Origin: Rhodobiaceae bacterium
GTDB lineage: Bacteria; Pseudomonadota; Alphaproteobacteria; Parvibaculales; Parvibaculaceae
Length of the DNA stretch: 64,000 bases
Assembly (NCBI GenBank): GCA_003330885.1
Contig: CP030277.1
Location: forward strand, 2,902,001 to 2,966,000
Direction: 5' to 3'
A program made the position numbers and the translations under genes. The notes beneath the pieces were generated by a model, which worked only from the letters and a program-made list of their open reading frames with translations, ran no database searches and had not been told where the DNA came from. Of the stretch, positions 1 to 64,000 are shown piece after piece (the stretch's first letter is position 1; every line of letters starts with the position of its first letter).

Positions 1-524
1 ACCCGGCCGATACGCTGAATTTCATGGGTATCATAGACCTGCATGTCATAGCCCCGGCGTTCGCCGTTTGGCAGATCATCAATCCCCTTTGGCTCACCGA
101 AGTAAACACCGCCGGTAAGCTCGCGCACGATCATAATATCGAGACCCTGAACGAGCTCCGTCTTAAGCGAGGAGGCTTCAGCAAGGGCCGGGAAGCAGAT
201 GGCAGGGCGCAGGTTAGCGAAGAGGCCGAGGTCTTTGCGCAGACGCAGGAGACCGGCTTCAGGGCGCACCTCAAACGGCACATCATCCCACTTAGGACCG
301 CCTACTGCACCGAGCATCACAGCATCAGCGGCCTTGGCCTTCTCAACCGTCTCGTCAGTCACAGCAACGCCATGGGCGTCATAGCAGGAACCACCCACAA
401 GCTCATTCTCGACAACCCCGTCAAAGCCACGGTTCTCATTGAACCAGGCAATAACCCGCTCAACTTCGCCCATCACTTCAGGGCCAATGCCGTCACCGGC
501 AACTATGAGAATATTTCTGCTCAT
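1..524 (-). CDS. leuB: 3-isopropylmalate dehydrogenase, C-terminus beyond window
   Basis: Catalyses NAD-dependent oxidative decarboxylation of 3-isopropylmalate, the third dedicated step of leucine synthesis in the cytoplasm. Reading the minus strand from the ATG at 524 gives an N-terminus with the family motif [10 protein letters not shown], followed by [12 protein letters not shown], a segment with [15 protein letters not shown], and [11 protein letters not shown]. The first 174 residues are present. The metal-binding aspartates and the C-terminal half lie outside the window. It is on the same strand as leuC and leuD, with one small membrane-protein gene between, so the order is leuC-leuD-X-leuB. 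The Shine-Dalgarno is weak. Identification is firm; the gene is truncated only by the window edge. Confidence 0.95.
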
Positions 525-719
525 GGCTCAACTAAACCTTTGACTTTATTGGCATTTATGATGCTCAAAGGCCCATCGCCGCTCAATCCAGTAGCGAGCG
601 CGGAAGGTTCCATGCCTCATCAAATGCGGAATTTGCGAGCGTCTTAGCTGTTTTTGAGGGTTCTGTCACCCTTCAGCGCCCAGAATCCCCACACGTCCGA
701 CTGAATTAGATGTGATTGC

Positions 720-1007
720 CTATTTTGGGTCCTTAGGCCTTGGTGGTTTATCGTCACCTCGACCGAAGATGTAGCCGGCCACACCTCCCAGCAGGGTCGC
801 AATCACCTCTGTCGGCATCTCGTCACTGACCACCAGAAGCATCAAGATTGTCGGCAGCAAGAGCACCAGACCCAGGCCTTGCAGATTATAGGGGCCGAGC
901 CCCTTCGCTTTAATCCGCTCCGCCATGATGCGCAGCCCAAACCAGCCCATCATCAGCGCGAGCGCGGAGGCAGCAACGGTTGCGATCAAATCCGTATTGA
1001 GTTCCAT
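720..1007 (-). CDS. Small membrane protein of unknown function
   Basis: A 95-residue protein I do not recognise. Three hydrophobic stretches are visible at about residues 6-28, 42-61 and 67-83. A short charged loop (ERIKAKG) lies between the first two, and the hydrophilic tail is rich in Asp, Lys, Arg and Pro (GRGDDKPPRPKDPK). An excellent Shine-Dalgarno (GGGAGGG, about 5 nt upstream of the ATG) supports it as a real gene. It sits between leuD and leuB on the same strand. No catalytic motif is visible, so an inner-membrane location is the only inference made. Confidence 0.75.
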   Translation of the reverse strand: MELNTDLIATVAASALALMMGWFGLRIMAERIKAKGLGPYNLQGLGLVLLLPTILMLLVVSDEMPTEVIATLLGGVAGYIFGRGDDKPPRPKDPK

Positions 1008-1060
1008 AAAGCCCTCCCATTCCCCGACGAAGGTTTAACCTAGCGGCTCATTCCCCTCCC

Positions 1061-1140
1061 TGTCATCCTCGGGCTTGACCCGAGGATCCATACTGAATCG
1101 AAAGGGCCCATGGACCCTCGGGTCAAGCCCGAGGGTGACA
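1061..1140. repeat. Nested palindromic intergenic element
   Basis: Two arms of about 30 bp (1061-1090 and 1110-1140) are near-exact reverse complements. Each arm is also an imperfect palindrome (CCTCGGGCTTGACCCGAGG core). The 19-20 bp between them is unique. This resembles BIME-like intergenic palindromes. Short elements with this core are widespread in alphaproteobacterial genomes from general knowledge. It lies between leuD and the small membrane-protein gene and could form a long hairpin in either transcript. Confidence 0.8.
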
Positions 1141-1145
1141 CTGAG

Positions 1146-1179
1146 AAAAAAATCCCCGGAAGCAGACGCTACCGGGGAT
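1146..1179 (-). terminator. Intrinsic terminator of leuCD
   Basis: On the minus strand ATCCCCGG (1179-1172) pairs with CCGGGGAT (1159-1152) and runs into seven T residues. It lies about 45 bp after the leuD stop, so leuC-leuD probably ends here and the downstream genes have their own promoter or depend on read-through. A 14-bp direct repeat (1172-1185 and 1186-1199) overlaps the upstream arm. Confidence 0.75.
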
Positions 1180-1199
1180 CAATGTCCGGGGATCAATGT
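1172..1199. repeat. 14-bp perfect tandem duplication
   Basis: CCGGGGATCAATGT occurs twice head to tail, overlapping the first arm of the leuCD terminator on the minus strand. Such a duplication supplies a second copy of one stem arm and is probably a slippage product. Confidence 0.85.
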
Positions 1200-1221
1200 A
1201 AAGTTCGAATGAAGTGAGCGC

Positions 1222-1827
1222 TTAAAGCCAGGGCTGCTCTGTGGCCCGTGTCTTTTCAAACGATGTGATCTTCTCTTCCTTCTGTAGCGTGAGCCCCACA
1301 TCATCAAGACCTTCCATCAGGCAATGCTTACGGAAGGGATCAATGTCGAAAGAGACGGTGCCGCCATCCGGGCCTTTGATCTCCTGGGCTTCCAGGTCAA
1401 CAGAGACGGTCGCATTCGCGCCGCGCTCCGCATCATCCATCAGCTTGTCCACATCAGCTTGTGAAAGTTTGATCGGCAGGATGCCGTTCTTGAAGCAGTT
1501 ATTGTAAAAGATGTCAGCGAACGAAGTGGAGATGATCACCTTGATGCCAAAGTCCGCAATCGCCCACGGTGCATGTTCACGCGATGAACCACAGCCGAAA
1601 TTGTCGCCGGCTACAAGAATTTCCGCATTCCGATACTGAGGTTTATTCAGCACGAAGTCTGGAATCTCAACGCCTTCTTTTGTGAAACGCATTTCATCAA
1701 ACAGGTTCTTACCCAAACCCGTCCGCTTGATGGTTTTCAGGAACTGCTTTGGAATGATCATGTCCGTGTCGACATTCAGGATCGGCAGGGGGGCGGCAAC
1801 GCCATCTACTTTTTTAAACTTTTCCAT
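1222..1827 (-). CDS. leuD: 3-isopropylmalate dehydratase small subunit
   Basis: The swivel-domain subunit that partners LeuC in isomerising 2-isopropylmalate to 3-isopropylmalate. The 201 residues match the usual length of about 200. Family landmarks are [15 protein letters not shown] near the N-terminus and [16 protein letters not shown] around residue 75, the substrate-binding loop. A good Shine-Dalgarno (AAGGAG, 7 nt before the ATG) fixes the start. It follows leuC after 11 bp, so the two are surely co-transcribed, and an intrinsic terminator follows at 1146-1179. Confidence 0.97.
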
Positions 1828-1838
1828 GCTCGTTCTCC

Positions 1839-3236
1839 TTAAACTTTCCGCACGTCAACAAAGTGACCCGCAATCGCCGCAGCTGCTGCCATCTCCGGCG
1901 ATACTAGGTGCGTGCGTCCACCGCGGCCCTGACGGCCTTCAAAGTTGCGGTTGGATGTGGAGGCGCAGCGCTCGCCCTCTTCCAACTTGTCGGCATTCAT
2001 GGCCAGACACATGGAGCAACCTGGTTCACGCCAGTCAAAACCCGCTTCGATCAGGATCTTATCAAGCCCTTCTTGCTCGGCCTGCTCTTTCACAAGACCA
2101 GAACCCGGCACCACCATGGCACTCACGTGGCTCGCAACCTTTTTGCCCTTGGCAACCTTTGCGACTTCACGCAGATCTTCGATCCGGCCATTGGTGCAGG
2201 ATCCGATGAAGGCACGATCGATTTTGATGTCCGTCATCGGCGTGTTGGGCTCAAGCCCCATATAGGCAAGCGAGCGTTCAACCGCCGTGCGCTTTGCTGC
2301 ATCTTCAATCTTCGATGGATCAGGAACCGAGCCTTCAATTGAGACAACATTCTCTGGGCTTGTGCCCCATGTGAGGGTCGGTGGCAGGTTGGACGCATCG
2401 AGCGTGATGACCTTGTCGAAATGCGCGCCTTCGTCGGACGGCAGCGTCTTCCAGTAGGCAACGGCTGCATCCCAGTCAGCACCCTGCGGGCTGCGTGGAC
2501 GGCCTTTCAAATACTCAAATGTCTTTTCATCCGGTGCGATGAGGCCAGCACGCGCGCCACCTTCGATGGACATGTTACAGACCGTCATCCGGCCTTCCAT
2601 GGAAAGGGCGCGAATAGCCTCGCCCGTATATTCCATCACATAGCCCGTGCCACCGGCGGTGCCGATCTCGCCAATCACCGCGAGGATGATGTCTTTCGCC
2701 GTCACGTGATCTGGCAGCGTGCCATTCACTTCGATCTTCATGTTCTTGGCTTTGGACTGGATCAGCGTTTGCGTGGCCAACACATGCTCCACTTCCGATG
2801 TGCCAATGCCGTGTGCCAGGGCACCGAAGGCGCCATGAGTTGAGGTGTGGCTGTCACCACACACAATCGTTGTACCCGGCAGCGTGAAGCCCTGCTCCGG
2901 TCCGACAATGTGCACAACACCCTGGCGGATATCGAGCATCTCCAGATATTCAACACCAAAGTCCTTGGCGTTTTTTTCCAGCGTCTCAACCTGGATGCGG
3001 CTTTCTTCGTCTGCAATGCCATTTGCCCGACCTTCGGTCGGCACATTATGGTCGGCAACCGCCAAAGTCTTTTCTGGCGCACGCACCTGGCGTCCAGACA
3101 GACGCAGGCCTTCAAAGGCCTGCGGGCTTGTCACTTCATGCACAAGATGGCGATCAATATAGAGAAGGCAGGTTCCGTCATCCTGAACATCCACCATGTG
3201 GGCATCCCAGATTTTGTCATACATCGTACGAGCCAT
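1839..3236 (-). CDS. leuC: 3-isopropylmalate dehydratase large subunit
   Basis: Catalytic [4Fe-4S] subunit of isopropylmalate isomerase in leucine biosynthesis. It is 465 residues long. The three cluster cysteines fall at 347 (SCTNGR), 407 and 410 (GCSMC), the same positions as in the E. coli enzyme. The [24 protein letters not shown] segment typical of the aconitase superfamily lies near residue 130. The Shine-Dalgarno GAGGAG stands 8 nt before the ATG. It is translated just ahead of leuD. A palindromic repeat and the rplS terminator separate it from the ribosomal cluster upstream, so it should have its own promoter in that gap. Confidence 0.97.
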
Positions 3237-3309
3237 TTACTCTTCTCCTCTTGGATACATTCCTCGCAGGAAACGCATCTCGCTAGTTAATTTCTCTTTT
3301 GGCCCCAGA

Positions 3310-3365
3310 GCATTTTCAGCAAAAGTGCCAAATCAGACTTGGTTGGTTTTGCGGTTCGAAAATGC
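3310..3365. repeat. Dispersed palindromic repeat, copy 1
   Basis: Outer arms GCATTTTC and GAAAATGC enclose AGCAAAAGT and GGTTTTGCGGTTC, which can also pair in part. It is one of eight related copies in this window (see 25460, 25632, 33118, 43586, 47188, 49677, 58596). It sits upstream of leuC and downstream of rplS. It resembles small palindromic intergenic elements of Rhizobiales. Confidence 0.8.
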
Positions 3366-3387
3366 GACCAAAATAAATGCCCCAAAC

Positions 3388-3422
3388 AAAAAGCGGGCAT
3401 AAGGCCCATTGGCCCTGCCCGC
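3388..3422 (-). terminator. Intrinsic terminator after rplS
   Basis: Minus-strand stem GCGGGCA/TGCCCGC with an inner GGCC/GGCC pairing, followed by TTTTTG. It ends the ffh-aroQ-rpsP-rimM-trmD-rplS transcript about 40 bp after the rplS stop codon. Confidence 0.8.
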
Positions 3423-3462
3423 TCTTCGTGTGCCTTAAAGCCTGGTCTCAGGCAGTGGCTTC

Positions 3463-3846
3463 TTATTTTGCAGCAGCGGACTTCTTGTTCCGGTTATCCT
3501 GACGCTCCGCAATACGGGCCGATTTACCGCGACGACCACGTAGATAGTAGAGCTTCGCGCGACGTACACGTCCGCGACGGATGACCTTAATGCTGTCAAT
3601 CAGCGGGCCGTATACTGGGAACACGCGCTCGACGCCTTCACCGTAGGAGATCTTGCGAACGGTGAAGCTCTCGTTCACGCCTTCACCACCACGTGCAATG
3701 ACCACACCTTCGAACGCCTGAATACGTTCGCGGGTGCCTTCCACCACTTTGACGTTCACCTGAACGGTATCGCCCGGATCGAAAACCGGAATCTCTTTGC
3801 CCAGGGACGCAATTTGCTCTTTTTCAAGCTCTTGGATGATGTTCAT
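3463..3846 (-). CDS. rplS: 50S ribosomal protein L19 (bL19)
   Basis: Protein at the 30S-50S interface. The start is ATG at 3846 ([11 protein letters not shown]), preceded by AAAGG. The longer open frame upstream runs into the trmD-rplS gap and lacks L19 homology. The 127 residues carry the L19 signatures [33 protein letters not shown] (N-terminal half), [13 protein letters not shown] and the basic tail [14 protein letters not shown]. It is the last gene of the ffh-rplS cluster, 75 bp after trmD, and is followed by an intrinsic terminator. Confidence 0.97.
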
Positions 3847-3921
3847 CGCTTCAAACCTTTTTAGCCGGGTACGGCAAGTCTTCGGGACGGATTCCCCGAA
3901 AGCGCGCGTGAGTACCACATA

Positions 3922-4653
3922 TCAATCTGTTGTGCGACCTTCTTTGTGCATTTTTTGCCACAAATCTGGCCGCCGCTCTTTTGTTAACCTCTCGGATTGC
4001 TCCCGGCGCCATGCCGCGACCTTTCCGTGATCTCCAGAGGTGAGAACAGCAGGGATTTCCGTGCCTTCCCAAGTCCCGGGCCGCGTGTAATGCGGATATT
4101 CCAGGAGACCTCCTTCAAAACTCTCATCTTCGCCGGAGGCTTCTGCCCCCATCACCCCTGGCAGCAGTCGGATGACTGCATCCAGTAGTGCCAGTGCCGC
4201 AGGCTCACCGCCTGACAGCACAAAATCTCCAAGGCTCACCTCTTCCAGGTTCCGCCCTTCAATGACCCGCTCATCTATGCCCTCAAACCGGCCACAGAGA
4301 AGCACCACACCGGGGCCGTCTGCCAGCTCCCGCACCCTTGCCTGGGTAAGCGGCGCGCCCCTGGGGCTCAGATAGAGCCGTGGACGGGCATCCTCTTGTG
4401 CGGTTGCCGCATCAATGGCATCGCCCAGCACATCTGCTTTCAGGACCATGCCGGCCCCACCCCCAGAAGGGGTATCATCGACCTGGGCGTGTTTACCCTG
4501 GCCGAAATCCCTTATGTTGACGGTCTCCAGCGACCATCTGCCGTCTTCCAGCGCTTTGCCCGCCAGAGAAAACCCGAGCGAGCCTGGAAACATCTCCGGA
4601 AAGAGCGTCAGGACACTCGCCTGCCAGACCTCATCGGCGGCGCGCTCAGACAT
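3922..4653 (-). CDS. trmD: tRNA (guanine-37-N1)-methyltransferase
   Basis: Uses S-adenosylmethionine to methylate G37 next to the anticodon of tRNAs, preventing frameshifting. The 243-residue protein starts at ATG 4653 (MSERAADE), with GTGAGG upstream and an 8-bp overlap with the end of rimM. The longer frame back to 4806 would lie almost wholly inside rimM. Motifs for the deep trefoil knot are GGGAGM (64-69), [13 protein letters not shown] (118-130), GDFVLSGGE (142-150) and YPHYTRP (186-192). It sits in the usual place between rimM and rplS. Confidence 0.96.
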
Positions 4654-5293
4654 CAGCCTCACCACTCGCAGAACCATCCGTGCCCGATTCTGCCTTCTCA
4701 CGCGCGAGAGCCTTTTCGCGGGCTTTCGGGCTCCGCCGCCGTTTCCGGGGCTTTGGCTTGGCCTTCTCTTCTTCCGTTTCAAACGTGCCCAGCGGCGGGT
4801 CGGCAATCAGTTTGCCACCGGCAATATCAACGCTTGGCACGTTCTCTTCCGTAAACGCCATCATGACCGTGCCCCCGCCATCAACTGGGGCGATCTCCAG
4901 AATATCGCCGGCACCAAAGTCAAAGACCGCCGCGACAGACCCAAGCGCCTCACCCTCTGCGGTCACAACCTTGAGACCAATCAGGTCGGCATGGAACCAG
5001 CCTTCTTCTTGGCTATCCGCCTCTCCGAGGTCTTCCCGGGTAACGGTGAGCTCAGCGCCTTTCAGCGCCTCTGCTGCATCCCGGCCCTTGATCCCCTCAA
5101 GTTCAATCGTCACCAGGCCCTTGCCCGTCCCTGTGACCTTGATCTCCCGAGAGACGCCACGAACCATGACAGGTCCATAGTCGCCAATGGCCTCTGGCTC
5201 ACCCGTAAAGGGTTTCACCCGAAGCCGCCCACTGACACCGTGAGCGCCGGCAATGACGCCCAAGACAATTTCTGCATCAGCTTCGATGGTCAT
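4646..5293 (-). CDS. rimM: 16S rRNA processing protein RimM
   Basis: Assembly factor for the 30S head domain that binds uS19. Residues 1-90 form the RimM N-terminal barrel ([21 protein letters not shown] is diagnostic). Residues about 95-165 form the PRC-like C-terminal barrel ([39 protein letters not shown]). The last 45 or so residues are a low-complexity extension, first Lys/Arg/Pro-rich, then Ser/Glu-rich, longer than in most RimM proteins. It overlaps trmD by 8 bp and follows rpsP after 21 bp. Confidence 0.95.
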
Positions 5294-5314
5294 GGAAGAA
5301 ACGCAAGAAGGGGG

Positions 5315-5716
5315 TTAGCCCTCCGCTGCGGCCTCTTCTGCTGGTGCTTCTGCCGGAGCTTCAGCCGCAGCTTTTGCATCTTCTGCAGCTTGACGTTCAG
5401 CTTCCAGACGTTCCTGAGCTTTCTGGCCAGGCTTGGCTTTGTTTGGATTGTTGCGTGCAGGACGCTTCGCAATGCCTGCTGCATCCATGAAACGCAGAAC
5501 CCGGTCTGTTGGCTTCGCACCATGGGACACCCAATGCTCAATGCGCTCAACTTCAAGCTTCACGCGGTCAGCATGATCTTTTGGAAGCAGCGGATTATAG
5601 CTGCCTACTTTTTCAATGAAACGGCCATCACGTGGGGAACGAATGTCTGCAACAACGATCCGGTAATACGGACGCTTCTTGCTGCCACCCCGGGCCAGTC
5701 TGATCTTCAATGCCAT
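5315..5716 (-). CDS. rpsP: 30S ribosomal protein S16 (bS16)
   Basis: Structural protein of the 30S body. The core (residues 1-80) is canonical: [42 protein letters not shown]. The 133-residue length exceeds the usual 80-90 because of a C-terminal tail (about 85-133) of charged then Ala/Glu/Pro repeats, a feature known in alphaproteobacterial S16. Shine-Dalgarno AAGGAGA is 8 nt before the ATG. It lies between the chorismate mutase and rimM genes. Confidence 0.97.
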
Positions 5717-5751
5717 CTTATATCTCCTTAAGAATCGGCGGACGCAGCTCT

Positions 5752-6054
5752 TCAGCCGCGAATTGCTTTGTGATTACGAATAACTTCCTCAATGAGGAAG
5801 TTGAGAAACTTTTCAGCGAAGGCGGGATCAAGATCCGCGTCTTCCGCCAGTATGCGCAGACGCGCAATTTGCTTTTCTTCGCGCGCCGGGTCTGCAGGCG
5901 GCAGATCATGCTGCGCCTTCAACTCGCCGACTGCCTGGGTGCACTTAAAGCGCTCCGCCAGCATGTGAATGAGGGCGGCATCAATATTGTCGATGCTTGA
6001 ACGAAGTTTGCCGAGCACTTCAGTTGCCCGTGCGCTGTCGTCTACCTGACTCAT
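5752..6054 (-). CDS. Chorismate mutase, AroQ class
   Basis: Converts chorismate to prephenate, the first step towards Phe and Tyr. The 100-residue all-helical protein shows the AroQ pattern [51 protein letters not shown]. The active-site Arg and Lys lie in the first helix and in the VGELK segment. A C-terminal helix ([17 protein letters not shown]) completes it. Its ATG overlaps the ffh TGA (ATGA), so translation is coupled. A chorismate mutase between ffh and rpsP is a known alphaproteobacterial arrangement. Confidence 0.93.
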
Positions 6055-7598
6055 TTTTTCTTGCCCTTCTTACCACCCCGACCGGACGGAAGACCTGGCA
6101 ACCCTCCCGGCGCGCCGCCCATCCCAGGCAGGCCTGGAAGACCACCCGCAATCGACCCAGTTGGAAGTCCGGGCATCCCCCCGGCTTGATCGCCAAGCAG
6201 GCGCTGGATTTCAGCCGGATCAGTTGGCATATCAGCAGGCAGGTCGGCTGGCATTTCCGGCATCCCGCCCCCAAAGAGACCACCAAGCCCCTTCATGCCG
6301 CCCTTCGCCATCTTCTTCATCATGTCCGCCATCTGGCGATGCATCTTGAGAAGGCGATTAATCTCTTGAACGCTCGTGCCCGAACCTGCCGCCACCCGCT
6401 TCTTGCGGCTTGCGTTCAGGATCTTCGGATTGCGGCGCTCAGCTTTGGTCATGGAGGAGATGATCGCGCCCTGACGCTTAATGACACTGTCATCAAGGTC
6501 AGCAGCATTCATCTGTTTCTTCATCTTGCCCATGCCCGGCAACATGCCCAGCACACCGGCCATGCCACCCATACGGCCCATCTGTTTCAGCTGTTCGGCG
6601 AGATCATCCAGGTCAAACTGACCCTTCTTCATCTTCGCCGCCATCTTGTTCGCTTTTTCAGCGTCGATGGTCTCAGCGGCCTTCTCAACCAGGCTGACAA
6701 CATCGCCCATGCCAAGAATGCGGCCCGCAACACGATCCGGCGCGAAGTCTTCTAGCTCATCAAGCTTCTCACCCGTACCCAGAAGCTTGATCGGGACACC
6801 GGTAACGGCACGCATGGAAAGAGCCGCACCACCGCGGCCGTCCCCATCTGTCCGAGTAAGAACGATACCCGTAAGGCCCATACGCTCATGGAACTGTTCG
6901 GCTACATTGACAGCGTCCTGACCGGTCAGACTGTCGGCAACGAGCAATATTTCATGAGGCTCAGACACGGCGCGCACATCAGCCATTTCGGCCATCAGTG
7001 CTTCATCCACATGCAGACGACCTGCCGTGTCGAGCATGATCACATCATATCCGCCGAGCTTGGCGGCCTGCACGGCGCGCTTCGTAATGTCGACCGGCTG
7101 TTGCCCCTCAACAATCGGGAGCGTCGCAATCTCTGTTTGCTCACCTAGAACTTTCAACTGTTCCTGGGCGGCAGGACGGCGCACGTCGAGCGACGCCATC
7201 AAAATCTTTTTCTTTTCAGTCGCTGTCAGACGCTTGGCGATCTTCGCCGTCGATGTCGTCTTACCTGAGCCCTGCAGCCCCACCATCATGATGACAACGG
7301 GCGCAGCCGCCGCGAGAGAGATCGGCGCGGGCTCGGTGCCCAGCGTCTCAATCATTGCGTCATGGACGATTTTGACGACCTGCTGGCCCGGCGTCACCGA
7401 ACGCAGCACTTCCTGACCGACCGCGCGTTCCCGCACCTTGTCGATGAAGGACTTGGCAACGGGAAGAGCGACGTCAGCTTCCAGGAGAGCACGGCGCACT
7501 TCGCGCAGCGCTTCATCCACGTCTTTTGGTCCGAGAGCGCCCTTGCCTCTCAGATTGTCAAAAACGGACCCAAGCCGGTCTGTTAAGCTCTCAAACAT
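6051..7598 (-). CDS. ffh: Signal recognition particle GTPase Ffh
   Basis: Protein part of the bacterial SRP. It binds 4.5S RNA and signal sequences and docks to FtsY. The start is ATG 7598 (MFESLTDRLG), preceded by AAAGGA. The earlier start is in an unrelated leader. The P-loop GLQGSGKTT is at residues 107-115, DTAGRLH follows further on, and the Met-rich M domain has many KKMAKGGMKG and MPGM segments. The last 70 residues are a Met/Gly/Pro-rich tail ending in GGKKGKKK. 515 residues is normal for the family. First gene of the cluster; hairpins precede it (see 7612-7678). Confidence 0.97.
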   Translation of the reverse strand: MFESLTDRLGSVFDNLRGKGALGPKDVDEALREVRRALLEADVALPVAKSFIDKVRERAVGQEVLRSVTPGQQVVKIVHDAMIETLGTEPAPISLAAAAPVVIMMVGLQGSGKTTSTAKIAKRLTATEKKKILMASLDVRRPAAQEQLKVLGEQTEIATLPIVEGQQPVDITKRAVQAAKLGGYDVIMLDTAGRLHVDEALMAEMADVRAVSEPHEILLVADSLTGQDAVNVAEQFHERMGLTGIVLTRTDGDGRGGAALSMRAVTGVPIKLLGTGEKLDELEDFAPDRVAGRILGMGDVVSLVEKAAETIDAEKANKMAAKMKKGQFDLDDLAEQLKQMGRMGGMAGVLGMLPGMGKMKKQMNAADLDDSVIKRQGAIISSMTKAERRNPKILNASRKKRVAAGSGTSVQEINRLLKMHRQMADMMKKMAKGGMKGLGGLFGGGMPEMPADLPADMPTDPAEIQRLLGDQAGGMPGLPTGSIAGGLPGLPGMGGAPGGLPGLPSGRGGKKGKKK

Positions 7599-7611
7599 CG
7601 CGTCCTTTATC

Positions 7612-7678
7612 GGCGGAAAACCGCCAGAAAAAACCCAAAGCACAAAAGCACCTGTGAGCGAACCCTCGCCGACAGGTG
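7612..7678 (-). promoter_or_regulatory. Two hairpins in the ffh 5' leader
   Basis: On the minus strand CACCTGT...ACAGGTG (7678-7649) with an inner CGAG/CGCTC pairing forms one hairpin, followed by a T-rich stretch (CTTTTGTGCTTTGGGTTTTTT). A second short hairpin GGCGG-TTTT-CCGCC (7625-7612) ends a few bases before the ffh Shine-Dalgarno. Either could affect transcription or ribosome access. The role is inferred only from position. Confidence 0.4.
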
Positions 7679-7858
7679 GTGATCCCGGCCTCCCTCAAGA
7701 GACCTCGTCAGGACCGAAGCATGTAAATCTGCTCCGAAAGAGCGCGCAAACTAGGCAGAAAGGCCGTTTCTGTCAAATATTCCGAGCGGAAGCAGACTTA
7801 GCGCTCGTTAACCTCGTTTCCTAACAAGACATTAACAGGCTGAGGATAGCTTGGCCTC

Positions 7859-8134
7859 ATGATAGACGCACTCGGAACAGCCACCCAGGGGGCCCATGCG
7901 GCCCTGCAGAGCTTCGATCAGGCCGCGAGCCAGATCGCCAAAGCCGGGACAAATGCTGTCGAGCAGGTCACAAACAACAGCGCGACAACCCCGGCCCAGA
8001 GCGATGGCCTGCAAAGTGGAATCGTGAAAGCTGTCGTTCAAATGAGCCAGGCAGAAACCAACTACTCAGCGAACGCGAAAGTCATCGAGACCGTCGATCG
8101 ACTGGCGGGCGAAACCCTCGATATTCTGGCTTGA
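7859..8134 (+). CDS. Small protein resembling flagellar rod C-terminal region
   Basis: A 91-residue protein whose C-terminus (QMSQAETNYSANAKVIETVDRLAGETLDIL) closely resembles the C-terminal helix of FlgC and other axial flagellar proteins, which end in ETxYxANxKVI.T.D.....LD. The N-terminal half is an Ala/Gln/Ser-rich helix. There is no signal peptide. No flagellar gene lies nearby, so it is an isolated, truncated rod-like protein. Shine-Dalgarno-like GAGGAT is about 12 nt upstream. The structural resemblance is fairly clear; the function is not known. Confidence 0.7.
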   Translation: MIDALGTATQGAHAALQSFDQAASQIAKAGTNAVEQVTNNSATTPAQSDGLQSGIVKAVVQMSQAETNYSANAKVIETVDRLAGETLDILA

Positions 8135-8135
8135 G

Positions 8136-8627
8136 CTAGGCGCTCGCCTCTTCCAGACATTCAACAAGCAGCTTGAGGTGGGCCATGCCGAAGAGGCGCA
8201 TATTCTGAAAACGATCCCCGATGTCCGTTTCAATAAGTCTTGCCCTCGAAACAGGCCCTGAAACAGCAACAACGGCGGTGCCGGGTTTTGGCCCGTAAGG
8301 GGAGCCCGCCGGACCGGCAGCGCCCATTTCGCTCGTCGCCCAGTCAGATCCCATTTGGATTTTGAAACCGTCGGCCATGGCTTGCGCAAATTCCGGTGTC
8401 AGAGGTTCTAGGCCTTCGAGCTTCAGTGTCGAGCGGTCCCGCAAGACGCGACCCGCCTCACGGGTATAGATTACGGTAGATCCAAGAAAAAAGGCCGATG
8501 CACCTGGCTGTGCAATCAGTGCCGCGGAGACAAGACCGCCAACCGAACTCTCCCCCAGAGCAATTTTCTCTTTTCGCGATTTCAGCAAATCGGCGGCTTT
8601 CTCAGCCAGTGGCAACAGGCTTTCCAC
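8136..8627 (-). CDS. CinA C-terminal domain protein (PncC-like)
   Basis: Stand-alone version of the CinA C-terminal domain, a family that includes nicotinamide-nucleotide amidase PncC, which recycles NMN. GTG start at 8627, with AAGGAG 7 nt upstream. The fold signature GESSVGGLVSAALIAQPGASAFFLGSTVIYTREAG (residues 25-59) aligns with the family ES.TGGL.S..LT..PGAS..F.GG.V.YSNEAK. Two usually conserved positions differ: Val29 for Thr in TGG, and Gly for the Lys of NEAK. AGPAG.PYGPKPGT follows. Amidase activity should therefore not be assumed. It ends 1 bp from the convergent rod-like gene. Confidence 0.85.
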   Translation of the reverse strand: MESLLPLAEKAADLLKSRKEKIALGESSVGGLVSAALIAQPGASAFFLGSTVIYTREAGRVLRDRSTLKLEGLEPLTPEFAQAMADGFKIQMGSDWATSEMGAAGPAGSPYGPKPGTAVVAVSGPVSRARLIETDIGDRFQNMRLFGMAHLKLLVECLEEASA

Positions 8628-8734
8628 GATGAAGCTCCTTCACAACAAGTTTAATGCTACGCGGCACTACACGATAAAAGTGGGTCGCATCGCCCCAAAT
8701 TCATCGTTAATGTATACCGATCAGCGGAGGAAAG

Positions 8735-9973
8735 ATGCGCGTTCTTCAACTCGTTAAGACAAGCCATGGTGCTCGCTGGGCATTGGAGCAGGTGCAAGAA
8801 CTCTGCAAAATGGGCGTGGAAGTGCACGTGGCCCTTCCCAACCTCGCCGGTGGATTTGCCAACGCCTGGACTGAAAGCGGCGCAAAGGTTCATATCGTGG
8901 ACATTGGATTCCCTGCTCGGGAATTGTGGCGCCTTCCTTCAGTCATTTCATCCTTTCGAAACTTGGTCGAACGAGTTCAGCCGGACCTCATACATAGCCA
9001 TTTCGTGAGCACCACACTGACAATGCGAATGGCGCTGCGAAATGATCGATCTATAAAGCGTGTGTTTCAGGTACCCGGACCGCTGCATCTAGAGAATGCA
9101 ATCTTCCGCAATTGGGAATTGGCCGCCAGCAACAGCCAAGACTATTGGATCGCGTCGAGCAGTTTCATCGAGACCCTCTATCGCAACGCAGGTATATCGC
9201 AGGATCGACTCTTCCTGAGTTACTACGGCAATTGTCTCGCCAACGAAATTTCCTCAGCACGGACTGAAATGCGGAAGCTTTTTGGGATCTCTGAAGACCA
9301 GCATGTTGTTGGAAGCATAAGCTATATGTACCCCCCAAAATATTACTTGGGACAATGGCGCGGCTTGAAACGCCACGAAGTCTTGATCAACGCCTTTTCT
9401 CACCTCGGACAATTGCGCAGTGACGTCACGGGCCTTCTAATCGGTGGTCAATGGGGCGGCGGGAAATCCTATGAACGGCGGCTGCGCAGACGCGCCATGT
9501 CAGTTGCTTCAATGCGAGTTGAAATGCCCGGCGCGATCCCTCCCCAAAACTCGCAGAACGCGTGGCCTCTTTTCGACTTAGTGGTTCATATTCCGAGCAC
9601 CGAAAATTGTGGCGGCGTCGTTGAACCCCTCACCGCTGGCGTTCCGGTATTGACCAATCGCGTTGGCGGTATCCCCGAAGTTGTGATTGATGGCGTCAGC
9701 GGCTTATCAATTGCTGAGGACTCACCAAAAAATGTCGCGATCGCAATAAATCGAGCCCTAAACGACTTACCCAAACTCGGCGCAATGACTCGAGATGGTC
9801 AAAGCCTCGTCAAAACCATGTTCGATGTACGTCGTACAGCTGTTGAGGTTCGTGCCATCTACGAACATATTCTGAACCAGGGTCAAAAACCGAAACGCTT
9901 CGATAGCAAAACTTTCCTAGAAACGGACTTTCAGGAAAAATCAGACAACGTGGTTCCATTGAACAAGCCGTGA
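8735..9973 (+). CDS. Glycosyltransferase, GT4 family
   Basis: 412-residue GT-B fold enzyme expected to transfer a sugar from a nucleotide donor to a glycan or lipid acceptor at the cytoplasmic face of the membrane. The N-terminal Rossmann domain begins MRVLQLVKTSHGARWALEQVQEL and holds PDLIHSHF. The C-terminal domain holds the donor-binding motif ENCGGVVEPLTAGVPVLTNRVGGIPEVV. Shine-Dalgarno GGAGGAAAG decides the start. The gene converges on a flippase gene (8 bp apart), suggesting a shared surface-polysaccharide pathway. Donor and acceptor cannot be told from sequence. Confidence 0.88.
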   Translation: MRVLQLVKTSHGARWALEQVQELCKMGVEVHVALPNLAGGFANAWTESGAKVHIVDIGFPARELWRLPSVISSFRNLVERVQPDLIHSHFVSTTLTMRMALRNDRSIKRVFQVPGPLHLENAIFRNWELAASNSQDYWIASSSFIETLYRNAGISQDRLFLSYYGNCLANEISSARTEMRKLFGISEDQHVVGSISYMYPPKYYLGQWRGLKRHEVLINAFSHLGQLRSDVTGLLIGGQWGGGKSYERRLRRRAMSVASMRVEMPGAIPPQNSQNAWPLFDLVVHIPSTENCGGVVEPLTAGVPVLTNRVGGIPEVVIDGVSGLSIAEDSPKNVAIAINRALNDLPKLGAMTRDGQSLVKTMFDVRRTAVEVRAIYEHILNQGQKPKRFDSKTFLETDFQEKSDNVVPLNKP

Positions 9974-9980
9974 CCTGGCT

Positions 9981-11315
9981 TCAAAATGCAGCTGAGCTAA
10001 TGCCAATCCGCTGACGGACCGCAAAAAACATCACGCAAGCAGGAATGGCGGTGGTCAGTGCGGTCGCAATTGATGCGCCCAACATCCCGAACTGCGGAAT
10101 AAGAAGGCCGTTGAGCATCAAGTTGGCAACGACACTGAACAACAAAACTCGCGCGGCCGTGTCTTCAGCTGAGGTCATCGTAAGCAGCATTGCAGCCGGA
10201 CCAAAACAAGCAGCTAGCATTTGGCCCCCGACCAAAACCAAGAGCGGGACGTAGACGACCACAAACTGATCGCCAAAGAAGCTCAAAATGAATTTGCCTA
10301 ATACCGCAAATAGCAAACCCATGGGAACAAGCGTCGCAAGAGAGATCCGTGCCATCAGTTTGACAAGGCGCGCCAGCGCTTCTGTATCTTCTCTGGCATA
10401 GAGGCTGGCGATCATCGGAGCGCCAATAGACCCAAGGGCGACAATCGCAAAAATGGATATGGCTGAGAGTCGACTGGCTATCGAATAGAGGCCCGACTGA
10501 TCTGTGGTCGCAAGAAGGCCGAGCATGACGATATCCATTTGGGTCAAAACAAACCCCGCGCCCGAGACCAACAACAATTGTGTCGACACTTGCCGCCAGG
10601 CTTTGGGTTCGTGCTCCGCAGCGACTAAGAAGACTTCTCCCGGTAAGCTGTTTCGCAGCCAGACCCATCCCAATATAAGCCCCACCGCCGCAAAAATGGC
10701 GGTAATAGCCATCGCATCGCCACCATCAACCGACACGCCAGCCCAAATCAATAAAGCGACCGCAAGTGTGACCCCATAGGGTCTGATGACAAGATCGGGA
10801 ATTTGTGCACGAACGATCCATAGCCGTCCTCGCAAAGCATATTGATTTACATGTGACAGCGTAACCAGAGGCAGGAATATGAGCCCCCAAAACCCGGTCT
10901 CACGCAATCCAGGAGCGGCAAGGGGACCGGCGATCAGGAGCACCGCGAACCCAAAAAAGGAGACCACCACTGCAACAACCCCCACACGGATCGTCATCCA
11001 GACAAGGACGCCCTTCAGAAACCCCCACTTCTGTTGCGCTGAATAGACGGAGACAAAACGAAGAATGCCGCTATCCATCCCCTGTCGCGCAGCCATGCTG
11101 AGCAACAGCACCACCGACAGCACAAAGGCATAGTGACCAAAGGCTTCAACCCCAAGCCCCCGGGCCAGCACAGCATTCATGACCAGAAAGCCCACAAGGC
11201 CCAGGCCCTTCAACACAAGATCGCGGGCGCCATTAACCAAAAGCTTTCGAGACTGTTCTTCCCCTGACAGGAAACGGTCCGAAATCTCATCCATCAGTAG
11301 CTTCAAACGACTCAT
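9981..11315 (-). CDS. Polysaccharide flippase, Wzx/MATE-like (MVF clan)
   Basis: 444-residue polytopic membrane protein with roughly 12-14 hydrophobic segments. It begins after a cytoplasmic amphipathic start with KGLGLVGFLVMNAVLARGLGVEAFGHYAFVLS, the typical first helices of Wzx/RfbX flippases. The family moves lipid-linked oligosaccharide across the inner membrane. The end (TALTTAIPACVMFFAVRQRIGI) is also typical. It is convergent with the GT4 gene. Substrate unknown. The opposite strand in its 5' flank carries dapF. Confidence 0.85.
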   Translation of the reverse strand: MSRLKLLMDEISDRFLSGEEQSRKLLVNGARDLVLKGLGLVGFLVMNAVLARGLGVEAFGHYAFVLSVVLLLSMAARQGMDSGILRFVSVYSAQQKWGFLKGVLVWMTIRVGVVAVVVSFFGFAVLLIAGPLAAPGLRETGFWGLIFLPLVTLSHVNQYALRGRLWIVRAQIPDLVIRPYGVTLAVALLIWAGVSVDGGDAMAITAIFAAVGLILGWVWLRNSLPGEVFLVAAEHEPKAWRQVSTQLLLVSGAGFVLTQMDIVMLGLLATTDQSGLYSIASRLSAISIFAIVALGSIGAPMIASLYAREDTEALARLVKLMARISLATLVPMGLLFAVLGKFILSFFGDQFVVVYVPLLVLVGGQMLAACFGPAAMLLTMTSAEDTAARVLLFSVVANLMLNGLLIPQFGMLGASIATALTTAIPACVMFFAVRQRIGISSAAF

Positions 11316-11489
11316 GCAAACCTTAGGTGCAGCCCATAAAAGGCGTCAAAAAGACAGGCGTTCAGGAACAACCTGCCCGTCTTCATATCACTTTGTTTGT
11401 CCCAAAGCCCAGAATCCGCGGCCCTCAGCCACAAATCCGATTTTGAAAAACTGGCAATCCAGCACCAAAAAGGCCATATAACGCCCATT

Positions 11490-12356
11490 ATGAGTGAATT
11501 AGGCGCCATACCCTTTCGGAAGATGAACGGCCTCGGCAATGATTTTGTCGTGGTGGACATGCGTGCGCGCGCCATCCAGTTCTCCGATGCAATGGTTCGC
11601 GCCATTGCAGATCGGGAAACCGGCATTGGCTGCGACCAGTTTATCCTGATCGAGAACCCGCGCTCAGGTGGCGATTGCTTTATGGGCATCCGGAATGCAG
11701 ATGGCGACGAAGTAGAAGCGTGTGGCAACGCGGCGCGCTGCATTGCGTCTCTAATGCTCGAGGAAACAGGCAAAGACCAGGTAACCGTTGAGACCATCGG
11801 AGCCATCACCAAAGGCTGGCGCGCAGCCGACGGCAACATCACCGTCGACATGGGCTCCCCAAAACTTGAGTGGCAGCAAATTCCCCTGTCGGAAGAAATT
11901 CGCGACACGCGGGGCATTGAGTTACAGATTGGGCCGATTGACGCGCCCATCCTGCACACACCCGCCGCGGTGAACATGGGCAACCCCCATGCGATCTTCT
12001 TTGTGGAAGACATTAACGCAGTCGATCTGACGCAGGTTGGCCCGCTTCTGGAAAACCATCCCATGTTCCCCGAGCGCGCCAACATCTCGCTGGCGCATGT
12101 GACAGATCGCGGGCACATGGATCTGAAAGTCTGGGAACGTGGAGTTGGCCTCACCCAAGCCTGTGGCACCGCCGCCTGTGCGGCCGCTGTTGCTGGCGCA
12201 AGGAAGCGCCTCACCGATCGCACGTCGACGGTGAGCCTCCCCGGTGGGGACCTTCAGCTTGAATGGCGCGAGAGCGACGATCATGTGTTGATGACGGGCC
12301 CGGCAACGCATGATTATGACGGCGAGCTCGACAGCCGCTTCTTTGAGGCTGCGTAA
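11490..12356 (+). CDS. dapF: Diaminopimelate epimerase
   Basis: Interconverts LL- and meso-diaminopimelate for lysine and peptidoglycan synthesis without cofactors. The start is ATG 11490 (MSELGAIPFRKMNGLGNDFVVVD). The frame opens earlier but that part has no homology. The two catalytic cysteines lie in EACGNAARC and in QACGTAACA. 288 residues is slightly longer than usual. The TAA overlaps the mtaB ATG (TAATG), so the two are coupled. First gene of dapF-mtaB-ftsY, an arrangement seen in other alphaproteobacteria. Confidence 0.96.
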   Translation: MSELGAIPFRKMNGLGNDFVVVDMRARAIQFSDAMVRAIADRETGIGCDQFILIENPRSGGDCFMGIRNADGDEVEACGNAARCIASLMLEETGKDQVTVETIGAITKGWRAADGNITVDMGSPKLEWQQIPLSEEIRDTRGIELQIGPIDAPILHTPAAVNMGNPHAIFFVEDINAVDLTQVGPLLENHPMFPERANISLAHVTDRGHMDLKVWERGVGLTQACGTAACAAAVAGARKRLTDRTSTVSLPGGDLQLEWRESDDHVLMTGPATHDYDGELDSRFFEAA

Positions 12357-13648
12357 TGTCTGTCACGCCGAAGAGCGAAACGAACGCGACAGACATCGAT
12401 GTCGTGACCTTTGGGTGTCGCCTTAACACCTATGAGTCAGAAATCATGAAGGCCCACGCTGCAAAGGCGGGCCTCGAAAATGCGATCATCTTCAATACCT
12501 GCGCCGTCACCAATGAAGCCGTCCGTCAGGCCCGCCAAGCCATCCGCAAGGCGCGCCGCGACAACACCGAAGCGCGCATCATCGTGACAGGCTGTGCGGC
12601 CCAAATCGATCCGGCCCAGTTTGGCGACATGGCTGAAGTCGATCTGGTGATCGGAAATGAAGAAAAGACCGACGCCTCTGCGTTCACCCGCCTCGCCGTC
12701 GAAGGCATCGGCACCGAACGAATCCGCGTCAACGACATCATGTCGGTTAAAGAAACCGCCGGACACCTGGTCGAAGGCTTCGCGGGCCGCGCCCGCGCAT
12801 TTGTTCAAGTGCAAAACGGGTGTGACCATCGCTGCACCTTCTGCATCATCCCCTATGGCCGCGGCAATTCGAGGTCGGTTCCAGCAGGCGAAGTGGTCAC
12901 CCAGGTGCGCGCCCTCGTCGAAAACGGCTACAGCGAAGTGGTGATAACCGGTGTCGACATCACGTCTTATGGATCGGATCTGCCGGGCACTCCATCCCTT
13001 GGCAATCTCTGTGCGCGCATCTTGAAGCTCGTACCAGAGCTAAAACGTTTGCGTCTTTCCTCCATCGACAGCATTGAAGCCGACCCCGAACTGATGCGGC
13101 TCATCGCCGATGAAGAACGGCTGATGCCACATCTTCACCTGTCATTGCAGGCGGGTGACAATATGGTGTTGAAGCGGATGAAACGGCGCCATTCCCGCGA
13201 AGACGCCATTGCCTTCTGCCAGGAAGCAAAGCGCTTACGACCCGAAATTGTGTTTGGTGCCGACATCATTGCCGGTTTCCCGACAGAGACAGACGAGATG
13301 TTTGAAAACTCGCTGCGCCTTGTCGAGGAATGCGACCTCACCTGGCTGCATGTCTTCCCCTACTCAGCCCGTCCGGGAACACCGGCAGCGCGCATGCCGC
13401 AAGTGGACGGGCGCCTCATTAAGCAGCGCGCGAAAAGATTGCGCGACGCAGGCGCCAGCCGAAGCACTGCGTTCTTGAACAGCCGCATCGGACAGACCGA
13501 AAACGTTCTGATGGAAACAGAAACCCGTGGGCGCACAGAGCAATTCGCGGAGATTACAATGGCCGCACCAGCGCGTGCGGGAGAGATCGTGAAAACAAAA
13601 GTAGTGAATACAGCAGGCGCACTGCTGAGCGGCGAGGCCTGCGCGTGA
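12356..13648 (+). CDS. mtaB: tRNA t6A37 methylthiotransferase MtaB
   Basis: Radical-SAM enzyme that adds a methylthio group to t6A37 in tRNA. It has an N-terminal UPF0004 domain with three cysteines (FGCRLNTYES, FNTCAVTNEA, VTGCAAQ) for one [4Fe-4S] cluster. The radical SAM cluster motif CDHRCTFC has Cys156, Cys160 and Cys163. A C-terminal TRAM-like segment follows. 430 residues is normal. The RLNTYES signature supports MtaB rather than MiaB or RimO. It overlaps dapF at its start and ftsY at its end. Confidence 0.93.
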   Translation: MSVTPKSETNATDIDVVTFGCRLNTYESEIMKAHAAKAGLENAIIFNTCAVTNEAVRQARQAIRKARRDNTEARIIVTGCAAQIDPAQFGDMAEVDLVIGNEEKTDASAFTRLAVEGIGTERIRVNDIMSVKETAGHLVEGFAGRARAFVQVQNGCDHRCTFCIIPYGRGNSRSVPAGEVVTQVRALVENGYSEVVITGVDITSYGSDLPGTPSLGNLCARILKLVPELKRLRLSSIDSIEADPELMRLIADEERLMPHLHLSLQAGDNMVLKRMKRRHSREDAIAFCQEAKRLRPEIVFGADIIAGFPTETDEMFENSLRLVEECDLTWLHVFPYSARPGTPAARMPQVDGRLIKQRAKRLRDAGASRSTAFLNSRIGQTENVLMETETRGRTEQFAEITMAAPARAGEIVKTKVVNTAGALLSGEACA

Positions 13649-14598
13649 GCGAGACAGAAGACGAGAATACGGAAGCCCCGGAAAAAAAGTCCCTCTTCAA
13701 ACGCATGAAGGAAGGGCTGACACGCTCAACCCGCGCCATGTCCGATGGCGTCACAGGCATCTTCACAAAACGCAAGCTGGATGGAGAGACCCTTCAGGAT
13801 CTGGAAGACCTGCTGGTTACGTCAGACTTGGGACTCGACGTCGCCGTAGAGATCACAGAGGCAGTCGCCAAAGACCGCTACGACAAGGAAGTCTCCCCGG
13901 AAGAAGTCCGCGACATCCTCGCCGAGGAAGTCGCCCGTGTTCTAAAACCGGTCGAATATCCCTTCCGTGTCGAAGCATCAAAAAAGCCCTTCATCACGCT
14001 GGTCGTAGGCGTGAACGGCGCTGGCAAGACAACAACCATCGGCAAGATCGCGTCAAAGACAAAAGCCGAGGGCAAATCAGTCATGCTGGCCGCAGGAGAC
14101 ACCTTCCGCGCAGCAGCGATCGAACAGCTCGCCGTTTGGGGCGAGCGCGTAGGTGCTCCGGTGGTCACAACAAAGGTTGGCGGCGATTCTGCGGGACTTG
14201 CCTATGAGGCTGTAGAGCGCGCCCAGAAAGACGGCACCGACCTGCTCATGATCGATACCGCCGGGCGTCTGCAAAACAAGACAGACCTTATGGCGGAGCT
14301 TGAAAAAGTGATCCGGGTCATTCGCAAGCTCGACGACACCGCACCCCACGCAACCCTGCTCGTGCTCGATGCAACGACCGGCCAGAACGCCCTTAATCAG
14401 GTTGAGGTCTTTACAAAGATCGCTGGCGTTACCGGGCTTGTCATGACCAAACTGGACGGCACAGCACGCGGCGGCATTCTTGTCGCCATCGCACGCAAAT
14501 ATGGCCTGCCCGTGCACATGATCGGTGTAGGAGAAGGCATTGATGATCTTCAGGACTTTTCAGCAGAAGGTTTTGCTAAAGCTCTGACCGGCGCTTGA
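13645..14598 (+). CDS. ftsY: Signal recognition particle receptor FtsY
   Basis: SRP receptor GTPase at the inner membrane that accepts ribosome-nascent chain complexes from Ffh. Start is GTG 13645, overlapping the mtaB TGA by 4 bp. An acidic then basic N-terminus ([24 protein letters not shown]) forms the short A domain. The N domain follows, and the P-loop GVNGAGKTT is at 122-130. DTAGRLQNK and [10 protein letters not shown] complete the GTPase. 317 residues. Its partner ffh is also in this window, on the other strand. Confidence 0.96.
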
Positions 14599-14666
14599 TC
14601 TGACTGGTTGACCGGTGCGTATAGAATATAGGCTCCCAAAATATTGAGCACAAAACAGCGAGTAGC

Positions 14667-15323
14667 ATGACCGATATAGTGGAAAAGACTGACAACGAAG
14701 CTTCCTCCAAGAGCGAGAGTGGCATGAGCGGCAGACAATGGCTGCGCATGAGCCTTGAGCTTGGGCCCCTCATTGTCTTTTTCCTGATGAACTCAAAAGC
14801 GGACGCGTTTTTCAGCTCCCCGCCAGAGCAGAACATTTTCTATGCGACAGGCATGTTCATGGTTGCGACCATCATTGCCCTCATCGCAACCTATATCCTG
14901 TTTAAGAATATCCCCATGATGCCGTTGGTTACCGGCGGCTTTGTGCTCGTTTTTGGAGGCCTTACCGTCTTCCTGCAGGACGAGCAATTCATCAAGATCA
15001 AGCCAACCATCACCAATGTCCTGTTTGCAGCGGGTCTGCTGGGCGGCCTCGCCTTTGGCAAGCCCACAATGAAATATCTGTTCGACGGCGCTTTTAAGCT
15101 GGATGAAATGGGATGGCGCAAACTCACCTTTCGCTGGGGGACTTTTTTCATCTTCCTGGCGATCGTGAATGAAATCGTTTGGCGAAACTTCTCAACCGAC
15201 TTTTGGGTGAGCTTCAAAGTCTTCGGCATCATGCCGATCACCGCCGTCTTTGCCATGTTCCAGGTGAAAGTAGTTTCAGATCATCAGTTAGTGAAAACAG
15301 AAGACGACGCAAAAGAAGCCTGA
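14667..15323 (+). CDS. Inner membrane septation protein A (YciB/IspZ family)
   Basis: 218-residue integral membrane protein with about five or six helices. It carries family landmarks LELGPLIVFFLMNSKADAFF, GGLTVFLQDEQFIKIKPTITNVLFA and EIVWRNFSTDFWVSFKVFGIMPITAVFAMFQ. Known homologues are linked to intracellular septation and cell-envelope integrity; the mechanism is not settled. An N-terminal hydrophilic stretch of about 25 residues precedes the conserved part. It follows ftsY on the same strand after 68 bp, as in many alphaproteobacteria. Confidence 0.92.
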   Translation: MTDIVEKTDNEASSKSESGMSGRQWLRMSLELGPLIVFFLMNSKADAFFSSPPEQNIFYATGMFMVATIIALIATYILFKNIPMMPLVTGGFVLVFGGLTVFLQDEQFIKIKPTITNVLFAAGLLGGLAFGKPTMKYLFDGAFKLDEMGWRKLTFRWGTFFIFLAIVNEIVWRNFSTDFWVSFKVFGIMPITAVFAMFQVKVVSDHQLVKTEDDAKEA

Positions 15324-15328
15324 ACGTT

Positions 15329-16378
15329 TTAGAGCCATTTCACCGACGCCCCATGTGGATGCGCGATAGCAAGCTCCTGTGTCTCTCCACCAGGCCATAG
15401 AGTAAGCCGAAGACTCGGTGGATCCTTCACATCAACCGGTTCCAGCCGGAGCCAGGCGACCGGGCTTTCCCCTGAGGCTTTCTCACCCGCCTGGCCGATC
15501 GCGTCCTCAATCCGCGCGCGCATGTCCTCGGGCATGTATTGCCACATAATCGTATGTGCAATCACCCTGACCGCCCGCGGCGCTGAATTTTGAAGCGCAT
15601 TCTCCACAAAGACATCCGCGCTTTCATGGAGCACACGCGTTCCAAGCTCTTTCGCAACAGACACCGCGCCTCGAAGGCGCGCGAGACGTTCAGGCTGATC
15701 TGGCCAGATGTAGGACTCCAATCGGCGTTGGTTTTCGTGCTCACCGATATCAACCGGCGCGATGTCACAGCCTTGACGTTCAGCAATCTTGAGATCTGCA
15801 TGCAGCGGCGGAAGCCCGCCATGCCAATCAGGTACCAGCGAAACGGGCGAGGTTTTATCTCCCCAGATCTCGTCACCAAACCGATAGAAAAATCGATCAC
15901 ACCCAAGATTCAGTCCGGCGCTTGCGCCAATCTCAAAAACATGAAGAGGCAGCCCCGTCTGCGCGGCAATAGACAGATACCCGCCAATCATCACTGCGGA
16001 CCGACCCACTTCATTCGTCTGTGGTGGCCCCTCAAGATAGGTGTCGTAGTGAGACCGGTTTTCAGCGATATCTTTGATCAACGCAGCCTGTAACGCCGCA
16101 TCATCTGGCCCCGCGCCACCCACAGTCGCATACAACTGTCCCAAACGTCCATTGGGCTCATCAAGTGCCCTCCGATGCAGAGCACCAGCGACCCGTAGTG
16201 CAAGCGCAGCGGCAACAGGCTCCTCTTCAAAACCAGCAACCAGGTTAGCGATAACACCACCTGCTCCGATATCTGCTGCCAAAACGGTAAGGACACGGGC
16301 TGTAAAGGGAGACCCTAAATTCTCACAAAAGTCTGCCTGCAGATGGAAGGCTTTGGCAGCGGCGTTTAAGTCCGTCAT
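15329..16378 (-). CDS. DUF2332 family protein
   Basis: 349-residue protein matching the DUF2332 family. Recognisable stretches are an N-terminal FHLQADFCENLGSPFTARVL, a central RSAVMIGGYLSIAAQTGLPLHVFEIGASAGLNLGCDRF and a C-terminal VRVIAHTIMWQYMP. The EIGASAGLN loop looks like a nucleotide- or SAM-binding glycine-rich loop, so a methyltransferase-like fold is plausible, but no activity is known. Its ATG overlaps the end of the NUDIX gene (ATGA), so the two are translated together. Confidence 0.85.
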   Translation of the reverse strand: MTDLNAAAKAFHLQADFCENLGSPFTARVLTVLAADIGAGGVIANLVAGFEEEPVAAALALRVAGALHRRALDEPNGRLGQLYATVGGAGPDDAALQAALIKDIAENRSHYDTYLEGPPQTNEVGRSAVMIGGYLSIAAQTGLPLHVFEIGASAGLNLGCDRFFYRFGDEIWGDKTSPVSLVPDWHGGLPPLHADLKIAERQGCDIAPVDIGEHENQRRLESYIWPDQPERLARLRGAVSVAKELGTRVLHESADVFVENALQNSAPRAVRVIAHTIMWQYMPEDMRARIEDAIGQAGEKASGESPVAWLRLEPVDVKDPPSLRLTLWPGGETQELAIAHPHGASVKWL

Positions 16379-16986
16379 GCTCCCTTACCCGCGCCCGGCA
16401 TCTGATTGCCGAGTTCTCCGTCAGGATTGGTGAAAGGAACGATGGCATCCTGTCCCAGCACAGACCGGTATTGCATGAGCGCCCAATGCACACTTGGAAA
16501 AGCAAGCTCATCCCAGGGAATTTCATCCCAGGTAAACAAACCAACTTCCAGACTCTCATCGCCTGCAGAAAATTCAGGTGTCGGCAGATCTGCCCGATAC
16601 ATCAACTGCACTTGCGAGATACGCGGGATGTTGTAGACAGCCAACAGGTCTTTGATCTCTATCTTCGCATTGGCTTCTTCAAATGCTTCTCTGCGTGCAC
16701 CGTCTTCCGTGGTTTCACCCTCTTCCATAAATCCGGCCGGCAATGTCCAGAATCCATGGCGGGGCTGAATGGCACGGCGGCACAGAAGAAACGCATCCCC
16801 ATGCGCTACAACTGATCCGACAACAATCTTTGGGTTTACATAATTAATGAAACCACATGTGTCGCATACCGCCCGCGGAAAACTGTCACCATCAGGAACT
16901 CGGTGACTAAAACCACTTGGAGCGAGCAAGCCGGGCTTCGCGCTGCCAGTTTTCTCGTTTTCATTTCCCATAACGCACTCATCCAC
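16375..16986 (-). CDS. NUDIX hydrolase with N-terminal zinc-ribbon remnant
   Basis: Hydrolyses a nucleoside diphosphate linked to another moiety; the substrate is unknown. The Nudix box reads GFMEEGETTEDGARREAFEEANA, matching GX5EX7REUXEEXGU except that the last Gly is Asn. A CDTC pair upstream followed by FINYVNPKIVVG resembles the zinc-ribbon of NADH pyrophosphatase-like NUDIX proteins, but only one CxxC is visible. ATG 16986 or ATG 16971 (MGNENEK) could be the start. GGATGAGGTGG lies just upstream of both. It overlaps DUF2332 by 4 bp. Confidence 0.85.
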   Translation of the reverse strand: MDECVMGNENEKTGSAKPGLLAPSGFSHRVPDGDSFPRAVCDTCGFINYVNPKIVVGSVVAHGDAFLLCRRAIQPRHGFWTLPAGFMEEGETTEDGARREAFEEANAKIEIKDLLAVYNIPRISQVQLMYRADLPTPEFSAGDESLEVGLFTWDEIPWDELAFPSVHWALMQYRSVLGQDAIVPFTNPDGELGNQMPGAGKGA

Positions 16987-17066
16987 CTCATCCGCTTACG
17001 GATCGATCAAAATGGGGCGACATTTTGACGCCCTCTGACGAATTCCAACTAATTTAACACAAGAAA

Positions 17067-17095
17067 TTGAACGCCGTCGTCACCATCTGCATAAC
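17067..17095 (+). promoter_or_regulatory. Possible sigma-70 promoter for the MarR gene
   Basis: TTGAAC (17067-17072), a 17-bp spacer and CATAAC (17090-17095) precede the MarR gene by about 75 bp. The -35 is good and the -10 is weak. The upstream 16987-17066 stretch holds no gene. Confidence 0.35.
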
Positions 17096-17170
17096 AACGC
17101 TTGGCGCGCTGAACCAAATATGCGATTTACTGCGGCAACAGAACAATCAATGAGTTCCAAAGGAGTTACA

Positions 17171-17713
17171 ATGGCGACTCGTAAGTCGAAAGGCTTCGAC
17201 CTGGATGGTTCCCTCAGCCACCTGCTTCGTCGAACACAACAATTTGCTTATGACCAATTCGCTCAAGCAGTGAGTGATAGCGGTCTTACCCCCCGTCAAT
17301 TCGTCGTCCTTGTCGCCGTTGGTGACGCAGAAGGACTAAGCCAAACAGATCTGGTCAACCGTACAGGGATCGACCGGTCTACATTGGCTGACATGGTCGC
17401 GCGGATGATCGACCGTGGACTGCTAACACGCAAACGCACCAAGGAAGACGCACGGGCAAACTCAGTGCGCCTGTCAGCAGCAGGGCGCCGCGCTTTGACA
17501 GCCGCTGAGCCCGGTGCTCAAGCAGCTGAAGCCGCTCTTCTCGCGCTCATTCCAAAGACAGTACAAAAAGACCTTAAGAAGAACCTTGGTCTTCTGGCAG
17601 ATGCTGTGACGGAAGCAAAAGACGCAGCACCGGCGCCGAAAAAGAAAGTCGTGACACGCAAGAAGACGACGACAAAGAAAGCGACAGCGCGGAAGAAGAC
17701 CGCGCGACGCTAA
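17171..17713 (+). CDS. MarR-family regulator with histone-H1-like tail
   Basis: Winged-helix DNA-binding regulator. Start chosen at ATG 17171 because AAAGGAG lies 5 nt upstream; the frame opens earlier without homology. Residues about 10-150 form the MarR fold (GSLSHLLRRTQQFAYDQF, LTPRQFVVLVAVGDAEGLSQTDLVNRTGIDRSTLADMVARMIDRGLL for helix-turn-helix and wing). The last 30 residues switch to KKK-VVTRKKTTTKKATARKKTARR, like eukaryotic H1 or bacterial Hc1 tails. This would add non-specific DNA affinity. 180 residues. No obvious ligand or target. A terminator follows. Confidence 0.88.
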   Translation: MATRKSKGFDLDGSLSHLLRRTQQFAYDQFAQAVSDSGLTPRQFVVLVAVGDAEGLSQTDLVNRTGIDRSTLADMVARMIDRGLLTRKRTKEDARANSVRLSAAGRRALTAAEPGAQAAEAALLALIPKTVQKDLKKNLGLLADAVTEAKDAAPAPKKKVVTRKKTTTKKATARKKTARR

Positions 17714-17740
17714 TAGTAGCGAACAAACGCAAGCACAAAG

Positions 17741-17775
17741 ACGCCGGTGACCCAGGTCGCCGGCGTTTTTCTTTG
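17741..17775 (+). terminator. Intrinsic terminator after the MarR gene
   Basis: ACGCCGGTGACC pairs with GGTCGCCGGCGT (11 of 12 positions) across a 2-nt spacer and runs into TTTTTCTTT. It ends the MarR transcript and sits between two convergent genes. Confidence 0.75.
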
Positions 17776-17795
17776 AGCTCTGAGTTCTCTAAAAT

Positions 17796-18215
17796 TTAGA
17801 TCGTGATATCCAGAACGGATCCCGGACGACGCGGCGCTTCATTTTCTGTCACCGCTAGTTTCTCGTGCGCAAACGGCGCCTCACGGCGTCCATTGTTCAA
17901 CGAGACACTATCGACAGGCTGGAACGCAATTTTCGCGACATCCTCAGCGCCGTCAGCGCCAAAGGCTTCGGGAGAAGCTTCCGCTGCCTGCGCACCACGA
18001 CCACCATCACGGCTGGCCGCATCCAGTGCTTCCGCACTGATTTCAATCTTGAAGGCTTCTGTCTCTTCCGTGATCCGGCGAACCGGTGTCGCGCCCTTAG
18101 CCGGGGCGGCCTTCGCATCGACAACAAATCCAGACGGAGCGGTAGTGCGGGGCGCAATTGTCTTCTGCGCATACGCCTGAGCGGCTATCTGTGCTGCACT
18201 GACCACCGGTTTCAT
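17796..18215 (-). CDS. Hypothetical disordered protein
   Basis: 139 residues, Ala/Glu/Pro-rich, with no transmembrane or catalytic motif. It begins MKPVVSAAQIAAQAYAQKT and ends in RRPGSVLDITI. The composition predicts mostly disordered structure. No clear Shine-Dalgarno lies upstream (an AGGGTT is too distant). I do not recognise it. It sits between the MarR terminator and ccmG. It could be a real lineage-specific gene or a fortuitous frame; the codon pattern looks coding and no better frame covers the region. Confidence 0.5.
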   Translation of the reverse strand: MKPVVSAAQIAAQAYAQKTIAPRTTAPSGFVVDAKAAPAKGATPVRRITEETEAFKIEISAEALDAASRDGGRGAQAAEASPEAFGADGAEDVAKIAFQPVDSVSLNNGRREAPFAHEKLAVTENEAPRRPGSVLDITI

Positions 18216-18301
18216 TTACGAAAAAGTAACCCTGAAAATTCGCGATTTGGCCCAAACCCTGGGATATCGCTCATTATCAAACAATTAGGGCTAATAAACG
18301 C

Positions 18302-18880
18302 TTAAAGGTCGCCGGAGGCATCTGGGGAAGCTGGGGACAACTTGTCCACTCGAGCCTGCTCAATGGCAGGTAAAATCTTCTCAGTCAGGCTTGTCGGGTC
18401 AATCGCCCCTACATGCTTAAGGACAATCTTGCCCTCCCCATCAACAACGAACGTTTCCGGCACCCCGTAGACACCCCAGTCGATTGAGACCCGACCATCG
18501 CGGTCTGCACCGACCCGCTCGAATGGGTTGCCCAGCGTCGCCAGGAACCTCTGCGCGGCATCGCCACTGTCTTTGTAGTTGAGCCCAAAGATGGGAGCAC
18601 CGCTTTCCCGCGCCAGGGCTTCCAGCAGCGGATGCTCCTGACGGCAGGGCACACACCAGGACGCCCAGACATTCACCACGGTCACCTCACCCTTGAGGAG
18701 GTCATCTGTCGCAAACCCTGGCACACCCGTATCCGCAACAGCAGGAAGCGTGAAATCAGGCACGGGCTTGCCCAAAAGCGCTGAGGGAACCTCAGAAGGG
18801 TCTCCACCAAATATCGCAACATAAAAGAGAGTGGCGAGGCCCAAAAACCCCGCGATTGGCAGAAGCGTAGAGAGCTTCAT
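18302..18880 (-). CDS. ccmG: Thiol:disulfide interchange protein CcmG (DsbE)
   Basis: Periplasmic thioredoxin-fold protein that keeps apocytochrome c cysteines reduced for haem attachment. Residues 1-25 form an uncleaved signal anchor (LLPIAGFLGLATLFYVAIFGG). LLGKPVPDFTLPAV is typical, and the active site WCVPC lies in VVNVWASWCVPCRQEHP. GVYGVPETFVVD carries the cis-Pro loop. 192 residues. Its ATG overlaps the ccmD stop by 4 bp. Last gene of the minus-strand ccmABCDG cluster. The tail is Ser/Asp/Pro-rich. Confidence 0.95.
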   Translation of the reverse strand: MKLSTLLPIAGFLGLATLFYVAIFGGDPSEVPSALLGKPVPDFTLPAVADTGVPGFATDDLLKGEVTVVNVWASWCVPCRQEHPLLEALARESGAPIFGLNYKDSGDAAQRFLATLGNPFERVGADRDGRVSIDWGVYGVPETFVVDGEGKIVLKHVGAIDPTSLTEKILPAIEQARVDKLSPASPDASGDL

Positions 18881-19053
18881 GATCTTTTCCGCTCAGCGCG
18901 CGCCTCAAGCTCTGCAACCAGGCGCTTTTGTTTCTTGAGATCCAGCCAGCTTTGCAGGGCGAGACCTGACATCACAACAAAAGCGATCAGGAATGAGGAC
19001 CAAATGTAAGGCCCATACCCACCCATGTTGAAGAATTCTGTCCAGCTATCCAT
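18877..19053 (-). CDS. ccmD: Haem exporter protein CcmD
   Basis: A 58-residue gene read directly from the minus strand: ATG at 19053, TGA at 18877. It encodes MDSWTEFFNMGGYGPYIWSS followed by a hydrophobic segment (about 18-34) and the basic helix LDLKKQKRLVAELEARAERKRS. The FNMGGYGPYIW start and the positive C-terminus are the CcmD pattern. CcmD holds CcmC and CcmE together for release of haem to CcmE. It follows ccmC after 5 bp and overlaps ccmG by 4 bp, so order and spacing also fit. Confidence 0.93.
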   Translation of the reverse strand: MDSWTEFFNMGGYGPYIWSSFLIAFVVMSGLALQSWLDLKKQKRLVAELEARAERKRS

Positions 19054-19058
19054 GGAGT

Positions 19059-19790
19059 TTACGCCGCTGCCTGTTGCATCTGAAGCGTCCGTACTTTGCG
19101 TCGCAGAATTTCCGCCCGCATGCGCACCATCAAGACGCCGATAAAGAAAAACGTGAAGCCCAAGGCGACAACAAAAAGCGGCCAGAGCAGAGACGAATGA
19201 ATGGTCGGTCCATCAAGACGGAAGACACTTGCAGGCTGATGCAGCGTGTTCCACCAATCAACCGAAAAGCGGATGATCGGCAGATTGACCGCGCCCACAA
19301 TCGCGAGCACCGCGGCGACGCGCGCCGCCCGGTTTGGGTCTTCGATCGTCGCCCAAAGCGCCATATAGCCGAGATAGATGAAGAGCAGCACCAGTGTCGA
19401 CGTCGTCCGCGCATCCCACACCCAATAAGTGCCCCACATGGGCTTGCCCCACAACCCACCCGCAACGAGGGCGAGGAAGGTGAAAACAGCGCCGATGGGC
19501 GCCGCGGACTTCGCGGCCACATCTGCCAGCGGATGACGAAAGATCAGCGCCACAATGCTCGAAGCCACCATGGTCCCGTAACCAAACTGAGAAAGCCAGG
19601 CAGAAGGCACATGCACAAACATGATCCGCACACTGTCACCCTGCTGATAGTCAGGCGGCGCGACGAAGAAAGAAAGATAGAGACCGATCCCAATACCTGC
19701 CGCCGCAAGCGCCCAGACATAGGGCAACACAATCGCGGAGAAGTTCATAAACCGCGTCGGATTGGCATATGTGTGAATTGACCAGGCCAT
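19059..19790 (-). CDS. ccmC: Haem exporter protein CcmC
   Basis: Inner-membrane protein that hands haem to CcmE in cytochrome c maturation System I. It has about six transmembrane helices in 243 residues. The tryptophan-rich periplasmic motif is GKPMWGTYWVWDARTTSTLVLLFIYLGYMAL. Flanking histidines, for example in MFVHVPSAW and NTLHQPAS, match the axial haem-ligand positions of the family. It lies 5 bp before ccmD and 85 bp after ccmB. Confidence 0.95.
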   Translation of the reverse strand: MAWSIHTYANPTRFMNFSAIVLPYVWALAAAGIGIGLYLSFFVAPPDYQQGDSVRIMFVHVPSAWLSQFGYGTMVASSIVALIFRHPLADVAAKSAAPIGAVFTFLALVAGGLWGKPMWGTYWVWDARTTSTLVLLFIYLGYMALWATIEDPNRAARVAAVLAIVGAVNLPIIRFSVDWWNTLHQPASVFRLDGPTIHSSLLWPLFVVALGFTFFFIGVLMVRMRAEILRRKVRTLQMQQAAA

Positions 19791-19874
19791 ATCAGTCTGA
19801 TGTAGCCCGCCAAGTGCAGCCCAGCAAGTATCCTTCTGGGGGCATGTCGCCGCAGGTTTCCATGTCTCTACTCC

Positions 19875-20549
19875 CTATTTTACCGCAACTCTGAGCGCCG
19901 CAGCACCGCCAACAGGCCCCACCACGAGGGACGCAAGGCTGACAGCCCCCAGCAAAAGTAGGGATTGGCCGCCCAAATCGCCGGGAACTGCCACAAGGGC
20001 GGCGCGACTAGCACTGACGCCAAAGATAAGCACCGGCACGTAAAAGGGCAGCACAAGCAGCGAGATGAGAAGTCCCCCACGCCGGACCCCAACAGAAAGA
20101 GCAGCCCCCACTGCCCCCAAAAGAGACAGAGCAGGTGACCCAATCAACATGGCGCCCATCAGGGGTAACATGCCTTCAAGAGGGAGATTGAGCATAAGCC
20201 CCAATATCGGCGCGGCAATCACCAGCGGCAGACCTGTGGTGAGCCAATGGCTCACTGCTTTTGCCAGTACCGTGAGCTCCAGCGGTTGGGGTGCCAAAAC
20301 CAGCAGATCAAGCGTCCCGTCTTCCTGGTCTGCCTGAAACAACCGATCAAGCGTCAGCAGAGCCGAGAGCAAGAGCGCGACCCACAACATGCCGGGTGCG
20401 ATGCGGGTGAGGAGATTGAGGTCCGGGCCAATCCCGAAAGGGACAATCGACAAGACAATCAGAAAGAAGAAGACCGCCATCCCGCCACCGCCGCCAACCC
20501 GCGTGGCAAGGCGCACATCACGTTGCACCAATGCGAAGAAGGCGTTCAT
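19875..20549 (-). CDS. ccmB: Haem exporter permease CcmB
   Basis: Membrane component of the CcmAB ABC transporter that releases holo-CcmE from CcmC. The 224-residue protein has about six hydrophobic helices and the family start MNAFFALVQRDVRLATRVGGGGGMAVFFF. The landmark LDRLFQADQEDGTLDLLVLAPQPLELTVLAKAVSHWLTTGLPLV is near the middle. Its ATG overlaps the ccmA stop by 4 bp, so the ATPase and permease are coupled. Confidence 0.94.
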   Translation of the reverse strand: MNAFFALVQRDVRLATRVGGGGGMAVFFFLIVLSIVPFGIGPDLNLLTRIAPGMLWVALLLSALLTLDRLFQADQEDGTLDLLVLAPQPLELTVLAKAVSHWLTTGLPLVIAAPILGLMLNLPLEGMLPLMGAMLIGSPALSLLGAVGAALSVGVRRGGLLISLLVLPFYVPVLIFGVSASRAALVAVPGDLGGQSLLLLGAVSLASLVVGPVGGAAALRVAVK

Positions 20550-21184
20550 GTCAGCGCCCCTACATTGCTGCTCAAGTCCAGCGTTCGCGTGCCTTCAATT
20601 CCGAGATCAACATGGGTCGCCGCAAGAATACTCCCCCCCGTCTTGAGGTGGGCTCGCATAAGATCGCTAAGCGCTGCAATGCTCGCTGTATCAAGGGACA
20701 CAGTGGGTTCATCAAGAAGCCAGAGCGGCCGGTCTATGAGCGCCAACCGCGACAGGCCCAATCGCCGCTTTTGACCCGCCGACAGCACCCCGGCCGGCAG
20801 ATGACCCAGATGGCTAAGACTGAAAACCTCGAGGGCTTCCTCCACCCGCGCCCCAGAAACACCATAAAACTCCGCCCAAAAACTCAAATTTTCAGACACG
20901 CTGAGCGGTGCTTTCACCGCATCCAAATGCCCCGCATAGAGCACAACATCCGCGATGGTTTGGTCTTCGCTCGTCCCGTCCAAATTGATTTCGCCATCAG
21001 TTATCTCCAGCACCCCCGCAAGCTGCCGCAGGAGGCTCGATTTCCCAGACCCATTAGGGCCCACAAGGGTCAGTATCTCGCCAGGTGCGACTTGAAAGGA
21101 GAGATCGCGAAAGACCTCACGCTCACCACGCACGCAGGAAAGCTTCGCGACGGTGAGACCCACCAGCGGCTTAGATGTCGTCAA
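20546..21184 (-). CDS. ccmA: Cytochrome c biogenesis ATP-binding protein CcmA
   Basis: ATPase of the CcmAB complex. Walker A is GPNGSGKSS, the signature is LSAGQKRRLGLSRL and Walker B is LWLLDEP. A longer frame to 21418 exists but lies inside the upstream gene. TTG at 21184 (reading (M)[16 protein letters not shown]) has GAGG about 8 nt upstream and gives 212 residues, the usual size. This start overlaps the 3' end of the crotonase gene by 14 bp. GTG further in lacks a Shine-Dalgarno. Start confidence is moderate, identity high. Confidence 0.92.
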   Translation of the reverse strand: MTTSKPLVGLTVAKLSCVRGEREVFRDLSFQVAPGEILTLVGPNGSGKSSLLRQLAGVLEITDGEINLDGTSEDQTIADVVLYAGHLDAVKAPLSVSENLSFWAEFYGVSGARVEEALEVFSLSHLGHLPAGVLSAGQKRRLGLSRLALIDRPLWLLDEPTVSLDTASIAALSDLMRAHLKTGGSILAATHVDLGIEGTRTLDLSSNVGALT

Positions 21185-21977
21185 AATTACCGCCTCGTCC
21201 CTTACCACTCGCAAACCGCGTCGCTCCGGCAACGGTTTCACCTGAGGCGAGCACTGCGCGCCCTCGCATGGTTTCGCCTGCCATTGCCTGATCATAAGGC
21301 AGGTCCCACTGCTCATATGCAGACATCCTGTCACTGCGCAGACAATTCTGAGGGAACCGCGCCATGTCAGCTGCGAGTTTTTCAGCCGCTGCACGTCCCT
21401 CGCCTGTCGGCACAACACGGTTCGCGAGGCCGAAGCTCAGCGCTTCATCAGCCTCCACCGGCCGACCCGTCAGGATCAGGTCCATCGCCCGCGAATGGCC
21501 AATAAGACGGGGAAGACGAACGGTCCCGCCATCGACCAAAGGCACACCCCACCGTCGGCAGAAAACCCCCATCACAGCATCTTCTTCCATAACGCGCATG
21601 TCGCACCAGAGCGCGAGCTCCATGCCGCCAGCAACGGCGTAACCGGAAATCGCACCGATCACCGGTTTTGAGAGCACCATGCGCGATGGCCCCATAGGGC
21701 CATCTGCTGCCAGGCGATCAAATTGAAGGCCTGTGCCTGCTGGCGGAACACCATTCCCATTGCCGCTGCCTTCCGCGACCGCTTTAAGGTCAGCCCCGGC
21801 GCAAAAAGTTCCGTTTGCCCCAACAAAAACCCCGACAGACGCCTCATCATCCCTTTCAAACGCGAGAAAGGCCTCTGCAAGTGCTTCGGCTGTTGCCCGG
21901 TCAACAGCATTTCGCACGTCTGGCCGATCGAGAATGACCGTCGTTACAGCGCCGCTTTTTTCTGTTCTTACTGCCAT
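21171..21977 (-). CDS. Crotonase-family protein (enoyl-CoA hydratase/isomerase fold)
   Basis: 268 residues from ATG 21977 ([11 protein letters not shown]), a likelier start than one 11 codons earlier. CoA-binding and oxyanion-hole motifs are [10 protein letters not shown] and [16 protein letters not shown]. The glutamate equal to rat crotonase Glu144 is present in GGMEL. The position of Glu164 reads Cys (VFCRRWG), so a classical hydratase mechanism is unlikely. [30 protein letters not shown] is typical of the family. It runs into ccmA with a 14-bp overlap. Substrate unknown. Confidence 0.85.
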
Positions 21978-22101
21978 CTCGCTACCCGTTCTCAATTGCC
22001 TCAAAACCATCCCAAACCAAAGCGGCCTGGGGACACATATTTTTGCTCATTATCCGTCATATTGCCCCCTTCCGGCCATAGCCTTCCTACATGTTTCTGA
22101 C

Positions 22102-22107
22102 TATAGT
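22102..22107 (+). promoter_or_regulatory. Possible -10 element of the acnA promoter
   Basis: TATAGT lies about 70 bp before the acnA start in the divergent spacer with the crotonase gene. The region 17 bp upstream (TAGCCT) is a poor -35, so an activator may be needed. GAGGAG (22161-22166) is the Shine-Dalgarno of acnA. Confidence 0.25.
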
Positions 22108-22176
22108 CCGCCCGTCGATTGGCGCGGGCGCGCCATTTGGCGCAGCACCACATTTTTTTCGAGGAGAGCGGACCCC

Positions 22177-25458
<3,282 letters not shown>

Positions 25459-25459
25459 C

Positions 25460-25506
25460 GCATTTCCGAGCAAAAGTGGGTCGCGGTTTTGCGGCTCGGG
25501 AAATGC
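25460..25506. repeat. Dispersed palindromic repeat, copy 2
   Basis: Starts one base after the acnA stop. GCATTTCC and GGAAATGC arms enclose AGCAAAAGT and GGTTTTGCGG. Same family as the copy at 3310. Confidence 0.8.
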
Positions 25507-25541
25507 GCCACGAAAGAGTCTGGCGATAAACGACAGAAATT

Positions 25542-25576
25542 GGGGCGTTCCAGCTATCTGGAGCGCCCTTTTTTTG
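25542..25576 (+). terminator. Intrinsic terminator after acnA
   Basis: GGGCGTTCCAG pairs with CTGGAGCGCCC across four bases and is followed by seven T residues. It ends the acnA message about 85 bp after the stop. Confidence 0.85.
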
Positions 25577-25631
25577 TGTGGAAAGCATATCCAGCCGACC
25601 TGATTGGTTCAGAAACACGACAAAGTCCAAA

Positions 25632-25674
25632 GCGTTTCCAGCAAAAGTTGCCGACTTTTGCGGTTCGGAAACAC
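25632..25674. repeat. Dispersed palindromic repeat, copy 3
   Basis: Arms CGTTTCC and GGAAACA around AGCAAAAGT and ACTTTTGCGG. It follows the acnA terminator. The 302-bp gap 25459-25760 holds only copies 2 and 3, the terminator and the short DUF1223 leader. Confidence 0.75.
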
Positions 25675-25760
25675 GACACCAAAAGGTAAACGGGCGCGCT
25701 CACATTAGCCTCACCTCAAATTTACTCGCCTGAAGGTTTGAGCCTTCCTATGTTGGATCC

Positions 25761-26507
25761 ATGAAAAACCTCCTTGCCAAATCCGCCCTCGTTCTGGGCA
25801 TCAGCCTGTGCACCATGACCTCCCTTGCCCAAGCCGGAGAGCGTCCAATTGTCGTGGAACTCTTCACAAGCCAAGGCTGTTCATCTTGCCCACCGGCAGA
25901 TGCATTCCTGAACGATCTGGCAAAACGCGAAGACGTGCTTGCCCTCTCCCTACCCGTAAACATCTGGGACTATCTCGGCTGGCGCGACACTCTTGCCAAA
26001 CAGGCATTCACTGACCGCCAGCGCGCCTACGTTCAAAACCTCGGTGGCCGGTCCGTCTACACGCCGCAAATGGTGATTGATGGCGTAGAAGATGCCGTCG
26101 GCTCAAGAACGGGCCACGTGAACAGCGCCATCGAACTTCGCCGCGAAATGAGACAAGAAGACGTCGCTGTTGAATTTGTAGCGGACGGCGACAGCGTTCA
26201 GTTGAATGTCGGCGCCCTTACAACGGACCAAGAGGCAACACTCTGGCTCGTTCGCTACGTGAAGGAAACACCCGTCGTCATTGAACGCGGCGAAAATTCA
26301 GGCGAGACCATTACCTATTCCAACGTGGTGCGAGAGATGGTCCCCGTCGGCATGTGGAAAGGTGAAGCGATCAGCCTCACCCTGCCAAAGAGTGACCTTG
26401 TTGGGCCCGAAAGCGGTGGGGGTTATGATGGCTGCGCCGCCATCCTTCAGGTGGAAGGCAATGGTCAGATCCTCGGCGCCGCACGCCTGGACATGAGCAC
26501 TCTCTAG
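25761..26507 (+). CDS. DUF1223 thioredoxin-like secreted protein
   Basis: 248 residues. A cleavable signal peptide is evident (MKNLLAKSALVLGISLCTMTSLAQA, cut before GERP). The mature part begins PIVVELFTSQGCSSCPPADAFL, the DUF1223 signature with a CSSC motif at about residues 41-44 in a thioredoxin-like fold. VYTPQMVIDG follows. The family is periplasmic and uncharacterised. The CxxC suggests thiol-disulphide or metal chemistry. It is convergent with the DUF4340 gene. Confidence 0.88.
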   Translation: MKNLLAKSALVLGISLCTMTSLAQAGERPIVVELFTSQGCSSCPPADAFLNDLAKREDVLALSLPVNIWDYLGWRDTLAKQAFTDRQRAYVQNLGGRSVYTPQMVIDGVEDAVGSRTGHVNSAIELRREMRQEDVAVEFVADGDSVQLNVGALTTDQEATLWLVRYVKETPVVIERGENSGETITYSNVVREMVPVGMWKGEAISLTLPKSDLVGPESGGGYDGCAAILQVEGNGQILGAARLDMSTL

Positions 26508-26510
26508 ACG

Positions 26511-27626
26511 TCAGGGCGCTGTTGGTTCTGTAACCGGGCGGGTCAAACCGCCAATTGTCTGCGTAAGCCGCGAGCCAAGGTTTTGCTCAAGCTTGTACGC
26601 CCAATCACCCATTTGCTCATTAATCTCGGCGATCTCTGCATCCAGCGCACTCGTGTCTGCATCCTCAGCGATCATAGAACGGTCAGCGGACGCAACAATC
26701 TTTGCCCACATCCCCGTATTGGCGCCTGCCATTGTCAAGGTGAGCTTCAATCCGTCAAAGGTCACGATTTCTGCAACCGGCGGATTGTTGAAGATGATGG
26801 ACTCAACCGGCACAGCATCCAGAAACTCAAAACTTGCAAAGGCTGTGGCGCTCGCGTTCACAACAGGCGCGCCCCGCGAGACAGATCCGACAGGCAGGTT
26901 TTCAACAACAAAATTTGGATGATCCGGCGAAGAACGGGACAAGATCGCTGGGTTGTCAGATATCGACCACAGGGTCACTTTGGCAATACGCTCTTGAGGA
27001 AGCGTCACAACAGTTGGATCAAGCCAGTTGGCGACATCCTTGTCGAGAGAGATTGACCCCCGCGCTAGCCAGGTCTGGTCTTCCCCATCGCGGCGCACAT
27101 AGAGAAAGCCACGCCCTTGAAGGTCAGCCGTGGATTCGACGATTTCGCCCGCAAGAAGTCCAGCAATCTCATTTCCGTCTTTATCAAGCAATTGTACCCG
27201 AACCGCTCTGCCAAGATTTTCTGGTTCCAGTAGACCAAGATTGCGATGCCACTCAGGGTTGGAGGTGCGCGGTTCAAATGCTTCAAGTTCTGTCAGGCCC
27301 AGAATGGTCTTACGAACCCGATCTACGCGGGCAGGATAACCCTCGCGCTGCAACACGCGCCAAACGCCTTCATCATCGCGCTCAATGGTGATATTGGCCG
27401 TGCCCTGCATGCCCTGACCGGTCGTATAAACAAGCCGCGTTGCTTGGCCCACCTTCTCGTTCAGGTCAGGAAAAAAGAGCTCCGGATCAAAACGAACTGA
27501 CGTCGCTTCACGCTGCGTTGCAAGAACAATTGCCGCGGCCACAACAAAGAAAAGCGTCACCGCCGCCAACAGCAGCAAATTGCGAAGCGGGCCTGGTGCG
27601 CGCAGCGTATCCTGTATCTTAGCCAT
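26511..27626 (-). CDS. DUF4340 domain protein of a Gld-like ABC system
   Basis: 371 residues. One N-terminal transmembrane helix (about 17-38, LLLLAAVTLFFVVAAAIVLA) anchors a periplasmic domain with DUF4340 features (VWRVLQREGYPARVDRVRKTILGL, LEAFEPRT, KVTLWSISDNP). It is the last gene of a minus-strand set: ATPase, permease, GldG-like, DUF4340. In other bacteria these four are usually together. The transported substrate is not known. It lies 11 bp downstream of the GldG-like gene. Confidence 0.85.
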   Translation of the reverse strand: MAKIQDTLRAPGPLRNLLLLAAVTLFFVVAAAIVLATQREATSVRFDPELFFPDLNEKVGQATRLVYTTGQGMQGTANITIERDDEGVWRVLQREGYPARVDRVRKTILGLTELEAFEPRTSNPEWHRNLGLLEPENLGRAVRVQLLDKDGNEIAGLLAGEIVESTADLQGRGFLYVRRDGEDQTWLARGSISLDKDVANWLDPTVVTLPQERIAKVTLWSISDNPAILSRSSPDHPNFVVENLPVGSVSRGAPVVNASATAFASFEFLDAVPVESIIFNNPPVAEIVTFDGLKLTLTMAGANTGMWAKIVASADRSMIAEDADTSALDAEIAEINEQMGDWAYKLEQNLGSRLTQTIGGLTRPVTEPTAP

Positions 27627-27637
27627 AAGCGCTCTCC

Positions 27638-29563
27638 TTAAAGTCCAGCGCGGCGTTTCCGCCGCTGCGCGCGAAGAAGCGCCAATACCAATGCAAGCCC
27701 CGCAATCAAGAGCGGAACAAGCGCCACATTTACAAACCGTATTGTGGATCCGAGATCTTCAATGCCACGGCGCAGATTGCGCTGCACATCGCGAAGAGCT
27801 GTCCGGCTCTCGGCAAGCTCCGCCCGGAACTGCCGGATTTCCAGAGCTTCGTCTTCAGAGAGGAATTCCTCAACATCTGCGCCGGCTGGTGCCCGCGTCT
27901 GAAGAGCCGCAAGTCTTTCTTCAGTCTCTGCGATCTTGGCCTGAAGCGCCTCTTCTTCGGCAAGGAAGGTGGCTTCAGCCTCCCGTCGCAGCTCGTCCAC
28001 CACCAGGAAGGGTCGTTCGGATTTTTCACGCGCGCGCAGAGAAATGAGATCGTTAGACCCCATCAGATTGTCCACCGCATTCAGAATGAAGGTCGCATTA
28101 TCCGCCATCGGGATCGCGATCCGTTCACCGAGATAGCTCTGTTCTTGTACCCAGAACCGGTCATCAAAAATCTCGGAGTCCGCAACAATGATAAGATTGG
28201 CATTCTCTTTCGATTCCGCGAGATGGTCTTCAGCAGTTGGCGACGTGCCAGGCTGGGCATCTTCACTCGGTGGCGGCGGACCATCGGCGAATGCCGACTT
28301 GAGCGGCCCGGCAACACGCGCGGCAATCACATAAGCCTCATCCGTTGGCTCAAAGGCCCGAAGGAGCGCGTCCGGCGTCGGGCCGGTTTTCACAAATTCC
28401 AGGTCCAGCAACATCGAATCTGTCGATGAACTCAGGATGGGAGAAAAACTTGTCGTCGCATCTGCGCGCTGAACAAGGTGCCCCACTGTGCCGAGATTAA
28501 GCCGGTCAATATCTGCCGTGACAACATCGTCACTATTGGCATCATCAGGGCCAAGCGCCATCCAGACCACATAATCCGTCTGCTGGCGACGCACATTCCG
28601 CCCTGCCTGCACCCGCTGCGCATTATCTCTGTCGCCAATCACCTTTGTTGGGTCAAGGTCCACGCCCCAGCTGGCCATCAGCTGATCAAGGCTGGAGGCT
28701 TCCGTATATCCCTGCACGGGCTGACCATTCGGACCTGCTGTGAGGCTGACTTCAGAATGCGGATCCAGAAACACAAGAGCGCGACCGCCACGCATCATGA
28801 ACTGGTCAATGGCATATGTTGTTTGCTCATCCAGCGGTTTGGGATGGGCAATCATCACAACGTCAATGGAGTTGGGAATAGAGTCAAAATCCTGCTCGAG
28901 GAACTCGAGGGAGAACCGGTCTAACAGCTCGTCATAGATAAGAAAGGACTGGCTCTCGCCACGCATAGCCGCCTGCAAACCACCCGCACCCGTATCCAGC
29001 GGAATGTTGGTGACAATCCCGAGCACCGGCTTTTCAGGACGTTTCAAGTTCTGGATGAGGCGGGCGACATCATATTCCAGATATTCTTCCCGCTCGTCGG
29101 TGAAAAAAGGAATAGCCTCCAGCCCGTCGACCAGATTACTCCCCGCAAGCCCGAAATAGATGACTTCGCCTTCTGTCGTCGGCGCACCTTTGAGACCCAG
29201 CGATTGAGCCCGATCTTCGTCTTCAGAGAAAGGCTCAGGGTCAACAACCTCGAGAACGAGATTGCCGTCAGAATAGGAGCGCATCTCTTCGAGAATATCG
29301 CGCACACGGCCCGCATAGGTGCGGATCCGGGGATAATCCGTCGCCAAAGATTCCGAGAAGAAGAAACGCAGTGTTATCGGCTCTTCAATCTCTTGCAGCA
29401 TATTCCGCGTGCCATCAGAAAGCGTAAACAAGGAGCTTTGCGTCAAATCGATCCGGCTTGTGCGAAACGAAATGTTCGAGAAGAGGTTCACGGCCACAAA
29501 GAAGACCGCAAGCAGGACAAGCGTCGCAATGGAAATGGCGCGGCGAGAGATTTGCGTATTCAT
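27638..29563 (-). CDS. GldG-like ABC accessory protein
   Basis: 641-residue membrane protein of the 'ABC-type uncharacterised transport, gliding motility auxiliary component' group. An N-terminal helix (about 11-30) is followed by SLFTLSDGTRNMLQEIEEPITLRFFFSE, the GldG-type periplasmic domain. A region with MMRGGRALVFLDPHSE resembles the ThuA-like/DUF domain of these proteins. A coiled-coil stretch (LAEEEALQAKIAETEERLAALQTR, about 535-600) precedes the last helix (VALVPLLIAGLALVLALLR). It lies 4 bp from the permease gene. Confidence 0.86.
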   Translation of the reverse strand: MNTQISRRAISIATLVLLAVFFVAVNLFSNISFRTSRIDLTQSSLFTLSDGTRNMLQEIEEPITLRFFFSESLATDYPRIRTYAGRVRDILEEMRSYSDGNLVLEVVDPEPFSEDEDRAQSLGLKGAPTTEGEVIYFGLAGSNLVDGLEAIPFFTDEREEYLEYDVARLIQNLKRPEKPVLGIVTNIPLDTGAGGLQAAMRGESQSFLIYDELLDRFSLEFLEQDFDSIPNSIDVVMIAHPKPLDEQTTYAIDQFMMRGGRALVFLDPHSEVSLTAGPNGQPVQGYTEASSLDQLMASWGVDLDPTKVIGDRDNAQRVQAGRNVRRQQTDYVVWMALGPDDANSDDVVTADIDRLNLGTVGHLVQRADATTSFSPILSSSTDSMLLDLEFVKTGPTPDALLRAFEPTDEAYVIAARVAGPLKSAFADGPPPPSEDAQPGTSPTAEDHLAESKENANLIIVADSEIFDDRFWVQEQSYLGERIAIPMADNATFILNAVDNLMGSNDLISLRAREKSERPFLVVDELRREAEATFLAEEEALQAKIAETEERLAALQTRAPAGADVEEFLSEDEALEIRQFRAELAESRTALRDVQRNLRRGIEDLGSTIRFVNVALVPLLIAGLALVLALLRAQRRKRRAGL

Positions 29564-29567
29564 GTCT

Positions 29568-30302
29568 CTATCCCGCCTTCTTCATATCGACAATGATGCC
29601 ACAGGCCACCAGCCAGACGCCGATCAGTGTCACGAAATAGATAATGTCCCGGAGATCAATCACCCCTTCGACTATCGCTTCAAAGTGCGTGAGGAAGCTA
29701 AAGGACGCAATCGTTGTCAAAACTGCCTGGGGTGCCCAGACCGACACGAAGTCAGTCACGATGGGAAGACCAGAGACTGTAAAGAGGAAACAGACAACAA
29801 CGCTCACCACAAAGGCAATCACCTGGTTGCGCGTTGTCGCCGAAATGCAGGAACCAATCGCGAGATAGCCACCCGCCATAAAGAAAGAACCGACATAGCC
29901 CGCGAGGATCACCCCATGATCCGGATCACCGAGATAGGCAACTGTCAGCCACATGGGGAATGTGAGCGAGAGCGAAATGCCTGCAAACACCCAGGCCGCC
30001 AGAAACTTGCCGAGCACAGCTGACCAGAGCGGAATAGGCAGCGACAACAACAACTCAATGGTGCCGACCCGACGTTCTTCTGCCCAAAGGCGCATGGCGA
30101 TAGCCGGGATCAAAAAGAGGTAGAGCCAGGGATGAAACTGGAAGAACCCTTTCAGGTTCGCCTGCCCCGCCTCAAAGTGCCCGCCCAGATAAAAGGTGAA
30201 GCCACCAACGCAAAACAGAAAAATGATCATGAACACGAAAGCGAGTGGCGTAGCAAAATAGCCCGCCAGTTCCCGTTTGAAGATCGCAAGCGTCTCTCTC
30301 AT
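29568..30302 (-). CDS. ABC-2 type permease (GldF-like)
   Basis: 244-residue inner-membrane protein with about six helices, starting MRETLAIFKRELAGYFATPLAFVFMIIFLFCVGGFTFYLGG. RLWAEERRVGTIELLLSLPIPLWSAVLGKFLAAWVF is the typical ABC-2 permease loop. It pairs with the ATPase upstream, whose stop overlaps this ATG by 4 bp. It and GldG-like protein probably form the membrane part. Substrate unknown. Confidence 0.88.
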   Translation of the reverse strand: MRETLAIFKRELAGYFATPLAFVFMIIFLFCVGGFTFYLGGHFEAGQANLKGFFQFHPWLYLFLIPAIAMRLWAEERRVGTIELLLSLPIPLWSAVLGKFLAAWVFAGISLSLTFPMWLTVAYLGDPDHGVILAGYVGSFFMAGGYLAIGSCISATTRNQVIAFVVSVVVCFLFTVSGLPIVTDFVSVWAPQAVLTTIASFSFLTHFEAIVEGVIDLRDIIYFVTLIGVWLVACGIIVDMKKAG

Positions 30303-31270
30303 GCTACGTCCCCTTGCGCTTTTTCTGTATCGGGCCGTGTGAGCGACCGGAACACTTCGTCCAGACGCCCGGGCTCTCCATAAAGCGTCCGGACATTCCA
30401 GGATTTTTCACGCGCTAGATTGCCGACCCGGTCAACAAGACTGGTGTCGGCTTCATCCGCACTTGTGGCAAACAAAGTGAAAGAATGATCAGCACCGCGT
30501 GCGTCTTCTTCCATGGATGCCACACCCTCAACTGCAGATAAAGCCTCGCGCGCGGCATCCGCATCGCCCGCATCAAGGGTCAACGTCACCGCATTATGGT
30601 AGCGGGACCGAGCGGTCAGGGCTGCCGGTGTACCATCTGCAACGATCCGGCCTCGATCAATAATGAGAGCGCGGCTACAGATCGCATCAACTTCTTCAAG
30701 GATATGCGTAGAGATGATGATTGCTTTCGTCGGCGCCATCTCTGCGATGAGTTTGCGCACCGCAAATTTCTGGTTGGGGTCAAGACCATCCGTCGGCTCA
30801 TCCATGATGAGCACCGGTGGGTCATGCAGAATGGATTGAGCAAGCCCGACCCTACGACGAAATCCCTTGGAGAGCGTTTCAATAGGCTGTTCCATGACAC
30901 CGGCAATCTCGGTGCGATCAACAGCCCGCGCAATCGCGGCAGTAGCAGCCGAACCTTTGAGGCCCCGTATATCCGCGATGAAACGCAAAAACTGAAGCGG
31001 CGTCATATCTGCATAAGCAGGCGCCCCTTCCGGCAAATAGCCGATCATGCGCTGGGCGGCGAGCGTGTCCGGCCCAACTTCATGGCCACAGACGCTGATA
31101 TGCCCGGCCGTTGGCGCAAGGAACCCCGTCACCATCTTCATGGTCGTGGACTTGCCCGCGCCATTAGGACCTAGAAAGCCCAGAACTTCGCCGCGCGCCA
31201 CAGAAAAGCTGATCCCGTCCACCGCGGTGAACGGACCGAACTTCTTCACAAGCCCATTGATTTCGATCAT
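30299..31270 (-). CDS. ABC transporter ATPase (GldA-like)
   Basis: 323 residues from ATG 31270 (MIEINGLVKKFGPFTAVDGISF). An upstream GTG at 31306 in the same frame is possible; neither has a strong Shine-Dalgarno. Walker A is GPNGAGKST, signature LSKGFRRRVGLAQS, Walker B VLIMDEPTDGLDP, and the H-loop IISTHILEEV. A C-terminal domain of about 100 residues after the ATPase core is usual in ABC-2 exporters. First gene of the four-gene set. Confidence 0.92.
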   Translation of the reverse strand: MIEINGLVKKFGPFTAVDGISFSVARGEVLGFLGPNGAGKSTTMKMVTGFLAPTAGHISVCGHEVGPDTLAAQRMIGYLPEGAPAYADMTPLQFLRFIADIRGLKGSAATAAIARAVDRTEIAGVMEQPIETLSKGFRRRVGLAQSILHDPPVLIMDEPTDGLDPNQKFAVRKLIAEMAPTKAIIISTHILEEVDAICSRALIIDRGRIVADGTPAALTARSRYHNAVTLTLDAGDADAAREALSAVEGVASMEEDARGADHSFTLFATSADEADTSLVDRVGNLAREKSWNVRTLYGEPGRLDEVFRSLTRPDTEKAQGDVA

Positions 31271-31483
31271 CGCTGCCGCAGAACCGCCGCTGGCAGATGA
31301 TTCCACATGGTTTGCAGTGTCGTTTGCCGTAATGGTTTTATCTCCCGATCAGATGGATCTCGCGCCCATCTTGCCCCCCTTTCTTATGCCACTGCGACGG
31401 GCGCGGCGACAAGGGGGCAGCACGTGAACAATCGGTCATTTTCGTAAACAAGCCAGGGGCTTAGAGGGCCACGCAAAGTGGTC

Positions 31484-32302
31484 CTAGCGGACCGGATAGC
31501 GAATTCCCGCCAGGATTTCTGCCTGCCGGGCAGCCACTGCGTCCCGGCTGTCTTCATTGTTAGGCATAACGGCGAAAAACCGTCCATCCCGCAGCGCCTC
31601 GACGCCCCATTGCCCCACCTGATCCGCAGACATGCCAGCCTCACGCCAATGAGCACCCGCTTCTTCTGGCGCATGACGAGGCCCACCAAATTTTTCTGGC
31701 CGGGCCCGGGCTCCATCCCAGATACGCGTGTTTACAAGGCCTGGGCAAAGCACCGTCACGCTGATGCCGTCGGGCGCGAGCTCGGTGCGAAGCCCTTCGG
31801 CAATACCCATCACGGCATATTTGGACGCTGAATAGGACGGCGTGCCCGCATCAGGATGAGTGAGACTTGCCATGGAGGCGGTGATCCCAATCGCGCGGAA
31901 CCCGCTCTGCTCTTTCAAACTGTCAGAGAACGCCCGAACCGTGTCGATGACACCATCCACATTCACCTGATACATCCAGCGCAAATTCTCGCGCCGAGCC
32001 GTGGTGAAACCCTGTCCGATGCCAAGGCCCGCATTTGCCCAAACGATCTGCATCGGCCCGAGCTCTTCAACAGCTTTTGCTGCCATCTCATGAATAGAGC
32101 CTTCATCCGTGACATCGCACGCCAATCCAACGGATCTAACACCCAGGGCGGCGGCTTCTGCAGCGACTTCTTCTGCGGCATCAGCTCGAATGTCAGTGAC
32201 AGCCACATTCGCCCCTGATTTCGCCAGTTGAAGCGCAAGAGCGCGCCCAATGCCGTCGCCCCCACCAGATATCACCGCACTCGTGCCTGCAATGTCCTGC
32301 AT
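31484..32302 (-). CDS. Short-chain dehydrogenase/reductase
   Basis: 272 residues. ATG 32302 (MQDIAGTSAVISGG) has AGGAGAG a few bases upstream and is preferred to ATG 32317. The NAD(P)-binding motif is SGGGDGIGRAL. WANAGLG replaces NNAG. The catalytic Tyr-Lys is YSASK, with the Ser in TASMAS. A C-terminal extension with RPEKFGGPRHAPEEAGAHW differs from compact SDRs. It follows another SDR gene after 32 bp, so they are co-transcribed. Substrate unknown. Confidence 0.88.
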   Translation of the reverse strand: MQDIAGTSAVISGGGDGIGRALALQLAKSGANVAVTDIRADAAEEVAAEAAALGVRSVGLACDVTDEGSIHEMAAKAVEELGPMQIVWANAGLGIGQGFTTARRENLRWMYQVNVDGVIDTVRAFSDSLKEQSGFRAIGITASMASLTHPDAGTPSYSASKYAVMGIAEGLRTELAPDGISVTVLCPGLVNTRIWDGARARPEKFGGPRHAPEEAGAHWREAGMSADQVGQWGVEALRDGRFFAVMPNNEDSRDAVAARQAEILAGIRYPVR

Positions 32303-32334
32303 ACTCTCTCCTGTCATTTGCCAAAAAGTGTGCG

Positions 32335-33057
32335 CTACACCCGCAGCATCAACCCGCCGTCGACATTCAGGCCGTGCCCGGTGACAAAACCGCCATCATC
32401 TGAGGCCAGGAACAAGGCACCCCGCGCAAGATCGACCGGTTCCCCAAGACGTTTCAGAGGCGACTTCTTGGCCCAAACCTCAGCAATCTTTGGGTCCTTG
32501 AAGTTGACCGTCATGCCCGTGCGAATGGCACCGGGAAGTATATAGTTTGCCGTGATGCCATATCGACCAAGCTCAAGCGCCAGATTGCGGGTGAGACCTG
32601 CAACGCCGGCTTTTGCGGCGCTGTAAGCCGCCAACCCATAATCAGTACCGTCGGCCATAACCGACGCCACATTGATGATCCGACCAGCGTCGCTTTCTTT
32701 CAAATGAGGGATCGCCGCTTTTGAGAGCTTGAAGTGGGGCGTGAGATTAACTGCCAGGCACTTGTCCCAGAGCTCGTCGGGAAACTCCTCAACCGGCGCC
32801 CCCGCGCCAATTCCTGCATTGTTCATGAGAATATCAAGCTTCCCATATCGCTCGACGGCCCCACCGATAATGGCAGCTGCAGCGCTCTCAGCGCTTACAT
32901 CTTGATCGAGCGTTTGAATGTTTTCGTGGTCCAGCGAAAACGGCTCTAGATCGACCGCGAGGACCTTCGCCCCTTCGGCAGCGAACAGTTCTGCCGATGC
33001 CCGGCCGATCCCACTGGCTGCTCCCGTGACAATCGCCACTTTGTCTTGAAGACGCAT
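32335..33057 (-). CDS. Short-chain dehydrogenase/reductase (FabG-like)
   Basis: 240-residue classical SDR. TGAASGIG at 12-19 binds the nucleotide. LMNNAGIG, Ser in NVASVMAD and YSAAK are the active-site landmarks. NYILPGAIRTGM follows. GLNVDGG at the C-terminus is typical of 3-oxoacyl reductase-like members. Shine-Dalgarno GGGGGA is about 6 nt before the ATG. It has an unusual 5' region: a repeat (33118) and a structured leader with a terminator (33183-33430). Confidence 0.88.
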   Translation of the reverse strand: MRLQDKVAIVTGAASGIGRASAELFAAEGAKVLAVDLEPFSLDHENIQTLDQDVSAESAAAAIIGGAVERYGKLDILMNNAGIGAGAPVEEFPDELWDKCLAVNLTPHFKLSKAAIPHLKESDAGRIINVASVMADGTDYGLAAYSAAKAGVAGLTRNLALELGRYGITANYILPGAIRTGMTVNFKDPKIAEVWAKKSPLKRLGEPVDLARGALFLASDDGGFVTGHGLNVDGGLMLRV

Positions 33058-33117
33058 GACTTCCCCCTTCTGTTTTCTTGATGTCGTTTGGCGGGAGTGT
33101 AGCAGACAGGGGGAAAA

Positions 33118-33161
33118 GCACTTTCAGCAAAAGTTCCAGTCTTTTGTGCCCTCGAAAGTGC
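33118..33161. repeat. Dispersed palindromic repeat, copy 4
   Basis: Arms GCACTTTC and GAAAGTGC with internal AGCAAAAGT and CTTTTG. Same family as 3310. It lies between the leader terminator and the SDR start. Confidence 0.7.
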
Positions 33162-33182
33162 GCCAGTAAACCGTTTACACAA

Positions 33183-33229
33183 GAAAAAAGGGTGAGCCGC
33201 TTCTGAATATCAGAGGAGGCACCACCCTT
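33183..33229 (-). terminator. Intrinsic terminator inside the SDR leader
   Basis: On the minus strand AAGGGTG (33229-33223) pairs with CACCCTT (33194-33188), with inner GCC/GGC and TCTGA-TAT-TCAGA pairs, and it runs into six T residues. No gene ends here on this strand: the next minus-strand gene upstream has its own terminator at 33926. It therefore stops a transcript that starts in the 33230-33500 gap and would otherwise read into the SDR pair. Confidence 0.65.
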
Positions 33230-33430
33230 CAGTCTGTTGCCTCACATTTTCCCAAAACAAGCAGGGGAATAATCGAGGAGATCTAAGTGGCCCGACCCCG
33301 AATGATCCGGTGGGGCTGGGGGGCTGAAAGAACCGGAGACTTTCGAGACCGGGCCTGTAAGGCAACAATTGAAAGGTAGGAGTCCCATGTGTCCGGTCCG
33401 CGGCTGAAAAAAGGCAAGATTGTGATTTCT
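33230..33430 (-). promoter_or_regulatory. Candidate structured leader RNA of the SDR pair
   Basis: No open frame of merit on either strand. On the minus strand GTTGCCTTAC (33366-33357) can pair with GTGAGGCAAC (33245-33236), 9 of 10 positions. The latter can also pair through GAGGC with GCCTC (33220-33216), which overlaps the terminator's upstream arm. GGCCCG (33355-33350) pairs with CGGGCC (33294-33289), and CCCC/GGGG (33312-33315 / 33296-33299) forms a hairpin between. Together these resemble an attenuator or riboswitch layout. No known riboswitch class was recognised. The pairing is by eye. Transcription could also be from the plus strand as the DUF2794 leader. Confidence 0.4.
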
Positions 33431-33500
33431 GCGCAACACATTCATCAGGAAGCCGCAGAAAACCTTGTTTTGCAGCCCCGTCCGGGCGATCATTTCCCCA

Positions 33501-33884
33501 ATGGATCGATCACCTACAAGCGTGAAACCCGCCAGCCTCGTTATCGTGGGCAATGGCTATCAGGCAGGCCGCGGCGTGCCTCAGACGGAAGTCTCCTGGC
33601 ACCGTCGGGAGCTCGACGTCATCCTCAATCTCTATGGGCGCAAAGTGGCCGCTGGTGAATGGCGGGACTACGCCATTGACGCGCTAAGAGACAAAGCAGT
33701 CTTTTCCGTCTTCAGACGCTCCAGCGAAATCCCACTCTATCGGATTGAGAAGCACCCAAAGCTCACCCGCAAGCAAGGTGCTTATCAAGTGATCGCAGCG
33801 ACCGGCGCCATCCTGAAGCGGGGTCATGACCTCGCTCAGGTGATCCGCGTGCTCGACAAAAAAAAACTCCGCCTGGTCGACTGA
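33501..33884 (+). CDS. DUF2794 protein
   Basis: 127 residues from ATG 33501 (MDRSPTSVKPASLVIVGNGY). The conserved DUF2794 core is WHRRELDVILNLYGRKVAAGEWRDYAIDALRDKAVFSVFRRSSEIPLYRIEKHPKL and KQGAYQVIAATGAILKRGHDLAQVIRVLDKKKLRLVD. The family is nearly confined to Alphaproteobacteria and has no known function. An upstream alternative start at 33465 exists. The Shine-Dalgarno is weak. It is convergent with the Bax-inhibitor gene. Confidence 0.88.
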   Translation: MDRSPTSVKPASLVIVGNGYQAGRGVPQTEVSWHRRELDVILNLYGRKVAAGEWRDYAIDALRDKAVFSVFRRSSEIPLYRIEKHPKLTRKQGAYQVIAATGAILKRGHDLAQVIRVLDKKKLRLVD

Positions 33885-33925
33885 CCATTACACCCTGATC
33901 GGCGAACTACAGCACCAAGTCCACG

Positions 33926-33961
33926 CAAAAGAAAACCCCGGCGCCTGAAAAGGTCCGGGGT
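33926..33961 (-). terminator. Intrinsic terminator of the Bax-inhibitor gene
   Basis: Minus-strand CCCCGG/CCGGGG stem with an inner CCT/AGG, followed by TTTTCTTTT. It ends the transcript of the gene whose stop is at 33986. Confidence 0.75.
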
Positions 33962-33985
33962 CTCCAAATTCGATGTGCCTGAGAA

Positions 33986-34732
33986 CTACTCGGAGCGCAT
34001 GATCCCGAGCAAGTTCAGGATGTGAATGAACATCACAATGAAGCTGCCATAGAGTGCGAAAGCGCCGAAGATGGCTTTCTGGCTGGTTGTGACACCTGTG
34101 TCGCCACCGCTGTAAAGCTCTTTCACCATCTGTGTCTCATAAGCAGTCACCGCTGCGAACAGCAGGACGACAATGGCAGAGATCACAAAGCTGAAGCCGA
34201 TGCTCTGGAAAATGAAAACATTTGCCAGCATTGCAACGATCAATCCGACCGAGGCCATGAAGAAGAAGCGACCAAAGGCGGAAAGGTCACGCTTCGTCGT
34301 GTAACCATAAAGGCTTGTTGCACCGAACATGACGGATGTGATCAGGAAGGCCTGAGCAATCATGCCCGCGCCGTTCGGGATGTTCATGAACGCGTAGATC
34401 ATGGGGGAAATTAGCAAACCCCACATGCCTGCATAGGCCCAGAAACACACATGGGCCATGGTCGTTGACCCGGCGTTTGAGAAAATCAGCTTTGGCGCGA
34501 ACCAGCCAAGGCCCAGCACGCCTGCAAACAGCACCCACTTCATGGGCCCAAGCGCAACCGCTGCCATCAGTTCAGGGTTAGCCCCCATGAACAGGGTAAC
34601 GCCCGCTGTAAAGGCGACGCCAAGCGCCATGTAGTTATAGACACGCAACATGTAAGCGCGCAGACCCGCGTCTAGGTCCGCAGCACGTGTCGCAGTACCG
34701 GCGCCCATACGTTGTTGGTCAAATTCAGCCAT
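33986..34732 (-). CDS. Bax inhibitor-1/YccA family membrane protein
   Basis: 248 residues from ATG 34732 (MAEFDQQRMGAGTATRAADLDAGLRAYMLRVYNYM). An upstream GTG is in frame but less likely. Six or seven hydrophobic helices carry BI-1 landmarks: MLRVYNYMALGVAFTAGVTLF, FMNIPNGAGMIAQAFLITSVMFGATSLYG and YETQMVKELY. The family includes YccA and YbhL, with roles in calcium leak or FtsH control. A ybhL-type RNA element is reported upstream of such genes in some alphaproteobacteria; I cannot confirm it here. Confidence 0.9.
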   Translation of the reverse strand: MAEFDQQRMGAGTATRAADLDAGLRAYMLRVYNYMALGVAFTAGVTLFMGANPELMAAVALGPMKWVLFAGVLGLGWFAPKLIFSNAGSTTMAHVCFWAYAGMWGLLISPMIYAFMNIPNGAGMIAQAFLITSVMFGATSLYGYTTKRDLSAFGRFFFMASVGLIVAMLANVFIFQSIGFSFVISAIVVLLFAAVTAYETQMVKELYSGGDTGVTTSQKAIFGAFALYGSFIVMFIHILNLLGIMRSE

Positions 34733-34870
34733 GGTTCTTATGATCCCTTTGATCGAAAACTCTGACACTGAATATGGGGAGTTTGGGCGCCGATTTCAAG
34801 CAGAACCGGCACCCCACAACGTGACCAAACCTTAACAAAAATAAGGGCTTAATCCCCAATATTGCTCTGG

Positions 34871-37429
34871 TTACTGAGATCTTAAAACAGGGGCTGCCTT
34901 TGCTGACAATGCATTCCAGGTGCCCAACAACCCAAGCCCCACCGTGACAATGGCCGCGCCCGTAATCGTGACGGCGAGCGTCACCGGCAGGAAGGCCCAG
35001 GGGGCCTGCATGACTTGGGTCACAACCAGCCAGGCGGCGATAGAGCCGACCGCCGCCGCAACCGTCGCAGTCCCAACGCCCAAAAGGGCATATTCCCAGA
35101 TATAGGCTTTGAGCACCTTGCCGCGCGTCGCACCCAGAACTTTGAGCACCACAGCGTCATAGACCCGACGCCTGTGCCCGGCCGCCATAGCACCGGCAAG
35201 CACCATGATGCCAGATGCCAGCGTGACGATAGAGGTCGCCCGCACCGCCATGGCAAAATCTTCCAGCAGCTTGTTCACTGCCTCCAGTGCTTCCTTCACC
35301 CGAACAATCGTGATGTTGGGGAACGCCTTCGACACCTCACGCTGCAGGGCAACCTCGCCTGCTTCATCCATGGCAAGCGTCGCCAGGTGAGTGTGGGGCG
35401 CAGCCGCCAGAGCTGATGGTGAGAACACAAAGATGAAGTTGATGCCAACATTGCCCCAGTCAATCTCACGCGTATTGGCAACGGTTGCCGCGAGGTTCCG
35501 GCCAAGCACATTGACCGTGATTTCATCACCAATGCCGACCCCGAACCCTTGAGACATTTCCTCAGTGATCGAGATAAGCGGTGGACCAGCATAGTCCGCG
35601 GCCCACCAGTCGCCCTGAATGAGCTCAGACCCACCAGGCAGATCTTGCGAGTACGTGATACCGCGGTCGCCCTGCAGCATCCACGAAACATCAGGAGCAG
35701 CCACAATGTCCTCAGCGGCGACGCCCTGCACAGAGACGATCCGACCGCGCAGCATAGGCACACGATTAAGAGCCCGAACGCCTTCAGTCCCCGTCACGAT
35801 CTCTTCAAACTTTTCAACCTGATCGGGGCCAATATCTACAAAGAAGAAGGAGGGCGCGCGCTCAGGCAGTTCCCCATTGATCTGGTCGGCAATATTCCCG
35901 TCGATGAGCGAAATCGTCACCAGAAGCGTGAGGCCAAGACCGAGGGAGAGAACCACACTCGCCGTCGCCGAGCCCGGACGATAGAGATTGGACAAGGCTA
36001 GGCGCAGCTCCGGGTTTCGGAACCGTGGCGCACGACGCGCCAACGCCATAAGCCCCACCGCCGTGAGACGCAGCCCCACAAAGCTTGCCACCGCGCCAAC
36101 GATAAACCAGGCGGCAAAATCTGGCCGGTCCGCAAGACCGATCGCAAGCCCCGCCAAAGCGACCAGCGCCACAGCCATCACAATGATATAGGCAGGACGA
36201 GGCCAGGCGCGCGACGGCGCCACAATGTCGCGAAAGAGGCCGGTTGCCGGAATTTCCCGCGCCCGAGCGAGCGGCCAAACAGCAAAGGCAAGGGCGGCCA
36301 GAAGACCATAGGCCCCTGCCAATACGAGCGGCGACATGTAGAGCGCAAAGCGTGCCGGAATGGGCAACATGTCTTCAATGGCCCATTGCACAAGGAACGG
36401 CGTCACACCACCAACGACCAGCCCGATTGCCACCCCAACCAGCGCCAAGACCATGACCTGAATGAGATACACGTTGAAGATAAAGCCGCCCGGTGCCCCG
36501 ATACACTTGAACGTCGCGATCACCTCGCGCTTGGTATCGAGATAGGACGCCACCGCATTGCCGACGCCCACACCGCCAACAACCAGTGCGGTCAATCCAA
36601 CGAGCGTGAGGAACAAGGCCACCCGTTCAACAAAGCGGCGCACACCCGGCGCACTGTCTGAGCGATCCTGAATGCGCCATCCGACATTCGGAAACTGTTC
36701 ATTGACCTCCGCGACCCAGGCGGCCACATCCGCGTTAAGACGCTGGTTTTCGGGCAGCTTCGCCCGGTAGTGATAATTGATGAGCGAACCCAAGCGAATG
36801 AGGCCCGTTGCCTCCATCGCCTCATCAGACAGGAAGAGCCGTGGCCCAAGAGCAAAGCCACCAGCAACACGGTCTGGCTCGCGGTCAATAGCCGCCCGGA
36901 TCTCAACTGAGATATCACCCACATCGAGCGTGTCGCCCACTTCAGCGTTCAATCGGTCCAGAAGTGCCGTCTCAACCGCCGTCCCCCAAACACCCGATTG
37001 CGCCTCAAGTGCAGCGGAAAGATCCATCTCTGGCGTCAGCGTCACACGCCCATAGAGCGGATAAAGATCATCAACACCCTTTAACTCAACGAGGGTGCGC
37101 TCATCGGTACGGGGCGCGGCCGCCATGGCGCGCATTTCGGTGGATTTGGAAATGGTTGCGCTCTGACTGATGAAGGCAAGCTCCTCTGCACCCGCTTCCC
37201 GATGAACAAGCCGGAAATCAACATCACCCCCAAGAATTGTCTGACCTTCTTCCGAAAGACCTTCTACCAGCGCGGAAGAAACAGACCCGACAGCTGCAAT
37301 CGCTGCTACCCCAAGGGTGAGACAGGCAAGGAAAACTCGAAAGCCCTTGAGACCGCCGCGCAGTTCGCGACGTGCAAAAGTGAGAGCAAGAGCGAGTGAT
37401 GGCTTAGAGGAAGATGGCGCTCCACTCAT
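34871..37429 (-). CDS. ABC transporter permease, FtsX-like (YbbP family)
   Basis: 852-residue inner-membrane protein with FtsX/MacB domains. It begins ALTFARRELRGGLKGFRVFLACLTLGVAAIAAVGSVSSAL. Clusters of helices lie in the middle (about 265-450) and C-terminus (about 735-850), with a long periplasmic part between. The C-terminus has VVLKVLGATRGKVLKAYIWEYALLGVGTA, a typical FtsX segment. It overlaps the ATPase gene by 4 bp. The E. coli homologue is next to ybbA and tesA, as here. The substrate (possibly lipid-like) is not known. Confidence 0.92.
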   Translation of the reverse strand: MSGAPSSSKPSLALALTFARRELRGGLKGFRVFLACLTLGVAAIAAVGSVSSALVEGLSEEGQTILGGDVDFRLVHREAGAEELAFISQSATISKSTEMRAMAAAPRTDERTLVELKGVDDLYPLYGRVTLTPEMDLSAALEAQSGVWGTAVETALLDRLNAEVGDTLDVGDISVEIRAAIDREPDRVAGGFALGPRLFLSDEAMEATGLIRLGSLINYHYRAKLPENQRLNADVAAWVAEVNEQFPNVGWRIQDRSDSAPGVRRFVERVALFLTLVGLTALVVGGVGVGNAVASYLDTKREVIATFKCIGAPGGFIFNVYLIQVMVLALVGVAIGLVVGGVTPFLVQWAIEDMLPIPARFALYMSPLVLAGAYGLLAALAFAVWPLARAREIPATGLFRDIVAPSRAWPRPAYIIVMAVALVALAGLAIGLADRPDFAAWFIVGAVASFVGLRLTAVGLMALARRAPRFRNPELRLALSNLYRPGSATASVVLSLGLGLTLLVTISLIDGNIADQINGELPERAPSFFFVDIGPDQVEKFEEIVTGTEGVRALNRVPMLRGRIVSVQGVAAEDIVAAPDVSWMLQGDRGITYSQDLPGGSELIQGDWWAADYAGPPLISITEEMSQGFGVGIGDEITVNVLGRNLAATVANTREIDWGNVGINFIFVFSPSALAAAPHTHLATLAMDEAGEVALQREVSKAFPNITIVRVKEALEAVNKLLEDFAMAVRATSIVTLASGIMVLAGAMAAGHRRRVYDAVVLKVLGATRGKVLKAYIWEYALLGVGTATVAAAVGSIAAWLVVTQVMQAPWAFLPVTLAVTITGAAIVTVGLGLLGTWNALSAKAAPVLRSQ

Positions 37430-38151
37430 TGAGCAGCAGCCGTTTGCTTGGCGCGGCGTCCTGGCTCAATTGAATCAATCAATCCATCTTTCAAACGCAC
37501 CACCCGGTCACAGGCCTCAGCCAGTTCGATGTCATGCGTAATGAGCACAAGCGTCGTACCCCGCTTGTCGTGGAGATCGAACATCAGCTCAATAATCTGG
37601 TCGCCCGTGGTCCCATCGAGATTGCCCGTTGGCTCATCAGCGAGCAGAATTTTGGGGTCGCCGGCAACGGCGCGGGCAAGCGCCACCCGCTGCTGTTCGC
37701 CTCCTGAGAGCTGGCCTGGATAGTGGGTCAGGCGGTGGGACAGACCAACATGGGCCAATTCTTCTTCCGCGCGCTCAAAAGCGTCTGCACGGCCAGCAAG
37801 CTCCATGGGCACAGCAACATTTTCAAGCGCCGTCATTGTCGGCACCAGATGGAAAGACTGGAATACGATCCCCACATGGTCCCGGCGGAAAAGCGCCAGA
37901 GCATCTTCATTCATACCCGCAAAGTTCTGACCCGCAACGGTAACCGTGCCGCTCGTCTGCTTCTCAAGCCCCGCCAATACCATCAAAAGCGTACTTTTGC
38001 CCGAACCAGAGGGCCCGACCAGCCCGACCGCTTCACCTTTCTCAACGGCAAGAGACAGGCCTCGCAAAATGTTCACTTCACCAGCGGTGGAAGGCAGCGT
38101 TAGTTTAAGGTCATCGAGGCGGATAATGGGATCGTTTGGCGTATCTGACAT
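37426..38151 (-). CDS. ABC transporter ATPase, LolD/MacB-like (YbbA family)
   Basis: 241 residues from ATG 38151 (MSDTPNDPIIRLDDLKLTL). The frame opens at 38376 without homology. Walker A GPSGSGKST, signature LSGGEQQRVALARA and Walker B ILLADEPTGNLD are canonical. It powers the FtsX-like permease whose gene overlaps its stop codon. It is divergent from the tesA-like gene with 111 bp between, the classic ybbAP-tesA divergon. Confidence 0.94.
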   Translation of the reverse strand: MSDTPNDPIIRLDDLKLTLPSTAGEVNILRGLSLAVEKGEAVGLVGPSGSGKSTLLMVLAGLEKQTSGTVTVAGQNFAGMNEDALALFRRDHVGIVFQSFHLVPTMTALENVAVPMELAGRADAFERAEEELAHVGLSHRLTHYPGQLSGGEQQRVALARAVAGDPKILLADEPTGNLDGTTGDQIIELMFDLHDKRGTTLVLITHDIELAEACDRVVRLKDGLIDSIEPGRRAKQTAAAQ

Positions 38152-38262
38152 GGAAAGCGCGCAGGCGTCCTTCTTGATTGAGCGCCTCTTTAGGGAGGCA
38201 GAGGCAGGCAATAAACCGATATGGCCTTTTCCTAGGCCCCATACAAGCCTATATGGACTTAT

Positions 38263-38958
38263 ATGAGACGCATACAGACTACGTTCGGCATCAAAACATG
38301 GATCATCGCGGCAGCGATTGGCTTCACTGGTTGGTCTGTGCAAGCAGCAGAAGCACCCATTTCCGAGGCCGGTCAAACCGATCCCTTTGAAATCGTTGCT
38401 TTAGGCGACAGTTTGTCGGCAGGCTACCTTCTCCCCCCAGGCACCGGCTTTCCAGAGCAGCTGGCCCGCGCCCTGAAAGCGAAGGGTCATAACGTCAATG
38501 TGATGAATGCCGGTGTTTCAGGTGACACCAGCACCGGTGGGCTCGCTCGCCTCGACTGGGCAGTCGGGCCTGAGACAGATGCCCTCATCCTAGAATTGGG
38601 ATCAAACGATGCCCTTCGCGGCATTGAGCCAGAAGTGACCCGAGCCAATCTTGACGCCATCCTTCAGCAAATGTCTGAGCGCGGCGTGAAAGTCTTGATC
38701 GCAGGCATGCTGGCACCGCCCAATATGGGCGATGATTATGCAACAGACTTCAACGGCATCTTCGCGGACCTCTCTGAAAAATATGATGCCCCCCTCTATC
38801 CCTTCTTTCTGGATGGGGTCGCCGCTGAGCGGCACCTCAATCTGCCAGATGGCATGCATCCAACCGAAGAAGGTGTTTCAGTCATTGTTGAGCGCATTCT
38901 GCCGCTCGTCGAGCAACTGATCGATGGTCCGAGCGAAGAAACCGCCGCTATCAACTGA
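38263..38958 (+). CDS. Arylesterase/lysophospholipase, TesA-like SGNH hydrolase
   Basis: 231 residues with a signal peptide (RRIQTTFGIKTWIIAAAIGFTGWSVQAAEA). SGNH blocks are complete: GDSLSAGY (nucleophile Ser), NAGVSGDTSTGG, LGSNDAL and DGMHPTEEG (Asp and His). A periplasmic esterase or lysophospholipase acting on acyl esters is expected. Divergent from the ATPase gene of the YbbA-YbbP pair, the conserved partner of TesA. Confidence 0.92.
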   Translation: MRRIQTTFGIKTWIIAAAIGFTGWSVQAAEAPISEAGQTDPFEIVALGDSLSAGYLLPPGTGFPEQLARALKAKGHNVNVMNAGVSGDTSTGGLARLDWAVGPETDALILELGSNDALRGIEPEVTRANLDAILQQMSERGVKVLIAGMLAPPNMGDDYATDFNGIFADLSEKYDAPLYPFFLDGVAAERHLNLPDGMHPTEEGVSVIVERILPLVEQLIDGPSEETAAIN

Positions 38959-39009
38959 CAAATTCAATTCAGCCATCTATAAAACCAGACCGACATTTGG
39001 GGGGATCCA

Positions 39010-40059
39010 ATGAAGTATCGTGAACTTGGCCGCACCGGCCAGGAAGTAAGTGAGATTTGCCTGGGCACCATGACCTGGGGCGAACAGAACACCGAGGCCG
39101 AAGGTCATGAGCAGATGGATTATGCCATCTCCATGGGCATCAATTTTTTCGACACTGCCGAAATGTACGCCGTGCCGCCGCGTCCTGAGACGCAAGGCGC
39201 TACAGAAAGCATCATTGGCACCTGGTTCAAAAAGAACGGCAACCGCGACAAGATCATTCTGGCAACCAAGGCGGCCGGCCGCGCGCCCATGACATGGCTG
39301 CGCGAAGACGGGTCCGGCACCGAGCAAACAAAAGAACAACTGAACGAAGCCGTGAACGCGAGCCTGAAGCGCCTGCAAACCGATCATATCGATCTCTATC
39401 AGCTCCACTGGCCTGACCGCCCCATTCCCTTGTTTGGAGGCAACCCAGGTGGGGGCTACAGCCATGTGGGCGAGGAGATCAATAAGATTGGCGAGATTCT
39501 CGAAACTCTAAACGAGATCGTGAAAAGCGGCAAAGTGCGCTGGATCGGTCTTTCAAACGAAAGCGCCTGGGGCACCATGAAGTTCCTGCATCATGCAGAA
39601 ATGGGCGGCCTGCCCCGCGTCCAGTCTATCCAGAACGCCTACAACCTGTTGAACCGGGCCTATGAAGTAGGCCTCTCAGAAGTCTCGCATCGCGAGCAGG
39701 TCGGGCTCCTTGCCTATTCGCCTTTGGCGCAGGGATATCTCACCGGCAAGTATCAGAAAGGTGCCCTGCCGGAAGGATCGCGCAAAGCCCTCTTCAATCG
39801 CCTGCAACGCTATGAAGGTGAAGGTGTTGAAGCCATCATCGATCAGTATCTCGCCATTGCGAAAAAATGGGGCATCGACCCGTCGCAACTTGCCAATCAG
39901 TTTGCCACGACGCGTCCATTTGTTACGTCCAACATTATCGGCGCGACCACCATGGAGCAGCTGAAACTCGCGGTAACCTCTATCGATGTCGAATGGTCTG
40001 AGGAGCTGGAAAAAGAACTGGACGCCGTGCACCACCAATGTCCAAGCCCGTGCCCATAA
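39010..40059 (+). CDS. Aldo/keto reductase (Tas-like)
   Basis: 349-residue TIM-barrel NADP(H)-dependent reductase. The catalytic tetrad is Asp in FFDTAEMYA with its Tyr, Lys in ILATKAAG and His in LYQLHWPDR. MKYRELGRTGQEVSEICLGTMTWGEQNTEAE is the Tas-type start. FGGNPGGGYSHVGEE is the typical insertion of that subfamily. GGGGATCC-like GGGG precedes the ATG. Substrate unknown; tas-type enzymes act on small aldehydes and ketones. Confidence 0.9.
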   Translation: MKYRELGRTGQEVSEICLGTMTWGEQNTEAEGHEQMDYAISMGINFFDTAEMYAVPPRPETQGATESIIGTWFKKNGNRDKIILATKAAGRAPMTWLREDGSGTEQTKEQLNEAVNASLKRLQTDHIDLYQLHWPDRPIPLFGGNPGGGYSHVGEEINKIGEILETLNEIVKSGKVRWIGLSNESAWGTMKFLHHAEMGGLPRVQSIQNAYNLLNRAYEVGLSEVSHREQVGLLAYSPLAQGYLTGKYQKGALPEGSRKALFNRLQRYEGEGVEAIIDQYLAIAKKWGIDPSQLANQFATTRPFVTSNIIGATTMEQLKLAVTSIDVEWSEELEKELDAVHHQCPSPCP

Positions 40060-40173
40060 ACACTAAAGCTTTGCTTATGTGAATCTTTCATGGAGGGGAT
40101 TGTGCTGAAAAGAAAATCAGCCCAATCTTCTTCATGTTAGAAACGCCGGTAAGTCATAATCGGGTGGCCAAAG

Positions 40174-40737
40174 ATGATACGCCTTTTCACTGCCCTCGAA
40201 ATTCCAGCTTCCGCCTCCGACCACCTCTGCACCCTTCAATCAGGATTGCAGAATGCCCGCTGGATCAGCCCAGAAAATTTTCACATCACACTGCGCTTCA
40301 TCGGCGATGTCTCAGAGGACATGGCCTTCGAGATTGATGAAGCCCTTTCGCACATGAAGGCAGACCCCTTTGACTTGCATCTAAGTGGGCTAGGCTCTTT
40401 TGGCCACTCAAAACCCCATGCCCTGTGGGCAGGTGTTGCCGAAAGCGAACCCTTGCGCGCATTGCACGCAAAGCAGGAAACCGCGATGCAAAAACTGGGG
40501 CTAAAAGCAGAACCGCGCAAATACACACCTCACGTAACGATCGCGCGCCTCAACAAGCGCGCAACCAATGCAGGCGACGTGATGCACTATATTGAGCATC
40601 GCAATCTCTTTTCGACGCCACCATTTGAGGTGACGCAATTCGTGCTCTTTTCCGCCCGCAATAGCAAAGGCGGCGGGCCTTATGTGGCCGAACGCACCTA
40701 TGATCTGGAAGAGCAGGCCCACGCCGTCGGGTCTTGA
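40174..40737 (+). CDS. thpR: RNA 2',3'-cyclic phosphodiesterase ThpR
   Basis: 187 residues. The two HxT motifs of the 2H phosphoesterase fold are HITLRFIGDV and HVTIARLNKR. MIRLFTALEIPAS is the family start. PHALWAGVAES and FVLFSARNSKGGGPYVAERTYDL also fit. The enzyme opens 2',3'-cyclic phosphates on RNA ends. It is followed by lepB after 53 bp. Confidence 0.92.
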   Translation: MIRLFTALEIPASASDHLCTLQSGLQNARWISPENFHITLRFIGDVSEDMAFEIDEALSHMKADPFDLHLSGLGSFGHSKPHALWAGVAESEPLRALHAKQETAMQKLGLKAEPRKYTPHVTIARLNKRATNAGDVMHYIEHRNLFSTPPFEVTQFVLFSARNSKGGGPYVAERTYDLEEQAHAVGS

Positions 40738-40790
40738 GAACAGGCTCGTGAGCAATTAGGTCGGTAGGGAAGACTAAACAGGAGGGCACC

Positions 40791-41507
40791 GTGGCCATCA
40801 AAGAACTCATCAAGACCCTCAGCTTCACCCTGCTTGCTGTTTTCATCATGCGCACCGCGGCGTTTGCCACCTACTATATTCCAACAGAAAGCATGGTCCC
40901 CACATTGGAAGTGGGTGACAGACTGGCCGTAACGAAGTGGGACTATGGCTATTCAAGGCACTCCCTGCCCTTCGGCATTGGACACTATCTTCCCGAAAGC
41001 GACTCGCGGCTCTTTGGGGCCTTGCCTGAACGCGGCGACATCATCGTCTTTGATCACCCTCTTCAACCCGGCACGGATATGATCAAGCGCGTTGTCGGGC
41101 TTCCCGGCGAGACAACTGAGCTCAGACGCGGACGCCTGATTATCAACGGAACGATGGTTCCACGCACAAAAATTGAAGACTATGCCTATGCCGATCAGCA
41201 GGGCCGAGAGATTCGCGTGCGAATATTCAATGAAGCACTTCCCAACATGGATCACATCATCATTGAGCGAAGTGACAGAGGCAGTGCCGATGACACGCCG
41301 GTTTACCGCGTGCCTGACGGCCATGTGTTCATGATGGGAGACAATCGGGACAATTCAGCCGATAGCAGAGTCCCAAGCCTTTCCTTTGTGCCGCTGGAAA
41401 ACCTGATCGGCAAAGCCCGCATCATCCACTTCTCGCTCCACACCTGTCCGGTGGAAGCGCCACACCTTACCTGTGCCCCAAAACGGTTCATGAGTCTTCT
41501 CAACTAG
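40791..41507 (+). CDS. lepB: Signal peptidase I
   Basis: Membrane serine protease that removes signal peptides. GTG start at 40791 with GGAGGG 5-6 nt upstream. One N-terminal helix (about 8-28) precedes the catalytic Ser34 (PTESMVPTL). The general base Lys99 lies in DMIKRVVGLPGE. GHVFMMGDNRDNSADSR is box E. 238 residues with a short Cys-containing tail (HTCPVEAPHLTCAPK). Its stop overlaps the convergent phosphatase gene by 4 bp. Another signal peptidase may exist elsewhere. Confidence 0.93.
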   Translation: MAIKELIKTLSFTLLAVFIMRTAAFATYYIPTESMVPTLEVGDRLAVTKWDYGYSRHSLPFGIGHYLPESDSRLFGALPERGDIIVFDHPLQPGTDMIKRVVGLPGETTELRRGRLIINGTMVPRTKIEDYAYADQQGREIRVRIFNEALPNMDHIIIERSDRGSADDTPVYRVPDGHVFMMGDNRDNSADSRVPSLSFVPLENLIGKARIIHFSLHTCPVEAPHLTCAPKRFMSLLN

Positions 41508-41962
41508 TTTTGCAGGTAAGCAATCAGCCTGTCGCTTGCAGATTCAATGAGATCCAGAACCTCTTCAAACCCGTCGTCCCCGCCATAGTAGGGATCGGGA
41601 ACGGCATTGAGGCCAAGCTCTGGTGCGAACTCAAGAAACAGGCGAATGCGTTCGTGCGATGAGGCAGGCGCCCGCGATTTCATCGTCGCTAGATTGTCGT
41701 GATCCATCGCAAGCACCAGATCAAACCGCTCATAGTCGCGGTCACTCACCTGGCGCGCCCGGATAGGTATGAGATCATACCCGCGCGCATGACCCGCCGC
41801 CTGGGCGCGCTCGTCCGGCATCGCCCCGACATGCCATGCACCTGTGCCAGCTGAATCGATCTCAACATCAAGGCCCGCCGCCGCTGCCCGCGCCCGGAAC
41901 ACAGCCTCCGCTGTCGGCGAGCGACAGATGTTTCCAAGGCAGACAAAAAGAACGGACGTCAT
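41504..41962 (-). CDS. Low-molecular-weight protein-tyrosine phosphatase
   Basis: 152 residues. The CX5R loop is VCLGNICRSP with Cys8 and Arg14. The general-acid Asp is in VPDPYYGGDDGFEEVLDL, where DPYYGG matches the family. It removes phosphate from Tyr, or possibly arginine, on proteins. It lies 3 bp after the P450 gene on the same strand, so the two may share a transcript. Nearby genes give no target. Confidence 0.93.
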   Translation of the reverse strand: MTSVLFVCLGNICRSPTAEAVFRARAAAAGLDVEIDSAGTGAWHVGAMPDERAQAAGHARGYDLIPIRARQVSDRDYERFDLVLAMDHDNLATMKSRAPASSHERIRLFLEFAPELGLNAVPDPYYGGDDGFEEVLDLIESASDRLIAYLQN

Positions 41963-41965
41963 GCC

Positions 41966-43210
41966 TCAGACCTTGACCAGAATTTCTTTGTACCGGTCTG
42001 GGCGCCGTGGGTCTTTGATTGGCATGTCCGTCACCAATGTAAGCCCGGGCATCTCATCAAAAACCTGATTGAACATGACTTCCGTTTCAGACCGGGCGAG
42101 CGCTGAACCCAGACAGAAGTGAATGCCATTGCCAAAAGAGAGGTGCTTATTGTCTGCTCGACGAATGTCAAACCTGTCAGGATCAGGGAAACGGGCGGGG
42201 TCACGGTTGGCGGCCCCAAGCGACACGCGCACACTGTCGCCTGCTTTGATCTCTTTCCCTCGCATCTCCACATCCTGCGTCGCACGCCGATTGGTCGAGG
42301 TGGACTGGTCTGGATGATGGAAGCGCAGAATTTCGTCGAGCGCCCCGTCCATCAGCGATCTGTCATCCCGCAAGGCCTCAAATTGATCTGGGTTTGAGAG
42401 CAGAATGAAGAGCCCTGAGGAGATCATCCGTTCCGTTGTGGTGCCCGCTGCCGTAAAGATGGTGGCAATTGCCGCCATCATTTCAGGCGCGGTGAGCCGT
42501 TCCCCTTCTTCTTCCGCGTCAATCAGATGGGAAATCAGATCGTCCTGCGGGCTGCTGCGCCGCGCTTCCACCAGATCTTTAAGGTACTGCCCCTGCCAGC
42601 GAGCAGCAGCGACGCCTCGCTCCAGAATTTCTTTGTTTTTGATCGGCATCATCAACACGCCCGCTTCTTCAAACGACCGACGGAATTTTTCCCGATCCAC
42701 CGTTGGGATGCCGATAATCTCAGATGCCACAATGATCGGGAGATGAAAGCCAAGGTCTCTCACCAGATCGAATGTACCCTTCGCTTTTGCTGCAGCGACA
42801 AGCTCTCCGGCGACAGACTCAATACGTTCTCGTTTGTGGTCAGCTGCCCGACGCGAGAAAGCCTGATTCACTAGGCCACGCAAACGCGTGTGTACTGGCG
42901 GATCGGACAGGTTGAAGGAATGGCGGAGCAGGTTGCCAACCTTGCCCACATCGCCGCCCTGTTCTTTGGCCTTCTCCTTGTCCTTGGCCATGGGGTTCGA
43001 GCTGCCCCAACTGGCACCCGCACTGGAAAACCGTTCCGCGTCCCGCAAGACCATCTGCACATCATCATATCGGGTCAGAAACCAGAAGCCGTGGGTCGAG
43101 AGGTGGACCGGGTCTTCCTCCCGCAAGCGATGCAGATAGGGAACCGGATCAGATTGGAACTCGTATGAATAAAGATCCAAGCCTTCCAGCTTCTTTGACT
43201 GCTCACCCAT
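41966..43210 (-). CDS. Cytochrome P450
   Basis: 414-residue class-I type bacterial P450. Start is ATG 43210 with GGGGGAG upstream. The haem-thiolate loop is FGNGIHFCLGSALAR with Cys366. The I-helix carries TAAGTTTERM and the K-helix EILRF (ExxR-like region). Sequence style resembles alphaproteobacterial CYP of the hydroxylase or terpene/steroid type; no ferredoxin gene is adjacent. Substrate not deducible. Confidence 0.93.
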   Translation of the reverse strand: MGEQSKKLEGLDLYSYEFQSDPVPYLHRLREEDPVHLSTHGFWFLTRYDDVQMVLRDAERFSSAGASWGSSNPMAKDKEKAKEQGGDVGKVGNLLRHSFNLSDPPVHTRLRGLVNQAFSRRAADHKRERIESVAGELVAAAKAKGTFDLVRDLGFHLPIIVASEIIGIPTVDREKFRRSFEEAGVLMMPIKNKEILERGVAAARWQGQYLKDLVEARRSSPQDDLISHLIDAEEEGERLTAPEMMAAIATIFTAAGTTTERMISSGLFILLSNPDQFEALRDDRSLMDGALDEILRFHHPDQSTSTNRRATQDVEMRGKEIKAGDSVRVSLGAANRDPARFPDPDRFDIRRADNKHLSFGNGIHFCLGSALARSETEVMFNQVFDEMPGLTLVTDMPIKDPRRPDRYKEILVKV

Positions 43211-43268
43211 CTCGCACTCCCCCTGAGGTCTGTTTTGCGCTATCTTAAACCAGCAGAAAAGGAAGACC

Positions 43269-43583
43269 ATGACAGAAACGCGTCCCACCAAACTCACAGG
43301 CAAAGCCCGCCAAACAGCACTCGCCAGCCTCAAGGGCTGGAAAAAAGTGCGCGGCAAGGAAGCCATTGAGAAGACCTATGTCTTCACAGACTTTGCAGAT
43401 GCCTTTGGCTGGATGTCACGGGTGGCCATCATCGCAGAAAAGATGGATCACCATCCTGAATGGTTCAACGTTTATAAAACCGTGAACGTGACCCTCAACA
43501 CCCATGACGCTGGCGGCATCACAGAATTGGACATCAAACTCGCCAAATCCATGGACAAATTTGCCGGAAAGGCAGGCAGGTAG
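43269..43583 (+). CDS. phhB: 4a-hydroxytetrahydrobiopterin dehydratase
   Basis: 104 residues. The signature [42 protein letters not shown] gives the pterin-binding His-His-Pro. It recycles 4a-hydroxypterin during aromatic amino-acid hydroxylation. No phenylalanine hydroxylase gene is adjacent. It is divergent from the P450 gene. Confidence 0.93.
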
Positions 43584-43585
43584 GC

Positions 43586-43629
43586 GCTTATTCCCGAAAA
43601 GTGTGAGCGGTTTTCGGACAAGAATATGC
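43586..43629. repeat. Dispersed palindromic repeat, degenerate copy 5
   Basis: CCGAAAA and TTTTCGG form a perfect 7-bp stem; outer arms GCTTATTC and GAATATGC are decayed. It starts 2 bp after the phhB stop. Confidence 0.55.
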
Positions 43630-43708
43630 GCCAGAACAAATAGATAAACCCTTTATCAAGCCTCTTCGTTTACCATGGATCACAGGGTACAGAAGGGGCT
43701 TTAAGCTT

Positions 43709-43894
43709 ATGGACGCATCAAGCATTGCAACGGCAGCGGTCGCACAACAGGCGGCACAAACGCAGACAACGCTTCAAAATGCGGCCCTGAAGCAAGCAGC
43801 CAAAGCTGATCAGGAACTGATTGCCGTGATCCAGGAAGTAGTCGCCAGCGCGCCACCCCCCGGCACCGGGAAAGCCGTCGACGTTAGCGTCTAA
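43709..43894 (+). CDS. Small YjfB-like protein, copy 1
   Basis: 61 residues. A Gln/Ala-rich helix (ATAAVAQQAAQTQTTLQNAALKQAAKADQELIAVIQE) resembles the YjfB 'putative motility protein' family. It ends in a conserved PPPGTGKAVDVSV tail shared with the next gene. No signal peptide or membrane helix. A good translation start follows AAGGGG about 11 nt upstream. Function unknown. Confidence 0.7.
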   Translation: MDASSIATAAVAQQAAQTQTTLQNAALKQAAKADQELIAVIQEVVASAPPPGTGKAVDVSV

Positions 43895-43995
43895 GCCACA
43901 ATTTCACTCAAACTGTCGCTGCCCGAAGAGCTGTTTCGCAAGAGATAGGCTCTTAATCTGTTGGGAACATTCACAACAGTTTGAGAGCCTTGCCC

Positions 43996-44172
43996 ATGAG
44001 TTCCATCGCTGGCGCAACCCTGAACAGAGCACAGACACAGCTGTCGGTTTCCTCAGTCGTCCTGAAAAAGACGTTCGAGGCGGATCAGAAATTTGCCGAT
44101 GCTATTGATGAAGCCGCGAACCGGCCTCCCCCGCCCCCTGGTACCGGCAAAATCGTCGACAAAAGTGTCTGA
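43996..44172 (+). CDS. Small YjfB-like protein, copy 2
   Basis: 58 residues from ATG 43996 (MSSIAGATLNRAQTQLS). An in-frame TTG at 43981 is less likely. The N-terminal helix VVLKKTFEADQKFADAIDEA and the C-terminal PPPGTGKIVDKSV match copy 1. It lies 101 bp after copy 1 and is followed by a strong bidirectional terminator. Function unknown. The pair is likely a tandem duplication that has diverged in its helix but not its tail. Confidence 0.7.
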   Translation: MSSIAGATLNRAQTQLSVSSVVLKKTFEADQKFADAIDEAANRPPPPPGTGKIVDKSV

Positions 44173-44189
44173 CGACAGGCTCACGCAAC

Positions 44190-44222
44190 AAAAAAGCCCC
44201 GGTGTTTCCACCGGGGCTTTTC
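44190..44222 (+). terminator. Bidirectional intrinsic terminator
   Basis: AAAAAGCCCCGGTG-TTTC-CACCGGGGCTTTTC is a perfect stem with A and T runs on both sides. It serves the small protein genes on the plus strand and the SDR gene (44242-45024) on the minus strand. Confidence 0.9.
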
Positions 44223-44241
44223 TATTAACTTCTGAATGCGA

Positions 44242-45024
44242 TCAGCGCGGGGCCATACGGATGGCACCATCAAGACGGACATCTTCGCCGTTCATGTAGC
44301 TGTTCTCAACCATGAGCTTTGCAAGTGCTGCATACTCATCCGGGTTACCGAGACGTGGTGGGTAAGGCACCTGCATGCCAAGCGCCTGCTTCACCTGTTC
44401 AGGTGCAGCTGCGAGCAATGGCGTGTTGAAGATACCAGGCAGGATCGTGTTGACCCGAATGCCTTCACGGGAAAGGTCACGAGCGATTGGCAGTGTCATA
44501 CCAACAACACCACCCTTGGACGCTGAATATGCAGCCTGGCCGATCTGACCATCTTCCGCAGCAACAGACGCCGTGTTCACAATCGCGCCGCGTTCGCCAC
44601 CGTCCAGCGGGTCAAGGGACATCATGCCAGCAGCCGATTTCGCGATGCAGCGGAACGTACCAACCAGATTGATCTGGATGATGAGGTTGAACGCATCAAG
44701 CGGGAAGTGCTTGATCTCGCCGGTCTCTTTGTTGCGGCTGGCTGTTTTGATCGCGTTACCCGTACCCGCACAGTTGATCAGGATGCGTTCCTGGCCAACA
44801 GCGGCGCGGGCTTTTTCAAAACCTGCATCAACAGTCGCTTCGTCGGTGACGTTCACATTGCAGAAAACGCCGCCAAGTTCTTTAGCAACCGCTTCGCCTT
44901 TTTCTTCATTCATGTCGAAGATGGCAATTTTCACACCATCAGCCGCAAGAGCACGGGCAGTGGCTTCACCAAGACCAGACGCACCACCGGTGACGACTGC
45001 ACTAATTCCAGAATCGAGCTTCAT
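44242..45024 (-). CDS. 3-hydroxyacyl-CoA dehydrogenase type-2-like SDR
   Basis: 260 residues. TGGASGLGEATARAL binds the nucleotide, NCAGTG replaces NNAG, and the catalytic pair is in YSASKGG with TASVAAEDGQIGQ ahead. The segment NVNVTDEATVDAGFEKA and the C-terminus EYAALAKLMVENSYMNGEDVRLDGAIRMAPR are characteristic of the HSD10-type 3-hydroxyacyl-CoA dehydrogenases. It would oxidise 3-hydroxyacyl-CoA in beta-oxidation or branched-chain breakdown. Confidence 0.9.
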   Translation of the reverse strand: MKLDSGISAVVTGGASGLGEATARALAADGVKIAIFDMNEEKGEAVAKELGGVFCNVNVTDEATVDAGFEKARAAVGQERILINCAGTGNAIKTASRNKETGEIKHFPLDAFNLIIQINLVGTFRCIAKSAAGMMSLDPLDGGERGAIVNTASVAAEDGQIGQAAYSASKGGVVGMTLPIARDLSREGIRVNTILPGIFNTPLLAAAPEQVKQALGMQVPYPPRLGNPDEYAALAKLMVENSYMNGEDVRLDGAIRMAPR

Positions 45025-45237
45025 GGGCTATCTCCCTGTTTCACGCCACTTGCCCCATTCGGGTGCACTCCCGCCTCAATAGCGGTCATTTGGCGCCGAT
45101 CATCAAATTCTGCGGCGGATGTAACAGGTTTTTTGCCCCAAAAGCGAGCCCTGAAGGGGCATTTACCGTCCAAAAAAGCCCTGACGCAGGGTCGGCCTTG
45201 CCTTGCATCTGCCAAAATTTCTGCCCATCTTGGATTC

Positions 45238-45648
45238 ATGACTGAGCAACGCGCCCAAAGCACAACGGTTCCTGATTTCGGCTCGAAGGATATTCAGCTT
45301 CCTTCCGTTATGGCCCGGAATGAAAAACGGGTCCGCTTCAGCTTCTGGAAAAAGATGCTGAAAGTGGGCGGGCGCATTCCCTTTGCTGAAGAGGCAGCCA
45401 GCGCCTATTTCTGTGCGATCGATCGGCGCACGCCGACCCGGGTGCGGGCAACACTCCTGGCGGCCCTTGCCTATTTCGTCCTACCCACAGATGTGGTGCC
45501 AGATTTTATCGCCGCAGTGGGCTTTACCGACGATGCAACCGTCCTCCTGACAGCGCTCGGCATCGTTCAGACGCACATCAAGCCGAAGCACGCAGAGCAG
45601 GCCCGACGCGCCCTCGGCATTCCAGAGACCGACACCAAAGACGACTAA
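45238..45648 (+). CDS. DUF1232 (YkvA) membrane protein
   Basis: 136 residues from ATG 45238 (MTEQRAQSTTVPDFGS). The frame opens much earlier, antisense to the neighbouring SDR gene, without coding character. The YkvA signature is RVRATLLAALAYFVLPTDVVPDFIAAVGFTDDATVLLTAL, with a short hydrophobic helix and the conserved P-D-x-x-P-D. Function unknown. It is convergent with the DMT transporter gene (4-bp overlap). The upstream 45025-45237 gap holds no other feature I can support. Confidence 0.85.
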   Translation: MTEQRAQSTTVPDFGSKDIQLPSVMARNEKRVRFSFWKKMLKVGGRIPFAEEAASAYFCAIDRRTPTRVRATLLAALAYFVLPTDVVPDFIAAVGFTDDATVLLTALGIVQTHIKPKHAEQARRALGIPETDTKDD

Positions 45649-46595
45649 GCGTCTGATCTTGGATCCTTGATGGTCGAAGCTCCAGCCTTAGTCGCTTGCG
45701 CCTCACGTCGAACGATGTAGAGCGACGCACCGACAATGGTGAGGGCACCGATGACGGTGTAGATATCGGGAACATCGGCAAAGATGAAGAAGCCCGCCAC
45801 AGCCGCAAAAATGAGCGATGTATATTCAAAGGGCGCCACCGCCGTTGTTTCCCCCACCGCATAGCCTCGAATGAAACAGTTATGCGCTGAGGCCCCAATC
45901 ACGCCAACAAGCACGAGCAGGAAATATTCAAACGCAGTAGGCGGCACCCAATTCAGAATAGCTGGCACGACAGCCACGAGCGTTCCAACAAAGCCCGTAT
46001 AGAACATAAGCGTAACCGGACTGTCATAGCGCGAGACGATCTTCACCAGCACTGTTGCAAGAGCCACCAGCGCCGCGCCGGCAAGAGCGATCAGCGCCGC
46101 AGGCTCGATATCGCCGGTGGGGCGCAACATGATCAGCACACCAAGAAACCCCACAGCCATCGCCGCAATACGACGCCCTCCGACAACCTCTTTCAAAAAG
46201 AGAATGGCAAGCGGCACCAGAAAAAGCCCGCGTGCAAAATTTAGCGACTGCGCATCTGCAAGCGGCATATTGGCAACCGCATAAAACCCACAGAACATGG
46301 CGAGCGTCCCCACGACACCCCTCAACAATTGCAGCGGCAAAACCTTCGTCTTGATGCCACCAACTCCAACCCCTGCGCGCACCAAGAGAGGCAGAATGGC
46401 AAGCAGGCCGAAGAAGGCACGCGCCAGGGACACCTGAAACGGATCAAGCCGCTGTCCCAGATGTTTTGCAATCGTCTGCATCACAGTGAAAAGCGCCGCC
46501 GATGCCAACAGCCACAGCGCACCTTGAACATTGGGCGCAAGCGCTAAAAAGCGGGCCTGTGTGGCCCGCGCTCTGTTGGGTGCATCCTCTGTCAC
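45645..46595 (-). CDS. DMT-family transporter (EamA domains)
   Basis: 316-residue polytopic protein with about ten helices in two EamA repeats. Start ALWLLASAALFTVMQTIAKHLGQRLDPFQVSLARAFFGLLAILPLL is typical. The second repeat begins around residue 160. A drug/metabolite exporter of unknown specificity. It is convergent with the DUF1232 gene and divergent from the thioesterase gene. Confidence 0.88.
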   Translation of the reverse strand: MTEDAPNRARATQARFLALAPNVQGALWLLASAALFTVMQTIAKHLGQRLDPFQVSLARAFFGLLAILPLLVRAGVGVGGIKTKVLPLQLLRGVVGTLAMFCGFYAVANMPLADAQSLNFARGLFLVPLAILFLKEVVGGRRIAAMAVGFLGVLIMLRPTGDIEPAALIALAGAALVALATVLVKIVSRYDSPVTLMFYTGFVGTLVAVVPAILNWVPPTAFEYFLLVLVGVIGASAHNCFIRGYAVGETTAVAPFEYTSLIFAAVAGFFIFADVPDIYTVIGALTIVGASLYIVRREAQATKAGASTIKDPRSDA

Positions 46596-46765
46596 GAAGC
46601 GGCTTTCTCATATTCGCAAGTCCGAAATAGGTGCTGCGAACTCATGTGAATGTAGGGACCCGCGGGCAATCACGCAAATTGGTTCCGTGACAACATTGCC
46701 GATTAGTCTTGCTAGCAAGCCCGTCAGAGCCAATTTTCAGGTCACACAAGCGAAAGGATTTCGAG

Positions 46766-47185
46766 ATGCAAGACGCCCTCAAAAACATGCTCCGAGACGG
46801 TATCGTTCTGTCGCCCTATGGCAAGCTGCTTGGCATGGAGCCTGTAACTCTCGAAGAGGATCATGTTGTTGTCGCCATGCCGTTTAAAAACGACATCACG
46901 ACCGTCGGAGACATGGTGCATGGCGGAGCCATCGCGTCGCTGGTCGACGTTGCGGCAACTGGTGCGTTCTGGGCACTAAAAGAACCGCCCAAAAACCCAC
47001 GCGGCACAACCATCGGCTTTTCGATCAATTATCTAGATGCCGGTCGCGCCCAGACGCTCACGGCAGACGCGCGTGTGATCCGTCGGGGCGGATCTATTTG
47101 TGTCGGCTCAGTGGATGTGACTGATGAAGCAGGCACACCTGTTGCCCACGCCACCGTCACCTACAAACTATCGAAGGATCGCTAG
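46766..47185 (+). CDS. PaaI-type acyl-CoA thioesterase
   Basis: 139 residues from ATG 46766 (MQDALKNMLRDGIV), AAAGGA about 8 nt upstream. The hotdog-fold motif is GDMVHGGAIASLVDVAATGAFWA, with HGG and the catalytic Asp. TTIGFSINYLDAGRAQTLTADARVIRRGGSICVGSVDV follows. Likely hydrolyses an acyl- or aryl-CoA ester. The substrate is not known. Confidence 0.88.
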   Translation: MQDALKNMLRDGIVLSPYGKLLGMEPVTLEEDHVVVAMPFKNDITTVGDMVHGGAIASLVDVAATGAFWALKEPPKNPRGTTIGFSINYLDAGRAQTLTADARVIRRGGSICVGSVDVTDEAGTPVAHATVTYKLSKDR

Positions 47186-47187
47186 CC

Positions 47188-47229
47188 ATTTTCGAGCCAA
47201 AAGTTTCAGACTTTTGCGGTTCGAAAACG
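47188..47229. repeat. Dispersed palindromic repeat, copy 6
   Basis: CATTTTCGA and TCGAAAACG arms around GCCAAAAGT and ACTTTTGCGG. It begins 3 bp after the thioesterase stop. Confidence 0.75.
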
Positions 47230-47248
47230 CGGCAAAGAAAATGGGCTT

Positions 47249-48490
47249 TTAGCGCGTCCAGCAGCCACTCTCATTCGAGCGATAGCCGAGAGATTTGTAT
47301 GTCGCGTCGATCAGTGACTGCCCGCGATCATTGAGGAGGATGCCAACGCCCATGCGGTTCATATTGTAACCGAAGGACATGGCATTCTCTGGATCGGCAA
47401 ACCCGATCGAGCCCCCCATCCCCACATGACCGAAGGCAGATTCCGACATAAGTGCGGACGAGTCCGGTGTGTCCTTAAGCCCACGATTATCCATGCTCTT
47501 CATAAAGCCAAGGGCAAAACGCGAGGCGATAAGGAGCGTCGCATCTTCATGGGTCCCCATAGAGATACGCCCCATGCGCGCCAGCGTATCCGGCCCCATC
47601 AGTTTTACGCCATTGAGTTCGCCGCCATTGGCAAGGGGCGCATACATGCCCGCAAGACCGCGCCCATTGGTGATACCATTGGCAGACCCAATCTCCGCCG
47701 CATGCGCTTCGCGTGAGTTAAAGTTGAAACCACCGCCATTGAGCAAGAAGAGCGACGACGGAGAGGTCGGGTCCGTCATGACGGCCTGCGTAAATTTGCT
47801 GAGCGGTGCGTCCGCATCCGGTAGCGTCGGAATCATATCGGCAATGCGCGGCTCAACGCTCTCCGGCGTCCCGATCCAGAAGTCGAGGCCCAAGGGCCCC
47901 GCCACTTCATCGGCAAAATACTGACCCAAACGCTTTCCAGCAGCACGGTGAACAAGTTCACCAACCGTCCAGGCAAATGTCACGCCGTGATAGCCGTTGC
48001 GTGTGCCGGGCACCCAGAAGGCTTCTTCGTTTTGCACCAGGTCGACCATATATTCATAGTCGTTATAGCCACCCTCTTTCACCTGAGGGCGCACATGAGG
48101 CACACCAGCGGAATGATCAAGCATCATCGCAACGGTCGTGTCTTCTTTCCCGTTACAGGCATATTCAGGCCAGTAGTCAGCAACCTTCGCATTGAGGTCG
48201 AGCTTGCCCTGATCAACCAGCATATTGGCGCAAAGCGCTGTCGCCCCCTTGGTACAGGAAAAGACAATTGAGACACTGTCTTCTTCCCAGTCGGCACCAT
48301 CGCGTTCTTTCTTACCGCCCCAAAGATCGACGACCTTCTCGCCTTCAATAGTGATGGCCACATTGGCGCCGACTTCGTCGCGTGAAGTAAGATTTTCGAC
48401 AAAGGCCTCCACCACGCCGGCGAATTTTTCATCGCACACGCCCGTGACTTTGCCACCTGGTGTGTTTTCGCTGATCGTAGTGAGGCCCAT
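47249..48490 (-). CDS. Serine hydrolase, class C beta-lactamase fold (EstB-like)
   Basis: 413 residues, no signal peptide. The catalytic SxxK is SCTKG in SVSIVFSCTKGATALCANML. A Tyr motif around YHGVTFAWTVGELVHR follows. FGHVGMGGSIGFADPENAMSFGYNMNRMG is the C-terminal landmark of the family. Probably an esterase or carboxypeptidase-type enzyme rather than a beta-lactamase. It may be co-transcribed with the RidA and SGNH genes upstream (37 bp gap to RidA). Confidence 0.88.
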   Translation of the reverse strand: MGLTTISENTPGGKVTGVCDEKFAGVVEAFVENLTSRDEVGANVAITIEGEKVVDLWGGKKERDGADWEEDSVSIVFSCTKGATALCANMLVDQGKLDLNAKVADYWPEYACNGKEDTTVAMMLDHSAGVPHVRPQVKEGGYNDYEYMVDLVQNEEAFWVPGTRNGYHGVTFAWTVGELVHRAAGKRLGQYFADEVAGPLGLDFWIGTPESVEPRIADMIPTLPDADAPLSKFTQAVMTDPTSPSSLFLLNGGGFNFNSREAHAAEIGSANGITNGRGLAGMYAPLANGGELNGVKLMGPDTLARMGRISMGTHEDATLLIASRFALGFMKSMDNRGLKDTPDSSALMSESAFGHVGMGGSIGFADPENAMSFGYNMNRMGVGILLNDRGQSLIDATYKSLGYRSNESGCWTR

Positions 48491-48527
48491 ATCGTTTCTC
48501 CCGTTTTCTAGTTTGAATTCTTATTCG

Positions 48528-48917
48528 TTAGATGTGTGCAATGACCTTAATCTCAACCACCGCACCGGGGATCGCAAGCTCTGTCGTGCCGACTGCCGTC
48601 CAGGCAGGATAAGGCTCTTTCACGTAGCGGTCTTTGACGCCAATAAATTCCTGAATGTGCGAGCCAAGACCGATATGAAAGGTGGTCATTTCCACAATAT
48701 CGTCAAACGTTGCACCGGCCTCTTTGAGCACAAGCCCAACACTTTCAAAAGCGAGCGTAAATTGCTCATCAAGATTTTCCGGTGATTTGCCGTCGGGGCC
48801 GATACCGATCTGACCCGACGCATACACGCGGTTGTCAATGACCGTGGCGGGCGCGAAATGAAACACATCATAGTTTGTTTTCATTGCCTCTGGGACAACA
48901 GTCTTAAAATTGCTCAT
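48528..48917 (-). CDS. RidA-like protein lacking the catalytic Arg
   Basis: 129 residues with the YjgF/RidA fold (VIDNRVYASGQIGIGPDGKSPENLDEQFTLAFESVGLVLKEAGATFDDIVEMTTFHIG). In deaminase members the ligand-binding Arg (Arg105 in E. coli) lies in PARSCVEV. Here the same place reads PAWTAVGTTELA with Trp106. It therefore belongs to the non-deaminase RidA group. Function unknown. The ATG overlaps the SGNH gene by 14 bp. Confidence 0.88.
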   Translation of the reverse strand: MSNFKTVVPEAMKTNYDVFHFAPATVIDNRVYASGQIGIGPDGKSPENLDEQFTLAFESVGLVLKEAGATFDDIVEMTTFHIGLGSHIQEFIGVKDRYVKEPYPAWTAVGTTELAIPGAVVEIKVIAHI

Positions 48918-49647
48918 TGGATTCCTCCAGCAGATTGGGTTGACGTGAATTAAAGCGCCGCATTAGAAGCGGCTTCAAACGTGACGTGAGCAGACTGTAC
49001 CCCTCGGGCGAGAGGGACAGGCCGTCCCAACGAAAAATCTCATCGCGCATCTCTTCATCATCCGTGAACATGAGCGATGCGACATCAAGATAGATCACAT
49101 CGTCGCGCGCTGCGGCAAACGCTTCAATAAGACCATTCGCCCTTTTGGCCCCGAACCATCTTGCCGCCCGCATGGGTGAAGGACGGATAGAAACAAAAAT
49201 AACGGGCGCCGAAACTTCATGGGCTCTGAGCGCAGAGAGAAACACCTTGAAGCCGCTGAGCAACTCCTCAGGCGTTCGGCCTTGCACATCTGCCATATCT
49301 TCGGCCCCTGCGATCACCACAACCGCACGCGGTTGATACGGTTTGATAATGCGCGCGGCGAAATAGGTAAGGTGATCCAGATAAGCCCCGCCAAACCCCC
49401 GGTTTAAAACCGGAAGTGGCGCCATGTCCTCCTCCAGCGTTTCCCAGAGGCGTACATCGCGTCCCCCAACAAACACAATCCCACCCTTGGGCGGTGGGTT
49501 AGACACATCCAGCCGTTCAAACTCTGAAACTTCGCCAGCCCAATAGTCTGGGCTACTGGACGCCAGCAGCACATAGACCAGAAAAGCGAAAAGGAGCACG
49601 ACAAAGACGGCAGCAGCAATCCCGAGACGAATGAGTGTCTCCCGCAT
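48904..49647 (-). CDS. Membrane-anchored SGNH-fold protein, likely inactive
   Basis: 247 residues with an N-terminal helix (about 7-29). Blocks of the SGNH fold are recognisable but catalytic positions are changed: block I FVGGRDVRLW (59-68) has Arg63 where Ser is expected; block III GAEDM (114-118) has Glu for Asn; block V DGLSLSPEGY has Ser211 for His. Only Asp208 remains. NRGFGG (82-87) of block II is intact. It is likely a pseudoenzyme, or a protein with another activity. It overlaps RidA by 14 bp. Confidence 0.8.
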   Translation of the reverse strand: MRETLIRLGIAAAVFVVLLFAFLVYVLLASSSPDYWAGEVSEFERLDVSNPPPKGGIVFVGGRDVRLWETLEEDMAPLPVLNRGFGGAYLDHLTYFAARIIKPYQPRAVVVIAGAEDMADVQGRTPEELLSGFKVFLSALRAHEVSAPVIFVSIRPSPMRAARWFGAKRANGLIEAFAAARDDVIYLDVASLMFTDDEEMRDEIFRWDGLSLSPEGYSLLTSRLKPLLMRRFNSRQPNLLEESNEQF

Positions 49648-49676
49648 TACCGCTGCCTCTCTGTCTTTGTGTTAGA

Positions 49677-49720
49677 GCATTTTCAGCAAAAGTTGACAGA
49701 CTTTTGCGGTTCGAAAATGC
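49677..49720. repeat. Dispersed palindromic repeat, copy 7
   Basis: GCATTTTC/GAAAATGC arms with AGCAAAAGT and ACTTTTGCGG; almost the same as copy 1. Confidence 0.85.
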
Positions 49721-49735
49721 GACAAAATAAAAGCC

Positions 49736-50740
49736 CTAACGCTGAACAGTAAGGACAACTTTGCCCTTCACTTTTCGGCCACCCATATCGTTGAGCGCAT
49801 CAGCGGCTTTTTCAAGCGGATAGGTTGCTGAGATATGTGGCTTCAGCTGCCCCTTCTTGAACATGTCCATCAGTTCCGCGAGGTTTTCCTGATGCTCTGC
49901 TGGTTCGCGGCCTGTATAGGCGCCCCAGAATACACCAACAATCTGACAGTTCTTAAGCAATGCCAGATTGAGAGGAATTTTAGGGATCGGGCCAGCGGCA
50001 AAACCAATGACCAGAAATCGACCTTCCCAGGCGGTGGCGCGAAGCGCGGGCTCTGAATAGGAACCGCCAACCGGGTCATAAACCACGTCAGCGCCCTGAC
50101 CACCCGTCAGTTCTTTGATCTTGTCTGAGAACGCTTTTTGTTCGTCGCGACTCATTTCGCCGGATGGATAAAGAATGGTCTCATCTGCGCCATGGTCACG
50201 GCAAACCTGAAGCTTGTCTTCAGTAGAAGCCGCTGCAATGACCCGTGCGCCCATCGCCTTGCCAAGCTCAACTGCCGCAAGACCAACACCGCCAGCTGCA
50301 CCCATCACAAGAAGGCTCTCACCTGGCTGAATGTTCGCGCGGCGGCGAAGAGCAAAGTGAGAGGTGCCATAGGTCATCAGGAAGGCTGACCCAGTGTTGT
50401 AATCCATCTCATCAGGGATGGGCGTGCAGCGAGCTTCGTCGACAACGATCTCTTCAACAAAACCACCCCAGCCACAGGACCCGATCACCCGATCGCCTTC
50501 TTTGACGTTTTTGACGCCGGGCCCGACTTTCGCGACCCGGCCCGCAACTTCACCACCAGGAGCGAAGGGAAGCGGCGGCTTGAACTGGTACTTATTTTCA
50601 ATGATCAACACGTCTGGGAAATTGACCGACGCAGCATGGACCTCGATGAGGACCTGCCCCTCGCCAGGCTCCGGACTGGGCACATCTTCGATGACCAGGC
50701 TCTCTGGTGGACCATATTCTTTGCAAAGGACGGCTTTCAT
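49736..50740 (-). CDS. NADPH:quinone oxidoreductase, zinc-less MDR
   Basis: 334 residues. Start MKAVLCKEYGPPESLVIEDVPSPEPGEGQVLIEVHAASVNFPDVLII. The NADP-binding motif is GAAGGVGLAAVELGKAMGARVIAAAS. No structural-zinc cysteines are present. It reduces quinones or enones. The divergent region to the TrmH gene carries a possible small RNA. Confidence 0.9.
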   Translation of the reverse strand: MKAVLCKEYGPPESLVIEDVPSPEPGEGQVLIEVHAASVNFPDVLIIENKYQFKPPLPFAPGGEVAGRVAKVGPGVKNVKEGDRVIGSCGWGGFVEEIVVDEARCTPIPDEMDYNTGSAFLMTYGTSHFALRRRANIQPGESLLVMGAAGGVGLAAVELGKAMGARVIAAASTEDKLQVCRDHGADETILYPSGEMSRDEQKAFSDKIKELTGGQGADVVYDPVGGSYSEPALRATAWEGRFLVIGFAAGPIPKIPLNLALLKNCQIVGVFWGAYTGREPAEHQENLAELMDMFKKGQLKPHISATYPLEKAADALNDMGGRKVKGKVVLTVQR

Positions 50741-50908
50741 GTGACCGCGGCTCCCTGTTTTTATGATTGCGTTGCCGACATCTTACCCATCACCCGCCAA
50801 AGCGCCACCAGGCAGATGTCCCGTCCTAAAACAAGACAGAGCGTCTCAAATTGAGGGCCACTGCGTAGAGCGAAAACTGAAAATCGGCAGTTTTGCAGCA
50901 ATTTTTGG

Positions 50909-50936
50909 TTGGCACGCCGCTCGCACTCTCTAAGAC
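50909..50936 (+). promoter_or_regulatory. Weak candidate promoter for the small RNA
   Basis: TTGGCA (50909-50914) with a 16-bp spacer to TAAGAC (50931-50936). The -35 is good and the -10 has only three consensus matches. Confidence 0.25.
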
Positions 50937-50939
50937 AAG

Positions 50940-51082
50940 ACAGGATCAGGCACATTTGAGCGATCAGCACCCGCTCGTACCTACCTGGGAATGCGCAGAA
51001 CCGACCGGCAGTGATCCTCATAGCCGTTGGTTCTAAGCAGGGGATACGGAGGCTTTCAGCGATGGAAGCCTCCGTTTTGTTT
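50940..51082 (+). ncRNA. Candidate small RNA with intrinsic terminator
   Basis: No frame of merit lies in this stretch on either strand, yet it ends in a very strong terminator (51046-51082) and no gene reads into it from the plus strand. AGGATCA (50942-50948) can pair with TGATCCT (51012-51018), and GAGCG (50958-50962) with CGCTC (50972-50976). It lies in the 426-bp gap between the quinone oxidoreductase and TrmH genes. It is not a tRNA, 4.5S RNA or tmRNA by any motif I can see. The 5' end is only a guess from a weak promoter-like sequence. Confidence 0.35.
51046..51082 (+). terminator. Strong intrinsic terminator of the small RNA
   Basis: ACGGAGGCTTTC pairs with GGAAGCCTCCGT (11 of 12) across a six-base loop and runs into TTTTGTTTG. 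Confidence 0.8.
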
Positions 51083-51166
51083 GGGGGCCCACCCTGTCGA
51101 AACTTGCACCTCACCTCTTCATTGACTAAGCCATTGAGGCAATTTCAACTATGACTAGGTGACCCT

Positions 51167-51721
51167 GTGCGCGGCTATTTCGGCATTGGAGCGGAAGAAA
51201 TTTCAAAGCCCATGAACATGGGCAACATCATCCGTTCAGGACACGCTTTCGGGGCGAGCTTCGTTTTCACAGTAAATGCATTTTATTCAGTGAGAGCCGC
51301 CAAGTCCGATACATCAAAGACACCCAATCACCTGCCCTATTACGAGTGGGAAAGTGTCGGCGACATGGCTTTCCCGAAAGGATGCCAATTGGTCGGCATT
51401 GAACTGACCGAAGACGCCATCGAGCTTCCAAGCTTTCGCCACCCTCTGAACGCTGCCTATGTCTTGGGGCCGGAACGTGGCAGCCTGTCGGGCGAAATGG
51501 TCGCCGCCTGCGATCATGTGATCAAGATCCCGACTGCCTTTTGTCTCAACGTACAAATCGCCGGGGCCATCGTCATGTATGACCGTGTTAAATCTCTCGG
51601 GAACTTTGCCGATCGCGCCTTGATGCCGGGTGCACCGCAAGAGGAGAAGAAACCCCATCAGCATGGGGGACGCTTCCTACGCTCGACCAAGCCGCGCGAC
51701 AATAAGAGCGAACAAACATGA
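51167..51721 (+). CDS. SpoU/TrmH-family RNA 2'-O-methyltransferase
   Basis: 184 residues from GTG 51167. The SPOUT knot motifs are NMGNIIRSGHAFGASFVFTVNAFYS, AYVLGPERGSLSGEMV and LNVQIAGAIVMYDR. The C-terminus is basic and disordered. Target tRNA or rRNA position is not known. The TGA overlaps the ATG of the mechanosensitive-channel gene by 4 bp, so they are translated together. Confidence 0.9.
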   Translation: MRGYFGIGAEEISKPMNMGNIIRSGHAFGASFVFTVNAFYSVRAAKSDTSKTPNHLPYYEWESVGDMAFPKGCQLVGIELTEDAIELPSFRHPLNAAYVLGPERGSLSGEMVAACDHVIKIPTAFCLNVQIAGAIVMYDRVKSLGNFADRALMPGAPQEEKKPHQHGGRFLRSTKPRDNKSEQT

Positions 51722-54123
51722 GCACTGCGGTCAAATCACTACTGGTCTTCGGCCTGCTGTTTTCTGCTTTCGCGATCACAACACCCAGCATTGCAAGTAC
51801 CGCCGAACCGGCATGGAAATTCAACCGAACCTTCAATGCATGGTCCCGGTCGCTCGATGCCATAGAGACAGAACTCGCAAAACCGGAGCATGCGGCAGAA
51901 GAAGATGAAGGTGTTCGGGAAACTCTGACTCAGATCAGAGCAGATGCGGTGGCGGCCCGCAACGCAGCCACTGACTTTGCAACAAATTCAGAAGACCTGT
52001 TGGCGGCCCTGGGCGAGCGCCCTGCTGAAGGAGAGCCGGAAGAAGCCCGCGACGTTCAGCAGAAACGGCGCCAATATGAAGCGGAAGTTGCTGACTTTCG
52101 CGGGCGCGCCGCGCAGGCCCAACTCATCATCCGCCGGGTTGATACCTTGACTCTACGCCTTTCAGGGATCGAGCAAGGTCTGGCTGTCACCCTGCTCCTC
52201 ACGCGCACACCGAGCCCCCTTGGCTGGGAAACCCTGAAAACAATCCCGCTTGCCGCCTCAACCTATTTTTCCCGCTTGGGCACAGCACCTCTTGAATGGT
52301 GGCGCGCGCCAACAGAACAAAACCAAACGCCATTTCAACGCCTGACTCCTCTTGGAATTCTCATCACGATTCTGGCCATCGCTCTCTTCGGACGCCGGCT
52401 TCTCGTGGAATGGCTGGGCCGTGATGAACGCATCTCAGAACCGAGCTATACCCGCAGGCTCTTGGGCGCGAGCACAGCAGCCCTCGCCAATGGTCTGCTT
52501 CCAGCTCTTTTTGCCGGCCTGCTTTGGCTCACCTTCAACTTTGCCTTCTCCCTCAATGAGGGCCCGTTCCTCAATCTCGTAAACGGCTTTGTCACAGCCC
52601 TTTTGATCGCAATCGCCGCATTGTCTCTGCCGCGCGCCGCGCTATCACCATCATTGCCAAACTGGCGCGTTGTCCCCATCAAACCCAAATATGCCCAACA
52701 TCTGACACAGCGGATCGGGGCTCTAGGCATTCTCTTCGGCGCAGATGTTTTTGTGAGCTTCACGAGCGATCCTGCCGACGCAGCTTTCCTGGCAATCTAC
52801 AGTGCCCTCACCGCGACCCTCGAAGCGATCCTCATCATCGATCTTCTGCGTCCCGCTTTGTGGCGCGCCGACCCTGATTGGAGCGCTGGCCGCGGTGACG
52901 AGGATCAAGCACCCTCCCAAGCAAAACCATCAGACCGGCGCCGCACAATCGCCTGGCAGGGCCTTCGCATTGCAATCGGTCTCATCGCCCTTACCGGCGC
53001 TGTGGCAGCCTGGGTCGGCTATACAGCACTGTCCATCTATCTGATCGGAAGTTTGATCGGCAGTGCGCTTACCGTTGGCGCTCTTTTTCTCGCCCGCGCT
53101 CTGTTTGCTGAATGGATCGGCATCCTCATGCGTCGAAAGGAAGCCGCCGACTGGCTCGCTCTGTCTGAAGATGGCAGCAGCACGGTCGCCTTCTGGTTGA
53201 TCAGCTTTATGCAAGTGGCGGTCTATATCACCGGCGCAGCCCTCATAGGTGCCGTCTGGGGCATTCCGCTCAATGATTTTTGGACGATCACATACAATCT
53301 GCTGACCGGCATTAGCATAGGTGGTGTCACCATCTCCTTCGCCGACATTCTTGAAGCCCTGTTTGTGTTCATCGCAACGATCGTCATCTTCCGGCTGATC
53401 AAAAAGCTGCTTCGCGACACGGTGTTGCCCCAAACACGCCTCGATGCCGGTGCACAATATTCAATTGCCACGATCTTTGGGTATGTGGGAATCATCACGG
53501 CTGTGCTGCTCACTGCCACCACACTGGGCGTGGAGTTTCAAAGCCTTCTCATTATCGCTGGCGCCTTGTCTGTCGGCATTGGCTTTGGTCTCCAAAACAT
53601 CGCCAACAATTTCATCTCCGGCCTGATTCTCCTTTTTGAAAGACCCATCAAAGTCGGTGACCTCATCGAAATTGGCGACACGCTCGGTCACATCACCCAT
53701 ATCAATGTACGGCGCACGGAAGTGGAGACCTTCCAGCGTGCCGAAGTGATGATCCCAAACTCGGAGCTGGTGGCGACATCAGTGATCAATTGGACCCACT
53801 CAGACCGCAAGGCACGGATTGAGATCAATGTCGGGGTCGCCTATGGCTCAGACACCGAGCTTGTGCGGGAAACGCTGATAGCAGCGGCTAAGAATGTGGA
53901 CAAAATCGTCTCCTGGCCGAGCCCCGATGTGCTGTTCCTGGAATTCGGCGACTCAAGTCTCAACTTCCAGCTCCGGTGTTTCACGAGTGACGTGTCTTCT
54001 CGGATTACCACATCATCCAGCCTGCGCTTTGAAATTGATCGACTGTTCCGAGAAGCCGGAATCGAGATTCCGTTCCCACAACGGGTCATTCATATGGCTT
54101 CCGACGAGAACAAAGCGACATAA
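51718..54123 (+). CDS. Mechanosensitive channel of the MscS superfamily, DUF3772
   Basis: 801 residues. A signal peptide (to IASTAEP) is followed by a long periplasmic coiled-coil-rich DUF3772 domain (about 25-230). About ten helices follow (from residue 210). The MscS pore and beta domain lie in TLGVEFQSLLIIAGALSVGIGFGLQNIANNFISGLILLFERPIKVGDLIEIGDTLGHITHINVRRTEVETFQRAEVMIPNSEL... (given here only as separate blocks: ALSVGIGFGLQNIANNF and VGDLIEIGDTLG). It releases osmolytes on hypo-osmotic shock. Overlaps TrmH. Confidence 0.9.
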   Translation: MSTAVKSLLVFGLLFSAFAITTPSIASTAEPAWKFNRTFNAWSRSLDAIETELAKPEHAAEEDEGVRETLTQIRADAVAARNAATDFATNSEDLLAALGERPAEGEPEEARDVQQKRRQYEAEVADFRGRAAQAQLIIRRVDTLTLRLSGIEQGLAVTLLLTRTPSPLGWETLKTIPLAASTYFSRLGTAPLEWWRAPTEQNQTPFQRLTPLGILITILAIALFGRRLLVEWLGRDERISEPSYTRRLLGASTAALANGLLPALFAGLLWLTFNFAFSLNEGPFLNLVNGFVTALLIAIAALSLPRAALSPSLPNWRVVPIKPKYAQHLTQRIGALGILFGADVFVSFTSDPADAAFLAIYSALTATLEAILIIDLLRPALWRADPDWSAGRGDEDQAPSQAKPSDRRRTIAWQGLRIAIGLIALTGAVAAWVGYTALSIYLIGSLIGSALTVGALFLARALFAEWIGILMRRKEAADWLALSEDGSSTVAFWLISFMQVAVYITGAALIGAVWGIPLNDFWTITYNLLTGISIGGVTISFADILEALFVFIATIVIFRLIKKLLRDTVLPQTRLDAGAQYSIATIFGYVGIITAVLLTATTLGVEFQSLLIIAGALSVGIGFGLQNIANNFISGLILLFERPIKVGDLIEIGDTLGHITHINVRRTEVETFQRAEVMIPNSELVATSVINWTHSDRKARIEINVGVAYGSDTELVRETLIAAAKNVDKIVSWPSPDVLFLEFGDSSLNFQLRCFTSDVSSRITTSSSLRFEIDRLFREAGIEIPFPQRVIHMASDENKAT

Positions 54124-54212
54124 ACCAGCAAACAACTCTGCTTAAAGCCGCTGGCAATAAACCGCAGAGCCCGGTATGATTCTACTCAGCCTTATGGCTA
54201 GGGGGTCTCAAA

Positions 54213-54300
54213 AGCGTATTGCGCCTTACCAGATTCATCTAGGGGCAGAAAAACGCGCAAGCTTGGCGCGATTTTTTGGTCCGATTAGGCGCAACACGCT
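54213..54300. repeat. Long imperfect inverted repeat
   Basis: AGCGTATTGCGCCT (54213-54226) matches the reverse complement of AGGCGCAACACGCT (54287-54300) at 12 of 14 positions. A nested CGCGC-AAGCTTG-GCGCG hairpin lies between. No open frame. It is distinct from the eight-copy repeat family. It may be a small non-autonomous element or a regulatory hairpin before the IalB-like gene. The rest of 54124-54321 holds nothing I can identify. Confidence 0.65.
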
Positions 54301-54321
54301 CTAGGCAAGACAGATGGAAAA

Positions 54322-54864
54322 ATGATGCGGTTTTCAAAGCTTACAAAACTATTCCTCACCACAATGACAGCCGTCTGGTTTGGCATCTCCGCTGCTGCAG
54401 CTGAAGAGCCCAAACTCCTGGGCAAATATTCAGACTGGGCGGCCTACAGCTATGGGTCCGGCTCCAGCCGGATTTGCTATGTCATGTCTGAGCCAAAAGA
54501 GATGCAGCCGCGCGGCGCCAATAGAGGCGATGTGTTTCTAATGATTACACACCGCCCCGGTCAAAACGTGACCAATGAAGTGTCTATGCGGGCGGGCTAT
54601 CCATTTTCTGATCGCTCCCGGCCGTTTGCTCAAATCGGCTCTGACAAGTTCCAGATGTTTAGCGGCGTTTCTGAGGGCGGCGAAAACCGCTATTGGGCAT
54701 GGCTGAAGGACACAAGCGACGAAGACAGGATGGCAACCGCAATGCGCCGCGGCAGCTCCATGACAGTCAAAGGCACTTCCCAACGGGGAACCCTCACCAC
54801 AGATCGTTATTCTTTGTCCGGCATTACAGCTGCGCTGAACAAAATCGACGACACCTGCCGCTAA
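54322..54864 (+). CDS. Invasion-associated locus B (IalB) family protein
   Basis: 180 residues with a signal peptide (to AAAEEP). The IalB fold is seen in LGKYSDWAAYSYGSGSSRICYVMSEPKEMQP, where the Cys pairs with one near the C-terminus (DDTCR), and in GDVFLMITHRPGQNVTNEVSMRAGYPF. ATG 54322 or 54325 may start it. Secreted to periplasm or outer membrane. In alphaproteobacteria most members have no known function outside Bartonella. Confidence 0.85.
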   Translation: MMRFSKLTKLFLTTMTAVWFGISAAAAEEPKLLGKYSDWAAYSYGSGSSRICYVMSEPKEMQPRGANRGDVFLMITHRPGQNVTNEVSMRAGYPFSDRSRPFAQIGSDKFQMFSGVSEGGENRYWAWLKDTSDEDRMATAMRRGSSMTVKGTSQRGTLTTDRYSLSGITAALNKIDDTCR

Positions 54865-54941
54865 AAGCGGGTCGCGCTCCAAAAACAGCTAATTTCTGCG
54901 GTTTCCGAGCCTAGTTAAGGCTGCCTGCCACATAGGATGGC

Positions 54942-54961
54942 GCACGGGCCTCGGCCCGTGC
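54942..54961. promoter_or_regulatory. Perfect palindrome upstream of rlmN
   Basis: GCACGGGCC-TC-GGCCCGTGC: 9-bp perfect inverted repeat about 60 bp before rlmN. There is no T run, so it is not a terminator. It could be an operator or a leader hairpin. Confidence 0.5.
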
Positions 54962-55021
54962 TATGACGCGCCTCAGTGATACCCCGGAAGCGCCCAACAA
55001 GGGCGACGCTAAGAGGGCCAA

Positions 55022-56197
55022 ATGGCAACCATCCTCGACACCGCAAACAAAGCACGCCCCAAAAAGCGTCCGCGCAAGGCAGCGATGCCGGACGGACCCG
55101 TCTCGCTCATTGGCCTGACCCGTGAGGAGCTGGGCGACGCCCTGCGTGCTGTTGGGGTTGCCGAGAAACAGGTCCGGATGCGTGTCGGCCAGCTCTGGAA
55201 CGCCCTTTACCATCATGGGCACCAGGATTTCGCCAACGTCACAACCCTCTCAAAAGATCTGCGCACGAGCTTTGCGGAGCATTTCACGCTCACTCGTCCA
55301 GAAATCGTCACAGAACAGATCTCAACCGATGGCACCCGCAAATGGCTGATCCGACTGCCCTCAACGGACCCGCGCGCGCCTGCGCCAGAAGTGGAAGCCG
55401 TCTACATTCCTGAAGAGACCCGCGGAACACTCTGCATCTCCAGCCAGGTGGGCTGCACGCTGAATTGCACCTTCTGCCACACGGGCACGCAGAAACTTGT
55501 ACGCAATCTGACCGCCGGCGAAATTGTCGCTCAGGTCCTGATTGCCCGCGATGCCCTGGAAGAATGGCCGACGCCCCAGGAGGGGCGAAAGATCACAAAC
55601 GTCGTGCTCATGGGTATGGGCGAGCCGCTTTACAATTTCGACAATGTGAAACAGGCAATGGATATCGTCTCCGATGGAGAAGGGCTTTCGATTTCCAAGC
55701 GTCGCATTACCCTGTCCACGTCAGGCATTGTTCCAGAGATCGAACGCGTCGGGAATGAAATGGGTGTCATGCTCGCCATCTCGCTCCATGCGGTGAACAA
55801 TCCCACCCGTGACGAACTCGTACCGATCAACAAGAAATACTCTCTGAATGAGCTGTTGAAGGCCTGCCGTGAGTTTCCCGGTGTCTCCAACGCGCGGCGG
55901 ATCACGTTTGAATATGTGATGCTGAAGGGCGTGAATGACAGCCTGACAGACGCCAAGGAACTTGTGCGCCTGCTGAAAGGCATTCCCGCAAAGATAAACC
56001 TCATTCCCTTCAATGCCTGGCCCGGCGCGCCTTACGAGTGCTCCGACTGGGAACAGATTGAGAAATTCGCGGAGATCGTGAACAAAGCTGGCTATGCGAG
56101 TCCCATTCGCACACCCCGCGGTCGCGACATCATGGCAGCCTGCGGACAACTGAAATCAGCCAGCGAAAAAATCAAAGCAAGTCAGATTTCAGCTTAA
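55022..56197 (+). CDS. rlmN: 23S rRNA/tRNA adenine-C2 methyltransferase RlmN
   Basis: Radical-SAM methyltransferase for A2503 of 23S rRNA and A37 of some tRNAs. The CX3CX2C cluster is CTLNCTFC with Cys145, Cys149 and Cys152. [10 protein letters not shown] and [17 protein letters not shown] are typical. The acceptor Cys lies in DIMAACGQL near the end. 391 residues is slightly long because of a basic N-terminal stretch. Confidence 0.95.
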
Positions 56198-56231
56198 CAA
56201 GCCGTAACACCCTAAAACGCACCCGGCTGAT

Positions 56232-56855
56232 TCAGGGACGTTGCTCTGTCGCAGCAAAGCTCGGCCGCGATGTCAGCCTCTTCATCCAATCTTGAACCTT
56301 TGGCGCCTCGCGAAGGGCGCGTGTGCCTTCATCGGTCAGGCTTGCATAAAACAGGTTCGGCAGGACAAATAGATCCGCCAGGCTAAGCTCGCCAGCAACC
56401 AGATAAGGCGATTGCTTCAAGCTGGCTTCGAGCAGAGCGATCTGCTTTTCAAGGTCGGGAAGGGACCGGGCAACAAGATCATGGTCGGTAGGCTCTCCCT
56501 GAAGTGGCGCCATGAGCAAAGGTTTGGCAATGCCCCCCATCATCGTAGGAAAGAAATAAGCGTTGGTGAGGCTGATCCAGGTCAGCATCTCCGCATGAGC
56601 CTGCGGCGCGACCGGCGAAAGAGCAGGACCATCAAAGGCACGGTTCACATAATCCGCAATAGCCAGAGTTTCATAGATCATGAGATCGCCATGCTGCAGC
56701 ACCGGCATTTTCTCAAAAGGATGGAATTCTCGAAAGCCTTCCCCAGGCGCATCCCGTGCGGCCACACGATAGTTGATCTGCTTTTCTTCACAGACCAGCG
56801 TTGCGATCCTCAGATATAGACTGAGTGCGCGCGAATGAAGAACAAGGTCAGCCAT
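56232..56855 (-). CDS. Glutathione S-transferase family protein
   Basis: 207 residues. Thioredoxin-like N-domain begins MADLVLHSRALSLYLRIATLVCEEKQINY; FEKMPVLQHGDLMIYETLAIADYVNRAF binds glutathione. The helical C-domain follows (about 90-205). Substrate unknown. It is convergent with rlmN and divergent from the MOSC gene. Confidence 0.9.
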   Translation of the reverse strand: MADLVLHSRALSLYLRIATLVCEEKQINYRVAARDAPGEGFREFHPFEKMPVLQHGDLMIYETLAIADYVNRAFDGPALSPVAPQAHAEMLTWISLTNAYFFPTMMGGIAKPLLMAPLQGEPTDHDLVARSLPDLEKQIALLEASLKQSPYLVAGELSLADLFVLPNLFYASLTDEGTRALREAPKVQDWMKRLTSRPSFAATEQRP

Positions 56856-57031
56856 TGGAATATCCCCTAGAGTGAGAGCTACAGATCAGAACGATTGCTT
56901 CCCGATCAAGGGTGGCCCGGTGCAAAGTCTCGATTGGTTCTTCCATGAAAGCCAATTCATACAGATTGTATGAAAATGTAAGATGCGCTAAGATCCCTTG
57001 CCCGTCGCCATAGAGAACCAAAGGATGTCAC

Positions 57032-57907
57032 ATGTCGAGCCAGCACTTCACCGTCAAAGAAATCTGGCGTTATCCTGTGAAATCCATGCAGGGCGAACAA
57101 CTCACCGAAACCGTTCTCACAGCTGGCGGCGTCCCACTGGACCGCGGCTGGGCAGTGCGCGACGAAGCGACGCAAACGATTGTCGGGGCAAAGAAGATTG
57201 CAGAACTCCTCAACTGCTCGGCAAAGTATATTGACGGCACAAATGCTGGCGCGGTTCCCCATGTGGAAATCACTCTCCCAAACGGAAGCACCGTGCGGTC
57301 CGACGATACGCGGGTAAATGAAAAACTCTCTCAAGCGCTCGGCCAGGACGTCACCCTCTGGCCACTACAACCTGCCGACAACAAGGACCATTATCGAACG
57401 AAAAATGTGCCCGAAGATGCGCTCGCTGAACTGCGGGCCGTTTTCGCACTTGAACCAGATGAGCCGCTGCCTGACTTCAGCACCTTTCCGCCTGACGTAC
57501 TTACGGAGCTCATGGAGTTTGCGACACCCGTCGGAACTTACTTTGACGCATTCCCTCTCGACATTTTGACGGAAGCCTCTCTACGACATCTGCAAACCCT
57601 CACGCCAGACGCAATGCTCGACATTCGTCGCTTCCGCCCGAACATTCTTGTGAGTGACAGCGACAAGATAACAGGACTTGAAGAGGCGAAATGGGTTGAC
57701 CAGTCGATCGGCATCGGCGAGGCGACCGTTGACGCCGTCACCGAATGTCCCCGCTGCATCATGACCACCCGCTCACAAGGGGACCTTCCCCGCGACGCAT
57801 CCATCATGCGGGCCATGGTCGCTCACACCTCCCAAAACCTCTCCATCTATTGCAACATCTCAAAGCCTGGTCGGATTGCAGAAGGCGATAAACTAACACT
57901 GGGCTGA
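57032..57907 (+). CDS. MOSC domain-containing protein
   Basis: 291 residues with the MOSC N-terminal barrel (EIWRYPVKSMQGEQLTETVLTAGGVPLDRGWAVRDE) and the MOSC core (LDIRRFRPNILVSDSDKI, VTECPRCIMTTRSQGDLPRD). The Cys in CPRCIMTT is the likely molybdenum or sulphur-handling residue. Related proteins are mARC-type reductases or sulphur carriers. Convergent with the isomerase gene, 2 bp apart. Confidence 0.88.
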   Translation: MSSQHFTVKEIWRYPVKSMQGEQLTETVLTAGGVPLDRGWAVRDEATQTIVGAKKIAELLNCSAKYIDGTNAGAVPHVEITLPNGSTVRSDDTRVNEKLSQALGQDVTLWPLQPADNKDHYRTKNVPEDALAELRAVFALEPDEPLPDFSTFPPDVLTELMEFATPVGTYFDAFPLDILTEASLRHLQTLTPDAMLDIRRFRPNILVSDSDKITGLEEAKWVDQSIGIGEATVDAVTECPRCIMTTRSQGDLPRDASIMRAMVAHTSQNLSIYCNISKPGRIAEGDKLTLG

Positions 57908-57909
57908 AA

Positions 57910-58503
57910 CTAATGGCTGACCGCCCAATCGAAGGCGGTTTCCATTCGGTCATTGCCCCAGAAAAGTTCGTCGCCAACGGTGAAGCTCGGCGCGCCGAAA
58001 ATGCCCTTGTCCCAGGCCGCATCGGTCTGAGTTTTCAAACGCTCTTTGTTCTCCGAAGACATTGCTTTTTCAAATGTCCCGCCAGAATCAAGCCCGAGCG
58101 CTTCTAGAATATTTTCGATGACGGCAACATCAGAGATCGTGCGTCCCTCAACAAAATTGGCTTGGTAGACCGCTCGCACAAAATCTGGACCCCATCCCTC
58201 ATCCATGCCCAACAAAGCAACCCGAGCCGCTTTCAATCCGTTCTGAGGGAAAATCGCCGGCTTTTTGAGGTCAATCCCGTCTGCCTCACAAATGCGCGCC
58301 ATATCGCGCCACATATAGTGACCCTTCTGTTCGAACACGTTGAAAGGAGAATCGGTAAGCCCCTGCTTGCCGAGCAACGGCCCGAGTAGGAAGGGACGCC
58401 AGACCAACTCGACCCCAGAGGCGGCGGCGACACGTTCCACCCGCATGGCAGCGGGATAGGAATAGGTGCTTGCAAACTCGAACCAAAATTCAACAGCAGC
58501 CAT
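57910..58503 (-). CDS. 2-hydroxychromene-2-carboxylate isomerase-like DsbA-fold protein
   Basis: 197 residues. MAAVEFWFEFASTYSYPAAMRVERVAAASGVELVWRPFLLGPLLGKQGL is the family start, with the Ser-Tyr-Ser-Tyr region where glutathione binds. GIFGAPSFTVGDELFWGNDRM is typical. Probably a kappa-class glutathione-dependent isomerase for an aromatic compound. No adjacent aromatic pathway genes. Confidence 0.88.
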   Translation of the reverse strand: MAAVEFWFEFASTYSYPAAMRVERVAAASGVELVWRPFLLGPLLGKQGLTDSPFNVFEQKGHYMWRDMARICEADGIDLKKPAIFPQNGLKAARVALLGMDEGWGPDFVRAVYQANFVEGRTISDVAVIENILEALGLDSGGTFEKAMSSENKERLKTQTDAAWDKGIFGAPSFTVGDELFWGNDRMETAFDWAVSH

Positions 58504-58595
58504 TTGTTATTCACCTGTTTTCCAACGCGCTCATGCAAACGCTTGTTTCTTCTTGCCGCCCACTCTATCAAATGCGGTTCGTGAAGCTAGATAGA

Positions 58596-58640
58596 GCATT
58601 TCCAGCTGAAGTGGTTGCCGGTTCAGCGGTTCGGAAATGC
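58596..58640. repeat. Dispersed palindromic repeat, copy 8
   Basis: GCATTTCC/GGAAATGC arms with AGCTGAAGT and a decayed second half. Upstream of DUF3422. Confidence 0.65.
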
Positions 58641-58700
58641 GCCCAATAAAAGGTTAGAAGGGTTCCTCAGATCAATCTGATGAACAACTCATAGACACTC

Positions 58701-60002
58701 ATGCCGCCTCTCCGCCAGTTCGCCGAACATCCACAACGTCAGAAGCTGAATGATGAGGTTCATTCGCGGCCACCTGCGGACGTCCCGGGCGCGCTCATCT
58801 GTTCGCATCTGGCATTTGTGACCGGCGAGAACGGGCATGCAGAGGAAAAGGTATCCCTCAAATCGCTGGCGAGCCTTTTCGGCGCCGCCATCCCGGAAAA
58901 TTTCGGCAACCATCTGACACTGGACCTTGGCCCCTTCCAACTCACCTGGGAGCGGCACACAGAGTTTTCCACCTATACATTCTTTGAACATCTGCATAGC
59001 GCGGAAAATATCGGCGACCGGTTTGCCCACGCCCCTGTATCACGCATCCCCGACAGATGGCGTGAGCAGATCAAGGGAGAACTCCTGGTCGCCATCAACC
59101 TGGTGGTGACGCCACAACCCAAGACCTCCACATCCGATTTGCTGCACAAGGTCTTTGGCGACAACACCCTTGTCGGCGGTTCTCTTGCTGGCGGGGGCGC
59201 AGCCGCCTGGACGGACCTCACCCTTGATGCACAAGGCTGCTCGCGCATTCTCGTTGCCAATGAAAGCCTGAAGCCTGGACGCGCGGGACGCCTTGTGCAG
59301 CGGCTTTTGGAAATTGAAACCTATCGCATGATGGCCCTGATGGCCTTTCCGCTTGCCCGCGCCATCGCGCCGGAGATTTCAGAGATGGAACAAGAGCTGG
59401 CGACAGTTGCGGGAGAAACAACCAGCATCACATCACTAGCAGACGAACAGCACCAGCTCAGCCAGCTGACCACCTTGGCCGCACGCATCGAAACAATGAC
59501 CGCGCGAACGGACTTCCGTTTCTCCGCGTCCCGCGCCTATCACGCCTTGGTTGAAGAGCGCATCGCCGACCTGGACGAAACAAAACTGTCCGGCATTCAG
59601 CAACTTGCCACATTCATGGACCGCCGCTTGAGCCCCGCCATGCGCACCTGTGCATCGGTCGCGAGCCGCCTGGACACGCTGTCTGAGCACATCGCCCGCG
59701 CCTCCGGCTTGCTGCACACACGTGTCGAGATTGCCGTGCAGGAGCAGAACCAGAACCTGCTCGCCTCAATGGAGTCCCGCGTCCGCATGCAGACGCGCCT
59801 TCAGGAAACAGTCGAGGGCCTGTCCGCCGTCGCCATCTCCTACTACCTGCTGGGCATTGTGAATTACATGCTGAAGGCTGCGGCCAAGGTCGGCAGTCCT
59901 GTGGACCCGACGCTAGCAACCGGCATCGCCGCTCCATTTGTGATCGGTGCGGTCTATTACGGCGTGCGCCAAGTGAGAAAACGTCTCACCCGCGCCAAAT
60001 AG
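58701..60002 (+). CDS. DUF3422 membrane-associated protein
   Basis: 433 residues. Start MPPLRQFAEHPQRQKLNDEVHSRPPADVPGALICSHLAFVTGE fits DUF3422, an alphaproteobacterial and related family. A long helical part (about 230-370) precedes two hydrophobic stretches near the end (SAVAISYYLLGIVNYMLKAAAKVG and GIAAPFVIGAVYYGV). Function unknown. The 3' end overlaps the convergent MFS gene by 17 bp. Confidence 0.9.
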   Translation: MPPLRQFAEHPQRQKLNDEVHSRPPADVPGALICSHLAFVTGENGHAEEKVSLKSLASLFGAAIPENFGNHLTLDLGPFQLTWERHTEFSTYTFFEHLHSAENIGDRFAHAPVSRIPDRWREQIKGELLVAINLVVTPQPKTSTSDLLHKVFGDNTLVGGSLAGGGAAAWTDLTLDAQGCSRILVANESLKPGRAGRLVQRLLEIETYRMMALMAFPLARAIAPEISEMEQELATVAGETTSITSLADEQHQLSQLTTLAARIETMTARTDFRFSASRAYHALVEERIADLDETKLSGIQQLATFMDRRLSPAMRTCASVASRLDTLSEHIARASGLLHTRVEIAVQEQNQNLLASMESRVRMQTRLQETVEGLSAVAISYYLLGIVNYMLKAAAKVGSPVDPTLATGIAAPFVIGAVYYGVRQVRKRLTRAK

Positions 60003-61176
60003 AATAGGTGATCACTGTTGCTATCAAAGCCAGAAACGCCAGTAGCGCAAACGCAACTGAAAACGAAAAGACTCCGACGAGTGCCCCGACCAGAGGGTAG
60101 AGAACCAACCACGCACAGTGGGACAATCCATACTGAGCCGCAAAAAGCTCCGCACGGTGTGTGCTATCGGACGCACGCGTGATCACCCGCCCCACCGGGG
60201 TCATGGCGAGCGCTGTTCCAAACCCCATCAATGCCCAGAAAAAGATGAATAGAGGGAAATTTGGGTTACCTGCTGACAAGAGCAGTGCAGCGCCAACAAC
60301 CGCCCCGCCAGCAAGCATGACCGAAAGATCCGCTACCTGGTCAAGAAGACGCGGCAAGAGGAGAGCGGCGAAGATCGACCCTGCTCCAAACCCCGTCATT
60401 GCCAACGCCACCTGAGTGTCGGCAAGCCCCAGACCTTCTTTTACATAGAGAACCGTCGCAACAATTGCCGCGGCACTTCCCGTTGCGATCGCAAAATAGA
60501 GGGCGAAGACACCACGCAGCTCCCGGTTGCGGAAATAGAGACGAAGGCCACGCGTTACCTTTTGAAAGGGCGGCTGAAGCTCCCGCAACTTTTCCAGCTC
60601 AGGGGTTGGGAGACGACCTGCAAAGAGCAAAGCTGATGACAGCAGAAAGGCCACCGCATTCACTTCAAACAAAAGGTCAAAAGTCGCAAACCCCAAAAAC
60701 AGAGCGGCGAGCAGAGGGCTCGCAACATTTTCCAGATCAAAGGCAATCCGGCTGTAGGAAAGGGCTTTCGTATACTGCGCCTCATCCTTAAGGACATCAG
60801 GAATGGTCGCCTGAAAGATCGGATTAAAGGCCCCCTCAGCCGCTGCAATGACAGCAACAAGGACATAAACCTGCCAGGACGCATCGATGAACGGATAGAG
60901 TGCGATAAGAGCCGCTCGAAAAAGATCGATAACCCCGAGCAGCGCTCTGCGGGAAAACCGGTTGGCATAGGCACCGGCGATGGGCGCCACAATGACCTTC
61001 ACCACCATTTTGAGCCCCAGCGCCCCGCCCAGCACCAGGCCGGCCCTGGCCGGGTCCAGCTCATAGACCAAAAGGGCAAGCGCCACTGTCGTAAGTCCCA
61101 TGCCGAGGAGCGCGAGCGCCTGAGCGGCAAAAAGTCGCCGAAAAGTGGGATTTCTTAAGGGTGAAGAGCCTGACAT
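59986..61176 (-). CDS. Major facilitator superfamily transporter
   Basis: 396 residues from ATG 61176 (MSGSSPLRNPTFRRLFAAQALALLGMGLTTVALALL). About 12 helices are visible. APIAGAYANRFSRRALLGVIDLFRAALIALYP carries the family loop between helices 2 and 3. Resembles drug exporters. A divergent argG with about 150 bp between. Confidence 0.88.
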   Translation of the reverse strand: MSGSSPLRNPTFRRLFAAQALALLGMGLTTVALALLVYELDPARAGLVLGGALGLKMVVKVIVAPIAGAYANRFSRRALLGVIDLFRAALIALYPFIDASWQVYVLVAVIAAAEGAFNPIFQATIPDVLKDEAQYTKALSYSRIAFDLENVASPLLAALFLGFATFDLLFEVNAVAFLLSSALLFAGRLPTPELEKLRELQPPFQKVTRGLRLYFRNRELRGVFALYFAIATGSAAAIVATVLYVKEGLGLADTQVALAMTGFGAGSIFAALLLPRLLDQVADLSVMLAGGAVVGAALLLSAGNPNFPLFIFFWALMGFGTALAMTPVGRVITRASDSTHRAELFAAQYGLSHCAWLVLYPLVGALVGVFSFSVAFALLAFLALIATVITYSIWRG

Positions 61177-61252
61177 CTCCCTTTGATACCCGATCACACC
61201 CGCAGATCCCAGATCGATATCCAAAACTCCGAGCCAGCAAAACTCACAGCGC

Positions 61253-61280
61253 TTGCGAGGGTCATTGAATTGCCTATAGT
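61253..61280 (+). promoter_or_regulatory. Sigma-70 promoter for argG
   Basis: TTGCGA (61253-61258), 16-bp spacer, TATAGT (61275-61280), about 50 bp upstream of the argG ATG. A good match to consensus. Confidence 0.55.
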
Positions 61281-61330
61281 GCGCGAAAATCACCATCCTT
61301 TAAGGCTGGAACCCAAGAGCGGTACTTATC

Positions 61331-62545
61331 ATGAGCGACATAAACAAGGTCGTGCTTGCCTACTCAGGCGGCCTCGACACCTCAATCATTCTGAAATGGC
61401 TGCAAGACGTCTATCAGTGCGAAGTTGTGACTTTCACAGCCGACCTCGGCCAAGGCGAAGAGCTGGAGCCCGCCCGCAAAAAGGCAGAAATGCTGGGCAT
61501 CAAGGAAATCTATATTGAGGATCTGCGCGAAGAATTCGTCCGCGATTATGTCTTCCCCATGTTCCGGGCCAATGCGCTCTATGAAGGCGTCTATCTGCTG
61601 GGCACCTCCATCGCCCGTCCGCTCATTTCAAAACGCCAGATCGAAATTGCCGCAGAAACCGGTGCTGACGCTGTCTGCCACGGCGCAACCGGCAAAGGCA
61701 ATGATCAGGTGCGGTTCGAGCTTGGCTATTATGCGCTCAATCCGGAAATCAAAGTCATCTCCCCATGGCGCGAGTGGGATCTCAACTCTCGGACCAAGCT
61801 GATCGACTATGCCGAGAAGCATCAGATCCCCATCGCGAAAGACAAGCGCGGCGAAGCGCCTTTCTCTGTGGATGCAAACCTCTTGCACATCTCCGCGGAA
61901 GGCAAAGTTCTCGAAGACCCGGCCGAAGAAGCACCCGAATATATTTACAGCCGGTCTGTGTCCCCCGAAGAAGCACCCGATAAACCGACCTATATCGAAA
62001 TCGGCTTTGAAAAAGGCGACGCGGTCTCCATCGATGGCGTGGCCATGAGCCCTGCAACGCTTCTTACCAAACTCAATGAGTATGGTGGGGCCAACGGCAT
62101 AGGGCGCCTCGACCTTGTCGAGAACCGCTTTGTCGGCATGAAATCCCGCGGTGTTTATGAAACACCTGGCGGCACCGTCCTGCTCGCCGCTCACCGTGGC
62201 ATCGAATCGCTGACCCTCGACCGGGGTGCTGCACATCTCAAAGACGAGCTGATGCCGCGCTATGCAGAACTCCTCTACAATGGCTTCTGGTGGAGCCCTG
62301 AGCGGGAGATGTTGCAAGCCATGATCGACAAGTCTCAGGAATGTGTCACTGGCTCTGTGCGTGTGAAACTCTATAAGGGATCGGCAACCGTTGTTGGCCG
62401 GTCTTCCCCCTATTCCCTGTACTCCGAAGAACATGTGACGTTTGAAGAGGACACGGTTTACGACCAGCGTGACGCGCAAGGCTTTATTAAGCTGAACGCA
62501 TTACGCCTGCGTCTCCTCCAAGCCCGTAACAACCGGATTAAATAA
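61331..62545 (+). CDS. argG: Argininosuccinate synthase
   Basis: Joins citrulline and aspartate in arginine synthesis, using ATP. The ATP-binding start is [19 protein letters not shown]. 404 residues. YSGGLDTS (PP-motif), [36 protein letters not shown] and [20 protein letters not shown] are diagnostic. Its TAA overlaps the ATG of ppa (TAATG), so the two are translated together. Confidence 0.97.
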
Positions 62546-63072
62546 TGCGTATCGACGAAATCCCCATTGGCGCCAACCCCCCTTACGACCTCAACGTCAT
62601 CATCGAGGTTCCTCACGGTGGCCATCCAGTAAAGTACGAACTCGACAAAGCGTCCGGCACGCTCTTCGTGGATCGCTTCATGCACACAGCCATGAACTAT
62701 CCGTGCAATTATGGGTTCGTGCCGCACACGCTGTCCGATGACGGGGACCCGGTTGACGTACTTGTTGTGAGTCGCATTCCTGTTGTGCCCGGCGCTGTCA
62801 TTCGCTCACGCCCCATCGGAGTTCTACTGATGGAAGACGAAGCCGGTCAGGACGAAAAAATCCTTGCCGTGCCGGTCGATGCGCTGAACCCGTACTACAA
62901 GGAAGTCTCGTCCTATCGGGACATGCCAAAAATCCTGCTCGACCGCATTGCCCACTTCTTCGATCACTATAAGGACCTGGAAGAAGGGAAATGGGTGAAG
63001 GTGGAACGGTGGGGCTCTGCCGAAGAAGCCATGGACCTCATCCGCAAGGGTATTGAAGCCGCCAAGAAATAG
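62545..63072 (+). CDS. ppa: Inorganic pyrophosphatase
   Basis: Hydrolyses PPi and so pulls argG and other PPi-releasing reactions forward. 175 residues. Active-site signature [10 protein letters not shown] binds metal; [26 protein letters not shown] and [18 protein letters not shown] fit the family I enzyme. It overlaps argG by one base and ends at an intrinsic terminator. Confidence 0.96.
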
Positions 63073-63090
63073 GCGCACCTTCCCGACAAA

Positions 63091-63120
63091 CAAAAGCCGG
63101 CCTCCTCAGGCCGGCTTTTT
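63091..63120 (+). terminator. Intrinsic terminator of argG-ppa
   Basis: AAAGCCGGCCT pairs with AGGCCGGCTTT across four bases and is followed by T residues. Confidence 0.9.
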
Positions 63121-63138
63121 GCTGCGCAGATCTAAACC

Positions 63139-63810
63139 TTACCCATCTGCCGACAGCGCCAAAACCCGGCTGATTTCGGTAAGCGACCGGCCACTCTCCT
63201 CACGCCAAACATTGAAGGCATCCTGAGTAGCCTTGAGCGCCTTTTTGGATGTCGGCGCCTTATCCACCACACCGGCCTGCTTCAACGCTGCCACAACAGA
63301 CCCGGACATGATCCAACTATCAACCCCAGAAAACCTGAGAAAATACTGAGCAGAACCGCCAGAGAGATAGCTTCCGCGTTTTTTCAGAACTTCCAGCAGA
63401 TCGATGTAGTTTTCGGGTTTGGAATTGGCAAAGAACGCACCGGCGCTGCCATGCTCCGCCGCCAACTCTGCCACCAACCGTGCGTTGGTAATGGTGGCTT
63501 TAATCTTCGCCCCATTCCGTACGATGCGTTTGTCAGAGACGAGACGCTCCAATTCCTCGTCCGCGTAAAACGCGACACGGGGTGCATCAAAGCCTTCAAA
63601 GGCTTCTTCAAAACCAGGCCACTTAGCGTCGATCACCTTCCAGGAGAAACCCGCCTGAAAGACAGCCCGTGTCATGCCAGCAAGCCAGCGATCATCAGGA
63701 ATCTTCTTAAGCGCAGCTTTTGACTTGGGCTTGGATAGCTGCGACGCAACTTCTTTCTCGCCTCCATGACGTTTGCATGCCCGTTTGAAAATCACATCGA
63801 AAGACTGCAT
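63139..63810 (-). CDS. DNA-3-methyladenine glycosylase I family
   Basis: 223 residues from ATG 63810 (MQSFDVIFKRACKRHGGE), with GGAGGAGA about 6 nt upstream. Landmarks are PDDRWLAGMTRAVFQAGFSWKVIDAKWPGFEEAFEGFD, RIVRNGAKI and ENYIDLLEVLKKRGSYLSGGSAQYFLRFSGVDSWIMS. It would remove 3-methyladenine from DNA. The C-terminal zinc Cys/His cluster of Tag is not evident, so it belongs to the divergent subgroup. Confidence 0.88.
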   Translation of the reverse strand: MQSFDVIFKRACKRHGGEKEVASQLSKPKSKAALKKIPDDRWLAGMTRAVFQAGFSWKVIDAKWPGFEEAFEGFDAPRVAFYADEELERLVSDKRIVRNGAKIKATITNARLVAELAAEHGSAGAFFANSKPENYIDLLEVLKKRGSYLSGGSAQYFLRFSGVDSWIMSGSVVAALKQAGVVDKAPTSKKALKATQDAFNVWREESGRSLTEISRVLALSADG

Positions 63811-63832
63811 CCCAATCTCCTCCAACCAGGCC

Positions 63833-64000
63833 TTACGGCAGCGACCAGCCTGGCGTTTCCCCCATGACGTGACCAGCAATCTCCTGCACCAAAGGCCCCG
63901 CCGTCGACGAATTCGTAAGCACAACAATGCCCGCGCGCCGCTTCGGATCAATAACCATAAGCGATTGAAATCCGGGATTTGAGCCCCATTGCCAACCAGT
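63833..64000 (-). CDS. Serine hydrolase (beta-lactamase family), C-terminal fragment
   Basis: 55 residues visible, cut by the window end. Reading the minus strand from 64000 gives TGWQWGSNPGFQSLMVIDPK then RRAGIVVLTNSSTAGPLVQE and ends GETPGWSLP. The NPGFQ and VVLTNS segments match the C-terminus of class C beta-lactamase-fold hydrolases. It is on the same strand as the glycosylase gene with 22 bp between. The active-site part is outside the window. Confidence 0.8.
   Translation of the reverse strand, partial: TGWQWGSNPGFQSLMVIDPKRRAGIVVLTNSSTAGPLVQEIAGHVMGETPGWSLP

Follow-up and report, generated by a model that had tools for sequence, protein, structure and literature searches.

The ChvG/ChvI (ChvGI) envelope-stress system, whose response regulator is ChvI, protects the cell envelope and has a role in host association. 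The small RNA BjrC174 (Rfam family RF02355) comes from Bradyrhizobium, a soybean symbiont, and its original description is reportedly that of Madhugiri 2012. In Bradyrhizobium BjrC174 is an abundant sRNA, and its promoter is active yet fits none of the consensus motifs of the study in which it was tested (PMC4842269), which is what an activator-dependent promoter would show. In Caulobacter crescentus the sRNA ChvR pairs with the chvT mRNA via two stem-loops, one of the sites being located just before the start codon (PMC6237742), and UzcR has chvR among its targets as well (PMC12864828). A further sRNA of this organism, CCNA_R0088, is raised in a fur mutant (PMC6120978). For ChvI itself the consensus N-GCC-N8-GCC is given for S. 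meliloti, with reference to another paper, together with the motif TTGC-N3-GCAA for C. crescentus, which is unlike the GCC array described below (PMC9731502).

We analyzed a stretch of 64,000 nucleotides from a Rhodobiaceae bacterium (GCA_003330885.1, contig CP030277.1, positions 2,902,001 to 2,966,000), which is called the window in the following. An original prediction had placed an attenuator or riboswitch on its minus strand ahead of two SDR genes and had named an independent small RNA as the alternative. Our results argue for the alternative: the region is best read as a small RNA gene that stands alone and has its own terminator, presumably transcribed separately. We consider it likely that this gene encodes an sRNA of the BjrC174 type, which has a promoter under a ChvI array and acts in trans via C-rich loops.

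Results

Structure of the RNA and its terminator

The putative small RNA gene comprises about 187 nt on the minus strand (~33370-33184), with an estimated 5' end and a 3' end defined by a T-run. On one side it is flanked by a plus-strand DUF2794 gene (33501-33884; PF10984, E 5.8e-40) and on the other by two minus-strand SDR genes, of which SDR1 (PF13561/PF00106) occupies positions 32335-33057. The terminator that had been postulated in front of the SDR genes is present at 33184-33229: a hairpin (~33229-33188) with CCUCC in its loop is followed by the T-run to 33184, and the SDR1 start at 33057 lies about 127 nt past this T-run on the same strand. A simple scan of the window did not list this terminator, probably because its stem contains mismatches, and a simple terminator finder overlooked the terminator or put it in the wrong place in several loci of the window's family (e.g. 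L001-L004, L010 and L012). Counted by eye, at least 20 of the 30 family loci have a terminator loop with a run of five or more C.

Folding of the 192 nt from 33375 to 33184 resulted in -78.6 kcal/mol compared with -56.7 +/- 4.2 for shuffled sequences (z -5.3; 0 of 200 shuffles as low). Both pairs of complementary blocks named in the original prediction form with P=1.0. The block 33357-33366 (GUUGCCUUAC) pairs with 33236-33245 to a basal stem of 10 bp, and comparable stems occur in the folds of relatives; 33350-33355 pairs with 33289-33294 within a longer stem (33342-33355/33289-33302, P 0.89-1.0). The latter stem is part of the main hairpin (33289-33355), which consists of two helices and presents a C-rich loop with the sequence AGCCCCCCAGCCCC (33312-33325). 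The terminator stem, from 33229/33188 inward, forms with P 0.88-1.0 in the same structure as the basal stem and the main hairpin. The pairing of 33236-33245 with the terminator arm, which had been proposed as the switch, has a summed probability of only 1.2e-10. The most stable fold found that contains a competing pair of this kind reached -58.0 kcal/mol in comparison with -78.6 kcal/mol. Since pairing blocks and terminator coexist in one structure, the mutually exclusive pairing that marks regulated termination is missing here. Attenuation via competing pairing was rejected on the basis of these base-pair probabilities, and a riboswitch for lack of an Rfam match to any riboswitch family.

The family alignment suggests TACCTT at 33373-33378 (minus strand) as candidate -10 hexamer of the RNA promoter; a simple promoter scan listed no sigma-70-like promoter for the small RNA, TACCTT included. 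Past the terminator, a promoter-like -10 sequence CTACAC (33102-33097, minus strand) was found by eye ahead of the SDR gene, and a similar CTACAC was seen by eye past the terminator in relatives. This site, which the simple promoter scan did not list, may be a separate promoter for whatever gene comes after the terminator. In loci of the Parvibaculum group, e.g. L013, the terminator is followed by a recurring block AAATGAAACATCTTTCACTTGAAGG ahead of the ABC gene; this block may be another promoter under regulation. Elsewhere on the minus strand of the window, positions 7641-7693 match the Rfam 'ffh' sRNA with 51.9 bits.

Conservation of the locus and covariation

Using positions 33170-33450 as query, a DNA search in 61 genomes, 37 from the window's own family and 24 from others, gave matches in 34 genomes, which correspond to 34/37 of the own family and 0/24 of the other families. 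The three own-family genomes without a match are incomplete (68-88%). For 30 of the 34 matches the loci were obtained and analyzed for the presence of five genes of the window. DUF2794 is located divergently upstream of the RNA in 29 of these loci, and the remaining one ends at a contig edge. SDR1 lies downstream of the RNA in 8 of the 30 loci, 4 of which contain both SDR genes; in the 22 loci where SDR1 was not found beside the RNA, the next tested gene is an ABC-transporter gene (window 30299-31306). As the RNA persists in relatives that lack these SDR genes, its terminator most likely closes a transcript of its own. The SDR genes are neighbors specific to certain lineages and outside the RNA system, whereas DUF2794 is the divergent neighbor that is kept with it. 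Control of the two SDR genes by an attenuator or riboswitch, the main claim of the original prediction, therefore finds no support in either the coexisting structures or the neighborhood; the independent small RNA is supported by the folding, the DUF2794 linkage and the retention without SDR genes.

All 30 aligned family loci share one and the same loop, AGCCCCCCAGCCCC. From 30 sequences a covariance model of the RNA core (R1) was built, and 55 diverse sequences were aligned to it (A2). In this alignment, which favors the pairs of its model, 92.1% of the cells are paired, 17 of 18 pairs are changed on both sides, and the relatives contain 201 double-change cells compared with 55.8 +/- 5.9 in shuffles. 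Structures slid by 1-3 columns, which served as a control, drop to 26-55% paired. RNAalifold's own prediction on A2 shows 17 pairs, 16 of them with double changes, and the same main hairpin. Across the 55 sequences the loop is barely altered, with AGCCCCCAGCCCC, AGCCCCCAAGCCC and similar variants. The stem is rewritten through compensatory changes, and the loop AGCCCCCCAGCCCC hardly varies.

Relation to BjrC174 and distribution in Alphaproteobacteria

A scan of the whole window with Rfam gave no gathering-level match to RF02355. In a search of 801 bases the RNA reached 31.8 bits (E 6.7e-4) with this family; as the gathering score is 45, the window copy falls outside BjrC174 by the rule of Rfam. 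The earlier statement that no known class is recognizable holds in so far as there is no gathering-level Rfam match for this RNA, but it has to be corrected with regard to BjrC174, of which the window RNA is, judged by its sequence, a remote relative. A hairpin with the loop CAGCC(C)CCCAGCCCC and a stem of the GGCCCGG/CCGGGCC type is a feature of BjrC174 and is present in the window RNA. The copy L105 shows 175.5 bits with RF02355 and is divergent from DUF2794 like the window RNA, so that the window RNA and BjrC174 are joined by their neighborhood. Two matches to lncRNA families at the window RNA, HOXA11-AS1_5 and H19_2, were below threshold and taken as chance, and a BcKCsr7 match in L127, also below threshold, is unrelated to the RNA.

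In the genomes of the order, R1 matched 37 of 40, all from one family, including 27 of 27 near-complete ones. In the class, RF02355 alone matched 2 of 289 genomes, none of them over its cut-off, and R1 matched 11 of 385. Due to these few matches a second model (R2) was built from A2. With strict filters (E<=0.001) R2 detected the RNA in 24 of 385 genomes from 11 families and gave no match in the other 361 sampled genomes; these filters lose true copies, because 7 genomes that were positive via their DUF2794 regions were outside the 24. DUF2794 is present in 208 of the 385 class genomes. We searched 80 DUF2794 regions (79 genomes) from the top of the list; seven listed places, four of the window's family plus G401, G084 and G382, were skipped. 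R2 found the RNA in 26 of these regions (E<=0.01), always upstream and on the opposite strand, and 8 of the 26 had played no part in building R2. The class search and the DUF2794 regions together gave 31 R2-positive genomes from 14 families.

A combined array and loop pattern was additionally used for a scan of named genomes and matched at least 118 stretches. The matches listed include Bradyrhizobium, Microvirga, Bosea, Ancylobacter, Roseibium, Pannonibacter, Stappia, Parvibaculum, Tepidicaulis, Methyloligella, Robiginitomaculum and Caulobacteraceae. The first 80 of the at least 118 stretches were scored with R1, and 72 of them reached E<=0.01. Of the 118 stretches listed, 94 have a divergent DUF2794 gene upstream and 5 have one downstream; in 13 it is unseen, and in a further 6 it is unseen with the match near the stretch edge. 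The 13 stretches include chance-looking matches from Streptomyces, Nocardiopsis and Hymenobacter, but also Phreatobacter, Hyphomonadaceae and Rhizobium. A DUF2794 gene downstream of the RNA instead of divergent from it is found in L197, L205, L237, L241 and L288 (four Ancylobacter, one Xanthobacteraceae). L065 and L068, both matched by R1, are genuine copies that have the loop AGCCCCCAAGCCC and lie away from DUF2794. In G074, G201 and G297, which belong to a single genus, the RNA is present in 4-5 copies per genome (L126, L150, L331-L333, L347-L352); in G074 and G201 two tandem copies lie beside DUF2794 and the other copies elsewhere.

GCC repeats upstream of the RNA

Upstream of the RNA and outside the R1 model, the minus strand contains the direct-repeat array GCC-N8-GCC-N8-GAC (33415-33391), likely a site of the OmpR-family/ChvI type. 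The S. meliloti ChvI consensus GCC-N8-GCC is present here with two exact repeats, which are the only exact ones in the window's own array, the third being degenerate. The block 33401-33420 has a mean of 1.8 bits per column in the 30 family loci and is among the most conserved of the alignment. The array was counted in 36 copies of the RNA. Of these, 8 belong to the window's family; the other 28 had been found by R1 or, in the case of L031, by RF02355. Three GCC in 11-nt register occur in 19 of the 36 copies compared with 0.07 expected from dinucleotide shuffles, and at least two in 34 compared with 6.0 expected. For the copies outside the window's family the corresponding numbers are 15/28 and 26/28. 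In 25 of the 36 copies the distance from the first triplet to the R1 start is 44, 55 or 66 nt (+/- 1 nt). L118 and L108 have a single triplet, and in L145 and one L150 copy the best pair departs widely from the register. Among the copies away from DUF2794, L350 and L352 possess a full array, and L332, L340 and L347 an array of degenerate triplets as judged by eye.

In the own genome, the exact triple array followed by NNAA occurs at 5 sites compared with 2 for the control, a comparison of no informative value, the array of the window not being included. An exact triple array is found within 700 nt in 10 of 27 DUF2794 regions that are R2-positive or, in the case of L104, near this limit (E 0.013), and in 4 of the 53 R2-negative regions (L119, L125, L151 and L158); the one in L125 looks like chance. 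In L151 and L158, which are upstream of DUF2794 in f18 genomes, about five GCC triplets with 11-nt spacing precede a strong hairpin, short and with a CUCCUCC loop, and a T-run; this may be the same sRNA in a reduced form.

ChvGI genes and possible mRNA targets

The own genome encodes ChvG (PF13756, E 5.5e-28), and the neighboring frames are presumably chvI and hprK, in the order chvI-chvG-hprK. Ahead of the putative chvI frame, 288 nt of the coding strand contain no GCC-N8-GCC. As raw counts that ignore relatedness, PF13756 is present in 29 of the 31 RNA-positive genomes compared with 223 of the 385 genomes overall; the two RNA-positive genomes without a match are G407 (77% complete) and G098 (100% complete). 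Among the DUF2794 regions, the RNA was detected in 2 of 14 from PF13756-negative genomes (L130 and L153) and in 24 of 66 from PF13756-positive ones, which is a weak contrast. In Brucella, the DUF2794 gene BAB1_0087 appears in a table on MucR as a global silencer (PMC10746212). BAB1_0086 to 0088 are absent from the accessible part of the paper on the Brucella BvrR regulon (PMC9491525), which says little, since that paper uses other tags.

A scan of the own genome for sites with up to two mismatches to the loop complement revealed 36 sites compared with 16 for a control pattern. We inspected 29 of them (the 30 with loci minus the sRNA gene itself), and none was convincing at a ribosome binding site. 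One site is located 48 nt before a frame that we take to be glmS, within the preceding frame.

Discussion

According to the model that we propose for the window RNA, ChvI or a close OmpR-type regulator would activate a weak promoter whose -35 region lies under the array of GCC repeats with their 11-nt period. The product would be a rigid RNA of about 187 nt, released at its own terminator. Basal stem and hairpin would hold out the near-invariant C-rich loop, and the terminator would often add a second one. These loops may pair with G-rich, ribosome-binding-site-like stretches of mRNAs, plausibly those of envelope proteins. Antisense action is proposed by analogy, as the ChvI-controlled sRNA ChvR works by base pairing; in view of the missing convincing target site in the own genome, we infer this step.

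It is rather unlikely that a stand-alone sRNA is controlled by one or more other OmpR/PhoB-type regulators instead of ChvI. Direct repeats with 11-nt spacing are typical of the whole OmpR/PhoB class, and 2 of 14 DUF2794 regions of PF13756-negative genomes retain the RNA. The ChvI motif of C. crescentus differs from the array (PMC9731502), and in the same organism UzcR also targets chvR (PMC12864828). Against another regulator stand both the spacing and the repeat unit of the array, which are those of the S. meliloti ChvI consensus, and the occurrence of PF13756 in 29 of 31 RNA-positive genomes. A decoy RNA, whose invariant loop binds a protein or the translation machinery rather than mRNAs, is improbable. 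It would agree with a loop that is little altered while the stem varies freely, with the lack of a clear mRNA target in the own genome and with the 4-5 copies per genome in G074, G201 and G297; however, we know of no protein that is tied to the C-rich loop motif. Moreover, ChvR, the best-studied ChvI-controlled sRNA, works by base pairing (PMC6237742). That a transcription attenuator or riboswitch controls the SDR genes is very improbable: the terminator does lie on their strand about 127 nt before the SDR start, but the structures coexist without competition, the RNA is kept without SDR genes and adjoins DUF2794 in other families, and a promoter-like site, seen by eye, follows the terminator. 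A chance structure or a coding region is hardly credible, because the 103-codon ORF (33242-33553, minus strand) that overlaps the RNA has no Pfam match and loses its frame through indels in the family alignment that are not multiples of three, and the pairs covary.

The reading as a ChvI-controlled, trans-acting sRNA places BjrC174 in an RNA family that occurs in at least 14 sampled alphaproteobacterial families, with the array at a nearly fixed distance. The array provides BjrC174 with a testable regulator and the ChvGI system with a candidate sRNA arm. The wide occurrence of the RNA family, its constant association with the array and its linkage to DUF2794 appear to be new; no report of them was found in the literature on BjrC174, DUF2794 and ChvI with sRNA, in a search that had most subscription papers outside its coverage. 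More tentatively, it is quite conceivable that a widespread alphaproteobacterial sRNA family, with BjrC174 as one lineage, is a core part of the envelope-stress response under ChvG/ChvI, and that this family combines a nearly invariant C-rich loop with a stem that evolves freely, is duplicated in some genera and is reduced to a short hairpin with a CUCCUCC loop in others. If true, the family would do for Alphaproteobacteria what the sigma-E-controlled sRNAs do in enterobacteria.

A comparison with described systems shows how this locus is related to them. With attenuators and riboswitches that use an intrinsic terminator it shares the terminator ahead of a gene, but it differs from them in having no competing antiterminator and no tie to the downstream gene. 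CCNA_R0088 of C. crescentus, likened here by its description alone, has a promoter region among the top ChIP-seq hits of ChvI (PMC9731502). ChvR resembles the window RNA as an sRNA whose promoter is under ChvI-ChvG and which has three predicted hairpins, the last one being a possible terminator (PMC6237742). Compared by description alone, ChvR differs in its length of 84 nt and its position beside recF, and the accessible text does not report it near DUF2794. BjrC174 likewise has a C-rich loop on the same kind of hairpin, with five instead of six C before AGCCCC, its own terminator and a GCC array upstream, and is divergent from DUF2794 in L105 and in Bradyrhizobium loci, whereas the sequences of its stem, basal stem and terminator differ from those of the window copy.
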